From Gemmatimonas phototrophica (GTDB lineage Bacteria > Gemmatimonadota > Gemmatimonadetes > Gemmatimonadales > Gemmatimonadaceae): a stretch of 64,000 nt of DNA. The translations under genes were made by a program, and so were the position numbers. The stretch is taken from the NCBI GenBank assembly GCA_945869195.1, contig CAMBNV010000001.1, positions 372,001 through 436,000 on the forward strand. Reading direction: 5' to 3'. The notes under the pieces were generated by a model. It searched no databases. It was not told where the DNA came from and saw only the letters and a program-made list of their open reading frames with translations. Below, one piece after another: positions 1 to 64,000 of this stretch. Numbering within the stretch: position 1 is the stretch's first letter; every line of letters begins with the position of its first letter.

Positions 1-2
1 CC

Positions 3-1142
3 GGCAAGCTCGGACCGTATACCGTCGGGCTCATCAACGTTGGGACCGCGCGCGACGCGGCCTCGGCAACCAGCGCCAACAACGTCACCGTCGTGCGACT
101 CAAGCGCGACGTCCTAAAGCGCAGCGCGATCGGCGTGATGGCGACCAACCGTTCGATCGCCACGTCGGGCGTAGGATCGAATCTCGCATACGGCGTGGAT
201 GGGACCTTTCTGCTCTCGCAGCCGTTGACCATCGGCACCTATTGGGCGCGCACCGCAACCAGCGGAGTGAACGGGGACGACCAGAGCTATCAGGCGCGGG
301 CCGATTACAGCCTAGACCAGTTCGGCGCGCAGGCCGAGTATCTGGCGGTCGGCAGCAACTTCGACCCGCAAGTCGGCTTTCGGCGACGCACCGACTTTAA
401 ACGCTCCTTCGGTCAGCTGCGGTTCAGCCCCCGCCCGACCACACACTTTAAGAACGTCCGCAAGTTCACCTGGACCACCTCGGGCGAGTACGTCGAGAAC
501 GGCGACGGTACAGTCGACTCGAGGGGCGTGCAGGGCCGTTTCGACACCGAGTTTGCGAGCAGTGACCGGTTCTCCGTCGACGTCAACCACGACTTCGAGT
601 TCCTGCGCCAGCCCTTCACCCCGTCGGGATCGCCGGCCGCGATCGCCTCCGGCAACTACGGCTTTACCAATGCCTCGGTCGCCTACGAGTTCGGCGCGCA
701 ACGGCGGGCCTCAGGCACCGTCAAGCTGCAGGCGGGTGACTACTACGACGGCACCATCCGGAGCTTGAGCGTCGGACCGAGCCACGCATACTCGGGCTCG
801 CGGATCTCGATCCTCGAAGGATTGTCGTTGGAGCCGACGCTCCAGTTCACTCGGATCGAACGCGCGGCGGGCTCGTTCACGACGCGCCTCGTGCGGGCGC
901 GGTTCGACTACGGCTTTTCACCGCTCATGTTCGCGAGCGCACTGCTCCAGTACAACTCCGCCGACCGCGCGTTCGGCACTAACCTGCGTTTCCGGTGGGA
1001 GTATGCGCCGGGAAGCGAGATTTTCTTGGTCTACACCGACGAACGCGACGTCACGGACGACCGGTACCTCACCCCAACCACAGTGCGCGGCCTCAAGAAC
1101 CGCACGCTCGTGATCAAGATCAATCGGCTGTTTCGGTACTAG
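3..1142 (+). CDS. DUF5916 / CBM9-like outer-membrane protein, C-terminal part
   Basis: The reading frame is open from base 3, so the gene began before the window and only about 380 C-terminal residues are seen. The sequence is a run of alternating polar and aromatic strands (for example YEFGAQRRASGTVKLQAGDYY), and the chain ends in KINRLFRY with a terminal aromatic residue. Both suit a beta-barrel inserted in the outer membrane. Composition and the GKLGPYTVGLINVGTA block resemble the DUF5916 region that follows a family-9 carbohydrate-binding domain in Bacteroidota and Gemmatimonadota proteins. The N-terminal domain is outside the window and the substrate is unknown. The gene converges on the next one, 12 bp away. 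Confidence 0.75.
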   Translation, partial: GKLGPYTVGLINVGTARDAASATSANNVTVVRLKRDVLKRSAIGVMATNRSIATSGVGSNLAYGVDGTFLLSQPLTIGTYWARTATSGVNGDDQSYQARADYSLDQFGAQAEYLAVGSNFDPQVGFRRRTDFKRSFGQLRFSPRPTTHFKNVRKFTWTTSGEYVENGDGTVDSRGVQGRFDTEFASSDRFSVDVNHDFEFLRQPFTPSGSPAAIASGNYGFTNASVAYEFGAQRRASGTVKLQAGDYYDGTIRSLSVGPSHAYSGSRISILEGLSLEPTLQFTRIERAAGSFTTRLVRARFDYGFSPLMFASALLQYNSADRAFGTNLRFRWEYAPGSEIFLVYTDERDVTDDRYLTPTTVRGLKNRTLVIKINRLFRY

Positions 1143-1154
1143 GGGCGCGCCAGA

Positions 1155-1649
1155 CTAGGCCGGACTGATCGACTCGAACACGCCGAGCTCGCGGTTCTTC
1201 CGGACGTCGTTCCAGGCAAACCAGCGCCCGTTCATCGCCAAGTAGACACCGACCGGGAGCAGCTGCACGAACGAGAGGGCGCTCCCGAGGTTGAAGAGCC
1301 CGTCGGAGCTGCCGAACACGAACGGGATCATCGCTCCCGTGAGGACGACCGTCTTCTCCGGCACCGCGGCCGCGATTGCGGCGGCGGTCTCGACCATCGT
1401 GTCGGTACCGTGCGTGATCACCACCTGCTGCTCGGCGCAGCGCTGGCAGGCCTCCACAATCTGGGCCCGATCCGACGCCTGCATGTCGAGCGAGTCCATC
1501 ATCATCAGGACCGTGACCTTCACGTCGAGTTTGCAGCGCCCGCGTTCGAGCACGTCCTCCACATGCGTGGAGTGGAACGAGAGCCTGCCCTCGATCTCAT
1601 TGTACTGCTTATCGAAGGTGCCGCCGGTCACAAAGACTCTGATTGGCAT
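1155..1649 (-). CDS. Short asparaginase-fold protein (N-terminal domain only)
   Basis: This 164-residue protein matches the N-terminal domain of L-asparaginases/glutaminases. It has the first catalytic threonine in TGGTFDK (residues 8-14), the Thr-Asp pair in HGTDTM, and the downstream GAMIP strand. Full-length enzymes of about 330 residues add a C-terminal domain that is absent here, because the frame stops soon after VRKNRELG. Short stand-alone forms are known as asparaginase domain proteins, so this is probably a complete gene. Whether it hydrolyses asparagine is unproven. The ATG giving MPIRVFV is chosen because the longer frame adds 61 residues of unrelated composition. No signal peptide is seen, so a cytoplasmic location is expected. 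Confidence 0.8.
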   Translation of the reverse strand: MPIRVFVTGGTFDKQYNEIEGRLSFHSTHVEDVLERGRCKLDVKVTVLMMMDSLDMQASDRAQIVEACQRCAEQQVVITHGTDTMVETAAAIAAAVPEKTVVLTGAMIPFVFGSSDGLFNLGSALSFVQLLPVGVYLAMNGRWFAWNDVRKNRELGVFESISPA

Positions 1650-1815
1650 CAGGAGAGAGAGTAGAAAGTAGAGGGTGGAAAATAGAGGGTCGCCGCTCCT
1701 TGGGCGAGCGCCACTGGGGCTACGACAGGGCCGCCGACCCATTAGATTGCGTGAGCAGTCGGCGGCGTCCGCACATCGGCCCCCGCAAATCTCCCCGCAG
1801 CACCGAGGTTCCCAG

Positions 1816-2001
1816 GTGGCACGCAAGCCCAACTACGATTTCGAGAAGCGCCGCAAGGAACTTGACCGCAAGGCAAAGAAGGACGCTCGGCGAGAGGAGA
1901 AGCAGGCGCGCAAGGAGACCGGCGAAGCCGGCGGCGGGCCGCCGATCGCGACGCTCGAATCGCTGGGTTTTGAGCCACGCGTCATTCCCGAAGGCGAGTA
2001 G
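1816..2001 (+). CDS. Small lysine/arginine-rich hypothetical protein
   Basis: A 61-residue protein starting at GTG, with a GAGG Shine-Dalgarno-like element about 7 nt upstream. The first 40 residues (ARKPNYDFEKRRKELDRK and onward) are highly charged and should form a long basic helix. The tail contains LESLGFEPRVIPEGE. It lies 76 bp before rsmD on the same strand and may be co-transcribed with it. I recognise no catalytic motif. Small basic proteins of this type could bind nucleic acid, but that is a guess. The gene is supported by frame-specific amino-acid bias and the ribosome-binding site. Confidence 0.65.
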   Translation: MARKPNYDFEKRRKELDRKAKKDARREEKQARKETGEAGGGPPIATLESLGFEPRVIPEGE

Positions 2002-2077
2002 CACCAGTCGCTTTCTTCGGCGCGCGCTCTCCAGCGGTTATCTTTACAGTCGTGAACTGCGCACTCGGTACCACCCG

Positions 2078-2608
2078 ATGAGGATCGTCGGCGGCAAGTA
2101 TGGCGGCCGCGACCTGCTTTCCCCCTCCGACTTCCGCGTCCGGCCTACGGCCGAACCGGTCCGCGCGGCCCTGCTCGACCTGCTCGCCGCCGACATCAAA
2201 AACGCGAGCATCATCGAGTTCTTCGCTGGCACCGGCGCGATCGGTCTCGAAGCAATCTCGCGCGGTGCGCGGCGCTGTGACTTCATTGAGACGCGCCCCT
2301 CGAGCCTGCACGCGCTCAAGGCCAACGTCGCCCTGCTGCGCATGAAGCTGAAGACGCGGATTTTCAAGAAAGATGCGGTGCCGTTCGCCGCCCAGCTCAA
2401 CGAAGACGCGTACGACATCGCCTTCGCCGATCCGCCGTATGGCTCAAAGATGCTCGACCATGTGATCCGGGCGTGGAAGGAGAAGCGGTTCTCGCGCATC
2501 CTCGCCGTGGAGCATGAGAGAAAGCACAGTCTCCCGAAGGGCGACGAGTCGCTCACGATCGAAGACACCACGATCACGATCTACCGACGGCCCGCTCCCT
2601 CACCATGA
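2078..2608 (+). CDS. rsmD: 16S rRNA (guanine(966)-N(2))-methyltransferase RsmD
   Basis: A 176-residue class I SAM-dependent methyltransferase. MRIVGGKYGGR at the N-terminus and the PTAEPVRAALLDLL block are typical of RsmD. The SAM-binding loop is FFAGTGAIGLEA and the catalytic motif IV is DPPY (in FADPPYGS). The family methylates G966 of 16S rRNA during 30S assembly. The ATG at 2078 is chosen because homologs start at this point; the longer open frame upstream encodes low-complexity arginine-rich sequence. In many genomes rsmD is followed by coaD, but here the next gene (a convergent amidase) breaks that arrangement. Confidence 0.92.
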   Translation: MRIVGGKYGGRDLLSPSDFRVRPTAEPVRAALLDLLAADIKNASIIEFFAGTGAIGLEAISRGARRCDFIETRPSSLHALKANVALLRMKLKTRIFKKDAVPFAAQLNEDAYDIAFADPPYGSKMLDHVIRAWKEKRFSRILAVEHERKHSLPKGDESLTIEDTTITIYRRPAPSP

Positions 2609-2702
2609 CGGCGCCGGCGACGACCATGGTTGGCCGGATGTCACGCGGCTCGTCGTGAACCGCGACCCGCAGCGCACCGTGGAGTTCGAGGAGTCGGAGC
2701 CC

Positions 2703-4385
2703 TTAGCGCCCGCGCCGCAACGGTGGAGTCGTGGTCGGGGGCCGCCGATGCTTGGTCGCCTGCTCGTACGCGAATCCGTAGCCAAGCAATAGCGACTCAC
2801 TCCAGGGGCGGCCGAGAAACTCGAGCCCTACCGGCAACGAGTCGCTCGAAAACCCAGCCGGCACCGTGAGCGCCGGCCACGCGAGGGTCGGGCTCAGGCC
2901 ACGATTGTCGCCGAGTCCGTAGCCGTCGGTCGGCCGCGGATTCGTCAGCACGTCGGCGGCGATCAACTGCGGCGGCGCATCGTAGGTCATGTACACGAGC
3001 ACGTCGAGCCGGTGGTCGGCCATCAGCTTGAGCACCGCTACCCGCTGCGCCTCTCGCTGTTGCATCACGAGCAGATAGTCGGCGTCCCGCGTGCTCTTGC
3101 CGACGTACGCGATTAATCCGCGCGCGCGCCACGGATTCACCGGTCCGGTGAGCAGAATCTCCTTCAGCGTCTTCAGCGGCGCGTTTGCATGCTGCGCGAA
3201 GTAGGTGTCGGTCGCTTCTTCGGTCTCGAAGTCGTTCCCCACGCGCCGACCAGCGGCAACCGGCACCGTGAGCGAGTCGACGATCACCGCGCCCAGTTTG
3301 CGCAGATCGACCAGCGCCTGCTCCATGACAATCCGCACCTTGGTGTACTCGGCCCTGGTCACCCGAGCGAGTGAGTCGCGGCGGGCAAGCGAGTCGCGGC
3401 GCGCAGGCGAGTCACGGCGGCCCGCCGAGTCGCCTGGGGTGGCGGCCGCCACGGTGCTCGGCCCGGCGATGGTGTCGCGGCGGGTGCGCAGCACACCAAT
3501 ACGCGCACCGCGCAACGCGTCGGTCTTGAGTGCGGCGGTATATGTCGCCGGCACCTCACCGAACGAATACGCCGTCACCGGGTCGGCCGCGTCATACCCT
3601 GCAATCACGTCGAGCACCCGCGCCGCATCGGCGACGGTGCGCGTCATTGGCCCCATAGTGTCCTGCGTCGGGTTGGCGGGGAGCATCCCGAAACGGCTCA
3701 CGAGCGGCAGCGTCGGGCGCAGGCCCACGAGGCTACTCACCGCCGCGGGGCCGCGGATCGATCCGCCGGTGTCCTCGCCAATCCCCACGAGCCCAAAGTT
3801 GGCCGCCACGGCGGAGGCGGAGCCGCCCGATGACCCGCTCGGATTCCGTCGCGGGTCGTACGCGTTGCGAATGATGCCCGCGCCCGATCCGACATAGCGT
3901 GACGCGAACTCCCCCATCGTGGTCTTGGCGATGATGATCGCGCCGGCGGCTTCGAGCCGCTTCACCGCGGTGGCATCGCGCTGCGGCGTGAAGTCCTTGA
4001 AGACCGCGGATCCATACGTGGTCGGCATGTCGATAGTCTCGATCTGGTCCTTGATCACAACAGGGACACAGTGGAGGGAGCCACGCGGTCCCCGCGCGCG
4101 CTGGACCGCATCGAGCGAGTCGGCCTCGGCGAGCGCGCGCACATTGATGTGCTGGATCGAGTTGAGCGCGGGCCCGGTCTGATCATAGGCCGCAATACGA
4201 TCGAGGTACGACTGGATGAGCTGCCGGCAGGTGAGGCGCTGGGCATCAAGGGCGGCGTGAACGGCGGGGATCGTCGCTTCCATCACGTCGAACTGTTGTG
4301 CAGCAAGCGGCACGGGTGTGAGGGCCATGAGCGGTGCAATGAGCAGCGCGCGCGCAACGCGCATCCTGGCGGTAACAATCTTCAT
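2703..4385 (-). CDS. Secreted amidase (amidase-signature family)
   Basis: A 560-residue amidase-signature hydrolase. A signal peptide (MKIVTARMRVARALLIAPL, cleavage near LAAQ) places it in the periplasm. The Ser-Ser-Lys triad is visible: Lys in VVIKDQIE, the cis-Ser in NPSGSSGGSAS, and the nucleophile in GEDTGGSIRGPA. The family hydrolyses carboxylic amides; the substrate here is unknown, and the signal peptide argues against tRNA-dependent amidation. Around residues 317-339 there is an inserted repeat of the unit RRDS(P/L)A, just after a conserved GVLRTRRD strand. The ATG overlaps the stop of the upstream amidohydrolase by 4 nt, so the two are probably translationally coupled. Confidence 0.9.
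   Translation of the reverse strand: MKIVTARMRVARALLIAPLMALTPVPLAAQQFDVMEATIPAVHAALDAQRLTCRQLIQSYLDRIAAYDQTGPALNSIQHINVRALAEADSLDAVQRARGPRGSLHCVPVVIKDQIETIDMPTTYGSAVFKDFTPQRDATAVKRLEAAGAIIIAKTTMGEFASRYVGSGAGIIRNAYDPRRNPSGSSGGSASAVAANFGLVGIGEDTGGSIRGPAAVSSLVGLRPTLPLVSRFGMLPANPTQDTMGPMTRTVADAARVLDVIAGYDAADPVTAYSFGEVPATYTAALKTDALRGARIGVLRTRRDTIAGPSTVAAATPGDSAGRRDSPARRDSLARRDSLARVTRAEYTKVRIVMEQALVDLRKLGAVIVDSLTVPVAAGRRVGNDFETEEATDTYFAQHANAPLKTLKEILLTGPVNPWRARGLIAYVGKSTRDADYLLVMQQREAQRVAVLKLMADHRLDVLVYMTYDAPPQLIAADVLTNPRPTDGYGLGDNRGLSPTLAWPALTVPAGFSSDSLPVGLEFLGRPWSESLLLGYGFAYEQATKHRRPPTTTPPLRRGR
3367..3434. repeat. 18-bp tandem repeat inside the amidase gene
   Basis: Nearly four copies of an 18-bp unit built on gagtcgcggcgg. 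On the minus strand they encode RRDSPA, RRDSLA, RRDSLA and a degenerate copy. The unit length is a multiple of three, so copy-number change keeps the frame. The encoded segment is basic and polar and probably forms a surface loop in the enzyme. Confidence 0.8.
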
Positions 4386-7300
4386 GGCGTTCCCCTGATC
4401 CCGGCGGCGGCCGAGGGGACCGTGTACGACCACGGCCGCGGGGGGAGCGGACGCTGCCGGGGATGGAGCTCGTCGAGCGTGTTGCCGTCGTAGAGCCGGC
4501 CGCCGATCATCACCATGGCAACCGAGTTCGAGTTGCGGATGTTCGCCAGCGGGTCGCGGTCGAGCACGAGCAGGTCGGCCATCTTCCCTGTCTCGAGCGA
4601 TCCGATGTCGGTCGCAAGTCCGATTGCCTCGGCCCCCACGATCGTCGCTGCCCGCAGGGCATCGTGTTCGGGCAGTCCGCCGCTCTGCAACAGCCAAAGC
4701 TCCCAATGCATGCCCAGTCCCTGCAACTGGCCGTGCGAACCCACGCCGATTTTCCCGCCGTTGGCCACGGTTTTTGCGATATCCTCGGCGTGCTGCCACA
4801 TCGCATACTCCTCGCGCAGGGCGAAGCCAGCCGGTCCGGGGGCGTTGCCGGTGCCGCGGCGACGGATCTTGGCCGAGAGATCGATTGGATGCGTGAAATA
4901 GCGGAGCTTCGTGTCGTTCGCGAGATCCTCAGTCTGGTAGAACCAGCCCTCGCCGAATGGGCCGCCGTACTCGACGATCAGCGTCGGCGAGTTGTACGTA
5001 CCCGTCGCCTTGTACCACTCGAACAGATCAGTGAACTTCGGCGTGATCGGCAACGTATGTTCAATCCCAGGGTAGCCGTCGATCCCATGTGTCATGTCGA
5101 GCTTCTGGTCGAGCCCACCCTCGGTCGTCGGCATAATCCGCAGCTCGCGCGCCGCCTGGATGATCCACTGACGCTGCTGCCGATTGCCGCTCATATACAT
5201 CTTGAGCGTTTTCGTGTCGTAGTACTTGGCATAGCGCGCCATGACCTGCCGTGCATGGTCGAGGTCGCGCACCGCTTCGGCGGCGAAGACGCCCGGGCCC
5301 GTGGTATAGATGCGCGGACCGACCATCTCGCCCGTGGCGACGCGGTCGCCATAGGTCAGAAAATCGGTCGTGGCCGTCTGCGGGTCGCGGGTGGTGGTGG
5401 TGCCGTACGCGAGCGTGGTCAGGTACTGCCAGGTCTGGGTGTTGTGCACTCCCGGCGTCAGCCACTGCGGATGGTAGTGGGTGTCGACCATCCCCGGCAT
5501 GATCACTTTGCCCGTCACGTCGATGACGCGCGCACCGGCGGGGACGGTCACGCTACCCCGCGGTCCGATCGCGACGATCCGATCGTCGGTCACCACGATG
5601 TCGGCGTTCTCAATGATCTCATGGGCGCGCATCGTGATCGCCTTCGCGCCGCGAAACACCACGGTGCCCTGCACCCGATCGCGCGTGGCGGTCACGGCGA
5701 TCCGCGACTCCGCCGGCTTGTAGCCCGGCTTTTCCTTCTTAGTGGTGTCGGCTTTGGTAATGGAGTCGGCACGGGTGAGGCTGTCTTTCTTGGTCGTGTC
5801 GGCACGGACGAGTGCGACGCGACGCGCCTCCACCTTCAAAGAATCGTCAACGACCTTTGCGCGATCGAGATCGAAGGTCCAGATGGCGTTACCCAATCCC
5901 CACATCAGGCGGCGGCCATCCGCGCTCCAGGCCGGAAACTCACCACCGATCTCGTTGAGCTTGCGCACCGGCACGGCTGCACTCGCGGGTGCCGCGACCG
6001 AGACAGTCGGGGCGGTCGTCCCCGTCTGTGTGATCGGAAGTACGTAGAAGTCCATCCCGACCACCGCGAGCGCCTGATCTCCTGTTGGTGACATCAGGAT
6101 CAGGCCGGCTGAGGGCGGCGTGGGGTTGTTCTCGAGATCATTGGCGTCGTCGCCTACGTGTGATCGAATCGGCGTGCCGGCGGCCGCGTCGTACGGGCGC
6201 GGCGACCCGATCGTGAGTGGGCGGGCGGCCCGTCCGCCGATCATCCGCGCCGTTTCCGCATCGAGGCTCGCGTCGAGCGTCATCGTGCCGCTCGCGCTCG
6301 GCGGCATCGGTCCCGTCACGCGCAGGTGCGTCTTGAGATCGGTGCCGTCCCAGCGGAACGAGACGAGGCCGTCGCGGCCGCTGTACGCGAAGATGCGCTC
6401 GCGGTCCGCCGTGAAGTGCGGGTTCGCGAGCCCGCCGGTGGGCAAGATCACGGTCTGCGTGCCGCCCGTCGCAGGTAGCCAGACGAACTGCGCCGCCACC
6501 GGCCCGAAGAACGCGCCACCCGCCTCCTGCATCTCGCGGGCGGCCGCGCGCGTCGCGACGATCCGGTCGCCCGCCGGCGACCAGGCGAGGTCAGAGTAGT
6601 GCGCTCCACTCGCGAGCGTCTGCGCGGTCCAGCCGCGGCGCGCGTCGAAGCTCGCCCGCACGACGCTGCCCCCCTGTGCGTCAGTCCACGTCGTCCACGC
6701 CAGCGATTTCGAATCCTGCGACCAGGCGGGCATGAACTCGCCGACCGTCGCCGTGCTCACGCGACGGGGTACGCCGTGGGGCAGGTCCATCACATAGATC
6801 TTGTCGAGTGCCGAAAACGCGAGCTTGGCGCCGTCGGGCGACGGCGCCAGGTCGCGCACTTGGTGCGCCGTAAAGGTCGACGCCGTGTCGACCCGATATG
6901 CGAACTTCACTTCGGGACCCATCTCGAGGGCGACGTCGGCGCTGAACGGGATTTTCGTCGACGCCGTGCCGTCGGCCGGCACGCGCCAGATGCCGCCGCC
7001 ATACGAGACGACAACGCTCCGCGAGTCGGGCGTGAATGAGAAGCCAGGGTACGCATCCATGGACGCGCGCGATTCGGTCTCGTCGCGCTGCACCGGGAAG
7101 GCCAGCCAACGCTCTTCCTGCGTCCCGAGATCGCGGAGGCGCAGCCCCGTCTTGGTCTCGAAGCGCGTCGCATAGACGAGATACTTGCCGTCGGGCGAGA
7201 GCGTCGGACGGAATGCGGACCCGAAGCGTGTGGTCATCTGCGCGGTGCGGCCGTTCTCACGATCCCAGGTGTAGATCTGGTATTGCGGCCCCAGCGCGTT

Positions 7301-7960
7301 GTACTGCCAGTCGCCGGTGCGTGCTCCAAACCAGAGATAGCGCGGATCGTTGCCGTACGCCGCGCCCATCATCTTGAGCTGTGGCGGAGGCGTTGGCGTT
7401 GCGGTCAGTGCGAATCCATTGCCACCCTCGACATGGTACTGCCAGAGCTTCGCGGTACCGCCGAGCCCACCCGACTTGGACACAATCACGTATTGGCCGT
7501 CGGGCGTCCACTCGGGGGAGACGTAGATGTTGTTGTTCCCCTTGGTCAGTTGCGTAGTGTCCTTCAGGTCGAGCGCGAGTATCCACACGTTGTCGCCGCC
7601 ACTGCGGTCAGAGACAAACACAATCTTTTTGCCATCGGGCGAGAAGCGCGGCTGCACATCGTACGCCATGCCTCGCGTGATCCGCGTCGCTTTGCCGCCG
7701 GCGATCGACAGCGTGTAGAGATCTCCGAGTAGATCGAACACAATCGTCTGGCCGTCAGGCGAGACGTCGAGCGAAAGCCAGGTGCCCTCGGTGGCGGTAA
7801 AGCTGTGCGTGCGCGCGGTCTTGAGCGGCAGCGTCACGGCGGCGGTCGCAACGCTGGGTACGCTCTGCGCGCCGGTAGTGACGGCGACTGGCGCGAGTGC
7901 CGCAGCGAGGGTGAATGCGATGGTGAATGCGAGGGTACGGTCGAGTCGGCGCATTGTCAT
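4382..7960 (-). CDS. Large secreted amidohydrolase with PD40/TolB-like propeller
   Basis: About 1192 residues. After a signal peptide (cleavage near TTGAQS) the first 700 residues carry repeated SPDGxxIVF and SPEWTPDGQY motifs typical of TolB/PD40 propeller blades. A linker of alternating RADS and TKKDS units precedes a C-terminal amidohydrolase domain. That domain has its metal-binding HxH in GMVDTHYHPQW (near residue 825) and a later GSHGQLQG histidine, and ends in the typical ETGKMADLLVLD sequence. The family is metal-dependent (imidase/imidazolonepropionase-like) and in this architecture is thought to act on peptides or cyclic amides; the true substrate is unknown. The ATG at 7960 gives the best signal peptide; a GTG at 7984 adds 8 residues. 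It is coupled to the downstream amidase by an ATGA overlap. Confidence 0.88.
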   Translation of the reverse strand: MTMRRLDRTLAFTIAFTLAAALAPVAVTTGAQSVPSVATAAVTLPLKTARTHSFTATEGTWLSLDVSPDGQTIVFDLLGDLYTLSIAGGKATRITRGMAYDVQPRFSPDGKKIVFVSDRSGGDNVWILALDLKDTTQLTKGNNNIYVSPEWTPDGQYVIVSKSGGLGGTAKLWQYHVEGGNGFALTATPTPPPQLKMMGAAYGNDPRYLWFGARTGDWQYNALGPQYQIYTWDRENGRTAQMTTRFGSAFRPTLSPDGKYLVYATRFETKTGLRLRDLGTQEERWLAFPVQRDETESRASMDAYPGFSFTPDSRSVVVSYGGGIWRVPADGTASTKIPFSADVALEMGPEVKFAYRVDTASTFTAHQVRDLAPSPDGAKLAFSALDKIYVMDLPHGVPRRVSTATVGEFMPAWSQDSKSLAWTTWTDAQGGSVVRASFDARRGWTAQTLASGAHYSDLAWSPAGDRIVATRAAAREMQEAGGAFFGPVAAQFVWLPATGGTQTVILPTGGLANPHFTADRERIFAYSGRDGLVSFRWDGTDLKTHLRVTGPMPPSASGTMTLDASLDAETARMIGGRAARPLTIGSPRPYDAAAGTPIRSHVGDDANDLENNPTPPSAGLILMSPTGDQALAVVGMDFYVLPITQTGTTAPTVSVAAPASAAVPVRKLNEIGGEFPAWSADGRRLMWGLGNAIWTFDLDRAKVVDDSLKVEARRVALVRADTTKKDSLTRADSITKADTTKKEKPGYKPAESRIAVTATRDRVQGTVVFRGAKAITMRAHEIIENADIVVTDDRIVAIGPRGSVTVPAGARVIDVTGKVIMPGMVDTHYHPQWLTPGVHNTQTWQYLTTLAYGTTTTRDPQTATTDFLTYGDRVATGEMVGPRIYTTGPGVFAAEAVRDLDHARQVMARYAKYYDTKTLKMYMSGNRQQRQWIIQAARELRIMPTTEGGLDQKLDMTHGIDGYPGIEHTLPITPKFTDLFEWYKATGTYNSPTLIVEYGGPFGEGWFYQTEDLANDTKLRYFTHPIDLSAKIRRRGTGNAPGPAGFALREEYAMWQHAEDIAKTVANGGKIGVGSHGQLQGLGMHWELWLLQSGGLPEHDALRAATIVGAEAIGLATDIGSLETGKMADLLVLDRDPLANIRNSNSVAMVMIGGRLYDGNTLDELHPRQRPLPPRPWSYTVPSAAAGIRGTP

Positions 7961-7985
7961 GATGACGGTTGGCGTAGGAGACACC

Positions 7986-7999
7986 CTCTATGTATAGAG
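7986..7999. promoter_or_regulatory. Perfect 14-bp palindrome upstream of the amidohydrolase
   Basis: CTCTATGTATAGAG is two 6-bp arms around GT. It lies 26 bp upstream of the chosen amidohydrolase start, in the divergent region shared with sdhC. The minus strand reads TATACA within it, which could be a -10 box. A dimeric repressor or activator site is plausible. No regulator gene lies next to it. Confidence 0.45.
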
Positions 8000-8028
8000 C
8001 GCATGGCACGCAACTTAGCCCCCAACCT

Positions 8029-8090
8029 GACAGCAACGCGAGGCTCGCCGCTGCACGAGCGCTGCTCGTGCAGGCCCTCACGTTGCTGTC
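8029..8090. repeat. 62-nt nested inverted repeat in the sdh upstream region
   Basis: The outer arms GACAGCAACG and CGTTGCTGTC (10 bp) enclose GAGG/CCTC and an inner hairpin CTGCACGAGC-gct-GCTCGTGCAG (10 bp), all symmetric about one centre. As RNA it would form one long stem with two small internal loops. It lies about 94 nt before sdhC and 70 bp before the divergent amidohydrolase. No U-run follows it on either strand, so a simple intrinsic terminator is unlikely. It could be a leader structure or a protein-binding site. Confidence 0.75.
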
Positions 8091-8183
8091 TGCGCCCGCC
8101 CGCTGCATCTTTGCCGAGCCTCGGACCGGGAAATGCCGCACCCGCGCGTCCGCACGACCAAACTACTCACGAGAATGCCCCGC

Positions 8184-8984
8184 ATGAATCGTTCGCTGCC
8201 GGTGATGGACCAGCGCGGCTTTGGCGAGACGCTGCGCCGGGACAAATGGTGGATTGCCAACATCTTCGTCGTCACGGTCCTGAGTAGTTTCCTCGCGTAC
8301 GCCACCTGGGCGGCGCTCCAAAACGCCTTCTATACGCATGGGCCGTACCTCTCGCCCTTCTACTCGCCGGAACTCTTCGGGGCCTCGCCGCATGCCTGGT
8401 TCGGCCCCAAGCCAAGCTGGTGGCCGGGATTCATCCCGTTCTCGCCGGCGCTGATCATCCTCCCCGTCCCCGCCCTCTTCCGTTTCACCTGTTACTACTA
8501 CCGCGGGGCGTACTACAAAGCATTCTGGGCCGATCCGCCGGCCTGCTCCGTGGGCGAGCCTCGCAAGACCTACCTGGGTGAGAACTCGTTTCCGCTGATC
8601 ATGCAGAATGTGCACCGGTACGCTCTGTTCTTTTCGTTCATCTTCCTGATATTCCTCTGGCACGACGCTTACCTCGCGCTCTGGTTTACCGACGCCAACG
8701 GGGTCGAACGGTTCGGCGTCGGCGTCGGCACGATCGTGATGTTCGCCAACGTCAGCATGCTCTCCGGCTACACGCTCGGCTGTCACTCCATGCGCCACCT
8801 CGTCGGCGGCCTCTTGGACCGTCTCTCCACGTCACCCGTCCGTAAACTCGCCTACGACTGTTCCAGTGCCTGCAACCGCGGCCATATGAACTGGGCCTGG
8901 GTCAGCCTCTTCGGTGTGGCGCTCACCGATGTGTACATCCGGCTCTGTGCCATGGGTGTGCTGACCGACCTGAGGATTATCTAG
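8184..8984 (+). CDS. sdhC: Succinate dehydrogenase membrane subunit, type F (Sdh1-like)
   Basis: A 266-residue integral membrane protein with about five hydrophobic segments. The block GPYLSPFYSPELFG and the overall length match the membrane subunit of mycobacterial Sdh1 rather than the classic four-helix heme b anchors. Residues C200-H201, H205, C226, C230 and H234 (GCHSMRH and CSSACNRGH) are candidate ligands. Mycobacterial Sdh1 is known to carry a membrane-embedded Rieske-type [2Fe-2S] cluster held by His and Cys, so a similar cluster is inferred here. Its stop is directly followed by the sdhA start. The start at 8184 has GAGA 9 nt upstream; ATG 8175 is an alternative. Confidence 0.88.
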   Translation: MNRSLPVMDQRGFGETLRRDKWWIANIFVVTVLSSFLAYATWAALQNAFYTHGPYLSPFYSPELFGASPHAWFGPKPSWWPGFIPFSPALIILPVPALFRFTCYYYRGAYYKAFWADPPACSVGEPRKTYLGENSFPLIMQNVHRYALFFSFIFLIFLWHDAYLALWFTDANGVERFGVGVGTIVMFANVSMLSGYTLGCHSMRHLVGGLLDRLSTSPVRKLAYDCSSACNRGHMNWAWVSLFGVALTDVYIRLCAMGVLTDLRII

Positions 8985-10802
8985 ATGGCCGAGTACGAGC
9001 GGGTTGAGCATGATGTGTTGGTGATTGGTGCCGGCGGCGCGGGCCTACGCGCGGCGATCGCCGCAGCGGCCGGTGGCGCGCGCGTGGGCCTCGTCTGCAA
9101 GTCGCTCCTCGGCAAGGCGCACACGGTCATGGCCGAGGGTGGCGTGGCGGCGGCGATGGGTCATGTAGACGACCGCGATAACTGGCGCGTGCATTTTGCC
9201 GATACCATGCGCGGCGGGCAGTACCTCAATAACTGGCGGATGGCCCAGCTGCACGCCCAAGAGGCACCCGACCGCGTGCGCGAGCTCGAGGCGTGGGGCG
9301 CGGTCTTCGATCGCACCACCGACGGTCGGATTCTGCAGCGCAACTTTGGCGGGCATCGATATCCGCGCCTCGCGCATGTGGGCGACCGCACCGGTCTCGA
9401 GATGATTCGCACGCTCCAGGACCATGCGATCCATTTGGGCATCGACGTGCACATGGAGGTCACCGTCGTCCAGCTCCTCAAGGATCGCGACCGCGTGGCC
9501 GGCGCGATGGCGTACGACCGCGAGCGCGGTCGGTTCAAGCTCTTCTCGTGCGGCGCGGTGGTACTCGCGACCGGCGGCATCGGACGCGCGTTCGACATCA
9601 CGAGCAATAGCTGGGAGTACACCGGCGACGGACACTCGCTCGCCTACGACGCGGGTGCCGAACTCGTGGATATGGAGTTCGTGCAGTTTCATCCCACCGG
9701 CATGGTCTGGCCGCCGAGCGTGAAGGGGATCCTCGTGACGGAGGGGGTGCGCGGTGAGGGCGGCGTGCTGCGCAACAAGGATGGCAAGCGCTTCATGTTT
9801 GACGACATCCCCGATAACTACAAGGGCCAAACCGCCGACAACGAAGAAGAGGGCTGGCGCTACACGCAGGGCGACAAGAGCGCGCGCCGCCCCCCCGAGC
9901 TACTCACCCGCGACCACGTGGCGCGTTGCATCCAGCGTGAGGTGCGTGAGGGACGCGGCAGTCCGCATGGCGGCGTCTATCTCGACATCGCGTGGATCAA
10001 GGAACGCTTGCCGAAGGGCGCGGAGCACATCCGCAAGAAATTGCCGTCGATGTATCACCAGTTCAAACAGCTCGCGAACATCGACATCACGGCGGTGCCT
10101 ATGGAAGTCGGGCCCACAACCCACTACATCATGGGCGGCATTCGCGTGGACGGTGACACGCAGATGTCTAACGTCCCGGGACTCTTCGCCGCGGGCGAGT
10201 GCGCCGCTGGACTGCACGGCGCCAACCGGCTTGGCGGAAACTCGCTCTCCGACCTGCTCGTGTTCGGCAAGCGTGCCGGCGAACATGCGGTGGCATTCGC
10301 CAAGAGTCAGGCCGCGGCGCGACTGGCTCCTGTCGATGCCGATGCTTCTGTGGCCGCGGCACTGGAACCGTTCGAGCGCGGCGGAAGTCCAGAGGCGCCG
10401 TACGCGATCCAGCACGAGCTACAGGGCCTGATGCAGAAGCTGGTGGGCATCGTGCGCGAGGAGGGCGAGATGCGCCAGGCGCTCAGCGGCGTGGCCAAGC
10501 TACGTGAGCGGGCGATGCACGTCGGCGTGCACGGCAACCGCGAGTACAACCCCGGCTGGCATACCGCGCTTGACCTGCACCACCTCATGACCGTATCGGA
10601 GGCCATCACCCTTGCGGCGCTCGAACGCAAGGAGAGCCGCGGCGGGCACTTCCGCGACGACTATCCCGACAAGGACCCCGCCTACGCCAGATTTAACATC
10701 GTGCTGCGCAAGGGCCTCGACGGCGCGATGGAGCTTGAGCGCCGTACGATCCCACCGATGCCAGACGATCTGAAGGCCATCATCGAGGAGCAGAAGTCCT
10801 AA
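8985..10802 (+). CDS. sdhA: Succinate dehydrogenase flavoprotein subunit
   Basis: A 605-residue flavoprotein. The N-terminal dinucleotide fold is VLVIGAGGAGLRAA, and the histidine in LGKAHTVMAEGG is the expected site of covalent FAD attachment. Catalytic-site motifs are HPTGM and TEGVRGEGG, with the capping-domain arginine in the latter, and the later GLFAAGECAAGLHGANRLG block is typical. It oxidises succinate to fumarate on the cytoplasmic side as part of complex II. The gene is fused head to tail with sdhC (0 bp) and overlaps sdhB by 1 nt (TAATG), so the three subunits should be made from one message in fixed ratio. Confidence 0.95.
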   Translation: MAEYERVEHDVLVIGAGGAGLRAAIAAAAGGARVGLVCKSLLGKAHTVMAEGGVAAAMGHVDDRDNWRVHFADTMRGGQYLNNWRMAQLHAQEAPDRVRELEAWGAVFDRTTDGRILQRNFGGHRYPRLAHVGDRTGLEMIRTLQDHAIHLGIDVHMEVTVVQLLKDRDRVAGAMAYDRERGRFKLFSCGAVVLATGGIGRAFDITSNSWEYTGDGHSLAYDAGAELVDMEFVQFHPTGMVWPPSVKGILVTEGVRGEGGVLRNKDGKRFMFDDIPDNYKGQTADNEEEGWRYTQGDKSARRPPELLTRDHVARCIQREVREGRGSPHGGVYLDIAWIKERLPKGAEHIRKKLPSMYHQFKQLANIDITAVPMEVGPTTHYIMGGIRVDGDTQMSNVPGLFAAGECAAGLHGANRLGGNSLSDLLVFGKRAGEHAVAFAKSQAAARLAPVDADASVAAALEPFERGGSPEAPYAIQHELQGLMQKLVGIVREEGEMRQALSGVAKLRERAMHVGVHGNREYNPGWHTALDLHHLMTVSEAITLAALERKESRGGHFRDDYPDKDPAYARFNIVLRKGLDGAMELERRTIPPMPDDLKAIIEEQKS

Positions 10803-11551
10803 TGACCGCTCACACATTCAAAGTCTGGCGCGGCGAGCGCGGTACCGGCGCCTTCCAGGACTACAGCACCGACATCACTGAAGGCATGGTGGTGCTCGAC
10901 GCGATGCATCAGATCCAGGCCGAGAACGCCAACGACCTCGCCATCCGCTGGAACTGCAAGGCCGGCAAGTGCGGCTCTTGCTCGGCTGAGGTCAATGGAC
11001 ATCCCAAACTCATGTGCATGACGCGGATGGATGAGTTGCCGGCGCACGAGCCGGTCACCGTCGAGCCGATGCGCGCATTCCCCCATGTCCGCGACCTTGT
11101 CACCGATGTCTCGTGGAACTACGAGCAGAAGAAGAGGATCAAGAAGTTCAAGCCGCGCGCCCCCGACGCGCCCGACGGCACCTGGCGGATGATGCAGGCG
11201 GATGTGGACCGGGTTCAGGAGTTCAGGAAGTGCATCGAGTGCTTTCTCTGCCAGGACGTCTGCCACGTACTGCGCGACCATCACAAGCATGACGAGTTTG
11301 TCGGGCCGCGGCATCTGGTCTACACGGCCGCCCTCGAGATGCACCCGCTCGATATCGAGGATCGCCTGGGCGATCTCAAGGATGAGCACGCGATCGGATA
11401 TTGCAACATCACCAAGTGCTGCACGACAGTCTGTCCGGAGCACATCGCGATTACCGACAACGCGATCATCCCGCTCAAGGAACGCGTGGTAGATTCGTTC
11501 TACGATCCCGTAGTGAAGTTGGTGCGGCTACTCCGAGCCAAACGCACATGA
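10802..11551 (+). CDS. sdhB: Succinate dehydrogenase iron-sulfur subunit
   Basis: A 249-residue iron-sulfur protein. The N-terminal ferredoxin-like domain binds a [2Fe-2S] cluster through CKAGKCGSC and a fourth cysteine in LMCMTR. The C-terminal domain carries CIECFLCQDVC and CNITKCCTTVCPEHI, the usual ligands of the [4Fe-4S] and [3Fe-4S] clusters. It passes electrons from SdhA to SdhC. The length is close to that of mycobacterial Sdh1 SdhB. The start overlaps the sdhA stop by 1 nt, and its own stop overlaps the next gene by 4 nt (ATGA), which ties that gene to the operon. Confidence 0.95.
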   Translation: MTAHTFKVWRGERGTGAFQDYSTDITEGMVVLDAMHQIQAENANDLAIRWNCKAGKCGSCSAEVNGHPKLMCMTRMDELPAHEPVTVEPMRAFPHVRDLVTDVSWNYEQKKRIKKFKPRAPDAPDGTWRMMQADVDRVQEFRKCIECFLCQDVCHVLRDHHKHDEFVGPRHLVYTAALEMHPLDIEDRLGDLKDEHAIGYCNITKCCTTVCPEHIAITDNAIIPLKERVVDSFYDPVVKLVRLLRAKRT

Positions 11552-12060
11552 CGCACACTGAGCCACAACTCAAGACGATCACTAAGGGGGGTATTGCTGC
11601 CGCACTCCTCAAGGGCCATCGCTACCGTGTGCTCAATGACTCCGTCGCCGCCGAGAGCATCTGTCTCGACGTCCTGGCGATCGAACCAGACAACGTCGAA
11701 GCGTTGACGATGCACGTACTCGCGATCACCGACCAATTTTCCTCCGGTCAGGCCAACGACTTGGCGCGCGCCGGGATCGCGGTCGATCGACTCACGGACG
11801 CCTACCGGAACGCGTACTACCATGGCGTCATCTGCGAGCGATGGGCGTGGTCAGTCCTACAGCGTTCGCCCCCGCGCGCGGGAGAAATGGCATACGACTG
11901 GGTAGAAAAGGCGCTCGTCTGGTACGCCAAGGCTGAATCGTTGCGCGCGGCCGGCAACGACGAGTCGATACTGCGGTGGAACACCTGCGTCCGACTACTG
12001 CAGCGCGATCCGCAGCTGAAGCCGCGCGACGCCGAGGCGTGGGAGCCGAGTCTGGAGTAG
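11548..12060 (+). CDS. TPR-like hypothetical protein in the sdh operon
   Basis: A 170-residue protein without signal peptide or membrane segment. The pattern AESICLDVLAIEPDNVEALTMHVLAI is a TPR-type helix pair, and the rest also predicts as helical repeats (WVEKALVWYAKAESLRAAG). Its start overlaps the sdhB stop by 4 nt, so it is translated with complex II. A role as assembly or stability factor for Sdh is a reasonable guess from position only. Known Sdh assembly factors (SdhE-like) look different, and I do not recognise a named family. Confidence 0.75.
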   Translation: MTHTEPQLKTITKGGIAAALLKGHRYRVLNDSVAAESICLDVLAIEPDNVEALTMHVLAITDQFSSGQANDLARAGIAVDRLTDAYRNAYYHGVICERWAWSVLQRSPPRAGEMAYDWVEKALVWYAKAESLRAAGNDESILRWNTCVRLLQRDPQLKPRDAEAWEPSLE

Positions 12061-12086
12061 CCCCCTCTGGCGTCAGGCACGGCGTA

Positions 12087-12110
12087 CTCGCAGGAGGATG
12101 TACCTGCGAG
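12087..12110 (+). terminator. Hairpin after the sdh operon
   Basis: CTCGCAGG and CCTGCGAG form a perfect 8-bp stem around an 8-nt loop, 27 nt after the stop of the last sdh-operon gene. No clear U-run follows, so termination strength is uncertain. The next gene on this side is convergent, so a transcript end is expected here. Confidence 0.5.
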
Positions 12111-12163
12111 TGTCGGCGAACCGCGCCCGGTCACAAGAGGTTCTGCACAATCATCCGATAAGA

Positions 12164-12178
12164 ACAATTAATTATTGT
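12164..12178. other. AT-rich palindromic island between convergent genes
   Basis: ACAATTAATTATTGT has 5-bp complementary ends around an AT core and stands out in very GC-rich surroundings. It lies between the ends of the sdh-operon TPR gene and the minus-strand gene at 12219. The remaining bases of this 158-bp interval show no gene. Confidence 0.4.
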
Positions 12179-12218
12179 AACGGCCGGGCGATGATCAGTC
12201 TCGCAGAGCTCAACGGTG

Positions 12219-12527
12219 CTACGCGGTCGCTTCGGGCGGCGCCGACTGACCGAGCGCCGGATTCCCCGAGGGCGCATCAGGCCGTTTTCCCCAATGCGCG
12301 CCATGGCGCGTCGGCTGGGAGAGCTGAAAGAGGCGGTTCAGATAAAACCCCACGATACGCTCCTGCACGGAGGCCCGGGTATCGCTCTTGGCCGCGACGA
12401 ACGGGGCATACCGCTGCCCGTCGCCCGAGACCCCAAACCACCACCACGACTCCCCTGCGCCCTTACGCTCCTCGATCGTGCAGCTGTAGGCGCGGCCATC
12501 GTCGTTGAACTCGAAACCTTGGATCAT
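12219..12527 (-). CDS. Conserved-looking hypothetical protein
   Basis: A 102-residue protein with no signal peptide. The first 65 residues are compact and rich in aromatics (GFEFNDDGRAYSCTIEERKG, then ESWWWFGVSGDGQRYAPF) and look like a small beta-sheet domain. The last 30 residues are low-complexity and probably disordered. The tryptophan run and regular polar/hydrophobic alternation support a real gene rather than a shadow. It diverges from yaeQ across 121 bp. No function can be assigned. Confidence 0.65.
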   Translation of the reverse strand: MIQGFEFNDDGRAYSCTIEERKGAGESWWWFGVSGDGQRYAPFVAAKSDTRASVQERIVGFYLNRLFQLSQPTRHGAHWGKRPDAPSGNPALGQSAPPEATA

Positions 12528-12648
12528 GTACCGCCCGAGTGAGAGTGCTGTAATCTAACCAACTTGACCTCTCGATGCGCAGGGGAGCCGGTCTGGATGT
12601 CGGAATACGCTGCGCTCCACCCAACCCGCCAACCACTAGCATTCACGG

Positions 12649-13194
12649 ATGGCACTCACCGCTACTCTCTATTCGTTCGACATCGCCCTGAGCAACGTCG
12701 ACCGCGGCGTCTACGAGCAACTCACCATTAAGGCCGCCTGTCATCCGAGCGAGAGCGAGGAGTACCTCCTAACGCGCGTCCTCGCCTACTGCCTCGAGTA
12801 CACGGACGGCATCGCCTTCTCCAAGGGAGGCATCGCCGACGCCGACGAGCCGGCGATCACGGTGAAAGACCTCACGGGCGCCTGGAAGAGCTGGATTGAG
12901 ATCGGATCACCCGACGCCGCCCGATTGCATCAGGCCAGCAAGGCGAGCCCGCGGGCTGCGCTCTACACGCATAAGGAACAGCGCACGCTCTTCCGAAACT
13001 ACGAAGGCCAACGGATTCACAAGGCGGAGAAGGTCGAGGTGTATTTCATGGACCGGGAGCTGCTCGCTTCACTCGCGTCGCATCTCGACCGACGAAATAT
13101 TTGGACGCTGTCTGTGACCGACGGACTGATTTATCTCGATGTCGGCGGTGAGACACTGGAGGGTACGGTGCAGCGCGTGGCGCTGCCTGGGTAG
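12649..13194 (+). CDS. yaeQ: YaeQ family protein
   Basis: A 181-residue YaeQ protein, the usual length of the family. MALTATLYSFDIALSNVDR, the LTRVLAYCLEYTDGIAFSKGG block and the WIEIGSPDAARLHQASKAS segment are all characteristic. YaeQ has a PD-(D/E)XK nuclease-like fold; the acidic residue followed by WIEIG would be part of that core. Enterobacterial YaeQ was reported to influence transcription antitermination, but a nuclease substrate is not known. No operon partner is evident. Confidence 0.9.
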   Translation: MALTATLYSFDIALSNVDRGVYEQLTIKAACHPSESEEYLLTRVLAYCLEYTDGIAFSKGGIADADEPAITVKDLTGAWKSWIEIGSPDAARLHQASKASPRAALYTHKEQRTLFRNYEGQRIHKAEKVEVYFMDRELLASLASHLDRRNIWTLSVTDGLIYLDVGGETLEGTVQRVALPG

Positions 13195-13273
13195 GGGCGA
13201 CGCAATCTCACTCCCCCAGCAGATGCGCCTCTCCAAGCGTATTCCATCGACTCCAAATTTTGAGGCCTTTCAG

Positions 13274-13699
13274 ATGCGTCGGTCGCTCCTCACTGCCCCA
13301 TTGCTCGCACTCCTTTCCCTCGGCGGCTGCTCCAACGCCACTCCGACCATCGCGGCCGCCCCCGTTCCCGTAGGCCCGATTGTTCCCGCAGGCGTCACGC
13401 CAGCGAGCATTGCGATGGGCGACTCTATTTTCAATACGGGCGCCTGCCAGCGCTGCCACGGCCTCAAGGGCGTGGGCGCACAGAACGGTCCGAGTTTGGT
13501 CGCAGGGCCGTGGCTACACAGCACCGGCAAGTTCGAAGAGATCGCGGCGGTGATCACCACCGGTGTCGCACGCACGGCGCTCAATGACCAGACCCGCCGC
13601 TTTCCCATGAATCCGCGCGGCGGTCCCATGAACCTCAGTGACGATCAGGTGAACGCCGTCGCCGCCTACGTCTATTCAATCTCGCGCGACCGGCGCTAG
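13274..13699 (+). CDS. Lipoprotein c-type cytochrome
   Basis: A 141-residue class I cytochrome c. The lipoprotein signal is MRRSLLTAPLLALLSLGGCSN, with the lipobox cysteine at residue 19, so it should be anchored to a membrane outside the cytoplasm. One heme site is present: CQRCH. The C-terminal DDQVNAVAAYVYSIS helix is typical of mono-heme cytochromes, and a methionine in NPRGGPMNLS is a likely sixth ligand. The ATG at 13274 gives a clean signal peptide; an upstream in-frame ATG at 13223 would add 17 residues. It could carry electrons to the caa3 oxidase encoded 10 kb away, but this is inference. Confidence 0.85.
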   Translation: MRRSLLTAPLLALLSLGGCSNATPTIAAAPVPVGPIVPAGVTPASIAMGDSIFNTGACQRCHGLKGVGAQNGPSLVAGPWLHSTGKFEEIAAVITTGVARTALNDQTRRFPMNPRGGPMNLSDDQVNAVAAYVYSISRDRR

Positions 13700-13730
13700 C
13701 GCGACCCGGCGATTCAGTGCACCGGGAGCA

Positions 13731-14216
13731 TCAGATCTCGGTCATCGACATCGTCATCGCCCTCCCGCTCTCCGGTGCGACCAGGCGGCGATGATAATCG
13801 ATCTGCCCCAGGTGGTACGCCAAGTGCGAACAGAGATGCATGAGGAAGCGCGCCGTCTGTATTCGTCGCCCGGCAAGTTCGATTGGGAACGGCCCCGCGA
13901 GCGTCGCCGCCGTGAGCGCGGGGATCACCCGGTCGGCATCGGCGAGTGCGAGCTCCACCTCAGCCACGATCGCGGCGCGTGTGAGGCCGCGGGCATTGAA
14001 CTCCCGTTCGCGGTCACGCTCCGTGCCGTTGTGCCCAAGCACCGAACCAAAAAAGTGGCGAATATTGCCGGCGAGGTGCAGCGCCAGCGTCCCACCGGTG
14101 TTGGTGATGCCCGGCAGCTCCTGCCAGAGCTGCGCATCACTGGGGTACGCCGAAACCTCGCGGACGAGGGCGCGTAGGTCACGTACCAGCACCGCGTGCA
14201 GATCGTCAGGACTCAT
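13731..14216 (-). CDS. DinB-family (four-helix) metal-binding protein
   Basis: A 161-residue DinB-fold protein. Histidines that may bind a metal lie in LALHLAGNIRHFFG and in the C-terminal helix MHLCSHLAYHLGQIDYHRR. Enzymes of this superfamily include thiol transferases that use bacillithiol or mycothiol, and many members are uncharacterised. No signal peptide is present. A second, distinct DinB protein is encoded at 51506. The start lies only 13 bp from the first usable start of the divergent rhomboid gene, so the two promoters must overlap coding sequence or be very short. Confidence 0.8.
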   Translation of the reverse strand: MSPDDLHAVLVRDLRALVREVSAYPSDAQLWQELPGITNTGGTLALHLAGNIRHFFGSVLGHNGTERDREREFNARGLTRAAIVAEVELALADADRVIPALTAATLAGPFPIELAGRRIQTARFLMHLCSHLAYHLGQIDYHRRLVAPESGRAMTMSMTEI

Positions 14217-14228
14217 AGGGCCTCCAGT

Positions 14229-14894
14229 GTGTCGGTATGGTCCGCCAAAAATAGGTCCGCGCTCCGTGCGCGCGCGACTTCCAACCCCGAGGACCGACCG
14301 ATACTGCTGCCTCCCACCCTAATCAGCGTCGTCCGCACGCTCAAGGTGCACGCCGGAATCCTTGGCGCCAGCGTCGCGGCGCTCTGGGCGGTCTTCGCGG
14401 TCGACACCCTGCTCGGAGGCGCTCTGCAGCACTACGGTGTCGTGCCACGCACGATCGAAGGACTTCGTGGCATTGTACTCGCGCCCTTCCTCCATGGGAG
14501 CCTCTCGCATCTCTCGGCGAACACGGCCTCGCTCCTGGTCCTTGGCTGGCTCGTCCTGCTCCGCGATCCGCGACACTTCTGGATTGTCGCGATGTTGGCG
14601 ATGTTCGGCGGTGGAGTCGTGGCCTGGCTGCTCGGCGCGGGAAACTCGGTCCATATCGGCGCGAGCGGCGTGATCTTCGGCTTTCTCGGGTTTCTTATCT
14701 TCGCCGGCTGGTACGCGCGCAGCTTCGGGAGCATCCTGCTGAGTATCGTCGTGTCGGTCCTCTGGGGCGGACTCGTGTTCGGGGTCCTGCCTGGGGAGCC
14801 TGGAATCTCGTGGCAGGAACATCTCGGAGGATTCGCCGGCGGAGTGCTCGCCGCGCGATGGTTCTCGCCTGGCAGACGGATTATATCCGGATAG
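14229..14894 (+). CDS. Rhomboid-family intramembrane serine protease
   Basis: A membrane protein of about 221 residues with six hydrophobic segments. The rhomboid catalytic serine lies in HIGASGVIFGFLGF (GxSG) and the partner histidine in WQEHLGGFAGG. The HGSLSHLSANT motif of TM2 is also conserved. The family cleaves transmembrane segments of other proteins; the substrate here is unknown. The frame has no ATG. GTG at 14229 is chosen because AGGG lies 8 nt upstream, but GTG 14196 and GTG 14346 are possible, so the first 40 residues are uncertain. The gene ends 2 bp before the -35 box of the DUF2239 promoter. Confidence 0.85.
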   Translation: MSVWSAKNRSALRARATSNPEDRPILLPPTLISVVRTLKVHAGILGASVAALWAVFAVDTLLGGALQHYGVVPRTIEGLRGIVLAPFLHGSLSHLSANTASLLVLGWLVLLRDPRHFWIVAMLAMFGGGVVAWLLGAGNSVHIGASGVIFGFLGFLIFAGWYARSFGSILLSIVVSVLWGGLVFGVLPGEPGISWQEHLGGFAGGVLAARWFSPGRRIISG

Positions 14895-14896
14895 TA

Positions 14897-14933
14897 TTGA
14901 CTGCCGATATTACCGTGGTAATATTAGGTAACA
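14897..14933 (+). promoter_or_regulatory. DUF2239-MATE promoter with palindromic operator
   Basis: TTGACT (14897-14902) and TAATAT (14919-14924) are separated by 16 bp and look like strong sigma-70 boxes. A perfect palindrome, ATATTACCGTGGTAATAT (14907-14924, 8-bp arms and 2-bp centre), fills the spacer and covers the whole -10 box. A bound dimer would block polymerase. The DUF2239 ATG starts only 8 nt after the -10 box, so the mRNA should be leaderless or nearly so. Confidence 0.7.
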
Positions 14934-15544
14934 TGGATACCAGAGCAGCAGTTTCGTTCGCCGGCGCCCGTTTCATCGCGGCCGGCCCGCTCGCCGACGT
15001 CGCGCTCGCCACCCAGGCAGCCGAGTCGGCCGGCCTCGACCGCGCCCCAATCATCTTCGACGCCATCACCAGCGAGCCGATCGACCTCGACCTGCACGGC
15101 ACGGCCGATGAGCTGCTCGCGCGGGTGCTGGCCCTTTCACGAACCACCAGCGAGTTGGGCGCCGGCGAATCCGAGTCGCACCGCGGCCCCGGTCGCCCGC
15201 GTCTTGGCGTCGTGGGACGCGAGATCACGCTGCTTCCGCGCCACTGGGACTGGCTTGCCACTCAGCCGGGTGGTGCCTCAGCCGCGATCCGCCGACTCGT
15301 CGACCAGGCGCGGGTGACGCATGCCGGCCGCGACGCAACGCGCCGCGCGCAGGAATACTCGTACCGCTTCATGACCGCGATGCTCGGCGACCAAGCCGGC
15401 TTTGAAGAGGCGACCCGCGCGCTCTTCGTCGCCGATCGCGAACGCTTCACTGAACTCACCGCGCCCTGGCCCGTCCCCTTGCGCGATCATGCGCGCCGGC
15501 TGGCCGACGACGCGCTCTCACCGGACGCTCTTGCCGATGCATGA
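14933..15544 (+). CDS. DUF2239 protein, possible repressor of the MATE exporter
   Basis: A 203-residue DUF2239 protein of unknown function, recognised by RGPGRPRLGVVGREITLLPRHWDWLATQPGG. Two features suggest DNA binding. RGPGRPRLG (84-92) contains a GRP core like an AT-hook, and residues 96-127 (a short strand REITLL, then two helices) resemble a ribbon-helix-helix layout. It is expressed from a promoter covered by a perfect palindrome and overlaps the MATE gene by 8 nt. The reading that it represses its own promoter and the exporter is inference; the family has no established role. No signal peptide or membrane segment is seen. Confidence 0.85.
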   Translation: MDTRAAVSFAGARFIAAGPLADVALATQAAESAGLDRAPIIFDAITSEPIDLDLHGTADELLARVLALSRTTSELGAGESESHRGPGRPRLGVVGREITLLPRHWDWLATQPGGASAAIRRLVDQARVTHAGRDATRRAQEYSYRFMTAMLGDQAGFEEATRALFVADRERFTELTAPWPVPLRDHARRLADDALSPDALADA

Positions 15545-16910
15545 CCTCACGCAGGGCTCAATCCCGCGACACATCGTCCGCATGGCCGTCCCGATGGCGA
15601 TCGGTATGGTCTTCCAGACGCTCTACTATCTGGTCGATCTCTATTTCGTCGGCCGACTCGGTGATGCCGCAATCGCCGGTGTGAGCGCCGCCGGGAATAT
15701 CCAGTTCATCGTGATGGCGCTCACGCAGGTCCTCGGCGTCGGCACGATGGTCCTCATCTCGCATGCAGCGGGGCGCAAGGATCAGGCCGACGGCAATCTC
15801 ATTTTCAATCAGAGTCTCGTGTTGGCGGCGATCGCGGCCGCCATCGTCTTCGTCGGTGGCTTTCTCTTCTCGGCGCGGTATCTCAGCACGCTCGCTCCCG
15901 ACGCCGAGGTACTCAAGGCCGGCACCGACTACCTGTATTGGTTCCTCCCCGCCCTCGCCCTGCAGTTCGCGCTCATCTCGATGGGCTCGGCACTGCGCGG
16001 TACCGGCATCGCGAAGCCGACGATGATTGTGCAGGTACTCACGGTGGTGCTCAACATCATGCTCGCGCCGGTACTCATTGCCGGCTGGGGCACGGGCCGT
16101 CCGATGGGGGTAGCCGGCGCTGGTCTCGCCAGCACGATCTCAGTGCTCGCGGGTGTGATCGCGTTGCTCGTCTACTTTATGCGCCTCGAGCACTTCGTCG
16201 GCTTCAACGCGGCGCTCATCCGACCGCACTTCGCCACCTGGAAACGTCTGCTCAAGATCGGTGTGCCTGCCGGTGCCGAGTTCGGGCTGCTGTTCTTTTC
16301 TATGTTCGTGATCTTCCTGATCATCCGCGACTTCGGCTCGGCGGCGCAGGCCGGCTTCGGCATCGGATCCCGGATGATGCAGGCGATCTTCCTCCCCGCG
16401 ATGGCGGTCGCGTTCGCGGCGGCACCGGTCGCCGGGCAGAACCTCGCCGCAGGGAAACCCGACCGCGCGCGCCAGACCTTCGTCGAGGCCGTCAAGATTG
16501 GCACCGGCGTGATGATCGCGGCGACCCTCTTTGCACACTGGCGCCCCGAATGGCTGATCGGTGCCTTCACGTCCGATCCAGAGGTCGTGGTCGTCGCGGT
16601 GGAATACCTGCGCACGATCTCGTTGAACTTCGTCGCCTCGGGTATCGTGTTCTCCTGCTCCGGCATGTTCCAAGCGATGGGGAATACCGTGCCGTCGGCG
16701 ATCAGCAGTGGCGTGCGCGTCGTGGTGTTCGTGGTGCCGGCGCTCTACATCGCCCGGCTGCCGGGCTTCCAACTGCACTGGATTTGGTACGTATCGGTCG
16801 TGTCGACGACCACGCATGCGCTCTTCGCGGTCTGGTTGCTCAAGCGGGAGTCAGACAAGCGGCAGGACCTCGGGCTCGGCGCCGCCCGAGGCCCTACACG
16901 ACCACGTTGA
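15537..16910 (+). CDS. MATE-family multidrug exporter
   Basis: A 457-residue membrane protein with about twelve hydrophobic segments in two similar halves. MAVPMAIGMVFQTLYYLVDLYFVG at the N-terminus, and the RGTGIAKPTMIVQ and AMGNTVPSAISSG loops (one in each half), are characteristic of MATE antiporters, which expel cationic drugs or dyes using Na+ or H+. The ATG lies 8 nt inside the end of the DUF2239 gene, so it is co-transcribed and probably coupled. The substrate is unknown. The 3' end overlaps the convergent leuS by 17 bp. Confidence 0.92.
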   Translation: MHDLTQGSIPRHIVRMAVPMAIGMVFQTLYYLVDLYFVGRLGDAAIAGVSAAGNIQFIVMALTQVLGVGTMVLISHAAGRKDQADGNLIFNQSLVLAAIAAAIVFVGGFLFSARYLSTLAPDAEVLKAGTDYLYWFLPALALQFALISMGSALRGTGIAKPTMIVQVLTVVLNIMLAPVLIAGWGTGRPMGVAGAGLASTISVLAGVIALLVYFMRLEHFVGFNAALIRPHFATWKRLLKIGVPAGAEFGLLFFSMFVIFLIIRDFGSAAQAGFGIGSRMMQAIFLPAMAVAFAAAPVAGQNLAAGKPDRARQTFVEAVKIGTGVMIAATLFAHWRPEWLIGAFTSDPEVVVVAVEYLRTISLNFVASGIVFSCSGMFQAMGNTVPSAISSGVRVVVFVVPALYIARLPGFQLHWIWYVSVVSTTTHALFAVWLLKRESDKRQDLGLGAARGPTRPR

Positions 16911-19401
16911 GCAATCGCCCCGGCACGAAGATCACCTTCTTCGGCTCGCCGGTGATGAACTTCCCGATCGCCGGATCGGCCGTGGCCGCTGCGAGCGCTT
17001 GATCCTGCGTGATCGACTTCGCCACCACCAGTTTTCCTCGCGTCTTGCCGCCCACCTGCACAATCAGATCGATCGTGTCGCTCACGAGGAGCGTCGCATC
17101 GTACGTCGGCCACTGCGAATCAAAGACGCTCTCGATGTGCCCGAGCATCTCCCAGAGTTCGGCCGCGATATGCGGTGCGAACGGCGCCACGAGCTGGACC
17201 ACGGGCTCCACCTCGGCGCGGTGGGCGGTGCGCTCGCCCCGGCGCAGCGTGTTCATGTATTCCATCATCGCCGCGATCGCGGTGTTGTAGCTGAGCGACG
17301 GAGTGTCCTCCCCTACCTTTTTGATCGTCGCGGCGAGCTTACGCATCACCTCGACGTCGGGCGCGCCGGCGGTGCTGCAATCACGCACCGAGGCCCAGAG
17401 GCGATCAAGAAACCGCTTCACACCGCTAATACCAGCGTCGCGGAAGTCTCCGCCCTCCTCGAACGGGCCGAGGAACATGAGGTAGGTGCGAAACGCGTCC
17501 GCACCCCACTGATCGATGTAGTCGTCGGGATTCACCACGTTTCCTTTCGACTTCGACATCTTAGCCCCTTCGCGGATGATCAACCCGTGGGCGCGGAACT
17601 TGGTAAACGGCTCCTCGAAATCGAGCAGTCCCATGTCGTGCAGCACCATCGTGATGAAACGCGAATAGAGCAGATGCAGCACCGCATGCTCATTGCCGCC
17701 GATGTACGTCGTGACCGGGAGCCACCTCTTTGTCGTCTCGGCGTCGAACGCCACGTCATTGCGGCCCACGCTCGGATAGCGCAGGAAGTACCAGGCGCTG
17801 TCCAGGAAGGTGTCGCTCACATCGGTCTCGCGACGCGCCTTGGCACCGCAGGTTGGGCAGGGGACGCGGTACCACTCTTCGTGGCGGGCGAGCGGTGAGA
17901 CGCCCGAGTCGTCGGGCTTGAAGTCCGGGATGTTCGGCAGCACGACCGGCAGCTGATCCTCGGGGACCGGCACCGTGCCGCAGCTGTCGCAGTAGATGAT
18001 CGGGATCGGCGGGCCCCAGTAGCGCTGCCGCGAGATGCACCAGTCATGCAGGCGGTAGTTCGTCACCGCCTTGCCGGCGTGCATCGCCTCGAGCCACTCG
18101 GTCAACACCCGCTTGGCGCTGCTGACCGGCAACGCTTCGAACTGCTGCGAGTTCACCAGGGTGCCGTCGCCCACGAACGCGGCACCGGCGAATGGCGTGT
18201 GCGCGTTCTGGCCCTCACCCGCAACCACGCGGACGATCGGCAGATCGAACTTCGTCGCGAACTCAAAGTCCCGCTCGTCATGCCCCGGCACCGCCATGAT
18301 CGCACCGGTGCCATACTCCATGAGTACGTAGTCGGCGACCCAGATCGGGATCAACGCGCATGTTGCCGGATTCATGGCGTACGCGCCCGTGAACTCGCCG
18401 GTCTTCTCCTTGGTCGTCTTGCGGGTGATCAGGTCCTGATTGGCCGAACGCACGCGGTACTCATCGACAATCGCCTGCTGCTGAGGGGTCGTAATGACCG
18501 ACACCAACGGATGTTCGGGCGCGAGCACGAGGTAGGTCGCCCCGAAGATCGTATCCGGGCGCGTCGTGAACACCTCGATCTCAGGTGCGTCCGCCATTGT
18601 CATCTCGGTCGTCACGGCGACCGTGGAGCTACCGGCGTCGACGAACGGGTCAAGCACACGAAAGCGTAGCCGGGCGCCTTCCGAACGGCCGATCCAGTTC
18701 CGCTGGGCCTGCTTGGTCGTCTCCGACCAGTCGAGCCGCTCGAGATTCTCGAGGAGCCGCGGCGAGAACTCGGAGATCTTGAAGAACCACTGCTCCAGGA
18801 AGCGCTGCTCGACGGTTGCGCCGCACCGTTCGCACGCGCCGCCTTCGACCTGCTCGTTGGCGAGCACGGTCTTGCAGGACGGGCACCAATTGACCGCGGC
18901 GGCCTTCTTGTACGCGAGCCCACGCTTGTAGAGCTGCAGAAAGACCCACTGCGTCCACTTGTAGTACTCGGGATCGGTCGTGTCGAGCGAGCGCGACCAG
19001 TCGACCATGAGGCCCGCGCGATCGAGCTGGCGACGGAAGTTCCGGATGTTGCTCGGGATGAGCTCCATCGGATGCTTTCCGACCTTGAGCGCGAAGTTTT
19101 CCGAGTGGATCCCGAACGCATCGTAGCCCAATGGTTCGAAGACCGTATGGCCCTGGAGGCGCTGAAATCGCGCGAAAATATCACTGCCGGTGAACGCAAA
19201 AAGATTCCCGACGTGCAGCCCTTCGGCTGACGGGTACGGGAACATCATCAACGCGTAGAACGGCTTCTTCCCGTGGGCGAGGTCCGTCTTGTGGGTGCCG
19301 AGGTCGGCCCAGCGCTGGCGCCAGCGCGCCTCCACCACCGACGGGTCGTAGCCGAGCGGCTCTTCGATTGGGCCAGTCATTGAGTCGTCTGGTGCAGTCA
19401 T
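16894..19401 (-). CDS. leuS: Leucyl-tRNA synthetase
   Basis: A class Ia synthetase of 835 residues. The HIGH-type motif is GLHVGN (residues 61-66) after FPYPSAE, and the KMSKS motif is GAKMSKSKGN near residue 615. A zinc ribbon CPSCK...CERCG follows the catalytic start, and the CP1 editing domain has the TRPDTIFGATY motif. It charges tRNA-Leu and edits mischarged products. The cysteine pairs CDSC...CPTC in the second half and DVSDTFLDSAWYFLRYP are also typical of bacterial LeuRS. The longer of two starts is used; a second ATG lies 7 codons downstream. No T-box or leader structure was recognised upstream. Confidence 0.97.
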   Translation of the reverse strand: MTAPDDSMTGPIEEPLGYDPSVVEARWRQRWADLGTHKTDLAHGKKPFYALMMFPYPSAEGLHVGNLFAFTGSDIFARFQRLQGHTVFEPLGYDAFGIHSENFALKVGKHPMELIPSNIRNFRRQLDRAGLMVDWSRSLDTTDPEYYKWTQWVFLQLYKRGLAYKKAAAVNWCPSCKTVLANEQVEGGACERCGATVEQRFLEQWFFKISEFSPRLLENLERLDWSETTKQAQRNWIGRSEGARLRFRVLDPFVDAGSSTVAVTTEMTMADAPEIEVFTTRPDTIFGATYLVLAPEHPLVSVITTPQQQAIVDEYRVRSANQDLITRKTTKEKTGEFTGAYAMNPATCALIPIWVADYVLMEYGTGAIMAVPGHDERDFEFATKFDLPIVRVVAGEGQNAHTPFAGAAFVGDGTLVNSQQFEALPVSSAKRVLTEWLEAMHAGKAVTNYRLHDWCISRQRYWGPPIPIIYCDSCGTVPVPEDQLPVVLPNIPDFKPDDSGVSPLARHEEWYRVPCPTCGAKARRETDVSDTFLDSAWYFLRYPSVGRNDVAFDAETTKRWLPVTTYIGGNEHAVLHLLYSRFITMVLHDMGLLDFEEPFTKFRAHGLIIREGAKMSKSKGNVVNPDDYIDQWGADAFRTYLMFLGPFEEGGDFRDAGISGVKRFLDRLWASVRDCSTAGAPDVEVMRKLAATIKKVGEDTPSLSYNTAIAAMMEYMNTLRRGERTAHRAEVEPVVQLVAPFAPHIAAELWEMLGHIESVFDSQWPTYDATLLVSDTIDLIVQVGGKTRGKLVVAKSITQDQALAAATADPAIGKFITGEPKKVIFVPGRLLNVVV

Positions 19402-19479
19402 CGCGTCTTGTGGAAGGAATCTCTGACCAATCTAGCCGTGCCCACCGTGGGGACCAAACGGTATGAAGCGCGCGGCGAG

Positions 19480-20505
19480 TCAGCGTGGAAGGCGTGGATA
19501 CAGGGACACGCACTTCTCCAACCGCGCACCGCGATCGTCACAGACCGCGAACTGCGCACCGTCATATAGCGTCCCCGCCGCATAGCGTCCGTCCTTGGCC
19601 AGCGCATAGAACTGAATGTCGAAGTTGGGACGTCCATCGGGGCGGAGCAGGCGGGGCTCGGTCATGGCCACGAGCCGCTCGAGCGTCTTGAGCACCGCCA
19701 CCTCCGGCGCGAGACCTTGCCGCATGAACTCCACGGTCAGAAAGGCACCACAAACCTTGATGTTCGCCTCGCCGCGCCCGGTCGACCCCGCCGCGCCCAC
19801 GGTGTTGTCGCAGTACTGCCCCGCGCCGATGACCGGCGAATCCCCAATGCGTCCCGGGATCTTCCAGGCCATCCCGCTCGTGGTCGTCACCGAGCTGATG
19901 TCGCCGCGCGCATCGACGGCGTTCATGTTGATCGTGCCGGTCGTGAACTTGATTGCCACATCATCGTTGTGATCGAGCCAGGCGTCGTCCTTGTTCAGGC
20001 GGGCCTTCCAGCGGAGCCAGTCCTGCCGGGTCTTCTCGGTGAGGAGATTCTGCTCCTTAAAACCCATAGCGAGTGCGAAGCGTTTGGCGCCCTCTCCCAC
20101 GAGCATGATGTGATCGGTGTAGTCCATGACGGCCTTTGCCACTAAACTCGGCGTCGCGATGCCTTCAATGGCGCCGACCGAGCCGGCGCGCTTGGACGGG
20201 CCGTGCATGCAGCTCGCGTCGAGCTGCACGACGCCCTCGGCATTGGGCAGACCGCCAAGCCCGACGCTCTGATCCTCGGCGTCGAGTTCCTGGATATTCA
20301 CGCCGGAGATGATGGCGTCGAGACAGTCGGCGCCGCCGACAATCCGGTCATATGCGACTTTGACTCCGCGGAGACCGTTGGCACTCGCCAGCACGACCGG
20401 GCGGGTAAGCGGGGGGGCGAGCGCGACTGGCGCGTGGTGGCGCTGCGCGCTGGAGAGGGCGGCGGCCGCAACGGTGGATGCGAGGAAGTCTCTGCGAGTG
20501 GGCAT
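19480..20505 (-). CDS. Exported glycosylasparaginase (Ntn hydrolase)
   Basis: A 341-residue N4-(beta-N-acetylglucosaminyl)-L-asparaginase-like protein. The Ntn nucleophile should be Thr191 in TGTINM, after autocleavage of the preceding Gly-Thr bond; most homologs have Asp-Thr at this place, so the -1 residue differs. The conserved TTTSGMAWKIPGRIGDSP and GAAGSTGRGE segments form the substrate pocket. The N-terminus MPTRRDFLASTVAAAAL has an Arg-Arg pair and suggests Tat export of the folded proenzyme. The family removes Asn from glycan stubs and some isoaspartyl links. The ATG for MPTRRDF is preferred over a longer frame of poor quality. Confidence 0.88.
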   Translation of the reverse strand: MPTRRDFLASTVAAAALSSAQRHHAPVALAPPLTRPVVLASANGLRGVKVAYDRIVGGADCLDAIISGVNIQELDAEDQSVGLGGLPNAEGVVQLDASCMHGPSKRAGSVGAIEGIATPSLVAKAVMDYTDHIMLVGEGAKRFALAMGFKEQNLLTEKTRQDWLRWKARLNKDDAWLDHNDDVAIKFTTGTINMNAVDARGDISSVTTTSGMAWKIPGRIGDSPVIGAGQYCDNTVGAAGSTGRGEANIKVCGAFLTVEFMRQGLAPEVAVLKTLERLVAMTEPRLLRPDGRPNFDIQFYALAKDGRYAAGTLYDGAQFAVCDDRGARLEKCVSLYPRLPR

Positions 20506-20614
20506 CGGCGGAGTGGAGGTGAGGGGCTCCGCGAAGCTACTTGGTGAAGGCGGAAGGCGGAATGTGTGGGCTCGGACGGCGGTGCGGGTCACCCCGCAGT
20601 AGGTTCAGGGCACA

Positions 20615-22471
20615 ATGACAACGACAGATCTGCACCACATCCCATTCTTTCACGGCATCGGCGATCAGCAGCTCTGGCACCTCAGCCGAGCCGGCGAGGC
20701 CGTCACATACGCTCCGAACGACGCGCTCTTCGATACCGGCGCGCCGCGATTGGCTTTCTGGGTGGTGCTCGAAGGCAACGTCGCCATCGAGTCAGTCGAA
20801 TCTGGCATCCCGCATCGCCTCTCCACACTGGGCGCCGGCGACGTGCTCGGTGAGAGCATCCTCCTCGACGAGGACGTACATAGCAGCACTGCGCGCGCCA
20901 CCGTCCCTGTTCGCGCGCTGCGCTTCTCCAAGGAGGCCCTTGAGCCGCTGCTCAAGGACAAGCCTCAGCTCTACGCCGCCCTCGTCTCGCGCTCTGCGCG
21001 CGCCATCCGCGACCGACTTCGTCAGGCGGATGCGAGCCTCACCGGCCAGGGCCGCCTCCTGGGCTACAGCACGACCGGTGTGACCCGCCGAGAGCACGAC
21101 CTCCTCGGCGAGCGCGACGTCCCCGACGCCGCCCTCTACGGCGTCCAGACCCTTCGCGCGATCGAGAACTTTCCGATCACCGGGGTCACGTTGCGTGATT
21201 TTCCGGAACTCATCGTGGCGCTCGCACAGGTCAAGGAGGCTGCCGCCCGCGCCAACCAGGGGCGCTCCGACCTCCCCGACAACGTGTACGACGCGATGGT
21301 GCAGGCCTGCCAGGAGATCCAAGCCGGCCGCCATCACGAGCACTTCCGTGTTGACATGATCCAGGGCGGCGCCGGCACCTCGAGCAACATGAATGCGAAC
21401 GAGGTGATTGCGAACCGCGCCCTCGAACTGTTGGGCGAGGTCCGCGGGACCTACACGCGCGTGCACCCCAACGAGCACGTCAACCTGTCGCAGAGCACCA
21501 ACGACGTCTACCCGACCGCCATCCGCATTGCGTTGCATACCGCGATCGGCGGCCTGCAGGCGCAGATGCGTCTCCTCGTGGAAGCATTCCTCGCGAAGGG
21601 GACAGAGTTCGCCCAGCACATCAAGATGGGACGGACCCAGCTGCAGGACGCGGTGCCGATGACCCTCGGCCAAGAGTTCAACGCCTACGGGCACACCATC
21701 GCCGAAGACGTCGATCGCCTGGACGAAGCGAAGGCGCTCATGCGCGAGATGAATATGGGCGCGACCGCCATCGGCACCGGGATTACCGCGTGGCGGGGCT
21801 ACACCGAGCGCGTCCAGGCGGAGCTGAGCAAGGTGACCGGCCTCACGATGATCACCGCCCCCGACCTCGTTGAGGCGACGAGTGACACCGGTGCGTTCGT
21901 GCAGGTGTCCGGCGTCCTCAAGCGCTGCGCCGTCAAGCTGTCGAAAATCTGTAACGATCTACGGCTCCTCTCGAGCGGCCCGCGCACCGGGTTGGGCGAG
22001 ATTCGCCTCCCGGCGATGCAGCCTGGCTCGAGCATCATGCCCGGCAAGGTGAACCCGGTAATCCCCGAAGCGGTAAATCAGGTCTGCTTCGACGTCATCG
22101 GCGGCGACATCACCGTAACGATGGCCGCCGAGGCGGGCCAACTGCAGCTCAACGTCTTCGAGCCGATTATCGCTTTCCGCCTCCTGAGCAACATCAGGGC
22201 ACTCCGGAACGCCTGCCAGATCCTGCGGGAGAAGTGCATCGTCGGCATCGAGGCAAATCCCAAGGTGATGCGCGACGCGGTCGAGCGGTCGATCGGGCTC
22301 GTGACGGCCCTCCTCCCAGAACTGGGCTACGAAGTCTGCTCACAGGTCGCGAAAGAAGCATTGGAGAGTGGGCGCGGCGTGGTCGAGCTCCTGCTCGAGA
22401 AGCAGCTCCTCACGCGGCAGCAGATCGACGAGATTCTCGATCCGGCGCGGATGACTGGGACTCGGGGGTAA
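20615..22471 (+). CDS. aspA: Aspartate ammonia-lyase fused to a cNMP-binding-like domain
   Basis: 618 residues in two domains. Residues 1 to about 140 form a cyclic-nucleotide-binding (CRP-type) jelly roll, with GAGDVLGESILLDEDV as the phosphate-binding cassette. Residues from about 160 (EHDLLGERDVPDAALYGVQT) to the end match aspartase closely, including QGGAGTSSNMNANEV, KMGRTQLQDAVPMTLGQEF and the lyase signature GSSIMPGKVNP. The enzyme converts L-aspartate to fumarate and ammonia. The cassette arginine that binds the cyclic phosphate in CRP is Ser90 here, so ligand binding is doubtful or altered. Stand-alone aspartases are about 470 residues. The start lies 109 bp from the divergent glycosylasparaginase. 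Confidence 0.93.
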   Translation: MTTTDLHHIPFFHGIGDQQLWHLSRAGEAVTYAPNDALFDTGAPRLAFWVVLEGNVAIESVESGIPHRLSTLGAGDVLGESILLDEDVHSSTARATVPVRALRFSKEALEPLLKDKPQLYAALVSRSARAIRDRLRQADASLTGQGRLLGYSTTGVTRREHDLLGERDVPDAALYGVQTLRAIENFPITGVTLRDFPELIVALAQVKEAAARANQGRSDLPDNVYDAMVQACQEIQAGRHHEHFRVDMIQGGAGTSSNMNANEVIANRALELLGEVRGTYTRVHPNEHVNLSQSTNDVYPTAIRIALHTAIGGLQAQMRLLVEAFLAKGTEFAQHIKMGRTQLQDAVPMTLGQEFNAYGHTIAEDVDRLDEAKALMREMNMGATAIGTGITAWRGYTERVQAELSKVTGLTMITAPDLVEATSDTGAFVQVSGVLKRCAVKLSKICNDLRLLSSGPRTGLGEIRLPAMQPGSSIMPGKVNPVIPEAVNQVCFDVIGGDITVTMAAEAGQLQLNVFEPIIAFRLLSNIRALRNACQILREKCIVGIEANPKVMRDAVERSIGLVTALLPELGYEVCSQVAKEALESGRGVVELLLEKQLLTRQQIDEILDPARMTGTRG

Positions 22472-22473
22472 CG

Positions 22474-22851
22474 ATGGCCGGAGTGAAACTCGACGGCGCA
22501 GGCACGCAGAAGCTTAAGACGATCGAGGAAGCCCTGCTCACGCTGCAGAAAATCCACGGCCTCGTTGAACGGATGGCGCTCGAGCTGAAAAACCAGCGCC
22601 CCGTCGGCGTGCTGCCATCACAGATCAAGCGGACCGCGACGCCGCTGCAGGGCCAGCTCAAGGGCCAGTTTGGGATGATTGCCGACCAGATGTCGGCCAT
22701 GATCCTCGCCACGGGGCGCTCCGGTGGCGACGCGCTCAAGGTGCGCGCGCTTCGGGAGTACGTCGGGCAGGTCCGCACCGCGCTCGAGATGGCGGCGAGT
22801 AAAGTGAAGGAGAAGCACGCCGTCGCGATCGAGACCTCACCCGGCGACTGA
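22474..22851 (+). CDS. Small helical hypothetical protein downstream of aspA
   Basis: A 125-residue protein starting 2 nt after the aspA stop, with a GGGGG run just before the ATG. It predicts as almost entirely alpha-helical, with two amphipathic blocks (TIEEALLTLQKIHGLVERMA and LREYVGQVRTALEMAASKV). It has no membrane segment, signal peptide or known motif. Tight spacing implies co-transcription and possibly co-function with the aspartase fusion, for instance as a small partner. That is only positional evidence. Confidence 0.75.
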   Translation: MAGVKLDGAGTQKLKTIEEALLTLQKIHGLVERMALELKNQRPVGVLPSQIKRTATPLQGQLKGQFGMIADQMSAMILATGRSGGDALKVRALREYVGQVRTALEMAASKVKEKHAVAIETSPGD

Positions 22852-22987
22852 ATCGGTCGGGTTTGCGCGGTGCAGTCGCCTTGCCTCAGCCCCTGCGCCT
22901 TGGGTAGCTTACGGGCGCTTTTCCTGCTTCGGAGCCAGCGTCGCGTCGGCCCACCGGACAGAGTTTTCCCTCCAGCCATCCAACCCG

Positions 22988-24235
22988 ATGCCGAAGCTGC
23001 GCCTGCGCGAAGCGGGACCTGCCCTGTTGTTCATGGTGGTCCTGCTCACGCTCACCGCGTGTGGTGACACGGTGTACCCCAACACCACGTTCACCCAGTT
23101 CACCGACCTGAACACGACGATCCTCTCGCTCTGGGACCGCCTCCTCTTCTGGGGCACGATTGTCTTCGTCGTGGTCGAAGCGGCGCTGATCATCACGATC
23201 ATCAGGTACCGGAAGCGACCGGGTGGCCCGGCGGCGAAGCAGATTCACGGGAACGCCCTGCTCGAGATCACCTGGACCGCGATTCCGGCGATCATCCTTG
23301 TGCTCATCGCGGTCCCAACCGTGAAGGCAATCTTCGAGACCCAGGCACCGGCCCCCGCCGGAGCGCTCAGGGTCGAGGTCATCGGGCATCAGTGGTGGTG
23401 GGAGTTCCGCTACCCGGAGCTCGGGATCGTCACCGCGAACGAGCTTTACGTGCCGGTCGGCCGTACCGTCAGCTTTGAGATGACGTCCAAGGACGTGATT
23501 CACTCGTTCTGGTTCCCTGCCATGGGTGGCAAGCGTGACCTCATGGCAAACCGGACCAACTACATGTGGTACACGCCCAATGCCGACCTCGGCACGCAGG
23601 CGTGGAACGGCTTCTGCACCGAGTACTGCGGTGAGAGCCATGCCAACATGCGCATCCGCCTGTACACGGTGCAGCCCGACGAGTTCGAATCGTGGGCGAA
23701 GCATCAGGCGAGCCCGGCGGTCTTCAATCCGCTAGCAGCGGCAGCCGTCCTCGCTGCGTCCAATACCGCCCTGACTCGCGCGGTCGACAGCACGGCGCAG
23801 CCCTCCGCCGGATACGTCTTCCCGGCCGAGAGGCTTCCGGCGCACGTGGTGCCGCAGACGCCGATCCCTGCGGGCCTCGACTACGACGACGCCCTGCTCG
23901 CGCAGGGCGACCCGACCCGCGGTGCCACGCAGAGCTTTATGCTCGGCGGTTGCATTGGTTGCCATGCGATCAACGGCATCCCCGGCGCGGTCAGCGCGAT
24001 CGGCCCCGACCTCACGCACGTCGCGTCGCGTCACACCATCGCCAGCGGCCTCTTCAAGTTCGACGGCCCGACGCTCGCCCGCTGGATTAAGAACGCGCGC
24101 CACATGAAGCCCGGCTCGATCATGAATACGATCGGCCGCGGTGAGTACGACCCCATCATGAAGATGACTGTCACGGCAGGCCTCGACGACCGGCAGATCG
24201 CCGACGTCGTCGCCTATCTGATGTCGCTCAAGTAA
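22988..24235 (+). CDS. coxB: Cytochrome c oxidase subunit II with fused cytochrome c
   Basis: 415 residues. The lipobox is LTLTAC (Cys25), so the subunit is a lipoprotein, followed by two transmembrane helices. The CuA domain shows HSFWFP and CTEYCGESHANM (Cys, Cys, His and Met ligands). The C-terminal 100 residues add a c-type heme domain with CIGCH and a likely Met ligand near MKMTVTAG, making this a caa3-type subunit. It receives electrons from soluble or lipid-anchored cytochrome c on the outer face. First gene of coxBACD-ctaG; 18 bp separate it from coxA. The 136 bp upstream hold no gene. Confidence 0.95.
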   Translation: MPKLRLREAGPALLFMVVLLTLTACGDTVYPNTTFTQFTDLNTTILSLWDRLLFWGTIVFVVVEAALIITIIRYRKRPGGPAAKQIHGNALLEITWTAIPAIILVLIAVPTVKAIFETQAPAPAGALRVEVIGHQWWWEFRYPELGIVTANELYVPVGRTVSFEMTSKDVIHSFWFPAMGGKRDLMANRTNYMWYTPNADLGTQAWNGFCTEYCGESHANMRIRLYTVQPDEFESWAKHQASPAVFNPLAAAAVLAASNTALTRAVDSTAQPSAGYVFPAERLPAHVVPQTPIPAGLDYDDALLAQGDPTRGATQSFMLGGCIGCHAINGIPGAVSAIGPDLTHVASRHTIASGLFKFDGPTLARWIKNARHMKPGSIMNTIGRGEYDPIMKMTVTAGLDDRQIADVVAYLMSLK

Positions 24236-24253
24236 CCCGGAGACTCTGACTTC

Positions 24254-26170
24254 ATGGCGACCATCGCTGCCCCTACGCAGGCCGGCAAGCCCGACGCGTA
24301 CTCGAACACCACCGGCATCTGGAGCTGGATCGCGACCACCGACCATAAGCGGATCGGGACGCTCTATCTCTGGACCGCGCTCTTCTTCTTCCTCGTCGGC
24401 GGACTGGAGGCGGTGATCATCCGCACCCAGCTCATGCGCCCGAACATGGGCTTCGTCTCGGCCGACACGTACAACCAGCTCTTCACGATGCACGGCACGA
24501 CGATGGTGTTTCTCGCCATCATGCCGCTCTCGGCGGCTTTCTTCAACTTTCTGATCCCGCTCCAGATCGGAGCGCGTGACGTCGCCTTTCCGCGGCTCAA
24601 CGCCTTCTCGTACTGGGTCTACCTCCTCGGCGGCATCTTCCTGACGGTGCCGATCCTGTTCCACGTCGCGCCCAACGGCGGCTGGTTCGGCTATGCGCCG
24701 CTCACGAGCAACCAGTTCTCGCCGGGGAATAACATCGACTTCTGGGTGATCGGCCTCCAGGTGCTCGGAGTCTCGTCGCTTGCCGCCGCGTTCAACTTCA
24801 TCACGACGATCATCAACATGCGCGCACCGGGCATGACGCTTATGCGCATGCCGATGTTCACCTGGATGTCGTTCGTCGTGCAGTTCCTGCTCATTCTTGC
24901 CTTCCCGCCGATCACGGTCGCGCTGGTCTTCCTCATTATGGACCGGTTCTTCGGCACGACGTTCTACGCGATCGCCGCCGGAGCCGACCCGCTGCTCTGG
25001 CAGCACCTCTTCTGGGTCTTCGGCCACCCCGAGGTCTACATCCTGATCTTGCCCGCCTTCGGCCTCGTGTCGGAGATCCTCCCGACCTTCTCGAAGAAGC
25101 CGCTCTTCGGCTACAACGTGATGGTTTACTCGGGCATCATGATCGGCTTCCTCGGCTTCGGCGTCTGGGCTCACCACATGTTCGCCGTCGGGATGGGCGC
25201 GGTCGCCGACACGATTTTCTCGATGATGACGATGCTCATCGCGATCCCGACCGGCGTGAAGATTTTCAACTGGATCGCAACGATGTGGGCGGGTGAAATT
25301 CGCTTCACAGTGGCGATGAAGTTTGCGATCGCCCTGATTGGCATGTTCACGATTGGCGGCATCTCAGGCGTCATGCATTCGTCGCCACCGGCCGACCTCC
25401 AACAGACCGACACCTACTTCATCGTCGCACACTTTCACTACGTGCTCTTCGGTGGCTCGATCATGGGCATTCTCGGGGGTATCTACTTCTACTTCCCGAA
25501 GATGACCGGCCGCTTCATGGACGAGCGGCTCGGCAACTGGCACTTCTGGGGCACCTTCGTCGGCATGAACCTCACGTTCTTCCCGATGCACTTCAGCGGC
25601 CTCTACGGCATGCCCCGCCGCGTCTACCGATACGACGCGGGTCAGGGATGGGACCTGTTCAACCTGATGTCGACCTACGGCACCTATCTGATCGCGGTGA
25701 GCACTCTGTTCTTCGTCTGGAACTTCGTCCGCAGCCGCACGCGCGGCGCGGTTGCCGGGAGCGATCCGTGGGGGGCTGGTACGCTCGAATGGTCGATCCC
25801 CTCGCCGCCGCCAGAGTACAACTTCGCGCAGCTCCCCGAGGTCTCCTCGCGCTATCCGCTCTGGGACCTCAAGGACCCAGCCAAGACCGCCGGCATCGAC
25901 CACTCGCATGCCGACGCGATGACGATTACCGATGCACACGCCGTGCCGGTGCATGAGGAGACCGAACGGTTCACCGCCAAGGAGCTCGGTATTCCCATGC
26001 CGCTCCCGACCGCGAAGCCGCTCTTCACCGCCGTCGGCCTCATGACGATGTTCAGCGGCCTGCCCTTCCTCCGCAACGATATGTTCGCGGTGGCGATGAC
26101 GCTCACGATCGGCGGTGCCTGCATGCTCATTGGCGGGCTCTATGCCTGGCTCACTTCCCCCCTCGAATAA
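24254..26170 (+). CDS. coxA: Cytochrome c oxidase subunit I
   Basis: 638 residues, the catalytic heme-copper subunit. Heme and CuB ligands are visible in MHGTTM, HPEVYILILP (with the cross-linked Tyr in HPEVY), HHMF and HFHYVLFGG. It reduces oxygen to water and pumps protons. Beyond the twelve conserved helices there is a C-terminal extension with two more hydrophobic segments (near GLMTMFSGLPF and IGGLYAWL), as in other long bacterial A-type subunits. The HPEVY motif and glutamate context indicate an A-family oxidase. Co-transcribed with coxB and coxC (15 bp gap). Confidence 0.96.
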   Translation: MATIAAPTQAGKPDAYSNTTGIWSWIATTDHKRIGTLYLWTALFFFLVGGLEAVIIRTQLMRPNMGFVSADTYNQLFTMHGTTMVFLAIMPLSAAFFNFLIPLQIGARDVAFPRLNAFSYWVYLLGGIFLTVPILFHVAPNGGWFGYAPLTSNQFSPGNNIDFWVIGLQVLGVSSLAAAFNFITTIINMRAPGMTLMRMPMFTWMSFVVQFLLILAFPPITVALVFLIMDRFFGTTFYAIAAGADPLLWQHLFWVFGHPEVYILILPAFGLVSEILPTFSKKPLFGYNVMVYSGIMIGFLGFGVWAHHMFAVGMGAVADTIFSMMTMLIAIPTGVKIFNWIATMWAGEIRFTVAMKFAIALIGMFTIGGISGVMHSSPPADLQQTDTYFIVAHFHYVLFGGSIMGILGGIYFYFPKMTGRFMDERLGNWHFWGTFVGMNLTFFPMHFSGLYGMPRRVYRYDAGQGWDLFNLMSTYGTYLIAVSTLFFVWNFVRSRTRGAVAGSDPWGAGTLEWSIPSPPPEYNFAQLPEVSSRYPLWDLKDPAKTAGIDHSHADAMTITDAHAVPVHEETERFTAKELGIPMPLPTAKPLFTAVGLMTMFSGLPFLRNDMFAVAMTLTIGGACMLIGGLYAWLTSPLE

Positions 26171-26185
26171 CCGGAGACAACGACA

Positions 26186-26902
26186 GTGGCTTCCCACGCT
26201 GCCGCCGCGCTGCACAGTGCTTCAGGCGCCGATGCCGGTCACCAGAACGGGCACGAGCATCATCATTACACGACCACCGGCCTCGACAACCGGAAGATCG
26301 CGATCTGGGCATTCCTCGGCTCTGAGTGCATGCTGTTCGCCTCGCTCATCTCGACCTACCTGATCTACAAGGGCAAGTCGATCGTCGGGCCGTATCCAAC
26401 GACTGAATGGGTGAACGAGGCCGGAAAGGTGTTCAAGCCGATCCTCGACATCCCGACCACGTCGGCGTCGACGGCCGTGCTCCTCATGTCGTCGTTTGCG
26501 ATGGTGCTCGCCCTGCAGGCCGTCCAGCTCAAGGGCAAGGAGATCGCCGCGACCGCCAGCTGGTGGGAGCGGATCCAGCGCTCCTCGCAGTTCTGGCTCG
26601 CTGCGACGGCCTTCCTTGGCGCGACCTTCCTCGGCTTCCAGGCCTACGAGTTCACCTCGTTCGTGCACGAAGGCCTCACGCTCAAGACGAATCTCTTCGG
26701 CTCAACGTTCTTCACGCTCACCGGCTTCCACGGCGCCCACGTGACAGTCGGCGTCCTCTGGCTGATGTCCCTGCTCTGGATTGACCGCACCCGTGGACTC
26801 GGACCCAAAGACGAACTGGTGGTCGACATCTGCGCACTCTACTGGCACTTCGTCGACGTGGTCTGGATCGTGATCTTCACGCTCGTCTATCTCATCTCCT
26901 AA
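26186..26902 (+). CDS. coxC: Cytochrome c oxidase subunit III
   Basis: A 238-residue membrane protein with five hydrophobic segments after a histidine-rich N-terminus (HQNGHEHHHYTT). The GFHGAHVTVG and YWHFVDVVWIVIF motifs are diagnostic of subunit III. It starts at GTG with a CCGGAGA element upstream. Subunit III stabilises the core and helps proton uptake. The His-rich leader may bind metal but this is not established for the family. Confidence 0.93.
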   Translation: MASHAAAALHSASGADAGHQNGHEHHHYTTTGLDNRKIAIWAFLGSECMLFASLISTYLIYKGKSIVGPYPTTEWVNEAGKVFKPILDIPTTSASTAVLLMSSFAMVLALQAVQLKGKEIAATASWWERIQRSSQFWLAATAFLGATFLGFQAYEFTSFVHEGLTLKTNLFGSTFFTLTGFHGAHVTVGVLWLMSLLWIDRTRGLGPKDELVVDICALYWHFVDVVWIVIFTLVYLIS

Positions 26903-26920
26903 GCGACGAGGCCCATCAGC

Positions 26921-27235
26921 ATGTCCGACGACGCCAAGCACGCCACCGAGACGCACCACCCGACGGGCAACCAGTACCTGAAGATCGCGATCATTCTCAC
27001 CGTGATCACAGCGATCGAGGTCTGGGCGTACTACATCCCAGCCCTTGTGGCCTCGCCGCTTTTCAATCCAGCGCTGATCATCATGTCGGCGCTCAAGTTT
27101 GCGATCGTCGTCCTGTACTACATGCATATCAAGTTCGACCACTCGCTCTTCCGGCTGCTCTTCACCGCATCGCTGATTCTCGCGATGTGCACCGGCACCG
27201 CGCTGATGTTCCTGTTCGGAGTGTTCAAGCTCTGA
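26921..27235 (+). CDS. coxD: Cytochrome c oxidase subunit IV (small membrane subunit)
   Basis: A 104-residue protein with three hydrophobic segments. NQYLKIAIILTVITAIEVWAYY, the LKFAIVVLYYMHIKFD motif and its position after coxC are typical of the prokaryotic CoxD/CtaF family. It is a small accessory subunit of the oxidase. It lies 18 bp after coxC. Confidence 0.88.
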   Translation: MSDDAKHATETHHPTGNQYLKIAIILTVITAIEVWAYYIPALVASPLFNPALIIMSALKFAIVVLYYMHIKFDHSLFRLLFTASLILAMCTGTALMFLFGVFKL

Positions 27236-27363
27236 CGGAACGGCGGGCAGACGCCTGACGTGTGGAAGGGGCGCCGGGCAACGGGCACTCCTTTCGTTCC
27301 CCATCCCTCAGCGAGACCCCCCTGCTCCGACCGCTGCTCTTTCTTCATCCGAGGGTCGACCTC

Positions 27364-28158
27364 ATGCAGGGCGGCTTCACGCTGCACTGGAGCACGGTCA
27401 GCGGACTACTCGCGCTCTTGGCGCTCCACTCGTGGCGCGCTGCGGTCCATTCGCGCGCCGATGCGGCGCAACGTCCGTCACTGCGGCATCGCGCCTGCTT
27501 CGTCGCCGGTCTCCTCGCGATGTTCGGCACGCTCAATGGGCCGCTGCACGACATTAGTGACTACTATCTTTTCAGCGGCCACATGGTGCAGCACCTCGTG
27601 CTCACCATCGTGGTGCCGCCGCTCCTGCTCCTCGGCACGCCGGGATGGATGCTCCGCCCCGCACTTCGAGCACGTCCAGTCGCGGCGATCGCCCGGTTCG
27701 TGACGTCACCCCGCGTCTCGTTCGCGATCTTCAACGTCACCCTCGCCGTCTGGCATCTACCGCCGATGTACAACTCGGCGATGTACTACCACTCAGTGCA
27801 CATTGGGCAGCACCTGATGTTCCTCGTGACGGCGGTGATTGTCTGGTGGCCACTATTGAGCCCACTCCCCGAGTTGCCTCGCCTGAGCTATCCGGTGCAG
27901 ATCCTGTATAGTTTTCTGATGACGCTCCCAATGACGGTGATCTCGATCTTCATCGTGTACGCGGACCACGCGTTATATCCAGCATATGCGAGCGCGCCAC
28001 GTCTCTGGGGGCTCTCGCCGCTCGCGGACCAGCAGCTCGGAGGGCTCATCATGTGGATTCCCGGGGGGCTCTTCTTTTATCTCCTGGCCTCGGTGATCTT
28101 TTTTCGATGGGTCCGGAGTCAGCGAGACGACCGAGCGGGGGCGCAGGTGGGTGCGTAG
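27364..28158 (+). CDS. ctaG: Cytochrome c oxidase assembly factor CtaG
   Basis: A membrane protein of about 264 residues with seven hydrophobic segments. PLHDISDYYLFSGHMVQHLVLTIVVPPLLLLG and VWHLPPMYNSAMYYHSVHIGQHLMF are the histidine-rich segments typical of the caa3_CtaG family, which helps assemble the copper centre of caa3 oxidases. This is the Bacillus-type CtaG, not the Cox11-type protein of the same name. The ATG at 27364 is preferred because GAGGG lies about 10 nt upstream; a GTG at 27262 would add 34 residues. Heme A biosynthesis genes are not in this cluster. Confidence 0.9.
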   Translation: MQGGFTLHWSTVSGLLALLALHSWRAAVHSRADAAQRPSLRHRACFVAGLLAMFGTLNGPLHDISDYYLFSGHMVQHLVLTIVVPPLLLLGTPGWMLRPALRARPVAAIARFVTSPRVSFAIFNVTLAVWHLPPMYNSAMYYHSVHIGQHLMFLVTAVIVWWPLLSPLPELPRLSYPVQILYSFLMTLPMTVISIFIVYADHALYPAYASAPRLWGLSPLADQQLGGLIMWIPGGLFFYLLASVIFFRWVRSQRDDRAGAQVGA

Positions 28159-28361
28159 GTGGTGGGTGTGTAGGAAGCGGTAGCGAACACACTCTGAAAC
28201 TCGCTTGGTTTCTTCGTCACTTTGTGGGAGGTGAGTCGTCCTTCCTGTGCGTCCTCGTCACGGCAATAGCGTACTGCGCACTGCAGGTGCCCAGCCGATA
28301 CTCATAGGAATCGCGTCGTCTGTAGCGCCTCGACCCTCTCTCTCACGGATAGCGACAGTCT

Positions 28362-29930
28362 ATGCGCCACAGCATTCGCCTTCTCATGCTCGCCGCGCTC
28401 CTTCCCGTTTTAGGGTCGACGGGAGTCATGGCACAGGCGGGAGCGACCAAGCCGCCAGCGCGGCCAACGGCGAAGCGCCCGACAGTTGCGCGCACGGCGA
28501 AGCGCCCGCCGGTGCGCAACGCTCCGGGACGGCCGGCGATCCGCGCGACGGTGACCAGTTCCGGCGCAGCGCTTCGGACCCACTTCGCGTCGCTCGTGAG
28601 CAGCTCAACCAACTCAGGGCAGTGGGGTGTGATGGTCGTGTCGCTCACGCTCGGCGACACGGTCTTTTCGCATCATGCAGACGACCTCCTGTTGCCCGCC
28701 TCGACGATGAAGCTGTACACATCGGCGGTCGCGCTCGAGCGGTTCGGACCGGCGCATCAGTTCAAGACCGAAATCCTCCGAGATGGCATGGTCTCGCCCG
28801 AGGGGACAGTGCTTGGTAATCTCGTGATCAAGGGAGCCGGTGACCCGTCCCTCTCTCCGCGCTACTCCACGTGGAACATCGGCGTACGTCCGCTCGATTC
28901 GATTGCCGATCAGGTGGCGCGCACGGGAATCAAGCGCGTGCGCGGCGACATCATCGGCGACGCGAGCGCGTTCGATGGCGAGCGCGTCCCTGCCGGTTGG
29001 CGGACCCGCTACCTCCAGTCGAGCTACGCTGCGCGCGTCTCTGCCCTGTCGTTCAATGAGAACCTTGCCCACATCACCGTCCGTCCCTCCACGCGCGGCG
29101 CGGTGGTCGCGTTCGGTCAGCAGGTGAGCGGTCTCCTGCTTCGCTCCACCGTCACGGTGCGGCCGAACAGCCGCAGTGCCTCAATCCGCGTCTGGCAGGA
29201 CACCCTGACGCAACAGTTCCGCGTGAGCGGATGGATCGGAGCGCGATCAAAGAGCCGCACCTATCAGGTGGTCCTCGAACAGCCCGAGCGCTATGTCGCG
29301 GCAGCTTTTCGCGCCGCCCTCGAGGCACGAGGCATCACGGTTGGTGGCGTGGTGCGCATCGGCGAGTCCGCGAGCAACTCAGTGCGTGTCACGACCTGGT
29401 CCTCCCCGCCGCTGGCACAGCTCGTGGCCACCATGAACGGCGAGAGCAATAACCACTTCGCTGAACTGCTCTTCCGTAATGCATCGCGCACCGGGGGATC
29501 GGTCGGATCGGCGCACGTCGCCAACGAGTCGCTGCGCACCTTTCTCACCAACCGCGTGGGGGCAGACCCCGGCTCGGTGTTTGCGGCCGACGGCAGTGGG
29601 CTCTCAACGCTCGACCGCGTGACGCCGCGCAGCATGGTGCAGTTGCTCGGCTACACCGCGGCCGCCCCGTGGGGCGATGTCCTACAGTCATCGCTGCCGC
29701 TCGCAGGACGTACCGAGACGCTGCGGTCGCGCATGCGGGGCACCCCGGCTCAGGGCAACTTGCGCGCCAAGACGGGTACGACCAATGACGTCACGTCGCT
29801 TGGCGGCTACGTCAAGACCACGAACGGCGAGCAACTTGCCTTTTCGTTCATCTATAATGGTCGTGATCTCTGGCGTGCCCGCGCCGCGATCGACGCAATG
29901 GGCGTGACCCTCGCGTCCTTCTCGCGCTAA
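28362..29930 (+). CDS. dacB: D-alanyl-D-alanine carboxypeptidase/endopeptidase (PBP4, DacB)
   Basis: 522 residues with a signal peptide (cleavage near VMAQAG) and a basic, proline-rich linker of about 40 residues. The three penicillin-binding motifs are present: SxxK in PASTMKL (Ser114, Lys117), SxN in GESNNHF, and KTG in RAKTGTTND. It trims or cleaves peptidoglycan cross-links in the periplasm. The protein belongs to the S13 family with the typical inserted domain between the first two motifs. The 203 bp upstream contain no gene and no promoter that I can name with confidence. Confidence 0.93.
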   Translation: MRHSIRLLMLAALLPVLGSTGVMAQAGATKPPARPTAKRPTVARTAKRPPVRNAPGRPAIRATVTSSGAALRTHFASLVSSSTNSGQWGVMVVSLTLGDTVFSHHADDLLLPASTMKLYTSAVALERFGPAHQFKTEILRDGMVSPEGTVLGNLVIKGAGDPSLSPRYSTWNIGVRPLDSIADQVARTGIKRVRGDIIGDASAFDGERVPAGWRTRYLQSSYAARVSALSFNENLAHITVRPSTRGAVVAFGQQVSGLLLRSTVTVRPNSRSASIRVWQDTLTQQFRVSGWIGARSKSRTYQVVLEQPERYVAAAFRAALEARGITVGGVVRIGESASNSVRVTTWSSPPLAQLVATMNGESNNHFAELLFRNASRTGGSVGSAHVANESLRTFLTNRVGADPGSVFAADGSGLSTLDRVTPRSMVQLLGYTAAAPWGDVLQSSLPLAGRTETLRSRMRGTPAQGNLRAKTGTTNDVTSLGGYVKTTNGEQLAFSFIYNGRDLWRARAAIDAMGVTLASFSR

Positions 29931-29946
29931 GAGGCGTTTCGCGCTG

Positions 29947-30207
29947 TTAGCTGAGCAGCGGCGGTCCCTTCGGGTCCGAGGCGGCCGTCGCGTCAAGCAG
30001 ACGTACCGCCGTGTCCACGTCCCCTCCCCGCACCACGAGACGTACCCCGAGAGGTTCAGGGTGCATCACGTCGACAAACGGAAGCATTCCGGCGCTGTTG
30101 CCCTGTAGGAGCATCGACACGATACCGTTCGCCCCGAGCACTGTGCGGGCGAACTCGGCTTCGACACTGTTCGGGAAGGTCCTCACGACGAACGCGTTCT
30201 CTGGCAT
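29947..30207 (-). CDS. DUF2007-type small protein
   Basis: An 86-residue protein. FVVRTFPNSVEAEFARTVLGANGI and the LVVRGGDVDTAVRLLD end match the DUF2007 (putative signal-transducing, PII-like fold) domain. The ATG for MPENAFV is chosen because a perfect GGAGG lies 5 nt upstream; the longer open frame has no such site. It converges on dacB with a 16-bp gap. Function is unknown. Confidence 0.8.
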   Translation of the reverse strand: MPENAFVVRTFPNSVEAEFARTVLGANGIVSMLLQGNSAGMLPFVDVMHPEPLGVRLVVRGGDVDTAVRLLDATAASDPKGPPLLS

Positions 30208-30298
30208 CGCAACCTCCATCCGGTGGTGAGGGTCGGTTCGTGGCGCGGGAGTTCCGTCAGAATAATACACCCTGGCCGCACCATCGCGGCGGATGCAC

Positions 30299-31450
30299 TC
30301 AGCGCACGATCTGCCGGATCAACACGCCGCGCTTCCCCAGTTCGGCGACGTACCGCTCACCGGGCACGCACTCGTCTGGCGTATGCACTCCAGCCACCTG
30401 CACCGCACCATCGGCCTGCAGCTGCCCCGTGATCGACAGCGAGTACCCTGTCGTCCGCATCATCGCGCTAATGCCATGCGCCGCGTCGAACCGGTCCACG
30501 AGCTCGAACGTGTGCGTCATGGGCTTCCCGCCCTTCGTGCCACTCACCACCACGCGCAATGCGACGAGGTCGGGACTGTCCTTTTTGGTGAGCCGCGGCT
30601 GCATCTGTGCGATCGCGAGTTCACGCGGCACCACCTTCGTTCCTTTCACGTCGACCGGCTCCAACTCGAGCAACCCAAGCTCACGAATCGCTTCCATGAT
30701 CTTCGCGTGTCCCGGGTAGCGGAGCGTCTTGTACTCCATCGTCGGGATTGTCCCCTCGTAGCGATGGGCCATCGTCGAGAGGCCGCCCGCCGTATGAAAC
30801 GCCTCGAGCTCGCCGACCGGTGGGTCGAACATCACCGGTTCGATCTCTGAGAGCGCCTTGACATGCATGCGCTTTCCGTCGCGCACGACCCACGAGAGCG
30901 TCGTGTAATAGTCGAGCACGCCTTCGATCGAGTAGACGATCTGGTACTTGAGCGGACCCTGCGGCTCCTGCGGCAGACCACCGACGAAAATCCTCACCGA
31001 GGTCGTCGCGTCGAGCCGGTCGATGCCGAGCTGCGCGAGGATATTCACCATCCCGGGTGCGAGCCCGCAGTCGGGGATCACCGTGACACCAGCCGCCGCC
31101 GCCTTCGCGTTGAGCGCCTTCTGTTGCTCAACGATCTCCGTATTGCCGCCCAGGTCGGAGAAGTGCGCCCCCGCGGCGATCGCCGCCTCCGTCATCGGGA
31201 GGTTGAAGTAGTAGGGGATCGCACACATCACCGACGTCACACCCGCCATCGCGGCCTGCACCGCAGTCGGATTCTTCACGTCAAGCGTGATCAGCTTGAG
31301 CCGTTCGCCGCCAATGTAGGGCTCGAGGAAGGCCGGGAGGGTCTCGACCGACTTGTCCGCCAGCCGCACTTCGGCGATCGATGGGTTCTGCAGGAGATCG
31401 TAGGCACAGGCCGAGCCCTGAAGGCCGGCACCGAGAACAAGCATTTTCAT
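30299..31450 (-). CDS. Lysine 6-dehydrogenase-like / saccharopine dehydrogenase family
   Basis: 383 residues with an N-terminal Rossmann fold (MKMLVLGAGLQGSACA). SDLGGNTEIVEQQ, VIPDCGLAPGMVNILAQLG, GGLPQEPQGPLKY and LEAFHTAGGLSTM closely resemble the L-lysine 6-dehydrogenase described from Geobacillus (about 385 residues), which forms allysine from lysine with NAD. Other saccharopine-dehydrogenase-family reductases remain possible. GGAGAGG lies just upstream of the ATG. The gene is divergent from the CoA-binding protein across 79 bp. No lysine-degradation partners are adjacent. Confidence 0.82.
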   Translation of the reverse strand: MKMLVLGAGLQGSACAYDLLQNPSIAEVRLADKSVETLPAFLEPYIGGERLKLITLDVKNPTAVQAAMAGVTSVMCAIPYYFNLPMTEAAIAAGAHFSDLGGNTEIVEQQKALNAKAAAAGVTVIPDCGLAPGMVNILAQLGIDRLDATTSVRIFVGGLPQEPQGPLKYQIVYSIEGVLDYYTTLSWVVRDGKRMHVKALSEIEPVMFDPPVGELEAFHTAGGLSTMAHRYEGTIPTMEYKTLRYPGHAKIMEAIRELGLLELEPVDVKGTKVVPRELAIAQMQPRLTKKDSPDLVALRVVVSGTKGGKPMTHTFELVDRFDAAHGISAMMRTTGYSLSITGQLQADGAVQVAGVHTPDECVPGERYVAELGKRGVLIRQIVR

Positions 31451-31529
31451 CAGCCTCTCCGAACGGTAGTGGGGCCGCGTTGACCAGCCCTTGAAATTAG
31501 CGCATTCGGTCCCTGATTTCACCTCACCC

Positions 31530-31970
31530 ATGACCCACTGGCTCCGGCACCTTCTGGAATCCCCCGAGGATATTTCCGCCCTACTGCAGCGCGTGCGGTC
31601 GGTTGCCGTCCTCGGCATCCGGACCGCCGACTCGGGAGCGCCGGCCCACTTCGTTCCGGACTACACCAAGCGCGCGGGCTTCCGCGTCATTCCAGTCCCG
31701 GTCTACTATCCCGAGCTGACCGAGCTCCTCGGCGAGCCGGTACACCGCACCATTGCTGGTATCGGGGAGCGGGTGGACCTCGTCAACGTCTTCCGGCACC
31801 CGAAGGATATCCCCGCGCACCTGGGAGACCTCCTGGCGGCGCGGCCGAGCGCGGTCTGGTTCCAGTCCGGCATCCGGCACGACGAGGTCGCCGAGCAGCT
31901 CGCGCGTGCCGGCATCGACGTAGTGCAAGACCGCTGCTGCATGGTGGAACTCCAGAAGCGCGGGCGGTAG
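31530..31970 (+). CDS. CoA-binding domain protein (YccU-like)
   Basis: A 146-residue protein with the CoA_binding Rossmann domain. SVAVLGIRTADSGAPAHFVP is the nucleotide-binding start, followed by RVIPVPVYYPE, VDLVNVFRHP and the DRCCMVEL end seen in small stand-alone members. These proteins are thought to bind CoA, and a role in CoA-based protein modification has been suggested for some. No catalytic residues are known. The ATG at 31530 is preferred to a TTG 39 nt upstream. Confidence 0.87.
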   Translation: MTHWLRHLLESPEDISALLQRVRSVAVLGIRTADSGAPAHFVPDYTKRAGFRVIPVPVYYPELTELLGEPVHRTIAGIGERVDLVNVFRHPKDIPAHLGDLLAARPSAVWFQSGIRHDEVAEQLARAGIDVVQDRCCMVELQKRGR

Positions 31971-31996
31971 GCGCCACGCTGGGCTCGGGAACAGGT

Positions 31997-32983
31997 TCAA
32001 CGCTCCACGCTCAGCGTTGCGTGCACGCCATTCCACCACCAACGACTCTTCGCGAGTAGGGTCCGCGCTCGCGCCGATGACACCTCGACGGGCGAATCAC
32101 CCACGGTCGGAATGAGCCAGATGCCGGGGAAGCCCAACACGAAGGGGATCTGTACGGCCGATGGACTTTGCGGGATTATCGTGCCGGGCGCGGAAAGTGT
32201 CATTGTTCCGTCTATCTCGTCGAAGATCGGCTGGAAGGACCAGAGCAGATCAAGTCCGACGCGCACTTCTCCGTCCGGCACGCCCGGGTCGACGCGTGCT
32301 TCGACCCCGAGAACGAGCGTCTCCCCGATCCACAGCGCGTCGATCAGCAACGGCGCCCCCGGCCCGCGCGCGCCGAACGATCGCGGTCGGAGCGCCGCGT
32401 CGTCAGCACGACTGACTGAGAGTCCACGGGCGCCGGGGTCGAATACCGCACGGCGCGTACCACCGGGACCGCGCAGCTCGAATGATCCAAGCGCGCCAGG
32501 GGTGTGCGTGAACCTGAACGGCACGGTCCGCCCATCGCGGCGCTCCGGCGCTGACTCCTCCGCGGCGACTCTCGCCTCAAGGCGCGCCGCCTCACGCGCC
32601 GCCTCGACCACGGGGAGCCGCACCCCTGGGATCAGCCGCCGGTCGATGTCCAGCGTGTACGACGCCATCGCCACGAGCGCCTGCGAAATGCTGGGCGTGT
32701 CCGCGCCAAAACGCAGCGCCTCGCGATAGAGCACATCGGCGATCGCAAAGCGCCCTCGCGAGGCGAGATAGCGGCCAAGTTCGCCGCGTGCCGACGGCGA
32801 GCGCGGCGCCGCATCGACGGCGGAATAGAACGCGTCCTCAGCCGCCCGCAGTCGGCCGTGCGCCAGCAGCGACTCGGCGCGCGACGGTGGTGCCTGGGGC
32901 AGCACGGCGACGATGCGCTGTTGCGCCTGGAGCGGCGCCGTGCCGAGAAGGAGCAGCGCGAGAGGAAGGAGCGCCGGACGCAC
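31997..32983 (-). CDS. Exported TPR plus degenerate retropepsin-like protein
   Basis: 328 residues. A signal peptide (RPALLPLALLLLGTAPLQAQ) is followed by helical TPR-like repeats (40-110) and a C-terminal beta domain that resembles retropepsin-like aspartic proteases, including the GLDLLWSFQPIFDEIDGTMTL closing motif. The catalytic DTG is DPG (Asp182-Pro-Gly184), so peptidase activity is doubtful. GTG at 32983 gives a clean signal peptide; another GTG at 33034 overlaps the kinase stop by 4 nt. It is the last gene of a unit with a protein kinase and a threonine dehydratase. Confidence 0.7.
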   Translation of the reverse strand: MRPALLPLALLLLGTAPLQAQQRIVAVLPQAPPSRAESLLAHGRLRAAEDAFYSAVDAAPRSPSARGELGRYLASRGRFAIADVLYREALRFGADTPSISQALVAMASYTLDIDRRLIPGVRLPVVEAAREAARLEARVAAEESAPERRDGRTVPFRFTHTPGALGSFELRGPGGTRRAVFDPGARGLSVSRADDAALRPRSFGARGPGAPLLIDALWIGETLVLGVEARVDPGVPDGEVRVGLDLLWSFQPIFDEIDGTMTLSAPGTIIPQSPSAVQIPFVLGFPGIWLIPTVGDSPVEVSSARARTLLAKSRWWWNGVHATLSVER

Positions 32984-33030
32984 GAGTCTCTTGTTCCCCT
33001 GTGGCGGGAGAGGGCCCTCGCCCAGCCAGC

Positions 33031-34089
33031 TCACCCCGCGGCGACGCGGAGCGCTTGGGCGAACTCGGGGGCGGTCTGGTATCTGTCGTCGGCCGCGCGC
33101 GCCATGGCCTTGAGCAGGACCCGATCCACCGCCTCCGGAAGATCGGGGCGCCGATTGCGCGCCGGGATCGGATCAAGACGAAGACGCGCGATCATCATCG
33201 CCTGCTGGTTATTGCCCTCGAACGGCAGCTTCGTCGTCAGCATCTCATAGGCCATCAGCGCAAGCGAGTAGATATCTGTTCGCGGGTCGAGCGGCTTGCC
33301 GCGCAGCTGCTCCGGGCTCATAAACTCGGGAGTGCCGAGGATGATCCCAGTCGCGGTCAGCTTCTGCAACTCGCCGCCGGCCTTCCGCTCCTTCGCGAGT
33401 CCAAAGTCCATCACGACCGCGGACTCCATGCCGTCCGGGCGTTTACAAATCATGATGTTCTCTGGCTTTAGATCACGATGGATGATCGTGAGCTGATGTG
33501 CGACATGCAGGCCGCTCGCGATCTCACCGATGAAGTGCACCGCGTCGGCCAGTGTGGTCTGACTCACCCGATAGTTGCGGTCGCTGAGGATCTCGCCCTC
33601 GACGAACGGCATCACCACGTAGACCAGACCGTCCTCGGTCTCACCCATGCGCATGATGTGGCAGACGTTCGGATGCGCAAGACGGATACCGAGCGCAGCT
33701 TCACGGCGGAGACGCGCCATCGCGTTCTCGTCTTTTGAAAGCGCGGGCGAGAGGATCTTAATCGCGTAGCGCTCCTGGGTGGCAACGTCGTGGGCGAGGT
33801 AGACGTGTGACATGCCACCCTCGCCCACCTTGCGCACAACGTGGTAGCGGCGATCGAGCACTCGTCCGGCCATGCTCGCATGACTCGACACTACACCAGC
33901 TTCGGCGGCGCCTTTCGAGCGGTAGGCTGTCGATCGCGCTGCGGGGTCTGTGCCTTTGGCTGGTGCCACGGGTGCGATGGGCGCCGCGGGAACACCCGGG
34001 TGAAACTCGCTGAGCCTCGCGCCGTCGCGCGTGCAGAAGCGTGACTCGTCGCCGTACATCGTCCCGCAGGTCGGGCAACGCATGTTCAC
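33031..34089 (-). CDS. Serine/threonine protein kinase with N-terminal zinc-ribbon-like motif
   Basis: 352 residues. Residues 3-25 (RCPTCGTMYGDESRFCTRDG) are a zinc-ribbon-like knuckle with three cysteines and an Asp. The Hanks-type kinase domain runs from about 80 to 350: GEGGMSHVYLA P-loop, AIKI lysine, HRDLKPEN catalytic loop, DFGLAK and GTPEFMSPEQ. It ends right after the kinase fold, so there is no membrane helix or outer sensor and the protein should be soluble. The GTG start overlaps the threonine dehydratase stop (GTGA) with GGAGAG 8 nt upstream; an ATG two codons later is possible. Substrates are unknown. Confidence 0.92.
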   Translation of the reverse strand: MNMRCPTCGTMYGDESRFCTRDGARLSEFHPGVPAAPIAPVAPAKGTDPAARSTAYRSKGAAEAGVVSSHASMAGRVLDRRYHVVRKVGEGGMSHVYLAHDVATQERYAIKILSPALSKDENAMARLRREAALGIRLAHPNVCHIMRMGETEDGLVYVVMPFVEGEILSDRNYRVSQTTLADAVHFIGEIASGLHVAHQLTIIHRDLKPENIMICKRPDGMESAVVMDFGLAKERKAGGELQKLTATGIILGTPEFMSPEQLRGKPLDPRTDIYSLALMAYEMLTTKLPFEGNNQQAMMIARLRLDPIPARNRRPDLPEAVDRVLLKAMARAADDRYQTAPEFAQALRVAAG

Positions 34090-35087
34090 GAGGGCTGCTC
34101 TCCGTCACCGATCAGTGCGCGCAATCCGTCCCACTCGATGTTGCCGCCGCTCAGCACGCAGACCGTGCGACCCACGGGCTTCACGCGCCCCTCAAGCAAC
34201 GCCGCGATCGTGATAGCACCACTCGGTTCTGCGACGAGCTTCATGCGGTCGAGCAGGAGTTGCATGGCGCGCGGCAGCGCGCTGTCCGGCACCGTCACCA
34301 CGTCGTCGAGGAACGCGCTGAGATGCACGAAGTTCCGCGTCCCAATACGCACCGCGAGCAGTCCGTCGGCGAGACCGGTCGGATTCGCCGGGACCGTGAC
34401 CGGCTCACCGGCCGCCAGGGCCATCGAATATTTCGGAGAGCCCTCGGGTTCCACACCAATCACGCGGGCCTGAGGCGCCATCAACTTCACGGCGGACGCG
34501 ACGCCAGAACTCAGACCGCCACCACCGATTGCAACGAGCACGGTGTCGACGTCCGGTAGGTCCTCGCAGATCTCCATGCCGAGCGTGCCCTGGCCCGCGA
34601 TAATCATCGGGTCGTCGTAGGGTGGGACCATGGTGAGACCTTCGGCTGCCTGGATCTCGAACGCCTTCGCCATCCGTTCAGCGGTGGTCACACCCTCGTA
34701 AAAGCACCGCGCACCGAGTCGCACCGCGCCGTCCTTCTTGGCGCGGGGCACCGTGGTCGGCATGACAATCGTCGCCGCGATCCCAAAGAGCTGGGCGGCG
34801 AGCGCAAGCGCCTGTCCGTGATTCCCCGAGCTCGCGGTGATCACGCCGCGCGCACGCGCTACAGGGGAGAGACCGGCAACGAAGTTGTACGCGCCGCGGA
34901 ACTTGAATGCGCCGCCGTGCTGCAGCATCTCAGGCTTCACGAAGATCGGCACGCCGAGGCGCTCGGTGAGTCCATCGACGCGAAGCAACGGCGTTCGAAC
35001 AGCGACGCCCTTGAGCACGCGCTGGGCCGATCGGAGGTCCTCGAGCGTGATCAGCCCGGTGTCAGAGCAAGTGGCGGTCACGGTCAA
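34086..35087 (-). CDS. Threonine dehydratase / serine racemase-like PLP enzyme
   Basis: A 333-residue fold-type II PLP enzyme. The PLP lysine lies in GGAFKFRGAYNF, the substrate loop is TASSGNHGQALA, and the glycine-rich phosphate loop is VAIGGGGLSSG. There is no C-terminal ACT regulatory domain, so it resembles catabolic threonine dehydratases, serine racemases and threo-3-hydroxyaspartate dehydratases; sequence alone does not separate them. The start is GTG. It is the first gene of a three-gene unit with a protein kinase. Confidence 0.88.
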   Translation of the reverse strand: MTVTATCSDTGLITLEDLRSAQRVLKGVAVRTPLLRVDGLTERLGVPIFVKPEMLQHGGAFKFRGAYNFVAGLSPVARARGVITASSGNHGQALALAAQLFGIAATIVMPTTVPRAKKDGAVRLGARCFYEGVTTAERMAKAFEIQAAEGLTMVPPYDDPMIIAGQGTLGMEICEDLPDVDTVLVAIGGGGLSSGVASAVKLMAPQARVIGVEPEGSPKYSMALAAGEPVTVPANPTGLADGLLAVRIGTRNFVHLSAFLDDVVTVPDSALPRAMQLLLDRMKLVAEPSGAITIAALLEGRVKPVGRTVCVLSGGNIEWDGLRALIGDGEQPS

Positions 35088-35314
35088 CTATGGAGAAGGG
35101 AGCCATCGATGCGGGACTCCGAGGACCGTCCAACGGGGTCACACGTCGCGCCAGGACCCTTCGGTCTTGCAGGGCGCGAACGCGGGGTAATTTGGGTTCC
35201 CGTCAGAACTTCCGCAACGCTGTGGCCCCTGCTCCACCGGCTGCCCTACGCGTCAACAGTCGCGGCCGCGCCGCCCGCTGTTCGGGCGCGGCTCAGAGAC
35301 GGTTCGGGGGCAGT

Positions 35315-35926
35315 TCAGGGACGCACCGGCATTGTCGCGCACGGGGCCGTCGGCGCCGGATTCGGCGGGCCGTATCGGGCCTCCACCAGCCGGGCCGAGG
35401 TGCCGTCCAGCACCAGCGTGTACAAGCCGTCGTACTGGTGATCGCAGAGGTTCTCCCGCTGAGGGCCACCGAGGGCGGCGATCCAGGGCATCACGGTATT
35501 CGAGTGGCCAACGATCAGAATGGTCTGTCCGGCGTGCCGCCGCACCAGCTCGACGATCGCGGCGGAGACGACAGCAGCCGAACCAGTCGGGATGATCTCC
35601 GGAGTAAGACCGAAGCGCTCAGCGGAGAGGCGCGCCGTTTCGCGTGTGCGCGTGGTCGGGGTGTGCATCACCGCGCCGACCTTGGCCTCCTTCAGGAACT
35701 CGGCGAGCGCCTGAGCCCGTTCAATGCCGATTGGGGTCAGCGGCGGATCGTTGACCGGCGCGGCCGCTTTGTCGGCATGGCGCACCATGATCACGACCGT
35801 GGGCGCGGACTGCGCTGCGAGGGACGCCGATACTGGTGAGGCGACGACGGCGGTGACGGCGGTGACGGCCGCGATCGTGAGTAGGAGTGTCGTGTTCAGG
35901 AGATTCGACTTTAGGATAATCTGCAT
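35315..35926 (-). CDS. Exported histidine phosphatase family protein
   Basis: 203 residues with an N-terminal hydrophobic export signal (cleavage near SLAAQSA). The phosphohistidine motif is MVRHADK, the second conserved arginine is in TPTTRTRETA, and the second histidine is in LIVGHSNTV. Phosphoglycerate-mutase-like phosphatases of this kind hydrolyse diverse phosphate esters; the substrate is unknown. The 227 bp between its end and the threonine dehydratase start contain no gene that I can support. Confidence 0.85.
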   Translation of the reverse strand: MQIILKSNLLNTTLLLTIAAVTAVTAVVASPVSASLAAQSAPTVVIMVRHADKAAAPVNDPPLTPIGIERAQALAEFLKEAKVGAVMHTPTTRTRETARLSAERFGLTPEIIPTGSAAVVSAAIVELVRRHAGQTILIVGHSNTVMPWIAALGGPQRENLCDHQYDGLYTLVLDGTSARLVEARYGPPNPAPTAPCATMPVRP

Positions 35927-35935
35927 ACAAGGAGC

Positions 35936-36210
35936 TTAGGCCCGGCGCCGTCGACCCGCCAGCAGCGCCGGCAGGATGAGCATCGCGCCTATGGTGCCGG
36001 CCACCGTGCCGCCGGCGGTGGCGAGCGCGATCGCACCGAAGAGTGTGTCGCTCCCGGTGCCGACGGCGAGCGGGATGAGTGATGCGATCGTCGTGAGCGT
36101 CACCATCATGCCCGAGCGGTCGAGTCCGGCGCGGTAGACGCGGCCTTATCGCAGGCGGTAAAGCCGACGACGACGACAACGGCGACCAGTAGCGTGTGCA
36201 GAGACGTCAT
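35936..36210 (-). pseudogene. Deletion scar of an efflux (MFP-RND) operon
   Basis: Two pieces are joined here. From 36210 an ORF of 34 codons begins with a lipoprotein signal (MTSLHTLLVAVVVVVGFTAC) and ends at 36106. In another frame, 36145-35936 encodes the last 57-70 residues of an RND transporter: MMVTLTTIASLIPLAVGTGS, then TAGGTVAGTIGAMLILPALL, matching the final two helices of AcrB/MdtB-type pumps. RND pumps are usually encoded just after a lipoprotein membrane-fusion partner. The simplest reading is that a deletion removed nearly the whole operon and left its two ends. The rest of the interval 35927-36294 holds nothing else that I recognise. Confidence 0.6.
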
Positions 36211-36294
36211 TCGCGGCCAGGAGTGAGGGCGTGAGACCGGGACATACGTTCGCTTGTGCTCTGCGTCAGAGCACGCGCTGCCCGGACGCGTCGA

Positions 36295-37506
36295 TCAGCG
36301 CGTGCCCTTCATCCGGACGATCAGAATACTGCCGGTCAGTTCGTCGTCTCGCGCAAAGAGCAGCTCGCCGTTCGGCAGCATCGCGAGCGGCAACCCCATG
36401 CCGGTGGTCGAGCCGACGTAGACGCCCTCGGAGTTGAAGACGTCGACGACCGCCGGCTTGAGCTCGGCCGGGGTTCGCAGCGCCCAGCTCGTGCCGTCGG
36501 GCAGCAGCACGACGGCGAACACCAAGGGATACGTGGGCGCCAGACCCTGCGTCGCCCCGACCTCCTCGACGGGGATCGTACAGTCTGGCTGCCCTCCGCC
36601 CAACGCGAACTTCATGCCGTTCGGGTACAGGGCGCGCACGTCGGCTTCACTGGGCGCACGTGGGGTGAGCGGTCGCCGAATGCTCGCGAGCGCGCGCGGA
36701 CCCTCGTAGAGCCAGAGTTCGTACACCGGCTGCACATTCACCAGCAGACGCGCGTCGCTAGCATGCATCGGCAGTTGCGGCGCGAATATCGGAGGCAGAC
36801 CCGCGACCTTGGTGCAACTGGAAGCCAGTGCATCGCTCAGCTGGTCGCGCACACTCTTGAGCGGCGCGCCGCCCAAGGTATCGGCGAACACCGACGACAC
36901 GCGGATCGAATCGCTGACGTCCCTCTGCCGGAACCAGAGGCCACCGGTACGGAAGAAGAGCAGGTCCGCACTCGCGAGCGCACCCTCCAGCCGCCGGTCG
37001 GACGTCGGTGTAAGATCAGGGAGGAAACGCACGAGTGCCTGCTTGGCTGCGTCGTTCACAAAGATCGTGTCCCCCTGGGAGCCGATGCTCAGGGGAAGCT
37101 CGAACTCACCTGGCCCGCTCCCTCTCTGCCCAATCGTCCGATCGAACCGCCCCGCACGATCGAATCGTACGATCGACGGCTCGCGCGTCACGACGTATGT
37201 GCGGCCCGCGCGGTCGGCGAGGACGCGCGAGGGCACCACGTCCGTGAAGCGCCACGGCTCCCCGAGTGAGTCGCGAAAAACGTCAATCTCCTTGAAGGTC
37301 CACGGCAGCACCGTGTCCCGCGCCCCCGACGTGATCAGCCGCACGCCCGCCGAATCAGTGCGCACGACATCCGTCGCGGCCGTCGAGTTGCCACGACAGG
37401 CGACCGCAAACACGAGAGCGACCCCGACCGCTGACCAGATCATGCTCAGTTTCCACACGGCCTGGCGCTGTCCGCGCGCCCCTCGGTAACTCTTCAACTT
37501 TTTCAC
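36295..37506 (-). CDS. 6-bladed beta-propeller lipoprotein
   Basis: 403 residues. A lipobox (VFAVAC) follows a hydrophobic segment, so it should be membrane-anchored outside the cytoplasm. RTYVVTREPSIVRFDRAGRFDRTIGQRGSGPGEF is a classic NHL/6-bladed propeller blade, and similar strands recur to the end (VDVFNSEGVYVGSTTGMG). Such lipoproteins are numerous in Gemmatimonadota and Bacteroidota; their ligands are unknown. The frame begins at GTG 37506, but an internal GTG at 37458 gives a more normal lipoprotein signal peptide. It follows directly on a truncated propeller gene. Confidence 0.75.
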   Translation of the reverse strand: MKKLKSYRGARGQRQAVWKLSMIWSAVGVALVFAVACRGNSTAATDVVRTDSAGVRLITSGARDTVLPWTFKEIDVFRDSLGEPWRFTDVVPSRVLADRAGRTYVVTREPSIVRFDRAGRFDRTIGQRGSGPGEFELPLSIGSQGDTIFVNDAAKQALVRFLPDLTPTSDRRLEGALASADLLFFRTGGLWFRQRDVSDSIRVSSVFADTLGGAPLKSVRDQLSDALASSCTKVAGLPPIFAPQLPMHASDARLLVNVQPVYELWLYEGPRALASIRRPLTPRAPSEADVRALYPNGMKFALGGGQPDCTIPVEEVGATQGLAPTYPLVFAVVLLPDGTSWALRTPAELKPAVVDVFNSEGVYVGSTTGMGLPLAMLPNGELLFARDDELTGSILIVRMKGTR

Positions 37507-38034
37507 TTACCGGGCCGCGCCGATCAACCGACGCTCCCGATCAACGTGCCGCTGCAGGGTCGGCAGATCATCCGCGTCCGCCTTCGCCGTATAGATCGTC
37601 GCGTTCCCAAACCCGACGAGGGTGATCCCCTCGGGGATCCGCACCTGGATGACCACCGCCCCCTGCGCCTTGATCACATCGTACAGGGTGCCTTTCGCGC
37701 CCGCGGACTCGAGGCGTCGCACCCCGAGATCGCCATTGGGGCGCGCCCAGACGCTCGCCTGGCCCTGACGGAACGGTGGCTTCATTGCCGGCCAGTCGGC
37801 GAGCGGCTCGAGCGGCGGTGCGTTCGCACCCGCGCCCATCTGCATATTGCGCTGCGTCCCGTTCGGGCCGTTCTCGACCGTCATCATCATCTGGTTCTGA
37901 CGGTTCTTGTTGCGCAGCCCCTCTTCCTCGCGCTTCTCGCCGTCGGTCACACGAATCGGCGTGAACTTGATTCCCGGTGACGATTGCCCCGTGCCGTTCG
38001 GCAGAATCCAATCCACGTGGTAGTCCGCGAGCAA
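37507..38034 (-). pseudogene. C-terminal fragment of another 6-bladed propeller protein
   Basis: An open frame whose product (LADYHVDWILPNGTGQSSPG onward) looks like the last third of a propeller lipoprotein: WPAMKPPFRQGQASVWARPNG, DVIKAQGAVVIQVRIPEG and LVGFGNATIYTAKADADDLPTLQRH are end-of-protein blade motifs. There is no ATG or GTG start, only TTG at 38034. Upstream the frame stops within about 22 codons, and no signal peptide or earlier blades exist. It is most likely a 5'-truncated remnant. A short expressed protein cannot be excluded. Bases 38035-38203 hold nothing I can annotate. Confidence 0.6.
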
Positions 38035-38203
38035 GCGTAGGATGGGTTGGCGGATGGGGATGACCTGTGAGGGAGTTAGGCCTGCTGAAGTCTAACTACG
38101 ATGGGTGTGCCTGTTGAGTCACCCCGGCGCGCAGGGAGGGTTGCTTGCCCCGCCAAGCGGGCCGCGCGCTTTCAACCTTCATCCTTCATCCTGCATCCCT
38201 GAC

Positions 38204-39550
38204 TCAACGCCGATCCTTGTGCGTGTCGAACAACGTCGTATGCCGGTTCACCAGACTTACCGCCCGTCCATCGATGAACAGGAACTTGGTATTCGTCCGC
38301 GCCTCGAGTAGATCGCCGTCGACGACAACGAGATTCGCGATCTTCCCAATCTCGATCGACCCGAACCGATCCCCCACCCCGAAGATCTGCGCCGGCCAAA
38401 GCGTCACGCTCTTGAGCGCATCCTCTGGCGAGAGCCCGAATGCCGACGCCATTCCGGCGATGTACGGCAGGTCGCGCACCTGTGCGCCCCCGTCACCCGA
38501 CGCGATCGCGAATCGCACCCCCGCCGCCGCGAGCTGACCCGGCGCCGAGAAGTTGATGTCGTACGCGTCGTCTTCGCGCGACGGCAGCGTGCGCACATGG
38601 GCGTAGATCACCGGCACGTTCTTCTCCTTGAGCAGCGCCGAGACCACCAGCGCCTCGCGGCCACCGACAATGATCGCCTTCAGGCCCTCCTCCACCGCGA
38701 ACTCCACCGATGCACGGATGTCGACCGCGCGATCAGCCTGCATCAGTACGGGGAGCTCGCCACGCACGTACGGCACCATCGCCGCGAGCTTGATGTCGGG
38801 CTGAGGGCGCGGAAGGGTACGATCCTTCGCATACGCGTCCATCGCCTGCCGGTAGGCGCGCGCGTCGGCGATCAACGCCCGGAGCGAGTCGAGTTGGATT
38901 GCACGTTGACGCGTGGCGTCGGCACCACCCGCGGCCGCACCACCGCCGAAGCCACCACCGCCAAAGCCGGAACCACCGCCACCGGCTCGCGGCAACGTGA
39001 TCACCAAGCCGGCCTTCTGCTGGATCGTCATCGCCGCCGGCGTCCATCCGCCGAGATTGGCAAGCGTCGACTGACCCGACACGAGACCGCCGGTCGGACT
39101 CGACAGCACATGGGTGACTCCGACGACGCGCGTCACGCCAATGTGGGCGCTATGGGGATTCATCGAGTAATACGCGATCGCGTTCGGATTGAAGCTCCCC
39201 ACCTCGGCGTCATCGACCGTCGCGTTCGCACCCTGGGACACCTCGTTGAGTCCCATCGACGTGCCAGCGTCCATCATGCCGGGGTAGACCGAGAGTCCGG
39301 TCCCGTCGATCACCTGTGCACCCTGCGGCACCGTCGCACTGGCGCCAATCGCGGTGATCTTCCCACCACTAATCACGAGCGTACCCCGCTCGATCGCCGC
39401 GCCGCTCACCGTCACGATGCGCGCGTTGGTGATCGCAAATGTGCCCTGTGGTCCCGGAAGTGGATTCGGCGAGCCGAGCTGCGCCTCCGCCACCACAGGA
39501 ATGAATGCGGCCGCGATGAGCGACGCCGCCATGCGATTGAAGCGCGACAT
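38204..39550 (-). CDS. Amidohydrolase-like secreted protein lacking the HxH motif
   Basis: 448 residues with a signal peptide (cleavage near VVAEAQ). The beginning (ITNARIVTVSGAAIERGTLV, then GLSVYPGMMDAGTS) and end (VGDRFGSIEIGKIANLVVVDGD) are those of imidazolonepropionase-like amidohydrolases. At the place of the metal-binding HxH the sequence is DAGTS (Gly96, Ser98), so a normal metal centre cannot form. A glycine-rich linker (near residue 200) separates the halves. It is the last of three overlapping paralogs (TGATG with the upstream gene). It may be a structural partner of the active paralog or may bind ligands. Confidence 0.85.
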   Translation of the reverse strand: MSRFNRMAASLIAAAFIPVVAEAQLGSPNPLPGPQGTFAITNARIVTVSGAAIERGTLVISGGKITAIGASATVPQGAQVIDGTGLSVYPGMMDAGTSMGLNEVSQGANATVDDAEVGSFNPNAIAYYSMNPHSAHIGVTRVVGVTHVLSSPTGGLVSGQSTLANLGGWTPAAMTIQQKAGLVITLPRAGGGGSGFGGGGFGGGAAAGGADATRQRAIQLDSLRALIADARAYRQAMDAYAKDRTLPRPQPDIKLAAMVPYVRGELPVLMQADRAVDIRASVEFAVEEGLKAIIVGGREALVVSALLKEKNVPVIYAHVRTLPSREDDAYDINFSAPGQLAAAGVRFAIASGDGGAQVRDLPYIAGMASAFGLSPEDALKSVTLWPAQIFGVGDRFGSIEIGKIANLVVVDGDLLEARTNTKFLFIDGRAVSLVNRHTTLFDTHKDRR

Positions 39551-40968
39551 CAGCGGTTCTCCCCGGTCGGTGCAGCCGGACGCGACGGGCCACTCGGGGC
39601 CCCGCGCGGCGACGGTACAGTGTTCGGTTCGGCCTTCTCGAGTTCGGCACGCTCGGCGGCGCGAACTGCCCGATTCGCCGCGTCCTGCTGACGGTCAAAG
39701 AACGTCTCGCCGTCTACGATCGTCCGCTCCACGCGCGCATAGACGCTGAACGGATGCGCGGTCCAGATGCCGATGTCGGCGTCCTTCCCAACTTCGAGCG
39801 AACCGGTACGCTGCTCCATGCCGAGCTGCCAGGCACCATTGATGGTGATCGTCTCGAGCGCTTCCTGCTCAGTAAGTCCGCCGTACCGCATCAGCTCGGC
39901 CGCGTCGATGTTGAGGCGACGGATCCGCTCGTCGGAGTCGGAGTTGATCGTCGTCCGCACGCCGGTGTGCACGGTGATCGCCGCGTTGAACGGGATCGCG
40001 TCGAACGCCTCAAGCTTGTAAGACCAGCTGTCGGCAAAGACCGAGACGCTCGCGCCAGCGGCGAGGATCTCGGGCGCGATCTTGTACGCTTCGAGCGCAT
40101 GCTGCAACGTGCGCACCGTGAAGCCGAACTCCTTGGCCAGTTCGAGAAGCATGACCATCTCGTCGGCGCGATAACCGTGCGCATGCACAAAGCGCTTGCC
40201 GTCAAGCACCTCGACCAGCGGTTCGAGCTCAAGGTCGCGGCGCGGCGCTACGAGAGTGGTCGGCGCCGGGCGGGCGGCCATCCGCGCACGGTACTCGTCC
40301 CAATCGGCCTTGTATGCACGCGTGCGCGTGAACGCATCACGCAACACCTCCGCCTGCCCCATCCGCGTTGCCGGATACCGGCGCGGTGGGCCACCGGGGA
40401 CCGCGTTCTGACTTTTGCGCGTGACATTCTCCCCGAGCGCGAACTTGATGCCCGCGGGCGCCCCCGCAGGAAGCATCTCGCCAATCGGACGGCCCACCTT
40501 GAGCTTGAGCGTCGCACTCTGTCCGCCAATCGTGTTCGCCGAGCCATGGAGGATATTGATCATCGTCACTCCGCCGGCGAGCGAGCGATGACCATTCACC
40601 GCCGTCGGGTTGAGCACATCGGTGATGCGGACCATCGAGGTCACCGAGAGCGTCCCCTCGTTGGTCGCGTCGCTCATACCGTGCGAGTGCGGATCGATGA
40701 TGCCCGGCATCACGAACTTGCCGGTGCCATCGTACACCTCCGCCCCTGCGGGCGCGGCGATGTTCTGCGCGATCCGCGCGATCTTGCCGTTCTCGAGCAA
40801 CACGTCGGTGTTCTGGAGCGTGCCCTTTGTGACCGTAATGACGGTCGCGTTCTTGATGAGCATCGACGGCACACGGCGGGGGGCCTGCTGCGCCGCGGCG
40901 GGCATAAACCCCGTGGTGAGCGCGAGGGCCGCCACCGCGAGGCTGGCTCTGAATTTCGTGGTAAGCAT
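39550..40968 (-). CDS. Secreted amidohydrolase with intact metal site
   Basis: 472 residues with a signal peptide (cleavage near PAAAQQ). This middle paralog keeps the metal motif: PGIIDPHSHG (His94, His96), HAHGYR, LQHALEA and INSDSDE, as in imidazolonepropionase-related hydrolases of cyclic amides or dipeptides. Its product therefore could be the catalytic member of the triad. It overlaps both neighbours by 1 nt (TAATG and TGATG). The C-terminal 40 residues are charged and proline-rich. The substrate is not predictable. Confidence 0.88.
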   Translation of the reverse strand: MLTTKFRASLAVAALALTTGFMPAAAQQAPRRVPSMLIKNATVITVTKGTLQNTDVLLENGKIARIAQNIAAPAGAEVYDGTGKFVMPGIIDPHSHGMSDATNEGTLSVTSMVRITDVLNPTAVNGHRSLAGGVTMINILHGSANTIGGQSATLKLKVGRPIGEMLPAGAPAGIKFALGENVTRKSQNAVPGGPPRRYPATRMGQAEVLRDAFTRTRAYKADWDEYRARMAARPAPTTLVAPRRDLELEPLVEVLDGKRFVHAHGYRADEMVMLLELAKEFGFTVRTLQHALEAYKIAPEILAAGASVSVFADSWSYKLEAFDAIPFNAAITVHTGVRTTINSDSDERIRRLNIDAAELMRYGGLTEQEALETITINGAWQLGMEQRTGSLEVGKDADIGIWTAHPFSVYARVERTIVDGETFFDRQQDAANRAVRAAERAELEKAEPNTVPSPRGAPSGPSRPAAPTGENR

Positions 40969-42659
40969 TAACGGTCCTCCCTGTTGGTCGACGACGCCTG
41001 TTGGCGGAGCCCCGCGAACAGGCCCCGCGCCTGTCCGGTGATACTGATGGTGCCCGAGAAGACGCCGTTCGCGAGCCGGCCGCGGAACCAGGCCTCGTCA
41101 GTGCCTTCCTTGGTGGTCACGGTCGTAGAGAAGGCGATCTCGCCCGACTCCTCGACCACGAGGTTCACCACATCTGAGGCACCGAGGTCACCCTCAATCG
41201 TGCCGCTGAGCCAGCCGTCGCGATCGCGCAGCGCCAGTGTCACAATGCGCTCGCTCCCTTCGAGCTGGACCTGCATCTGCCAGGTGCCCTCTAGTCCGGG
41301 CCGCTGCCCGGCCGGGCCGGCCGGACGCGCTGCCGTTACCGCCGCGGGGGCCGCGACCGTCTGCGGACGACCGTGGACCCAGACGCTGCTCACACGCGCA
41401 TCGGCGGCGAATAGGTCAGTGCCCTTCACCACGGTGAGGTTCGCAATCTTGCCGACTTCAATAGAACCCAGGCGATCGGCCACACCGAAGAGCTCGGCGG
41501 AGCCGAGCGTGGTAGCGCGTAGCGCATCGTCCGCCGAGAGCCCACTGGCGACCGCGCGCCGCAGGTTCGCCACGAAGTCTGCATGGTTACCCCCGGCCTG
41601 TAGCACGAAGCGCACTCCTGCCGCCTTAAGCTGCCCTGGTGTCTTGGGCGCCTGGACCCGCTCGCGCAGGACGCGCAACGCTTCCGGCTCGGCGTCCGCA
41701 GCCGGAGCCACCGTGCGACGTGGGAAGTTCGCAGAAAGGAGCACTGGCACGTTCTCTGCCTTGAGGCGATCGGCCACCAGATACGATTCCAAGCCGCCAC
41801 CAATCATCGCCTTCAGCTTGAACTCCTTAGCGAGGTCGAGCGCGCGTTCGATCTCACGCTGCGTGTTCGCGCGGAAGACGACCGGCATCGTCCCCGCGAT
41901 CACCGGCTGCAATGCCTCGAGCGAGGGATCGTACTCGGGGCGCTTCGCCGAGCGGGGTGCTTTAGTGTAGGCCACCATCTCTTCGCGGTAATGCTGGGCG
42001 TCGATCAGCGACTGACGCAGCGCGGCGAAGACCCCCATGAGCGAGCCCGGATACGCGCCCCCGATCCCCTGGAAGCCGATGTGCAGCGCAACCGTCGGAC
42101 GCACGGCCATCGCGGCGAAGTCGTCGCTGCGCAGTGTGATCAGGGCGCTCTGCCCTTCGTACACACGTCCCTGCGGCGCGGTGAGCGCGGTGGTGATGCC
42201 CGCCCCATGCGCCGCGGTAAAGTCCGACCTGTCGACCAACTGGTCAATCGCACGGACCTCGGGTTGTAGCCCGATCGGCTGACGCGAGTTAGGAGCGCCG
42301 GCCGGCCGCGCCGGTGGGGCACCGCCACCACCACCACCGCCCCCGCCCCCGCCACCGCTAGGGGGCGCTGCTCGCAATCCGAGCGTGGAGTAGGCGTCGA
42401 TGAGACCCGGGTAGATCGTCAGACCGGCGCCGTCAACGAGGCGGGCATCAGCCGGCGCCGTGACCGTGGCACCGACCGCGACAATGATCCCGTCTCGGAT
42501 GACGAGAGTCCCCTTGTCGATCGCCGGTCCGGCGACGGGCACTATGCGGGCGTTGGTGATTGCGTACGCATTCGGCGTTACGCGTTGGGCGGCGAGCGGA
42601 GGCGCGGCGATCGCGACGGCGACCGTGAGCGCCAGAGTCGCGCGGGACAGGAGGGGCAT
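40968..42659 (-). CDS. Amidohydrolase-like secreted protein lacking HxH, with extra beta domain
   Basis: 563 residues with a signal peptide (cleavage near PLAAQR). It has the composite-domain start (ITNARIVPVAGPAIDKGTLV) and the amidohydrolase end (VADRLGSIEVGKIANLTVVKG). The HxH site reads GLIDAYST (Tyr90, Thr92). A run of eleven glycines lies near residue 105. After residue 440 it carries about 110 extra residues rich in beta strands (GTWQMQVQLEG, FSGTISITGQ) of unknown role. First gene of the three-gene overlapping unit; GAGG lies about 12 nt before the ATG. Confidence 0.85.
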   Translation of the reverse strand: MPLLSRATLALTVAVAIAAPPLAAQRVTPNAYAITNARIVPVAGPAIDKGTLVIRDGIIVAVGATVTAPADARLVDGAGLTIYPGLIDAYSTLGLRAAPPSGGGGGGGGGGGGAPPARPAGAPNSRQPIGLQPEVRAIDQLVDRSDFTAAHGAGITTALTAPQGRVYEGQSALITLRSDDFAAMAVRPTVALHIGFQGIGGAYPGSLMGVFAALRQSLIDAQHYREEMVAYTKAPRSAKRPEYDPSLEALQPVIAGTMPVVFRANTQREIERALDLAKEFKLKAMIGGGLESYLVADRLKAENVPVLLSANFPRRTVAPAADAEPEALRVLRERVQAPKTPGQLKAAGVRFVLQAGGNHADFVANLRRAVASGLSADDALRATTLGSAELFGVADRLGSIEVGKIANLTVVKGTDLFAADARVSSVWVHGRPQTVAAPAAVTAARPAGPAGQRPGLEGTWQMQVQLEGSERIVTLALRDRDGWLSGTIEGDLGASDVVNLVVEESGEIAFSTTVTTKEGTDEAWFRGRLANGVFSGTISITGQARGLFAGLRQQASSTNREDR

Positions 42660-42698
42660 GATGGGCGGTCCTCGTGATGGATGGAGTTCGACGAACTT

Positions 42699-42743
42699 AC
42701 GGCAGAAGGGGACCGAGCGCTGAGCTCGACCCCCCTCTGCCGT
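42699..42743 (-). terminator. Long hairpin after gyrA
   Basis: ACGGCAGA pairs with TCTGCCGT, then GGGG with CCCC, then CGAGC with GCTCG around a 5-nt loop. This gives about 17 pairs in one 45-nt stem. It lies 45 bp after the gyrA stop and 40 bp before the amidohydrolase start. There is no U-run after it on the minus strand, so it may be a processing or partial termination site, not a canonical intrinsic terminator. Confidence 0.55.
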
Positions 42744-42787
42744 GTCCAGGCCCTCGTGGTGACGGCCGTTTGGGAGCGGTCTCCGGC

Positions 42788-45307
42788 TCAGTCGCCGGCG
42801 GTGAGCTCGATCTGCGCATCGGGCCCAGCTTCGCCCGCCCCTTCCTCCACCTCGTCCGTGTCGTCCTGGACCACGCGCGCGATCGCCGCCACCAGATCCC
42901 CGAGATCGAGTTTCTTGAGCTTCACGCCCTGCGCCACCCGCCCGGTTACGCGGATGTCCTTCACCGCGCAGCGCAGCGACTGTCCGTTCCGCGTGATGAG
43001 CATCAGTCCGTCCTCCGGGAGCACTTCGAGGAGACCGACCACATCACCGGTCTCCTCGGTCCGCTTCAAGGTGAGGATGCCCTTGCCGCCGCGTCCCTGC
43101 ACCCGGTACTCGTCGATGTTCGTGAGTTTACCGCGCGCGCGCTCCGTAACCACGAGCAGCGAGGCCTCGCGCTTCACCACGACCATCCCTACGACCATGT
43201 CATCGTCGTCGAGACCGATGCCCTTGACGCCGGTCGTGTCGCGGCCCATCGCACGCGCATCCTGCTCATGGAAGCGAATGCTCTTTCCGTGCTTGGTCAC
43301 GAGCACCACGTCGTTCGTTCCGGTCGTGATCTGCACATCGACCAGCTCGTCGCCGTCCTCGAGTTTGATCCCCTTGATGCCCGTTGAGCGGACATTCGAG
43401 TAATCGCTGAGCGCAGACTTCTTCACCGTGCCAAGCCGCGTGCAGAACATCAGGTACTCGGTGTCGACGAACTCCTTCACCGGCACGATCGCCCGGACCG
43501 TGGTATCGGGTGTGACGTTGATGAGGTTCACAATCGGCTTGCCGCGCATCGTCCGGCCCCCGTCGGGGATCTCATGCACCTTGAGCCAGAAGCAACGCCC
43601 GTCGTGCGTGAAGACGAGCAGGTAGTCGTGCGTCTTGGCGACGAAGAGGTGCTCGACAAAATCGTCGGTTTTGAGCTCGGCGCCATTCACCCCGCGTCCC
43701 CCGCGACGCTGCTTCTTGTACGTCGAGATCGAGGTGCGCTTGATATAGCCGGCGTGGGAGATCGTGACGATCACCTCCTCGTTGGCGATCAGGTCCTCGA
43801 TCGAGAACTCGCCCTCGTCGCTCACGATCTCGGTGCGACGCTCGTCGCCATACGTCTCGACCAGGGCGGCGAGCTCCTCTTTCATGACCGCCATCCGCGC
43901 CGGCTTTGACGCCAGCAGTGCCAGCAGCGCGTCGATCTGCGAGAGCACCTCGGCCAGCTCCTCCTCGAGCTTCTCGATCTCGAGGCCAGTGAGCTTGGCC
44001 AGGCGCATATTGAGCACCGCTTCGGCCTGCCGCTCCGAGAGCTTGAACCGACGCTGCAACTCCGCGCTCGCCTGCGGCGTGTCGTCAGCCGCACGGATCG
44101 TCTTGATCACCTCGTCGATGTTGTCGACGCAGATCTTGAGGCCCTCGAGGATGTGCTCGCGTTCCTTCGCCTTGTCGAGGTCAAACTGCGTCCGGCGGAC
44201 GATGACCTCGTGCCGGTGCGTGATGTAGTGCTGCAGCACGGCCCGCATCCCCATGACCCGCGGCACAAGGCGACGCGACACCGGCTCGGGCACCAGCGCG
44301 AGCATGATCACGCCGAACGTACTCTGCATCGTCGTGTGCTTATACAGCTGATTGAGCACCACGCGCGGGATCGCATCGCGCTTGAGTTCGATCACGATCC
44401 GGGTCTGTGAGTCGGACTCGTCCCGCAGGTCTGAGACGCCCTCGACCTTCTTGTCGCGTACCAGCTCGGCGATGCTCAGCACGAGGTTCGCTCGGTTCAC
44501 CTGGTACGGCAACTCCGTGACCACGATTTGCGACTTGTTCGATGATTCCTTCTCCTCGATCACCGCACGCGCGCGCATGACGATTTTGCCGCGCCCCGTC
44601 TCGATGTAGTCCTTGATGCCGGCGCGCCCGTAGATGAAGCCCGCGGTCGGGAAGTCCGGACCCTTCACCAGTCCGCGGATCGCGTCGACCGTGAGATCAG
44701 GATCATCGATCATCGCGGCGATCGCCGCACAGACCTCGCGGAAGTTATGCGGAGGGATGTTCGTTGCCATCCCCACCGCGATCCCCGACGAGCCATTGAT
44801 CAACAGGTTGGGCACCGCCGACGGCAGGACGGTCGGCTCCTCGAGGCGGTCGTCGTAGTTCGGTGCAAAATCGACGGTACCCTTGTCGATGTCGGTGAGC
44901 ATCTCGACCGCCATCCGCGTGAGGCGCGACTCGGTATACCGGTACGCGGCCGCGGGGTCGCCATCGATCGAGCCAAAGTTGCCCTGACCGTCGACGAGCG
45001 GGTAGCGCAACGAGAAGTCCTGCACCATGCGCACGAGCGCGTCGTACACCGACTGGTCACCGTGCGGGTGGTACTTGCCCAACACGTCGCCAACAACGGT
45101 TGCGGACTTCTTGTAGGCCCGTCCCGGCACCAACCCGAGCTCATTCATCGCGTAGAGCACGCGCCGGTGCACGGGCTTCAGGCCGTCGCGCACATCTGGC
45201 AGGGCGCGGCTCACGATGACGCTCATCGAGTAGTTGAGGAACGACTCCCGCACCTCGTCCTGAATGAGGCGAGGCAGGATCCGTTCCCGGTTGTTCGGTG
45301 CGGTCAT
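42788..45307 (-). CDS. gyrA: DNA gyrase subunit A
   Basis: 839 residues. The catalytic tyrosine is Tyr124 in [11 protein letters not shown], and the C-terminal pinwheel has the GyrA-box QRRGGRG that separates GyrA from ParC. The acidic tail ([19 protein letters not shown]) is also typical. It cuts and rejoins DNA to introduce negative supercoils with GyrB, which is not in the window. In the quinolone region the residue equal to E. coli Ser83 is Gln85, while Asp87 is kept (Asp89). The 121 bp upstream contain no recognised gene. Confidence 0.97.
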
Positions 45308-45428
45308 TTTCAGAGGGAGGACGAGGGGGTCAGCGGCATCTCGTGCGACCTCGAAAATTAGCCGATGGGCGTTCGATGTTCAATCGAATACTCGATGTTC
45401 CTGACGGACGATTAGTGCCGAATCTCCC

Positions 45429-46151
45429 TCAGGGGTTCGGCGCCGACGGACCATCGAAGTCGTCACTCGCGTTCTCGCGATCAATTGCCTCGCGCTCTTC
45501 CCGCCACCGCAGGTACCACGCCCGGGTCACCTCACCAGCCAGATCGCGATTCCCAAGCCCGAACGAGAGCGCCAGCGCCAGCGCGACCGCACCGAAGATG
45601 ATCGCGAACGCCGTGGTGACGATGTCGGTCGCCACGCCGAGTTCCTGGAGCGACATGAATACCGCGAGCAGGATCACCCCGCCCTTTCCGGCGCGCGCGA
45701 GCGTCGTCCCCCCGTCGAGCCGCGGCGTACTCGCCACGATCAGCGCAGACACAAAGTCCCCGAGGACAATGCCGAGAATCACGATCACGACCGCCGCGAT
45801 CACACTCGGCACGTAGCTCACCAGCTCCGAGAACACCTGCCCCAGATAGTCGATCCCGATCGCGTCCGCCGCGACGAGCATGGCGGTAAAGAGCACAAAC
45901 CAGAAGACCAGACTCGCGACCACGCGCGTGGGATTGACCGGTGCGCCCCGGCTGTCGCGCGCAGGAACTCCGCCGCGCTTGAGCACCTCGTTCAGGTGCA
46001 CCCGTCGTAGCACGCCGCCCACGCTGCGCTGCGCGAGCTTGGCAACGAAAAAGCCCACCGCGAGGACCGCCGAGGCGGCGAACATCGACGGAATGAACTG
46101 CCAGATGCGCTGGAGGCTCTCGAAGAGCCGGTCGAGGAAGGTCATGTCCAT
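45429..46151 (-). CDS. MscS-like conserved-TM-helix membrane protein
   Basis: 240 residues with about four hydrophobic segments. The paired segments PSMFAASAVLAVGFFVAKLAQR and YVPSVIAAVVIVILGIVLGDFV are the conserved TM helix found in a subgroup of small mechanosensitive channel relatives, and ALALALSFGLGNRDLAGEV resembles the pore helix end. It lacks the beta domain of full MscS. A role in osmotic adjustment is likely by family but not shown. The tail is charged. Confidence 0.8.
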   Translation of the reverse strand: MDMTFLDRLFESLQRIWQFIPSMFAASAVLAVGFFVAKLAQRSVGGVLRRVHLNEVLKRGGVPARDSRGAPVNPTRVVASLVFWFVLFTAMLVAADAIGIDYLGQVFSELVSYVPSVIAAVVIVILGIVLGDFVSALIVASTPRLDGGTTLARAGKGGVILLAVFMSLQELGVATDIVTTAFAIIFGAVALALALSFGLGNRDLAGEVTRAWYLRWREEREAIDRENASDDFDGPSAPNP

Positions 46152-46166
46152 GCGAGAGTCGCTCTG

Positions 46167-47327
46167 TTAGAAGGTGTAGTGAACTAGCGAGTGCTGCCCG
46201 GGCTGACGCGCGGCGAATGCCACGAGCGCGGTCGGGGACAGTGTGATCCGTTCAAGAAAAGCCAGTCGTCCGGCATCGGAGGCCGGTCGCATGAACCGTT
46301 CGGCCATAGCGATACCGCCGACCGCACCGGTGGTAGCAAACGCCAATGTCGGCGAGGCACCGCGATTCGCCGAGCCCGAGATCAGAACGCCGATGCCCAT
46401 CCCCATCAACGCACCCGCACCGCCACCGAGTGCGAGCAGATTGCCGTCGCCGCGCGAATGATCGTAGCGCCTAACCAGCAGGCGCTCTGCCGCGACGGTG
46501 CCGACCAGACCCCCGCTGAGCAGGGCAACTGCCACGGTCGACTCGGTCGGCCGGGAGCTCCCGATCACCGCAGCGCCACCGAGCGCGCCGACCGCCGCGC
46601 CGACCCACAGCGCCTGCACGTCGCCGACCGTCACGTTGTGCGGCGCGCGGCGCGTGTACCATCGCCCCGCGAGGTAGCCGCCCACGCCAGACGCGGTCCA
46701 CGCCAACGACGACGCCGCTGGGTTCACGCCCGAACTGTTGAACGGGTTGGGGTCGCCCGCCGCGGTGATCGCGTACGCACTCAACCAGGCGAGGTCGAAT
46801 CCAAAGATCGTCGCCGCGGCCTCTCCCGCGGTGAGCCCGCCACCGAGGTAGAGACCCGACGCGGTGCCGCCAATCCCGCCGAGCAGTGTCACCGCAGCAA
46901 CCTGAGTCGACTTCAGGTCGGCCGTCGAGGCGATCCAGTACGCACTCCCGGCCCCTCGCAGGCCCATCGCGGATGACATGAGGTGGCGTGACTCGGTGAT
47001 ATTCACGCGACGCGTCATCTCGGCAGCGGCGAAGAAGGTGCCGCCTGCCATCACCAGGTAACCCGCCACCCCGGTCACGCCGTCGGCTCCGATGAGCCCG
47101 GCGAAGGCGGGGGCGTACACAGCCAAGCCGAGCGCCGTCTGGTCGCGCACGAACCGAGTCCGGAGCGCGCCGCTCGTTTGGACTCGCGCGCCCAGTGAAT
47201 CCGCACTAGGAGCGATCGTGTCAGCCCCGACTGGCGCGCGAAGTGGCACCTCCTGGTCGGCCTGCACGGCCGAGGCCGTCAGGACCAGCGCGACAAACGG
47301 GACCAACGCGTATTGTAGGGATCGCAT
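46167..47327 (-). CDS. Secreted/membrane glycine- and alanine-rich hypothetical protein
   Basis: 386 residues with a signal peptide (MRSLQYALVPFVALVLTASA). The mature part contains several glycine-rich hydrophobic stretches (LLGGIGGTASGLYLGGGL, VGAAVGALGGAAVIGS, LGGGAGALMGMGIGVLISGS) separated by charged turns. It looks like a membrane protein, either with short helices or with a porin-like barrel. I do not recognise the family. The ATG at 47327 is preferred over an upstream codon at 47357 because it makes a normal signal peptide. Confidence 0.65.
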   Translation of the reverse strand: MRSLQYALVPFVALVLTASAVQADQEVPLRAPVGADTIAPSADSLGARVQTSGALRTRFVRDQTALGLAVYAPAFAGLIGADGVTGVAGYLVMAGGTFFAAAEMTRRVNITESRHLMSSAMGLRGAGSAYWIASTADLKSTQVAAVTLLGGIGGTASGLYLGGGLTAGEAAATIFGFDLAWLSAYAITAAGDPNPFNSSGVNPAASSLAWTASGVGGYLAGRWYTRRAPHNVTVGDVQALWVGAAVGALGGAAVIGSSRPTESTVAVALLSGGLVGTVAAERLLVRRYDHSRGDGNLLALGGGAGALMGMGIGVLISGSANRGASPTLAFATTGAVGGIAMAERFMRPASDAGRLAFLERITLSPTALVAFAARQPGQHSLVHYTF

Positions 47328-47388
47328 GAGGAGGAAATGTACTGCGGGCCGCAGCATCGCGTGACCCGACGCGCAGCACCAGCGCGTG

Positions 47389-47613
47389 CTAATTCCGTGT
47401 CCCGCGCTTCAGGTCGAACAACACGCTGCGATGACACGACGGACAGAGCAGCCACTCGCGTTGCCGTGCGTATCCCAGGCCGAAGCTGCCGCCTCCGATG
47501 GACCGCTCGCGCATTCGCAGCGTGCAGCGTGGACACTCCGCGTGCCCGTCACGCGCGTACGCCTCCCGTACCGCCTTCTCCTCCTCGGCGTCGAACTGCG
47601 CGCGCTCACTCAT
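47389..47613 (-). CDS. Small zinc-ribbon hypothetical protein
   Basis: 74 residues with two CxxC knuckles, ECPRC (27-30) and CPSCH (57-61), that should bind one zinc. The N-terminal helix (RAQFDAEEEKAVREAYARDG) is charged. Its ATG lies inside the end of the upstream reductase gene (8-nt overlap in another frame), so the two are co-transcribed. Function unknown. Confidence 0.7.
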   Translation of the reverse strand: MSERAQFDAEEEKAVREAYARDGHAECPRCTLRMRERSIGGGSFGLGYARQREWLLCPSCHRSVLFDLKRGTRN

Positions 47614-48649
47614 GCGCGATCCGCACGACGACCTTCCCGAACTGCTGCCCACTCTCGAGCCGTTCGAACGCCGCGCGCCCCTCGGCGAGCTCATGCACCG
47701 AATCGATCGGCGGCACGAGTCGCCCTGCCCCGAGCTCGGCGACGATCGCCTCGAACTCTGCATCGTTCCCCATGGTCGATCCGAGGATGTTCCACTGGTT
47801 CCAGAAGAGCTTGCGGACGTCCATGGAAAGCAACGGCCCCGACGTCCCGCCACAGGTGACGAGCCGACCCGCGCGCGCGAGAGAGCCGAGCGACTGTTCC
47901 CAGGTCCGTGCGCCGATCGAATCGATGACGACGTCGACGCCGCGTTTGCCGGTACGGGCGCGAATCTCGGTGGCCACATGCATCGTCGAGTGATCGAGCA
48001 GCTCGTCGGCACCGAGCTGGCGAGCCCGCTCGAGCTTATCCGCACTGGACGACGTGACCCAGACGCGCGCACCTCGCGCCTTGCAGATCTGCAGGGCGGC
48101 CAACGCCACGCCCCCGCCGATCCCCCAGATAAGCACCTCGTCACCCGCACGGACCTGTGCTCGCGAGACACACATCCGCCAGGCCGTGAGTGTTGCGAGA
48201 GTAAAGGCGGCGGCGATTTCATCACTCACGCCGTCGGGGACTCGGCGCACATTGGTCGCCGGCACGACGATCTGCTCTGCCAGGGTGCCGGGATGGTGCT
48301 CCCCGAGCAGACGGAAGCGGACGCAGAGCGGTTGCTCCCCCTTCAGGCAGTACGCACACGTCCGGCACGACAGCCCCGGATTGATCAGCACGCGATCGCC
48401 GACCTTCACCGACGACACGTCGGCGCTCACCTCCTCGACCACGCCCATCCCGTCGCCACCGAGAATCCAGGGGGGCGTGATTGTGACGCTAGGCAGACCC
48501 CCGATCGTCCAGAGGTCGAGGCGATTGAGCGCGGCCGCGAGGAGCCGTAGCCGCACCGCCCCAGAGTTTGGGAGCCCAGGGGGGGCGACGTCGTCACGAA
48601 ATCGTAACTGTTCCAAGCCTCCATGCCCGTCGATCGTCAATGCCCGCAC
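47606..48649 (-). CDS. Zinc-containing MDR-family alcohol dehydrogenase/quinone reductase
   Basis: 347 residues of the medium-chain dehydrogenase/reductase family. The structural zinc site is CRTCAYCLKGEQPLC, the catalytic domain has GGDGMGVVEEV, and the NADP-binding fold has IWGIGGGVALAALQICKARG. The family reduces or oxidises aldehydes, alcohols or activated alkenes; substrate is not predictable. It is divergent from the E2 gene across 78 bp. Confidence 0.9.
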   Translation of the reverse strand: MRALTIDGHGGLEQLRFRDDVAPPGLPNSGAVRLRLLAAALNRLDLWTIGGLPSVTITPPWILGGDGMGVVEEVSADVSSVKVGDRVLINPGLSCRTCAYCLKGEQPLCVRFRLLGEHHPGTLAEQIVVPATNVRRVPDGVSDEIAAAFTLATLTAWRMCVSRAQVRAGDEVLIWGIGGGVALAALQICKARGARVWVTSSSADKLERARQLGADELLDHSTMHVATEIRARTGKRGVDVVIDSIGARTWEQSLGSLARAGRLVTCGGTSGPLLSMDVRKLFWNQWNILGSTMGNDAEFEAIVAELGAGRLVPPIDSVHELAEGRAAFERLESGQQFGKVVVRIAHE

Positions 48650-48727
48650 ACGCTGCCTCTCCCGTTATATTCCTGCACGGCCCGCCGCGCGGACGCGCGG
48701 TGAACCTCCTTATCCGAATCTGCCGCG

Positions 48728-49963
48728 ATGATCCAAATCAAGGTCCCGCCCCTCGGCGAATCAATCACTGAAGCCACCGTCTCGCGGTGGATGAAAAATG
48801 CCGGCGACCCCGTCGCGATCGGTGATACGCTCGTCGAACTTGAGACCGATAAAATTACCGTCGAAGTGCCGGCCCTCAATGCCGGCGTCCTCGCCAAGCG
48901 ACTGAAGAACGAGGGCGACGTGGTTGCCGTCGCCGATATTCTTGCCGAACTGGACGAGACCGCGACTGCGGTCACCGCCAAGCCGGTCACCGCCAAGCCG
49001 GTCACCGCCCCTCATCCGGTCGCCGCCGCCAAGCCCGTCGCCGCCGTCAGAGCCGCCCCGAGCGCCGAGCGCCTCGCCGGAGAGGAAGGTATCAATCTCG
49101 CTGCCGTCAGCGGCACCGGCCGAGGCGGCGTGGTCAGCAAGCCCGACGTCATCGAGCACCTGGCACTCGCAAAGAGCGCCGCATCGCCCCCCCCGGCACC
49201 CTCGGTCCTCAGTGCGGCCCAAGCCGCGCCGGCCAAGACCGTTGCGCCAAAGCTCGAGAGCGGCACCAGAGAGACCCGCGAGAAGTTGACGACGCGCCGT
49301 AAGCGCATCGCCGAAAACCTCCTCCTGGCCCAGCACTCCACCGCGCATCTCACGACGTTTAACGAGATCGACATGTCCGCGGTGTCGACATTCCGCGAGC
49401 GCATGAAGGAGAAGGTCGAGAAGGAGCATGGCGTGAAGCTCAGCTTCATGCCGTTCTTCGCGAAGGCCGCGTGCATGGCCCTCAAGGCGTTCCCCGCCGT
49501 CAACGCGCAGCTCGACGGCGACTCGATTGTCTACAAGCATTACGTCAATCTCGGCATCGCGGTCGCGAGCGAGGCGGGCCTCGTCGTCCCTAACGTGAAG
49601 GACGCCGACCAGATGCGCATGGTGGGTTTCTCCCGCGCCATGAACGCCGTGGCCAAGCGCGCTCGTGACGGCAAGCTCACCATGGATGACCTCACGGGTG
49701 GCACGTTCACGATCACCAACGGAGGCGTCTTCGGGTCGCTCGTCTCCACGCCGATTATCAACTACCCGCAGGTCGCGATCCTCGGGCTGCACAAGACGCA
49801 GGACCGTCCCATCGCCCTCAACGGGCAGGTGGTCATCCGGCCGATGATGTATATCGCGCTCAGCTACGATCATCGTGTCATCGACGGACAGCAGGCCGTG
49901 CTCTTCCTCGTGCGGATCAAGGAACTGATGGAAGACCCCACCGCGATGCTGCTCGACGACTGA
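48728..49963 (+). CDS. odhB: 2-oxoglutarate dehydrogenase E2 (succinyltransferase)
   Basis: 411 residues. The N-terminal lipoyl domain has the modified lysine in [11 protein letters not shown] (Lys42). An Ala/Pro/Lys linker with repeated VTAKP units follows, then the peripheral-subunit-binding domain ([16 protein letters not shown]) and the catalytic domain with [21 protein letters not shown] at the N-terminus favours the oxoglutarate over the pyruvate enzyme. It transfers succinyl groups from E1 to CoA. The E3 gene follows 37 bp downstream; no E1 gene is in the window. Confidence 0.92.
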
Positions 49964-50000
49964 CGAACGGCGCGCTCGGAACGCTCTGCCCAATCACTCG

Positions 50001-51440
50001 ATGTCCACAATCACCCGAGCCCCAAGCACCGTGTCCGCCCAGAACCTCACTCCGGACCTCGTCGTCATCGGCGGCGGCCCCGGCGGTTACGTCGCCTCGA
50101 TTCGCGCCGCGCAACTCAATCTGTCCGTCGTCTGCGTCGAGTCCGACCGCACGCTCGGCGGCACCTGCGTGAACGTCGGCTGCATCCCCTCCAAGGCACT
50201 CCTCGGCTCGTCGGAGCATTACGAGTTCGCGCGAACGCACGCCGCCGAACACGGGATCGACTTCACCGGCCTCTCGTTCGACCTCGCACGGATGATGAAG
50301 CGCAAGGATGAGGTCGTCTCGCAGAACACCAAGGGCGTCGAGTTTCTGTTCAAAAAGAACAAGGTTACGTGGGCCAAAGGCGTCGGGACGCTCAAGCCGG
50401 GGAACGTCGTCGAGGTCCGCGCAATCGACGGAACCATCACGACCTACCGCCCGGCGAGCGTCATCGTCGCCACCGGCTCGGTGCCGATGGCTCTGCCGTT
50501 CCTGCCGTTTGACGAGGAGCGGGTCCTCTCCAACGTCGGCGCGTTGGAGATCCCCGAGGTGCCCAAACACCTCATCGTGATCGGCGGTGGCGTGATCGGA
50601 CTCGAACTCGGCTCCGTCTGGCGGCGGCTGGGTGCGAAGGTCACCGTGATTGAGTTCACCCCGACGATTCTTCCCGGCAACGACGCCGACATCATCAAGG
50701 AAGCCGCGCGCATCTTCACGAAGCAGGGCCTCGAGCTCCACACCGGCACCCGAGTCACCGGTGGACGTCGTGAGGGCACCCGTGTCATCATCGAGACTGA
50801 GCAGGGCGCCGCGGTGCGCACCTTCGAGGCCGACTACGTGCTCGTCTCGATCGGACGCCGGCCCGCACTGACGGGGATCGACGCGCCGACGCTCGGTCTC
50901 GAGCTCGGGTCACGCGGCGAGATCAAGGTCGACGACGGCATGCGCACCAACATCCCGAACCTCTTCGCGATCGGCGACGCCGTGGGCGGGAAGCTCCTGG
51001 CACACAAGGCCGAGGAAGAGGGGGTGATTGCCGCCGAGGTGATCGCGGGGAAATCAGTGCACATGCATTACCACAACATGCCGGGAGTGGTGTACACCTG
51101 GCCGGAGATCGCGACCTGCGGCCTCACGGAAACCGAAGTCCAGGCGAGCGGCCGCGCGTTTAAGATCGGGAAGTTCCCCTTCAGCGCCAACGGTCGCGCC
51201 CGGACGCAGGGCAATACCGACGGATTCGTCAAGTTCGTGACCGACGCCACGACCGGCGAGATCCTCGGCTGCCACATGATCGGCCCGAATGTGAGCGACC
51301 TCCTGAGCGAAGTAGTGCTGGCGATGGAATATCGCGGCACGGCTGACGACATCGGCGCGACCGTGCACTCGCACCCGACGCTGTCGGAAGTGGTGAAGGA
51401 AGCGGCGCTCAGCGCACTGGGGCGGGCGTTGCACGTCTGA
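50001..51440 (+). CDS. lpdA: Dihydrolipoyl dehydrogenase (E3)
   Basis: 479 residues. FAD binds at LVVIGGGPGGYVASIRAAQL, the redox disulfide is GGTCVNVGCIPSK, the NAD domain has IVIGGGVIGLELGSVW, and the C-terminal active-site histidine is in HSHPTLSEVVKEA. It reoxidises lipoyl groups of the E2 encoded just upstream. The first 14 residues precede the fold and may be trimmed if a later start is used. Confidence 0.95.
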   Translation: MSTITRAPSTVSAQNLTPDLVVIGGGPGGYVASIRAAQLNLSVVCVESDRTLGGTCVNVGCIPSKALLGSSEHYEFARTHAAEHGIDFTGLSFDLARMMKRKDEVVSQNTKGVEFLFKKNKVTWAKGVGTLKPGNVVEVRAIDGTITTYRPASVIVATGSVPMALPFLPFDEERVLSNVGALEIPEVPKHLIVIGGGVIGLELGSVWRRLGAKVTVIEFTPTILPGNDADIIKEAARIFTKQGLELHTGTRVTGGRREGTRVIIETEQGAAVRTFEADYVLVSIGRRPALTGIDAPTLGLELGSRGEIKVDDGMRTNIPNLFAIGDAVGGKLLAHKAEEEGVIAAEVIAGKSVHMHYHNMPGVVYTWPEIATCGLTETEVQASGRAFKIGKFPFSANGRARTQGNTDGFVKFVTDATTGEILGCHMIGPNVSDLLSEVVLAMEYRGTADDIGATVHSHPTLSEVVKEAALSALGRALHV

Positions 51441-51505
51441 GGGCAGACGGGAGCGGGCTGCACGAGAAGGTGGAGAGACGACTTTCTCCTAGAGCCCGTT
51501 CCATT

Positions 51506-52039
51506 TCACCGGTCTCCCAGATATCGCTCCTCAATCACTTTCAGATGATGCAACAGATGGCCCGCCGTGATCCATGCGATCGCGCGCACGGTCACCGGCC
51601 GGCCATTCGCCATGCCCGCGCGTGACCACGCCTCCTCGGGGAGTCCCAGAAAGAGCGTGATCGTCGATTCGCGGACCGACTCGAACTCATCAACGATGGA
51701 GTCGAGCGCGCGGCTGTTGGCGCCGCTGTGCGGAGCATAGGCGGTCTCATCCCACCCCGGGAGAGGCGTCTCATCGCCCCGGGCCAGGCGGAGCGCGCGG
51801 TACGCGAATATCCGCTCCGCATCGGCACAATGCAGGAGGACTTCCTTGAGCGTCCACTTTTTCTCAGCGTAGGCCCGGCTCGCGATGTCGTCGCTCACGT
51901 TGTGAAGAAGCGCCGCCGCGATCTCCGCACTGCCGATCAACGTCTCGACGACGTCGCCATCGGGCACCTGCGCCACGTAGTTGGCATAGAAGGACGGAAA
52001 CTCGTCCGCGGACGGACGGGTCCTGCGACGGGTGGTCAT
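51506..52039 (-). CDS. DinB-family protein
   Basis: A 177-residue four-helix DinB-fold protein. Potential metal ligands are histidines in LKEVLLHCADAERIFAYRAL and in the C-terminal AGHLLHHLKVIEERYL. DEFPSFYANYVAQVPDGD and WDETAYAP are typical of the DinB_2 subfamily. Function is unknown; related proteins act with low-molecular-weight thiols. It is the second DinB protein of the window and is not closely similar to the one at 13731. Confidence 0.87.
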   Translation of the reverse strand: MTTRRRTRPSADEFPSFYANYVAQVPDGDVVETLIGSAEIAAALLHNVSDDIASRAYAEKKWTLKEVLLHCADAERIFAYRALRLARGDETPLPGWDETAYAPHSGANSRALDSIVDEFESVRESTITLFLGLPEEAWSRAGMANGRPVTVRAIAWITAGHLLHHLKVIEERYLGDR

Positions 52040-52111
52040 AGGCGCTCCAGAGAGTGAGACACCGTGAATCTACTGCGAACAACTCGCCGCATTTACTCGC
52101 TGGTCTCGAGG

Positions 52112-52144
52112 AAAAAACGAAGGGGCCACCCGAAGGCAGCCCCT
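52112..52144 (-). terminator. Intrinsic terminator with UUCG tetraloop
   Basis: On the minus strand AGGGGCTGCC and GGTGGCCCCT form a 10-bp stem (two G-U pairs) closed by a TTCG loop, followed by TCGTTTTTT. This is a textbook intrinsic terminator. It lies about 25 nt after the stop of the sigma-associated small gene and before the DinB gene, so it ends the sigma-factor transcript. Confidence 0.88.
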
Positions 52145-52168
52145 ACACCATCCGAACCGACTCGACGA

Positions 52169-52465
52169 TCAGTCGTCCGCGAGCTTCGCTAGAATCTGCG
52201 CCGAGATGTGCGACGGCGTCACCATGAGACGTCGACGGCCGGTCTCGTCACCGATGCGCTTCCAGAGCCCGAGTTCACGTGCTGACGCATGGAGGGCCTG
52301 ACCATTCACCGCGTCGCCGTCGAGATACGCGTGCATCGCCGCGGACATCTCCGTACCAGGTGGCGTCACCTCGCGGTCTGACAGGAACGGCGCCGCTTGC
52401 ACCTGGCTGGCTTCAGGCGCCTGCTCACGCGCGGCGGGACTAGGATGTAGCGAGTCGTGCATCAT
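52169..52465 (-). CDS. Small protein coupled to the ECF sigma factor, possible anti-sigma
   Basis: 98 residues, no signal peptide, no membrane segment and no cysteine. The segment MSAAMHAYLDGDAVNGQALH recalls the first helix of zinc-binding anti-sigma domains (AYLDGE motif), but the HCC zinc ligands are missing. Its ATG overlaps the sigma stop by 4 nt (ATGA), the usual arrangement of sigma/anti-sigma pairs. A cytoplasmic, zinc-free anti-sigma or co-regulator is a reasonable inference, not a recognised family. Confidence 0.7.
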   Translation of the reverse strand: MMHDSLHPSPAAREQAPEASQVQAAPFLSDREVTPPGTEMSAAMHAYLDGDAVNGQALHASARELGLWKRIGDETGRRRLMVTPSHISAQILAKLADD

Positions 52466-53022
52466 GAATATTGATCCTCTAGGAGCTTTTGCAGCGCCTC
52501 GCGGGCGCGGTGGACACGCATTTTCAGAGCACCAACCGTCGCATCGAGCAATATCGCCATCTCCTCATACGAGCGACCCTCGACGTGCTTCATCACGAAC
52601 GCCTCTCGCAACGAAGACGGGAGGGACAGAAGCGCGCCGTCGAGGTCGCGCCGGATCTCTCCACGGTCGAGTTCCTCCTCCGGTGTCTCGAGCCCCGAAG
52701 GCTGATCGTCCTCCTCGTAACTGAGGTGGCTTCTGCGGATGTTCTTGAGCCAGTCCTTGCACCCATTGGCAACGATCCGAAACACCCACGCATCGAACCT
52801 GCCTCGCACCTCACCCAGGTGATGGAACGCCTTGATGAATGAAACCTGCACGATGTCCTCCGCCACGTCCGCGCTGCCCGTCATCCCATGGGCATGGCGG
52901 TACAGCGGATCACTGTATCGCTCAATCAGGATGCCAAACGCATTGCGGTCCCCGGCGATCACGCGGTCAATGACCGTCTGGTCGGGATCCAGCGGATCGT
53001 TGGGCGAGGTTGGCTCGGTCAT
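52462..53022 (-). CDS. ECF-type RNA polymerase sigma factor
   Basis: 186 residues. Region 2 is seen in AFGILIERYSDPLYRHAHGM and DIVQVSFIKAFHHLGEVRGRF, and region 4 helix-turn-helix in LPSSLREAFVMKHVEGRSYEEMAILLDATVGALKMRVHRAREAL. There is no C-terminal extension. It directs polymerase to a set of promoters not identifiable here. The ATG for MTEPTSP is used; the longer frame reaches 53115. A coupled small gene follows. The 166 bp upstream hold no other gene. Confidence 0.93.
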   Translation of the reverse strand: MTEPTSPNDPLDPDQTVIDRVIAGDRNAFGILIERYSDPLYRHAHGMTGSADVAEDIVQVSFIKAFHHLGEVRGRFDAWVFRIVANGCKDWLKNIRRSHLSYEEDDQPSGLETPEEELDRGEIRRDLDGALLSLPSSLREAFVMKHVEGRSYEEMAILLDATVGALKMRVHRAREALQKLLEDQYS

Positions 53023-53188
53023 GGTCAAGGTCACGACGCTAGTGTAATCCGCGCGCCGCATGACGGACAGGGCCTCACTACACCCGACGGACCGCAAGAA
53101 CCGGGTTCGTCGCATAGCAAAGACGAGCGGGGGCGGCCAGCGTCACGCCAGGCCTCGGACTGGCGCTCGACAGCGCGGACGGACGAGG

Positions 53189-54322
53189 TCACTGGATCCG
53201 TCCAAACGCACCCCATGTCGCCGCACGCACGAGCGCGCCGTGCTCGTCGAGCCTGGGCGGCGCGAGGCGTACCGTGCCGGGAGACTGCGGGGCCACTCCG
53301 GTCAGTGCCGACCCGTCGACCGCCTCCAACGCGTCGAGGACGGACTTCACGACACCACACGGCACGCCGACTTCCTCGAGCAGTGCGAGCCAATGCGCGG
53401 CAGTCGCCGTGCGTACGCGGGCCGCGACCGCAAATACCACGCGCTCGCGCTGCGCGACGCGCCCGGCATTTGTCGCGAGCGTCGCATCGGCCGCGAGGAC
53501 GTCGAGCCCGAGCACCCGCGCACAGGCGGCGAACTGCGGATCGCTCCCCACCGCGATGACCATCGCCCGGTCGGCCGCGTCGAATAGCTCGTACGGCACC
53601 AGATTGGGATGCGCGTTGCCCCAGCGCGATGCTTCGCGTCCCGATACCAGCGCGTTCTGCGCCACGTTCACGAGTGCCGCCGTCGCACTGTGCAGCAACG
53701 ACACGCTCAACCGACGATCCGCGATAGTATGCGCGGCCTCACCCGTGTCTCTCGGTGCGCGGGCGCGACCGAGTAGGGCGGCGAGCACGGCGAGCGCCGC
53801 ATCCTTCCCAGCGAGGACGTCGGCGAGTGCCACGCCCACCTTCATCGGTCCGCCGTCGGCCGCGCCAGTAATCGACATCCATCCGCTCTCGGCCTGCACG
53901 ACAAAGTCATAGCCCGGCCGCGCGCTCTCAAGGCCAAAGCCGGCAATCGTACACCAGATGAGCTGCGGGTAGCGGACGAGCATCGCCTCGGCGCCAATCC
54001 CACGCCGCTCGAGAGTCCCCGGTTTGAAGTTCTCGATGACCACATCAGCGTCGGCGATGAGGCGCTCCACCAGCGCCAGATCTTCGGTGAGCGAGAGGTC
54101 GGCGGCAACGCTGAGTTTGTTGCGATTAGTCGACAGAAAGTAGGCGCTTTCTCCGCGGGAATCGAATGGCGGGCCCCACCCTCTCGTCTCGTCGCCACTA
54201 CCGGGACGCTCCACTTTGATCACATCGGCTCCAAGATCACCGAGAATCATGCCGGCAAGCGGCCCCGCAAGAACACGAGAGAGATCGACAATTTTGATTC
54301 CTTTCAGTGGTAGTGTTGTCAT
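53189..54322 (-). CDS. CaiB/BaiF family CoA-transferase
   Basis: 377 residues of the family III CoA-transferases. LKGIKIVDLSRVLAGPLAGMILGDLGADVIKVE is the family start, and the catalytic aspartate lies in RPGYDFVVQAESG. VVIENFKPGTLERRG is also conserved. The family moves CoA between carboxylic acids such as succinate, itaconate, mesaconate or carnitine; the substrate is unknown. It stands alone between the sigma factor and an AT-rich intergenic region. Confidence 0.92.
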   Translation of the reverse strand: MTTLPLKGIKIVDLSRVLAGPLAGMILGDLGADVIKVERPGSGDETRGWGPPFDSRGESAYFLSTNRNKLSVAADLSLTEDLALVERLIADADVVIENFKPGTLERRGIGAEAMLVRYPQLIWCTIAGFGLESARPGYDFVVQAESGWMSITGAADGGPMKVGVALADVLAGKDAALAVLAALLGRARAPRDTGEAAHTIADRRLSVSLLHSATAALVNVAQNALVSGREASRWGNAHPNLVPYELFDAADRAMVIAVGSDPQFAACARVLGLDVLAADATLATNAGRVAQRERVVFAVAARVRTATAAHWLALLEEVGVPCGVVKSVLDALEAVDGSALTGVAPQSPGTVRLAPPRLDEHGALVRAATWGAFGRIQ

Positions 54323-54409
54323 ACTGTTGTTATTATGTCCCTTTAAAGGCGCTATAAATCGTCTAATGTAGCGAATTTATAAAATATCGATGTATGACCC
54401 GTGTGCTAC

Positions 54410-54437
54410 TTGCGTACAAGCTGAAAAATCATATACT
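54410..54437 (+). promoter_or_regulatory. Promoter of the H1-like gene
   Basis: TTGCGT (54410-54415) and TATACT (54432-54437) with a 16-bp spacer make a good sigma-70 promoter, about 45 nt before the ATG of the H1-like gene. It lies in an AT-rich island (about 54330-54440) that contrasts with the GC-rich genes around it. Confidence 0.65.
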
Positions 54438-54482
54438 TGCGCCCGTTAAGCTGCCGCAGAACCTCGCCACTACGGTCCCCAT

Positions 54483-55205
54483 ATGCCAGATACCGAAAAG
54501 CCGGCCGAAGTAATCGCTCCGCTTACCCCGCCGAAGCGTCATCCTGGACACCGCGGCCAGGACGTCCGCGACACTGTCGCCGAGATGGCAGCGAAGGCCC
54601 ACGAAATCTCGCTTGAGGCCGGTTCCAAGATGGCGGCCGCGATGAAGGATGTCGTTGGCGCCGCCGCTGGCCTCGTCTCCTTCTCCATCGAGAGCACGCG
54701 CGATCTCGTGCAGTATATGGTGCGCCGTGGTCAGATGACGCAGGATGAGGCCGACAAGCTCATTCGCGACGCTGAAGAGGCCTGGCTCAAGAAGAACAAG
54801 GGTAAGGTCCTCCCCAAGATCGGCGCCTCGCCGTTGGCGAAGCCGATTCTCGGCATGCCGATTCGGCCTGCCCCTGCCGCGCCGGTGGCCAAGCCGGTGG
54901 CCAAGCCGGTGGCCAAGCCGGTGGCCAAGCCGGTGGCCAAGCCGGTGGCCAAGCCGGTGGCCAAGCCGGTGGCCAAGCCGGTCGCCAAGCCCGCGGCCAA
55001 GCCCGCGGCCAAGCCGGTCGCCAAGAAGGCGGCCAAGCCGGTCGCCAAGAAGGCGGCCAAGCCGGTGGCCAAGAAGGCGGCCAAGCCGGTGGCCAAGAAG
55101 GCGGCCAAGCCGGCGGCCAAGCCGGCGGCCAAGAAGACCCCCGCTCCGGCCAAGAAGCGGGTCAGTCATAAGCCCGCCGCCAAGAAGCCCGCGCCACATA
55201 AGTGA
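54483..55205 (+). CDS. Histone H1-like / PhaF-like protein with AAKP repeats
   Basis: 240 residues in two parts. Residues 25 to about 110 form a helical domain (VRDTVAEMAAKAHEISLEAG, then LVQYMVRRGQMTQDEADKLI) like the N-terminus of phasin-related or PHA-granule-associated proteins. Residues 135-218 are 21 tetrapeptides of type VAKP, AAKP or VAKK, followed by a basic tail, as in the DNA-binding half of PhaF and in AlgP/H1-like proteins. The tail should bind DNA by charge. A role in chromosome compaction, or linking granules to DNA, is inference. No PHA genes are nearby. A strong hairpin follows the stop. Confidence 0.8.
   Translation: MPDTEKPAEVIAPLTPPKRHPGHRGQDVRDTVAEMAAKAHEISLEAGSKMAAAMKDVVGAAAGLVSFSIESTRDLVQYMVRRGQMTQDEADKLIRDAEEAWLKKNKGKVLPKIGASPLAKPILGMPIRPAPAAPVAKPVAKPVAKPVAKPVAKPVAKPVAKPVAKPVAKPAAKPAAKPVAKKAAKPVAKKAAKPVAKKAAKPVAKKAAKPAAKPAAKKTPAPAKKRVSHKPAAKKPAPHK
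54885..55136 (+). repeat. 12-bp coding tandem repeat (AAKP/VAKP array)
   Basis: Twenty-one 12-bp units, starting with eight identical copies of GTGGCCAAGCCG and one GTC variant, then an alternating VAKK/AAKP pattern of 24 bp repeated four times. The identical copies suggest recent expansion by slippage or recombination; length may vary between strains and may be collapsed in assemblies. Confidence 0.9.
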
Positions 55206-55228
55206 GCGGGCGGTCCCGCGCGGCGTAG

Positions 55229-55257
55229 CGAGAGCGCACCTTTCGGGTGCGCTCTCG
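55229..55257 (+). terminator. Hairpin terminator after the H1-like gene
   Basis: CGAGAGCGCACC and GGTGCGCTCTCG form a perfect 12-bp stem with loop TTTCG, 23 nt after the stop, followed by TCGTTTCC. The T-run is weak, but stem strength and position fit a terminator separating this gene from the M20 peptidase. Confidence 0.75.
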
Positions 55258-55315
55258 TCGTTTCCTCCCCTCTGTTCCTGCCTTTCCGCCCACCCCTTCG
55301 CGCCCCGATCCAACT

Positions 55316-56494
55316 GTGCCCCGCATCGCCCGTGGCGACGCCCTCGCACTGACGCGCGCCCTCGTCGCCGTCGACTCGCGCAATCCCGCGCTCGCCCTAG
55401 GCGCATCCGGTGAACGCGAGGCCGCCGAACTGCTCGCGGCGACCCTGACGGACTGGGGGTTTTCGGTTGACCTGATGCCGGCGACAACCGGGCGACCGAA
55501 TGTGGTCGCGCGCATCAGGGGCAGCGGGGGCGGCGCGTCGCTCATGCTCAACGGACATCTCGACACGGTCGACGTCGCAGGCATGACCCACGCCCCCTTC
55601 ATTCCCGAGGAGCGTGACGGGCGGCTTTACGCCCGCGGATCGTGCGACATGAAGGCCGGTGTCGCCGCGATGTGTGCCGCCGCCGCGCTGGCCGCCGACT
55701 CCGGATTGGCCGGCGAAGTCATCGTCGCGGCCGTGGTTGACGAGGAGTTCGAGAGTCTCGGCACTCGAGCCCTCCTCGCGTCTGGCGTCTCCGCAGATGC
55801 CGCGATTGTCACCGAGCCGACGCGACTTGCCATCGCGCCGGCGCATCGCGGATTCGCGTGGGCCAACGTCACGGTCGAGGGTCGCGCCGCGCACGGATCG
55901 CGCTATGACATCGGCATTGACGCCGTCACGCACGCCGCGCTGCTACTCGCCGACCTCGAGGAGTACCAGCGCGCCGTGCTCACGACACGCACGCACCCCC
56001 TGCTCGGCCACGCCTCGTTGCACGCTGGGACTATCAGTGGCGGTACCGGGATATCGACCTATCCCGACCGCTGCACCTTCAGCCTAGAGCGCCGTACGCT
56101 GCCGGGAGAGCCCGACGGCGATTTTGCCGCCGAGGTGAAGGCGGCCATCGCCCGAGTGGGCGCTCGCGTGCCGGGATTTCGCGCAACCGTCACCTCGGGG
56201 CTCTCGCGGGAGCCGAACGACGTGCCGCTGGAGCACGCAATCGTCTCGGCACTCCAGGTGGCCTGCGGGGCAGAAGGCGCGCCGACGCGCATTGAGGGCC
56301 TCTCCTGCTGGACAGACGCCGCGCTGCTCACGGCGGCCGGAATCCCAGCGATCTGTTATGGTCCGGGCGACATCGCGCTCGCGCATGCCGCGGAGGAGTA
56401 CGTGCCGATCGACGAGATCGCGCGCGCCACGGCGGTGCTCACACGCCTCGTCACCAACTGGTGTGGACCAAAGGGGGGCCCGTGGGTCAGTTGA
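55316..56494 (+). CDS. M20-family metallopeptidase/deacylase (ArgE/DapE-like)
   Basis: 392 residues. Metal and catalytic residues are visible in NGHLDTVD, GSCDMKAG, VVDEEFESLG (catalytic Glu pair), TEPTRL and the C-terminal AHAAEEYVPI. A dimerisation domain is inserted from about residue 165. The family removes acyl groups or single residues from small peptides (acetylornithine, succinyl-diaminopimelate or dipeptides); which one is not clear. The GTG at 55316 is used because the longer frame starts inside the preceding terminator. Its end overlaps the next small gene. Confidence 0.88.
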   Translation: MPRIARGDALALTRALVAVDSRNPALALGASGEREAAELLAATLTDWGFSVDLMPATTGRPNVVARIRGSGGGASLMLNGHLDTVDVAGMTHAPFIPEERDGRLYARGSCDMKAGVAAMCAAAALAADSGLAGEVIVAAVVDEEFESLGTRALLASGVSADAAIVTEPTRLAIAPAHRGFAWANVTVEGRAAHGSRYDIGIDAVTHAALLLADLEEYQRAVLTTRTHPLLGHASLHAGTISGGTGISTYPDRCTFSLERRTLPGEPDGDFAAEVKAAIARVGARVPGFRATVTSGLSREPNDVPLEHAIVSALQVACGAEGAPTRIEGLSCWTDAALLTAAGIPAICYGPGDIALAHAAEEYVPIDEIARATAVLTRLVTNWCGPKGGPWVS

Positions 56495-56700
56495 CGGTGA
56501 AGGAGTACGACGCGCTGGAGCGCGCGATCGTCGACTCGACGCGGATTTCGATTTTTCGGCGGGGCACCGAGTATCTCGTGATTCCTGAACGACTGATCAC
56601 GCAGCGTGGCGCCGAGGCGATTCAAGCACGGCATCCGACGACCGGGGCGCGCCTTGTGCTGCGTCTCGATGAGACCGACCGCATTGAGATCGTGCGATGA
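56482..56700 (+). CDS. Small hypothetical protein between the M20 peptidase and RNase H genes
   Basis: 72 residues from GTG 56482 (a G-run lies just upstream; TTG 56491 and GTG 56497 are alternatives). It predicts as helix-strand-strand (KEYDALERAIVDSTRISIFR, then EYLVIPERL). It overlaps the peptidase gene by 13 nt and the RNase H gene by 4 nt (ATGA), so it is embedded in the operon. No known motif. Confidence 0.7.
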   Translation: MGQLTVKEYDALERAIVDSTRISIFRRGTEYLVIPERLITQRGAEAIQARHPTTGARLVLRLDETDRIEIVR

Positions 56701-57314
56701 GCGCACGTTTCCCGCTCGTCGCCGTCTACGCCGATGAGTCGTGTCTCGGTAACGGCAAGGCAGGGGACAATCCCGGTGGTGCCGGCGTGCTGGTCGAGTA
56801 TCAGCACGCGGATGGCCGCATTACCCGACGCGATCTCTGGATCTCGGAAAAGGCGACGACGAACAACCGGATGGCGTTGCGGTCGGTGAGTGAAGCGTTC
56901 GGCGGACTCGGCGCCAAGGACGGAAGGTTCAGTGTGCATTTTACGACCGATTCGCGATACATCGTGGACGGGTTGTCGTCGTGGGTGTTCGGCTGGGCGC
57001 GCAACGGCTGGAAGCGAAAGACCGGCGCGATCGAAAACCTGGAACTCTGGAAGAACGCGATCGCGTCAGTGCATGGGCACGAGGCCACGTGGAACTGGGT
57101 GAAAGGACACGCCGGTCATCCGCAGAACGAGTACGCGAACGACCTCGCCGTGCGGGCCGCGACGGAGCAGACGCAGTCGGGTGGGTACGTAGAATCGGCA
57201 TTCGACACGTGGCTCGCCGCGCGGCGCGCCAAGGGCGGTGCCCGGAGCGCCGTCGCACCATTTCCTGATCGCGACACGTTCAAGGCCGCGGCCTCTTTGC
57301 CCCGCGTCGGATAA
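56697..57314 (+). CDS. rnhA: RNase HI-like protein with altered active site
   Basis: 205 residues with an RNase H fold: YADESC (Asp12), TTNNRMALRSV, FTTDSRYIVDG (Asp85), WNWVKGHAGHPQNEYANDLA (His138). Compared with E. coli RNase HI, the catalytic Glu48 is Ala60 and Asp134 is Asn148, while Asp10, Asp70 and His124 are kept. The fold should bind RNA/DNA hybrids, but cleavage may be weak or need different geometry. About 50 extra C-terminal residues are present. It is coupled to the preceding small gene. Confidence 0.88.
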   Translation: MSARFPLVAVYADESCLGNGKAGDNPGGAGVLVEYQHADGRITRRDLWISEKATTNNRMALRSVSEAFGGLGAKDGRFSVHFTTDSRYIVDGLSSWVFGWARNGWKRKTGAIENLELWKNAIASVHGHEATWNWVKGHAGHPQNEYANDLAVRAATEQTQSGGYVESAFDTWLAARRAKGGARSAVAPFPDRDTFKAAASLPRVG

Positions 57315-57333
57315 CACAGAACCCAAGGCGCTC

Positions 57334-57984
57334 GTGGACGTCCTCGACCATCTCTTCCGCCGACTCGTGCTGGCCGCGCGCACCTCGGGCGCGCTCGAAC
57401 GACCCATCACGCTCGGCGAGGTGCTATACGAACTCGCGCCCTACGCCAGCGCCAAGCGCGAGGGCGGCATCGATTCGCATGACGATTATCTGCACGCGCT
57501 GATGCGACTCGCGTCGGGAGAGCGTGCGTTGCTCGGCGCGGACGATCGCATGCAGAACGACCTCAGGGCCGAGCTCAACTCGCCGAACCCAGACTTTTCG
57601 GTGTTGCGCACCTACACGCAGTCAAAGCTCACGGTCTCTCCCGAGGGGAGTGGGAAGGTGCTCGCGGGAGACACGACCATCGACCTGCGCTCGCTGACGA
57701 CGGACCGTGCGGCGGCCGAGCCAGCGATGACGCCTCGTTTTTCGGAGCCGCCAACCGAGCCACGTCCGCAGGGCACAGTGATGGAGGCCGAGTCGGCCGA
57801 CTCCGTCTCGGCCAATCCCGGCCACCGGGGCTGCCCATACTGTGCCCAGGCGCTCCCTGATGGACGCTCGGTCACGTTCTGCCCCGCGTGCGGTCTCAAC
57901 CTCCTTATGAACCGTTGCCCTGGCTGCAGCGCCGAGATCGAATCCGAATGGACGTTCTGCATCACCTGCGGGCGGAAGTCGTGA
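57334..57984 (+). CDS. Hypothetical protein with C-terminal double zinc ribbon
   Basis: 216 residues from GTG 57334 (AAGG upstream). The N-terminal 100 residues are helical (LDHLFRRLVLAARTSGALER, then YLHALMRLASGERALLG), a variable linker follows, and the C-terminus has two zinc knuckle pairs: CPYC...CPAC and CPGC...CITC. Such ribbons often mediate protein or nucleic-acid contacts. The stop overlaps the next gene (GTGA). No named family. Confidence 0.72.
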   Translation: MDVLDHLFRRLVLAARTSGALERPITLGEVLYELAPYASAKREGGIDSHDDYLHALMRLASGERALLGADDRMQNDLRAELNSPNPDFSVLRTYTQSKLTVSPEGSGKVLAGDTTIDLRSLTTDRAAAEPAMTPRFSEPPTEPRPQGTVMEAESADSVSANPGHRGCPYCAQALPDGRSVTFCPACGLNLLMNRCPGCSAEIESEWTFCITCGRKS

Positions 57985-59072
57985 ACTTCTGGCGCGCCTC
58001 AACCGGCGTATGCGTCGTCGTCGCACTGACACTCGGCGGCTGTGCCGGCACGCAAACCACTGTGGACCCGCTTCGACCAATCGTCCGTGGTCCCCAATGG
58101 CCGGTGAAGACGCGAGAGCACGTCGACCTCTGGCTACACGGCTTCGCCCTCATCTCCGAGGACACTGCAAGGGTACCGCTCTACGCGCGCGACTACCGAG
58201 ACCAGGTGACGATTGAGAAGAACAGGCGCCGCCTGTACACCGCCCTCGACTCGAATCGGTCGGCGCTCGCAGCGACGCTGCGCACGCGGCCGGTCCTCGA
58301 GGGAGCACAGTTCCTCGCGCTCTACTTCGGTTCCTGGGAGGAGTTGCGCCAGGCCATCGACTATTTCGTGAAAGCCGAGGGCGACCCCTCCCACGCGAAC
58401 AACCCTGCCGTGCAGTCGATCATCGCCTTCCTCGCACAGCAGTTTCCGCGCAAGGAGGACCGCGAGTTCGCGCAGCGATTCGTGACGGCGCTCGAAGGCG
58501 AGCGCTCGAATTTTCATCACCAGTGGTGGCTCGACGAACAGCGGGCGCGCTCCGCAGCGCTCACGACGGCCGACTCGCTCTGGCAGGCCCGGTGGCGGCC
58601 GGCATTGCAGACGTACTTGAATCACACGCAACAGGGAAATGGCGACCTGATCGTCTCGCGCACGCTCGGTGGTGAAGGGCGCGCCGTGCCGGCCGGCAAC
58701 CAGGCGAGCCAGTACGCAGTCAGCTGGCCTGCGACCACTGACTCGGCGGAGGTCCTGCTCTTCTCCTTTGCACACGAAGCGGCAGGCGCCGTGGCGAGCG
58801 TGGCGGTGAACGATCATCTCACGCCAGCCCAGCAACGGGAGGGTCTGGGCGCGAGTCTTGCCGCGATCGCACTCGTGCGCGGCGGTGCATTGTTGGTGGA
58901 GCGGATTGATCCTGCGCTGGCCGAGCGCTATGCGCGCTGGTATCTCGAGCAGTCGGGCAACCCGGTCCCCGCCCGTGCTGCGCTCGCTGCGCTCGCGCTC
59001 GCGTTCCCCATGTCGCCGGAGATGATCGCGTCCATGAAACGGCAGATCGAACTCGCGTTCGTGGGAATCTGA
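57981..59072 (+). CDS. Hypothetical lipoprotein
   Basis: 363 residues with lipobox TLGGCAG (Cys about 21), so membrane-anchored outside the cytoplasm. The rest is helical and soluble (SPEMIASMKRQIELAF at the end; FAHEAAGAVASVAVNDHLTP in the middle). HEAAG is not a full zinc-protease motif. GTG start overlaps the stop of the zinc-ribbon gene by 4 nt. I do not recognise a family. Confidence 0.72.
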   Translation: MNFWRASTGVCVVVALTLGGCAGTQTTVDPLRPIVRGPQWPVKTREHVDLWLHGFALISEDTARVPLYARDYRDQVTIEKNRRRLYTALDSNRSALAATLRTRPVLEGAQFLALYFGSWEELRQAIDYFVKAEGDPSHANNPAVQSIIAFLAQQFPRKEDREFAQRFVTALEGERSNFHHQWWLDEQRARSAALTTADSLWQARWRPALQTYLNHTQQGNGDLIVSRTLGGEGRAVPAGNQASQYAVSWPATTDSAEVLLFSFAHEAAGAVASVAVNDHLTPAQQREGLGASLAAIALVRGGALLVERIDPALAERYARWYLEQSGNPVPARAALAALALAFPMSPEMIASMKRQIELAFVGI

Positions 59073-59073
59073 C

Positions 59074-59862
59074 ATGACTGATCTCCCTATCCCTATCCTT
59101 CCGCGCGCCGCGCTCGAGCGCGTGTTGTTGCGCGCGGCCGAACTCCATTCCGCGAGCGGCGACCTCCCGGAGACCATGAGCGAGGCCGACCTCGTCGCGC
59201 TCGCGCAGGAGGTCGGTATCTCCGCGATCGCGCTGAAGCAGGCCTTAACCGAAGAGCGGATTCGCGTAACGGTTCCCGAGGAGCGTGGCCTCGCAGCGAC
59301 GATCGCTGGCCTCGCGCTTTGCACCGCTTCACGTGTCGTGCAGGGGCAGGCGAAGGCAGTGCTCGAGCGGATCGACCGCGAGTTCAGGGCGGACGAGAAC
59401 CTCACCGAGCGGCGGCGTTTCCCCGACCGGATTGCGTGGGGGGCGCGCGGTGGAGTTGCCGGCGCGCTTGCCGGGCTTTCACGCTTCGACGGTCGCGGCT
59501 TCCCGCTCACCAAAGCGGACGAGGTGAGCGCGACGGTGATCCAGGTGGAGCCCGGGCGCGTGCATGTGCGCGTCGAGGCGACGCTTGGCGCGCGGCGCGC
59601 GGCCGCGATGCGCAACGGACTGCTCGGCGTCGGCGGTGCCGCCCTGGTGACGGCGGTCTTAGCCGCGCTGTCTGTCTTCCCGCTGATCGCGCTCGTCACC
59701 GGTGCCGCGCTCGCGCTCGCGAGCTCGCTCACGGCACGGCGCAGCTACCGGCGCGACGTCAACGCGGCCCAACTGGCGATCGAGCAATCCCTCGATCGCC
59801 TGGAGTTCGGCGAGTCGAAAAAGCGTGGACTCCTCGACCAACTGCTCATCGCTGATCGCTAG
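59074..59862 (+). CDS. Hypothetical membrane protein with two C-terminal helices
   Basis: 262 residues. The N-terminal 60 residues (LERVLLRAAELHSASGDLPE, then LVALAQEVGISAIALKQAL) form a helical domain. The C-terminal part has two hydrophobic segments (LLGVGGAALVTAVLAALSVF and ALVTGAALALASSLTA) and a helical tail. It starts 1 nt after the lipoprotein stop and is clearly in the same transcript. Function unknown. Confidence 0.72.
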   Translation: MTDLPIPILPRAALERVLLRAAELHSASGDLPETMSEADLVALAQEVGISAIALKQALTEERIRVTVPEERGLAATIAGLALCTASRVVQGQAKAVLERIDREFRADENLTERRRFPDRIAWGARGGVAGALAGLSRFDGRGFPLTKADEVSATVIQVEPGRVHVRVEATLGARRAAAMRNGLLGVGGAALVTAVLAALSVFPLIALVTGAALALASSLTARRSYRRDVNAAQLAIEQSLDRLEFGESKKRGLLDQLLIADR

Positions 59863-59893
59863 CGGTCCGGCTAACTTTCGCTGCGTGAACCTC

Positions 59894-60961
59894 ATGGCGC
59901 CGTCCATCCCCGCTGTCGATACCGCCGAGCGCATTCGCGCGGCGGAGCGGTTTGCGCACGACATCCTCCCCGACGTGTCGCGCACCTTTGCGATCAGCAT
60001 TCGTTTGCTTCCAGGCACGCTCGGTACCGCGGTGCACACGGGGTACCTGCTCTGCCGGATCGCCGACACGGTCGAGGACGACAACAGCACACCGCCTGAG
60101 CGACGAGCCGAACTGCTCGAGGAGTTCGTCCGCACGCTCGATGACCGCCGTGCTGCCGAGGCCTTTCCCGCGATTGCGGCCGGCCTCCAGGGCGACGCGA
60201 CCCATCTGCAGCTTGTGCAGCATACCGACCTCGTGCTCGTGCTTTTCCGTACGCTGCCTCCGCGCACGCGCGACTGCGTCGCGCACTGGGTGTGCGAAAT
60301 GGCCGTGGGAATGGCGAAGTTTGTGCGGACGTATCCGGACGGCATTCGCATCCAGACCCTGGCTGAGTACAAGGAGTACTGCTACTACGTCGCCGGGACG
60401 GTCGGATGCATGCTCACGGAGTTGTGGCACGAACATGCGAGTGCCGTGGGTCAACGCGAGTTCGACCGACTCTGGGTGAAGTGTCAGGCGTTCGGTGAGG
60501 CGCTGCAGACCGTGAACATTCTGAAAGACATCGCATGGGATGCGGAGCATGAAAATGCGATTTACATCCCCGCGACCGAACTCGCGGCACACGGCAGCAG
60601 CCATGCGACACTACTCTCACCTGAACACATCGAGCACAATCACAAGGCTGTGGTGCGCTTTATCGATCTCGCGCGCAACGATCTCGACGAGGCGCTCGAG
60701 TACACGTTGACGATCCCATGGCGTGCTTTCCGAATCCGCGCCTTCTGTGTCTTGCCGTTGCTCTTCGCGTACGCGACACTGCGTGATCTGAGCCGGTCGC
60801 GCGCGATGCTCACGGTGGGTGGCCAGGTGAAAATCTCGCGCCGCGAAGTGAAGGCGCTGATGATCGTCGGAATCCTCTCGCTCGTAAGCAACGAGGCGTT
60901 GCGCTGGCTCGTGAGTCGCGTGAAGGCGCGGCCGTTCACCCTCGCGCCGGTCACGGGCTGA
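59894..60961 (+). CDS. Squalene/phytoene synthase family protein
   Basis: 355 residues with the two aspartate-rich motifs of head-to-head prenyl synthases: DTVED (58-62) and NILKDIAWD. YCYYVAGTVGCMLTELW is also conserved. The length and the C-terminal hydrophobic region (IVGILSLVSNEALRWLV) are closer to squalene synthase than to short HpnC/HpnD types. It would join two farnesyl (or geranylgeranyl) diphosphates for hopanoids or carotenoids; no other such genes are near. GTG 59885 is an alternative start. Confidence 0.85.
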   Translation: MAPSIPAVDTAERIRAAERFAHDILPDVSRTFAISIRLLPGTLGTAVHTGYLLCRIADTVEDDNSTPPERRAELLEEFVRTLDDRRAAEAFPAIAAGLQGDATHLQLVQHTDLVLVLFRTLPPRTRDCVAHWVCEMAVGMAKFVRTYPDGIRIQTLAEYKEYCYYVAGTVGCMLTELWHEHASAVGQREFDRLWVKCQAFGEALQTVNILKDIAWDAEHENAIYIPATELAAHGSSHATLLSPEHIEHNHKAVVRFIDLARNDLDEALEYTLTIPWRAFRIRAFCVLPLLFAYATLRDLSRSRAMLTVGGQVKISRREVKALMIVGILSLVSNEALRWLVSRVKARPFTLAPVTG

Positions 60962-61013
60962 GCCGCATGGTGCAGCTCGGCCGTCGCGGTCCCCCCGCTC
61001 GAGCGCACGCATC

Positions 61014-62651
61014 ATGACGGCGCTCCCCCTGTCCAAGTTCGGGTTTCGTGGAGTCTTCCGCGATGACGCCGAGGCACGCGCGGTCTACAGTGAGGCCGCT
61101 GGCGTGGCGCGTATCATGCCGCTGGCGGTGGCCGTTCCCGTCGACGTCGACGACGTGGCGTCACTCGTCCGCTGGGCCGCCGCCAGTCGGGTCCCGCTGA
61201 TCCCGCGCGGTTCAGGAAGTTCGGTGGCTAACGGCGCAGTCGGCAGTGGCGTGATCGTGGATCTTGGGCGGTTAGCAGAGCTCGGCACTCTGGTCGCGGG
61301 GCGCCGTCGGCTCGTGGCTGGGGCGGCCGTAATCCGCCAGGCATTGCAGGATGCCGCCGGGTCGCAACAACTGAGCTTTCCCGTCGACCCCTCGAGCAGC
61401 ACGTTCGCGACGATTGGCGGGATGGTGGCCACGCACGCCGCGGGCGCGCGCACCGTTCACTATGGCCAACTGCGCGACTGGATCGCTGGCGTAGAGTGTG
61501 TCTTCGCTGACGGAACGCGCGCCTGGGTGCGGCGAGGGGAGCCGTTGCTTCCGGTGCCAGCACTGCGGCGCTTCGTCGACGACGTCGCGCCGAAGGTGAT
61601 GGCGACCGACCCTTCGTTGCTCCGGCACAGCGGCGTGCGAAAGGAATCCTCTGGGTACGCACTGGGCGCCTTTGCACGAACCTCAGACGTGGTCGACGTA
61701 ATCATCGGCAGCGAGGGCACCCTCGCGATCATCACGGCGGTGGAGGTACGGCTCACACCGAGGGCAGGAGCAACCGCGACACTGCTCGCTGGCTTCGCAG
61801 ACCTCGCCGCCGCCGCTGCCACGGCGATACAGCTCGCCGCGCTTGGCGCGAGTGCGGTAGAGCTGCTAGACCAGAGCTTCCTCGAAATTGCGGCGAGCGG
61901 GAGCCTGCCGTTGCCGATCGTGCTCCCGCCAGGACTGGAGGCGGTGTTAATCGTCGAGGCGGAGGCGTCCGATGACGATGCCGCACAGCGCGCCGTTGGG
62001 CACCTGCGCGAGTGCGCCGTAGTCGGCGGCGCGGTGCACATCGCGACGGCCATGAGCACCGAGGAGGATGCCCGGCTCTGGCAACTTCGGCATGCGGCGA
62101 GCCCGATCCTGAATGAACTCGCGCCACGACTCCAGAGCCTGCAGCTCGTTGAGGATGGTTGCGTCCCACCCGAACATTTCGCGGAATACGTGCGGGCGGC
62201 GCGCACAGCACTCGAGCGCGCCCGATTCAAGGGCGTGATCTTCGGCCATGCCGGCGACGCACATGCGCATGTGAACGCGCTCGTGGATACGAGCGAGCCC
62301 GACTGGCGATCCCGCTGCGAACAGCTACTCGACGAGGTGACGGCGGTCGTCACGCGGCTCGGCGGCACGTTGGCCGGCGAGCATGGTGACGGTCGACTCC
62401 GGACGCCGTTGATGGCGCGCACCTGGTCGCCGGAAGCGATGGCGCTCTTCGCGGCCACCAAAACGGCGTTCGATCCGGAGGGGATTTTCAATCCCGGGGT
62501 GAAGGTGCCGCTTGCTGGAGTGTCGGAGCTGGGGGACATGAAGTACGATCCGGCGTTGGCACCCCTGCCCGAGGCGGCGCGCGCGGCGCTCGACCTTGTC
62601 GTGCGGGAGAAGGGTTGGGCGCGCCACCGATTGGATCTCCTCCTGCGGTGA
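61014..62651 (+). CDS. FAD-linked oxidase, D-lactate/glycolate dehydrogenase type
   Basis: 545 residues. The FAD_binding_4 domain shows LIPRGSGSSVANGAV and FATIGGMVATHAAGAR, and the FAD-oxidase C-terminal domain shows FGHAGDAHAHVN and AGEHGDGRL. It oxidises a 2-hydroxyacid and passes electrons to quinone or cytochrome. Unlike some Fe-S fused forms there is no cysteine cluster at the C-terminus. It follows the squalene synthase by 52 bp. Confidence 0.9.
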   Translation: MTALPLSKFGFRGVFRDDAEARAVYSEAAGVARIMPLAVAVPVDVDDVASLVRWAAASRVPLIPRGSGSSVANGAVGSGVIVDLGRLAELGTLVAGRRRLVAGAAVIRQALQDAAGSQQLSFPVDPSSSTFATIGGMVATHAAGARTVHYGQLRDWIAGVECVFADGTRAWVRRGEPLLPVPALRRFVDDVAPKVMATDPSLLRHSGVRKESSGYALGAFARTSDVVDVIIGSEGTLAIITAVEVRLTPRAGATATLLAGFADLAAAAATAIQLAALGASAVELLDQSFLEIAASGSLPLPIVLPPGLEAVLIVEAEASDDDAAQRAVGHLRECAVVGGAVHIATAMSTEEDARLWQLRHAASPILNELAPRLQSLQLVEDGCVPPEHFAEYVRAARTALERARFKGVIFGHAGDAHAHVNALVDTSEPDWRSRCEQLLDEVTAVVTRLGGTLAGEHGDGRLRTPLMARTWSPEAMALFAATKTAFDPEGIFNPGVKVPLAGVSELGDMKYDPALAPLPEAARAALDLVVREKGWARHRLDLLLR

Positions 62652-62765
62652 CCCGGGAGCAGTCGGTGGGAGGCGCCACTACGCTGGTCGAGGCATCGCC
62701 ATGCCGCTCGCGCTAACTTTCCTTCTCCTGCCTCCTGCTTTTCATCTTTCATCGGCCGTTCGACC

Positions 62766-63521
62766 ATGCCCCACTTCTATTCCGAGCCCAAGGTCAGCGT
62801 CCTCTCCCGACCGAGTTTCATGGCACCCGGCCACCTGCCCGTCCAGTGGATGGGCGAGAGCACTGACGGTGAGCGGCTCGCTGAGTTCGCGGGGCGACTC
62901 TGCTACATGAGCCAGAAAAATCCTGCCAGTCGCACCACGCGGGATTACCTCGAGAACATCAAGAAGCAGGGACACGGGTCGGTTCTCGAGCATGCGAACT
63001 ATTCGCTGTTGATCGAGGGAGTGAGCCGATCACTGACGCATGAGTTGGTGCGGCATCGGGCGGGGTTCTCCTATTCGCAACTGTCACAGCGCTACGTGGA
63101 CGAGTCTGACGCTGCGTTCGTCGTCCCGCCCGCGATTATCGGCGACGAAGCGCTCACCGCCGCGTGGAAGGGACAGATCGAGTCGGCGCAAGCGACCTAT
63201 ATCACGCTCGTCGAGAAGCTGATGGACCGCTACCAGTGGGTGGACGACAAGATCCATCGCCGGAAAATGGCGCGTGAGGCAGCGCGCGGTGTGCTGCCCA
63301 ACTCGACCGAGACCAAGATTGTCGTGACCGCCAATGCGCGCGGCTGGCGGACGCTGCTGGAGCTGCGGTCGAGCGAGGGGGCCGAGTTCGAGATCCGTCG
63401 CATGGCCGTGATGGTCCTGCGCATCTTGCAGACCGAGGCGCCAGCGTTCTTCTCGGACTTTGAGACGTATGTCGCTCCCGATCGCGCGGAGGCGGCGCGG
63501 ATCGCATATCACAAGGTGTGA
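62766..63521 (+). CDS. thyX: FAD-dependent thymidylate synthase ThyX
   Basis: 251 residues. The ThyX signature is RHRAGFSYSQLSQRY (96-110), close to but one residue longer than the RHRx7S pattern. LEHANYSLLIEG and NSTETKIVVTANARGWRTLLELR are typical of the FAD and dUMP sites. It makes dTMP with methylene-tetrahydrofolate and NADPH. The 114 bp upstream are pyrimidine-rich and hold no gene. Bases 63522-63631 after it are empty. Confidence 0.96.
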   Translation: MPHFYSEPKVSVLSRPSFMAPGHLPVQWMGESTDGERLAEFAGRLCYMSQKNPASRTTRDYLENIKKQGHGSVLEHANYSLLIEGVSRSLTHELVRHRAGFSYSQLSQRYVDESDAAFVVPPAIIGDEALTAAWKGQIESAQATYITLVEKLMDRYQWVDDKIHRRKMAREAARGVLPNSTETKIVVTANARGWRTLLELRSSEGAEFEIRRMAVMVLRILQTEAPAFFSDFETYVAPDRAEAARIAYHKV

Positions 63522-63631
63522 GCGGCGCCCCATCACGGCCGACTGGCACACCCACTAGTTAGCAGGGCCGACCGCTGCAGGCGGCTCCGCGTTCGTCAAC
63601 GCTTGGTGTGGTCCCGATCCGACTGATGCCG

Positions 63632-64000
63632 TTATTCGTTGTCGAAGTTCCCGGCATCGGCCTCGCGGACCGCCTCCAGGATATCCGAAGCGCGGTTCGT
63701 CGCGCCGCCTCCCGCGAGCTGGAACGACAGCGCTCGGCTCGTTCCCTCTGGCCAGTCAGGCATGAGTAGCCCGGCGATCAGCCGTCGGATCGCTTGGCCC
63801 CCGTCGAGCAGCAGGGTCCTCGCGGTCTCGTGGAGGACGTTGAGCGGGATGTGGAGATCAGCGCGAATGAGCTGTCCGGTGGAGCGGTCGTGCCAGGCAG
63901 AGTCGCCCACGGCTCCGGAAGCCTCGCTCACGCTCATCTCGCGTGTCGCGTCAGCTGCGAACTGACCCTTCCTAGCCTCGACAGCGGCGGCGAGCGCCAG
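63632..64000 (-). CDS. Hypothetical protein, N-terminus outside the window
   Basis: The minus-strand frame is open without stop from the window edge, so the ATG at 63937 is probably internal and the gene continues beyond 64000. The visible 122 residues contain ADLHIPLNVLHETARTLLLD and RLIAGLLMPDWPEGTSRALSF. No known motif. Composition is normal for the region. Confidence 0.5.
   Translation of the reverse strand: MALAAAVEARKGQFAADATREMSVSEASGAVGDSAWHDRSTGQLIRADLHIPLNVLHETARTLLLDGGQAIRRLIAGLLMPDWPEGTSRALSFQLAGGGATNRASDILEAVREADAGNFDNE

Follow-up and report, generated by a model that had tools for sequence, protein, structure and literature searches.

A 62-nt nested inverted repeat (8029-8090) separates a succinate dehydrogenase operon from a divergent amidohydrolase gene in the window, by which we mean the whole 64,000-nt stretch of DNA analysed here. 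This repeat is real and beyond chance. We give about an even chance to the view that this is a DNA palindrome of recent origin, specific to one lineage, which would occupy untranscribed DNA separating two divergent predicted promoters and would have come about through an inverted copy of the sdh -35 region.

Results

A nested inverted repeat between two divergent genes

To the left of the repeat, a gene combining PD40/WD40 repeats with an amidohydrolase domain (4382-7984, minus strand; PF07676, PF01979) reads away from it, with a true start that may instead lie at 7960 or 7954. To the right, on the plus strand, follow sdhC, the succinate dehydrogenase membrane anchor (8184-8984; PDB 7d6v chain C, E 6.7e-52), sdhA, the flavoprotein subunit (8985-10802; NF005866, 994 bits against a cut-off of 819), and sdhB, the iron-sulfur subunit (10802-11551; NF009052, 409 bits against a cut-off of 256). 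The start of sdhC is likely the ATG at 8184, because in most close relatives the alignment begins at residue 17 or 18 of the longer open reading frame. Elsewhere in the window, an ORF at 54483-55205 (plus strand) carries a long AKPVAKPV / KKAAKPVA repeat tail, and presumably resembles histone H1-like proteins.

The repeat is built from outer arms of 10 bp, a 4-bp pair and an inner hairpin of 10 bp, with arms and coordinates exactly as an earlier note on this DNA had given them. Its left outer arm, GACAGCAACG (8029-8038), which reads CGTTGCTGTC on the minus strand, pairs perfectly over 10 bp with the right outer arm, CGTTGCTGTC (8081-8090). Across a single mismatch follows the 4-bp pair, GAGG (8040-8043) with CCTC (8076-8079), and inside it lies the inner palindrome CTGCACGAGC-GCT-GCTCGTGCAG (8051-8073), the halves of which (8051-8060 and 8064-8073) form ten perfect pairs around a loop of 3 nt. 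The note had assigned a single centre to all of these; the outer and 4-bp pairs do share one, at 8059.5, but the inner pair is centred 2.5 bp further right, at 8062, because the internal loop is lopsided, with 7 unpaired bases on the left (8044-8050) and 2 on the right.

Two 10-bp arm pairs were not seen in any of 3000 dinucleotide shuffles of 7985-8183, and one such pair appeared in 26 of them, which bears out the earlier judgement that the arrangement is far beyond chance. For comparison within the same genome, we used a sample of 464 kb in 21 stretches (the window and 20 sampled stretches). It contains 77 perfect arm pairs of at least 10 bp, against a shuffle mean of 47.7. Only at 8029-8090 does one perfect 10-bp arm pair enclose another inside 62 nt; shuffling every stretch three times produced no nested pair. 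As RNA, 8020-8100 (81 nt) folds at -44.2 kcal/mol (z -5.0), and as DNA the 62 nt fold at -26.4 (z -5.8). By 62-nt folding energy the repeat ranks second within the window, and 13 places in the 464-kb sample fold at -42 kcal/mol or lower, among them an intergenic one at -49.3 directly after a gene end. Energy by itself is therefore not unique to the repeat, while its nesting is.

Could the repeat be an intrinsic terminator, or a transcription insulator between the two genes? Its stem is GC-rich, and many intergenic hairpins of this genome come after gene ends. However, both neighbours of the repeat start here and neither ends here, whereas the other intergenic hairpins mostly follow gene ends, several of them with T-runs. 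On both sides of the repeat, and on either strand, a T-run is absent, in line with the remark of the earlier note that no U-run follows, and the search for terminator-like sites returned 0; we regard this reading as highly improbable. Nor does any Rfam family match the repeat at or above threshold. A self-cleaving ribozyme of the twister-sister type, to which a full-length but sub-threshold match (RF02681, 14.1 bits) might point, or another known RNA family, seems next to impossible, given a gathering score of 34 bits for RF02681, microRNA precursor models that outscore it on the same hairpin, and scores of 13.6-16.3 for it at four further genomic sites.

The repeat is single-copy and absent from relatives

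The element occurs once in its genome, the next best matches being at most 38 nt long with E values of at least 0.036, and the dispersed repeat considered in the earlier note is rejected on this ground. Among 179 genomes of the family, matches to 7940-8260 were limited to the own locus, to the coding ends of sdhC and of the amidohydrolase gene, and to one match in G002; this last match (34 nt, 88%) does not carry the outer arms and looks like chance. A DNA search with the spacer gave no homologous match in the 178 other family genomes, and the outer arms, allowing anything from 25 to 55 nt between them, were found in 1 of the 179, its own. The repeat is thus absent from 178 other family genomes (one genome per species) and has no copies elsewhere, an outcome that the earlier note had regarded as adverse to its proposal.

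Covarying copies upstream of sdhC, which that note had suggested looking for, did not turn up either: a structure scan covering 94 of 96 sdhC loci, a count that includes duplicates and one misplaced locus (L087), revealed no homologous structure in the 94 upstream regions. Two of the loci have hairpins of another kind upstream of sdhC. In L026 (~2753-2858) and L050 (~447-540), inverted pairs of tandem arrays with 9-nt units (e.g. GAAGCACGA / CCCGTGCTT and GAGGTGCTC / CCTCGAGCA) form long hairpins, that of L050 reaching -54.6 kcal/mol per 62 nt; arrays of this type were not seen in the 464-kb sample. Kinship of these arrays with the inner hairpin, considered for the GCACGAG-like letters in L026, was dropped, there being one GCACGAG...CTCGTGC pair in 464 kb.

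A predicted sdhC promoter in the right arm

A scan for consensus promoter hexamers found none, and a learned model was required. We trained a two-box promoter model on the sdhC upstream regions of relatives, leaving out the window; after removal of this, of the duplicates L028, L038 and L079, and of upstreams shorter than 140 nt or containing N, the set comprised 90 upstreams, of which the 45 closest served for training and the remaining 45 were held out. Three seeds gave the identical model, TTGaCa-N17-(T/C)AnnTT, with a log-likelihood of 90.9, compared to 26.9-34.8 in four shuffled sets. Held-out upstreams reached 8 bits in 28 of 45 cases (12.4 expected) and 11.4 bits in 20 of 45 (3.75 expected). 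The model, whose training relatives belong to Gemmatimonadota and to further phyla, is a by-product of use in its own right; our literature search found no paper on promoter mapping in Gemmatimonas.

Between the two genes, the top plus-strand site of the model is TTGCTG-N17-CATCTT (8083-8111) with 11.5 bits, the next site scoring 4.3. It places a predicted -35 box at 8083-8088, overlapped by the right outer arm, and a predicted -10 box at 8106-8111, separated by a 17-nt spacer. When the region is shuffled, 11.5 bits are attained in 30 of 2000 trials, and 56 of 4592 random 202-nt stretches attain them as well (~1-1.5% per region); the call is therefore good, though not certain. A relative, L003 (genome G021), has TTGCTG-N17-CATACT in the same place, and 25 of 42 nt around the promoter are identical between the two, a level reached by 3 of 1000 shuffles. 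L003 stands alone in this among the relatives compared, with no significant promoter alignment found for L027, L025, L026 or L029; for L004, a close relative, the model predicts no promoter (2.0 bits). Model and alignment together thus support an sdhCAB promoter at 8083-8111 with a predicted start at about 8118. In L025, the nearest sdhC relative (80% identity), a different strong dyad fills the spacer between TTGACA and TTGTTT, about 50-75 nt ahead of the sdhC ATG.

As the predicted -35 box lies inside the right arm of the hairpin, the predicted sdhC transcript starts downstream of it. This is at odds with the idea, raised in the earlier note, that the repeat belongs to an sdh leader RNA. A structured leader or attenuator controlling sdhCAB would have to be transcribed from a promoter further upstream, for which the best candidate is TTGGCG-N18-TATAGA (7969-7998). 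The very stable fold and the location of the hairpin upstream of sdhC, on the coding strand, are compatible with such a leader, but the upstream candidate has 4.3 bits, a score for which chance alone predicts 0.8 sites in the region, the favoured predicted promoter lies downstream, and the 94 sdhC upstream regions lack a homologous structure. Moreover, when z was computed for the 60 nt that precede and enter the -35 box, values below -3 occurred in only 3 of 63 promoter-bearing upstreams, the present locus included; in this set, hairpins are thus no common trait of sdh promoters. We consider a leader RNA very unlikely.

The divergent side and a possible two-way operator

Read on the minus strand, the left arm also offers a TTGCTG hexamer (8036-8031), which faces the amidohydrolase gene. 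The best minus-strand site from within the spacer combines it with TTGCGT at a distance of 17 nt; its score of 7.1 bits is not significant, as 340 of 2000 shuffles reach it. The candidate -10 region (8008-8017, minus strand) is weak and may consist of the model's TTGCGT (8013-8008) or of TAAGTT (8017-8012), a TAAnnT being visible by eye in a similar place in several amidohydrolase orthologues. Whichever applies, the -35 box would lie wholly or partly within the left side of the dyad. On weaker evidence than for sdhCAB, then, the left arm overlaps the likely -35 box of the divergent gene.

This arrangement recalls the bidirectional regulatory site proposed in the earlier note. Of that proposal the geometry fits, since the repeat spans the gap between the divergent promoters, whereas a regulon, conservation and a known motif did not emerge. 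In its explicit form, a dimeric regulator would bind the inner 23-bp palindrome, the outer arms or both, and switch the two divergent genes; the centre at 8062 would sit near -56 relative to the start predicted for sdhC and near -61 relative to that predicted for the amidohydrolase gene, with the outer arms 52 bp apart, or about 5 helical turns. The location between divergent promoters with the arms over predicted -35 boxes, and the nesting of perfect arms far beyond chance, are in favour of this, and selection could equally keep arms perfect. A second site is missing, however. With up to 2 mismatches the inner palindrome has one copy in its own genome, and with up to 3 it has one other place there, the same as the reversed-pattern control; at 2 mismatches it is found in 9 of 179 family genomes, its own and 8 of the 178 others, and reversed-pattern controls are commoner. 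We thus see no regulon, in the sense of matching sites at other promoters beyond the level of the reversed-pattern control. In addition, the element is not conserved upstream of sdhC or of the amidohydrolase gene in relatives, and domain searches detected no regulator domain in either flanking gene. A literature search on sdhC operators gave no paper on Gemmatimonadota by title. We therefore take a two-way operator to be possible, if somewhat unlikely: nothing found calls for an operator use of the palindrome, and a regulator with a single target is possible.

The sdh block between ancestral neighbours

Orthologues of the amidohydrolase gene, with 77-89% identity over nearly the full length, are present in seven same-genus genomes (G014, G016, G015, G003, G012, G004 and G010), and in none of the seven is it preceded by sdhC or by the hairpin; likewise, the amidohydrolase gene adjoins sdhC in 0 of 95 sdhC loci from elsewhere. 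An sdhC of this kind is found in 15 of 40 relatives, and in only 3 of 16 of the same genus; its nearest matches, in a scan that retained the best 80 of 580 confirmed relatives, come from metagenome assemblies of Gemmatimonadaceae and Gemmatimonadetes.

In G016 and G003, matches to 12219-12527, 12649-13194 (YaeQ), 13139-13699 and onwards in the window lie just beyond the amidohydrolase orthologue, and the genes of window 12219-16910 are near this orthologue there, without sdh between. What sits between the orthologue and these neighbours is a gene matching window 2044-2577, which we take to be rsmD-like; the window copy itself has no match in Pfam. It follows from this ancestral order of neighbours that the sdh block occupies the place of another gene in those relatives. 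As both of its flanks are near neighbours in G016 and G003, an assembly chimera at the junction is unlikely. Together with sdhCAB, an ORF without family match (11401-12060) makes up the block, which lies inside window 7984-12219, and the palindrome lies at its left edge. Right after this last ORF, at 12067-12130, there is a stable hairpin (-33.6 kcal/mol) in a terminator-like position.

A repeat at the left edge of a block set between ancestral neighbours could be what is left of a mobile element, be it a dispersed repeat, a small transposable element or a recombination site brought along by the block. Yet the repeat is single-copy, the longest repeat common to the two block edges (left 7960-8200, right 11901-12700) measures 9 nt, and no target-site duplication was seen by eye. 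This explanation is already largely refuted, and we hold out scant hope for it.

A possible origin by template switching

For the origin of the palindrome, the comparison with L003 is instructive: the right-arm region matches the sdhC promoter of this relative, and the palindrome is absent in relatives. Read backwards, the left arm (CTCGCGTTGCTG) agrees with L003 (TTCGCGTTGCTG) at 11 of 12 positions, the right arm (CTCACGTTGCTG) at 10 of 12. The left arm is one base nearer to L003 than the right arm is, which suggests that it copies an earlier state of the right arm. Template switching can create perfect hairpin stems (PMC8794818), and it is from the perfect arms and this one diagnostic base that we infer such an event.

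The sequence of events would then be as follows. The right arm, the older piece, would be the part of an inherited sdhCAB promoter that contains the -35 box; the sdh block would have come to adjoin the amidohydrolase gene, and a short-range template switch during replication, the simplest route to such arms in a single event, would then have copied this part in inverted form to give the left arm. Its TTGCTG copy may now double as the -35 box of the amidohydrolase promoter, while the hairpin, lying outside the predicted sdh leader RNA, probably has no dedicated function as a folded structure.

Discussion

If a young palindrome born of an inverted promoter copy is the right reading, one lineage can acquire a strong promoter palindrome that is no conserved RNA element, and a stable fold ahead of an operon should not be taken for a leader without caution. 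Should the palindrome serve both promoters, it would provide a small case, open to testing, in which a control region derives from an inverted duplication. A bolder version of this seems distinctly unlikely to us, namely that the inverted -35 duplication made, in one step, a two-way regulatory site from which sdhCAB and the amidohydrolase gene each draw a -35 box, and in which the inner palindrome either binds a regulator or is extruded as a cruciform, so that the two are switched; if true, a new divergent control region would have been born by template switching after the rearrangement of a gene block.

Several known systems invite comparison. An enrichment of inverted repeats in the vicinity of genes and regulatory regions is on record (PMC10434271). 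The repeat has the GC-rich stem-loop of intrinsic terminators, but differs from them by the lack of a T-run and of a gene end on either side. With divergent promoters controlled by an inverted-repeat operator, it has in common a dyad that lies between divergent genes and over both predicted -35 regions, but here without an adjoining regulator gene, a second site or conservation. Bidirectional promoters with a shared -10 box resemble it in that symmetric DNA drives both directions; in these, however, the divergent starts are most often 18 bp apart (PMC12825309), whereas here more than 100 bp separate the predicted starts and it is the -35 region that is symmetric. Finally, the repeat differs from the template-switch cases cited here in its site, a promoter instead of an rRNA stem, and the event behind it is deduced from present-day sequence. 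With these quasipalindrome mutations it nevertheless shares perfect reverse-complement arms at short range, confinement to one lineage and a possible origin in one step (PMC8794818, PMC7202029).

Follow-up and report, generated by a model that had tools for sequence, protein, structure and literature searches.

An aspartase fused to a CNB-fold domain with a conserved, non-canonical pocket in the Gemmatimonadota

The window analysed here, a 64,000-nucleotide stretch of a Gemmatimonas phototrophica assembly (contig CAMBNV010000001.1), encodes an aspartase with an N-terminal CNB-fold domain (CNBD), flanked by a divergent Asparaginase_2 family gene and a gene for a small helical protein (Table 1). 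The fusion had previously been placed at positions 20615-22851; this start is correct, whereas the end is that of the small downstream gene, as the fusion stops at 22471.

Table 1. Genes and features at the fusion locus, in window positions.
Feature	Position	Strand	Evidence
CNBD-aspartase fusion gene, 618 aa, ATG to TAA	20615..22471	+	ORF list, sequence, Pfam, NCBIfam, full-length conservation in relatives
CNBD, residues 6-142: beta roll, cassette helix 80-83, C-helix 117-142	20630..21040	+	Pfam PF00027, PDB matches, AF2 model
Arg45 codon CGA, facing the PKA Gly169 position	20747..20749	+	2pqq alignment; invariant, n = 96
Phosphate-binding-cassette equivalent, residues 79-93, GESILLDEDVHSSTA	20849..20893	+	Sequence, PDB-match alignment, family alignments
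Glu80 codon; His89 codon	20852-20854; 20879-20881 (within cassette)	+	
Linker, residues 141-157	21035..21085	+	AF2 model, confidence low at 141-154
Aspartase domain, residues 158-615; motifs TSSN, QSTND, GRTQ, GSSIMPGKVNP	21086..22459	+	Pfam, NCBIfam, structure matches, alignment
Small four-helix protein gene, 125 aa, starting 2 nt past the fusion stop	22474..22851	+	AF2, distribution
Asparaginase_2 family (Ntn hydrolase) gene, divergent, Tat-like leader	19480..20505	-	Pfam; conserved beside aspA in f1

Profile searches confirmed the claim of the earlier note that residues 1-140 form a CRP-type domain joined to a complete aspartase. Pfam cNMP_binding (PF00027) matches residues 30-114 (E 3e-13, 49.9 bits vs. 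a cut-off of 27.5) within a CNBD of about residues 6-142, and the lyase at 158-615 is covered by Lyase_1 (165-496, E 6e-92) and FumaraseC_C (562-615), both above the curated cut-offs. The AF2 model of the fusion (mean pLDDT 84, input alignment of 35 sequences) runs from the CNB beta roll through the cassette helix and a long C-helix to the linker and the lyase. This profile match, together with the modelled beta roll, cassette helix, and C-helix, places the N-terminal domain in the CNB-fold superfamily (PF00027).

The fusion protein exceeds the threshold of the NCBIfam aspartate ammonia-lyase subfamily NF008909 (718.6 vs. 510 bits) and narrowly misses the equivalog TIGR00839 (659.1 vs. 681.2 bits), so that it is assigned as an aspartase at the subfamily level only. 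A class II fumarase was rejected, with TIGR00979 giving 460.6 bits against a cut-off of 664.75. The catalytic motifs TSxN, QSTND, GRTQ, and GSSIMPxKVNP are all intact, the domain is 53% identical to E. coli AspA, and solved aspartases, PDB 3oce and 6wng among them, come out closest in both sequence and fold comparisons, with the VIA-align fold comparison of the full model spanning the lyase part only. The only FumC/AspA-type C-terminal domain in the window genome is that of the fusion itself. Judged by these features, the lyase half would be an ordinary aspartase, yielding fumarate and ammonia from L-aspartate. Some members of the window's family have, in addition to the fused gene, another aspartase-like gene that is unfused (54-56% identical; G036:C50, G030:C3, G321:C57, G103:C89).

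Among 108 genomes of the window's family (f1) with a completeness of at least 90%, 76 encode the fusion, 13 encode a CNBD-less orthologue, and 19 lack a close aspartase. A search for the same domain order elsewhere, as the earlier note had proposed, also recovered it from three further families of the class (f4, f5, and f6), giving 96 distinct CNBD-plus-lyase frames from four families, and full-length relatives at 53-85% identity occur in many independent genomes, some of them single-contig (G011, G070, G105). A scan of named genomes, whose search pattern was the cassette of the window's own family, returned 55 relatives, of which 52 are labelled as Gemmatimonadota or one of its members and two simply as bacteria. 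The last is a Gemmatimonadota-like CNBD-aspartase, cut at the contig end, on a MAG contig labelled Candidatus Kuenenia (L158, CALQGY020000192.1), which is probably misbinned. The CNBD-plus-lyase order was not seen among the plasmid matches listed. A single clade of all fused sequences was not rejected (AU p 0.267); a clade of f1, f4, and f6 was weakly supported (74/85), and the branching of f5 was not resolved in the same tree.

The CNBD departs from canonical domains in its pocket. In ungapped HMMER alignments to 2pqq (GELSLFDPGPRTATG) and PKG (GEKALQGEDVRTANV), His89 faces the canonical phosphate-binding Arg, which is missing from all 96 CNBD-aspartases, and His89 is invariant in its place. 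Arg45, also invariant in 96/96, aligns to the glycine in the 2pqq PGD loop, a residue that we equate with Gly169 of PKA. Glu80, the cassette Glu for ribose, is kept in every sequence and Gly54 is likewise invariant; these four residues (R45, G54, E80, H89) are among only 11 invariant CNBD positions in a 21-sequence alignment with a mean identity of 50%. Compared with a canonical cAMP- or cGMP-binding CNBD, the domain thus has the ribose Glu and lacks the expected residue at both the Arg209 and the Gly169 place. The Arg corresponding to CRP Arg82, described earlier as lost, is indeed absent under either alignment, but its replacement is His89 and not Ser90: the shift by one stems from a gapless pairing with the E. 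coli CRP cassette, whose stretch from Glu72 to Arg82 has an extra residue.

Kannan et al. 2007 (PMC2246266) describe Gly169 and Arg209 as co-conserved in canonical CNB domains, with Gly169 contacting the guanidinium of Arg209. In the aspartase family this pair is doubly replaced, by Arg45 and His89. Gly and Arg are both present in the CRP of the window genome and in several further CNBDs of these genomes; others have neither. To judge from these patterns, the pocket looks rebuilt rather than decayed, and the anion site may have been rebuilt with its positive charge shifted to the beta2-beta3 loop.

Omega values within the genus are 0.17-0.44 in the CNBD, as against 0.07-0.14 in the lyase. The CNBD is thus under purifying selection, constrained yet evolving at two to six times the rate of the lyase. 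This constraint and the invariant R45, E80, and H89 lend plausibility to the earlier suggestion that the domain may be regulatory or sense another ligand. The genera g5, g7, and g37 carry an orthologous aspartase without the CNBD at the same locus, in the order leuS, asparaginase (in most), aspA, coxBAC. These CNBD-less aspartases group together as a single clade that branches within the fused sequences of the family (99/95), so that the domain was, most simply, lost once, in this clade; the smaller tree used for the AU test leaves the nesting unsupported either way. In three small genomes of the window's genus (G001, G012, G013; 1.8-2.3 Mb), no close aspA match was found, and two of them (G001, G012) still have the asparaginase gene at the locus, along with the small gene and the cox genes.

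The order leuS, divergent Asparaginase_2 gene, CNBD-aspA, small gene, coxB-coxA-coxC is widespread in f1. The proximity to respiratory genes pointed out earlier is thus a syntenic feature of this family, but it does not extend to the other fused families, as the leuS-to-cox block is not kept around the fusion in f4-f6. The 125-residue protein had been proposed as a partner of the aspartase. Its AF2 model has four confident helices (pLDDT 91) and His28 is invariant; it matches no Pfam family, and the fold search gave only weak hits to four-helix bundles (best E 0.066), including Hpt/CheA-P1-like ones. The gene is conserved beside coxB in f1, and other families of the class contain distant relatives. 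At least 14 f1 genomes that lack a fused aspA contain it, and it adjoins coxB without aspA in G001, G012, G033, and G035 (loci L110, L112, L113, L118); the listed g36 genomes, which have the fusion, gave no match to it. Based on this distribution we rejected it as a partner and regard it as linked to cox, outside the aspartase system. The Asparaginase_2 protein may possibly serve as an exported source of aspartate, and asparaginase-aspartase gene pairs are also found in Rhizobium and Streptomyces. Its Tat-like leader was read by eye, and its KIPGRIGDSPVIGAG motif recalls glycosylasparaginase.

The reading we lean towards is that of an aspartase tuned by a ligand bound in a remodelled CNB pocket. 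The N-terminal domain would ride on the enzyme via a flexible linker, and its pocket, with Glu80 kept and Arg45/His89 in place of Gly169/Arg209, would bind a small, probably anionic or nucleotide-like ligand. The C-helix and linker would then pass the signal on and tune the activity of a presumed aspartase tetramer. This proposal draws on the architecture, the invariant R45, G54, E80, and H89, the selection on the CNBD, and the intact catalytic motifs, and on two precedents, namely trypanosome PKA with its nucleoside ligands (PMC10959531) and CooA with its haem-ligating His (PMC2246266). Against it we count that a whole clade keeps the aspartase without the CNBD, that the CNBD evolves faster than the lyase and, by analogy, that family 2B encapsulins contain a comparable fold to which cyclic nucleotides were shown not to bind (PMC12407261).

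A special case of this reading is that the domain is still a cAMP or cGMP sensor, in which Arg45 would replace the cassette Arg and the second messenger would switch the aspartase directly. The window genome encodes a canonical CRP as well as a class III cyclase, and Glu80 is retained. In f1, a class III cyclase is present in 71/76 fused genomes vs. 2/13 CNBD-less ones, and an orthologue of the window-genome CRP (59-71% identical) was found in 7/7 sampled fused f1 genomes vs. 0/13 sampled g5, g7, and g37 genomes, where the only matches were at 31-34%, in g37. This co-loss of CNBD, cyclase, and CRP is in keeping with, and hints at, a tie to cyclic nucleotides, but all genera without the CNBD belong to a single clade and represent one evolutionary event only. 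Moreover, the cyclase is kept in 17/19 genomes that lack aspA altogether, no class III cyclase was detected in G064, G074, G264, and G224, which are fused and 93-99% complete, and the Arg209 and Gly169 equivalents are both replaced, which together make a direct cAMP or cGMP sensor doubtful. A related proposal is a shade more probable and still tentative: a cyclic nucleotide or a nucleoside relative, held at the swapped Arg45/His89 anion site, would gate the flux from aspartate to fumarate, with sensor, cyclase, and CRP lost together in the one clade. CYTH matches were weak and indistinguishable from triphosphatases. The cyclase of the window genome (L204, 587-2518; contig C1 near 36972-37490) has N-terminal FHA-like and GAF-like parts; it is conserved in the genus and mostly absent from the clade without the aspartase CNBD.

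Alternatively, the CNBD could be free of any ligand and serve oligomerisation, stability, or protein docking. The long C-helix of the AF2 model is typical of CNBD dimers, the domain is dispensable in one clade, and the family 2B encapsulins offer a precedent (PMC12407261). Yet the invariant residues include the pocket residues Arg45, Glu80, and His89, for which a simple dimer interface would have no use, and we consider this explanation rather unlikely. Misassembly or an annotation artefact has next to no probability: nothing was found in its favour, and the same fusion stands as one open frame in many independent assemblies, single-contig ones included; the fusion is real.

We found no paper on the combination of aspartase and CNBD or on the invariant R45/H89 pair, in a search of literature mostly outside the subscription journals, and the word "lyase" is absent from Kannan et al. 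2007 (PMC2246266). The domain order may already be listed, uncommented, in protein databases. Both parts are known singly, and CNBD-enzyme fusions are known too (Pat); the fusion is probably a ligand-controlled enzyme without earlier description. If true, CNB-type covalent control of a textbook aspartase would newly connect small-molecule signalling with the carbon and nitrogen flow of amino acids. The invariant Arg45/His89 pair would be a sharp, testable example of a CNB pocket re-engineered without decay, for which the g5, g7, and g37 orthologues, having lost the sensor domain alone, provide a natural control.

Compared with known systems, the fusion shares its whole enzyme domain and catalytic motifs with E. 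coli AspA and Bacillus YM55-1 AspB (PDB 3oce, 6wng), neither of which has an N-terminal CNBD. Mycobacterial Pat, a CNBD-acetyltransferase (PDB 4onu) with weak matches to the fusion, also has the CNBD N-terminal to an enzyme; it is regulated by cAMP and keeps canonical cAMP binding, and its enzyme is not an aspartase. CRP/PKG-type CNBDs (PF00027; 2pqq, PKG) have the same fold, cassette layout, and ribose Glu, but in the fusion Arg209 is replaced by His89 and Gly169 by Arg45, and the DNA-binding or kinase domain is missing. Proteins of about 1100 aa in family f3 of the same order (L206, L207, L209 in G044, G046, G040) are another unusual fusion, combining a nucleotide-transporter-like membrane part and HEAT-like repeats with a canonical CNBD that keeps both Gly and Arg. 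The CNBD of family 2B encapsulins (NF041163; match to the fusion with E 4.6e-9) has similarly divergent binding-site residues, but it is inserted in a capsid-like shell protein and not an enzyme; it was shown to bind no cyclic nucleotide and is not known to bind any other ligand (PMC12407261). The trypanosomatid PKA regulatory subunit and CooA have output domains unrelated to aspartase, and the available text of their sources reports no Gly169-to-Arg change. Still, they resemble the fusion in that the cassette Arg is replaced and a new ligand is bound: nucleosides in place of cAMP in trypanosome PKA (PMC10959531), and haem in CooA, ligated by a His at the Arg209 place (PMC2246266).
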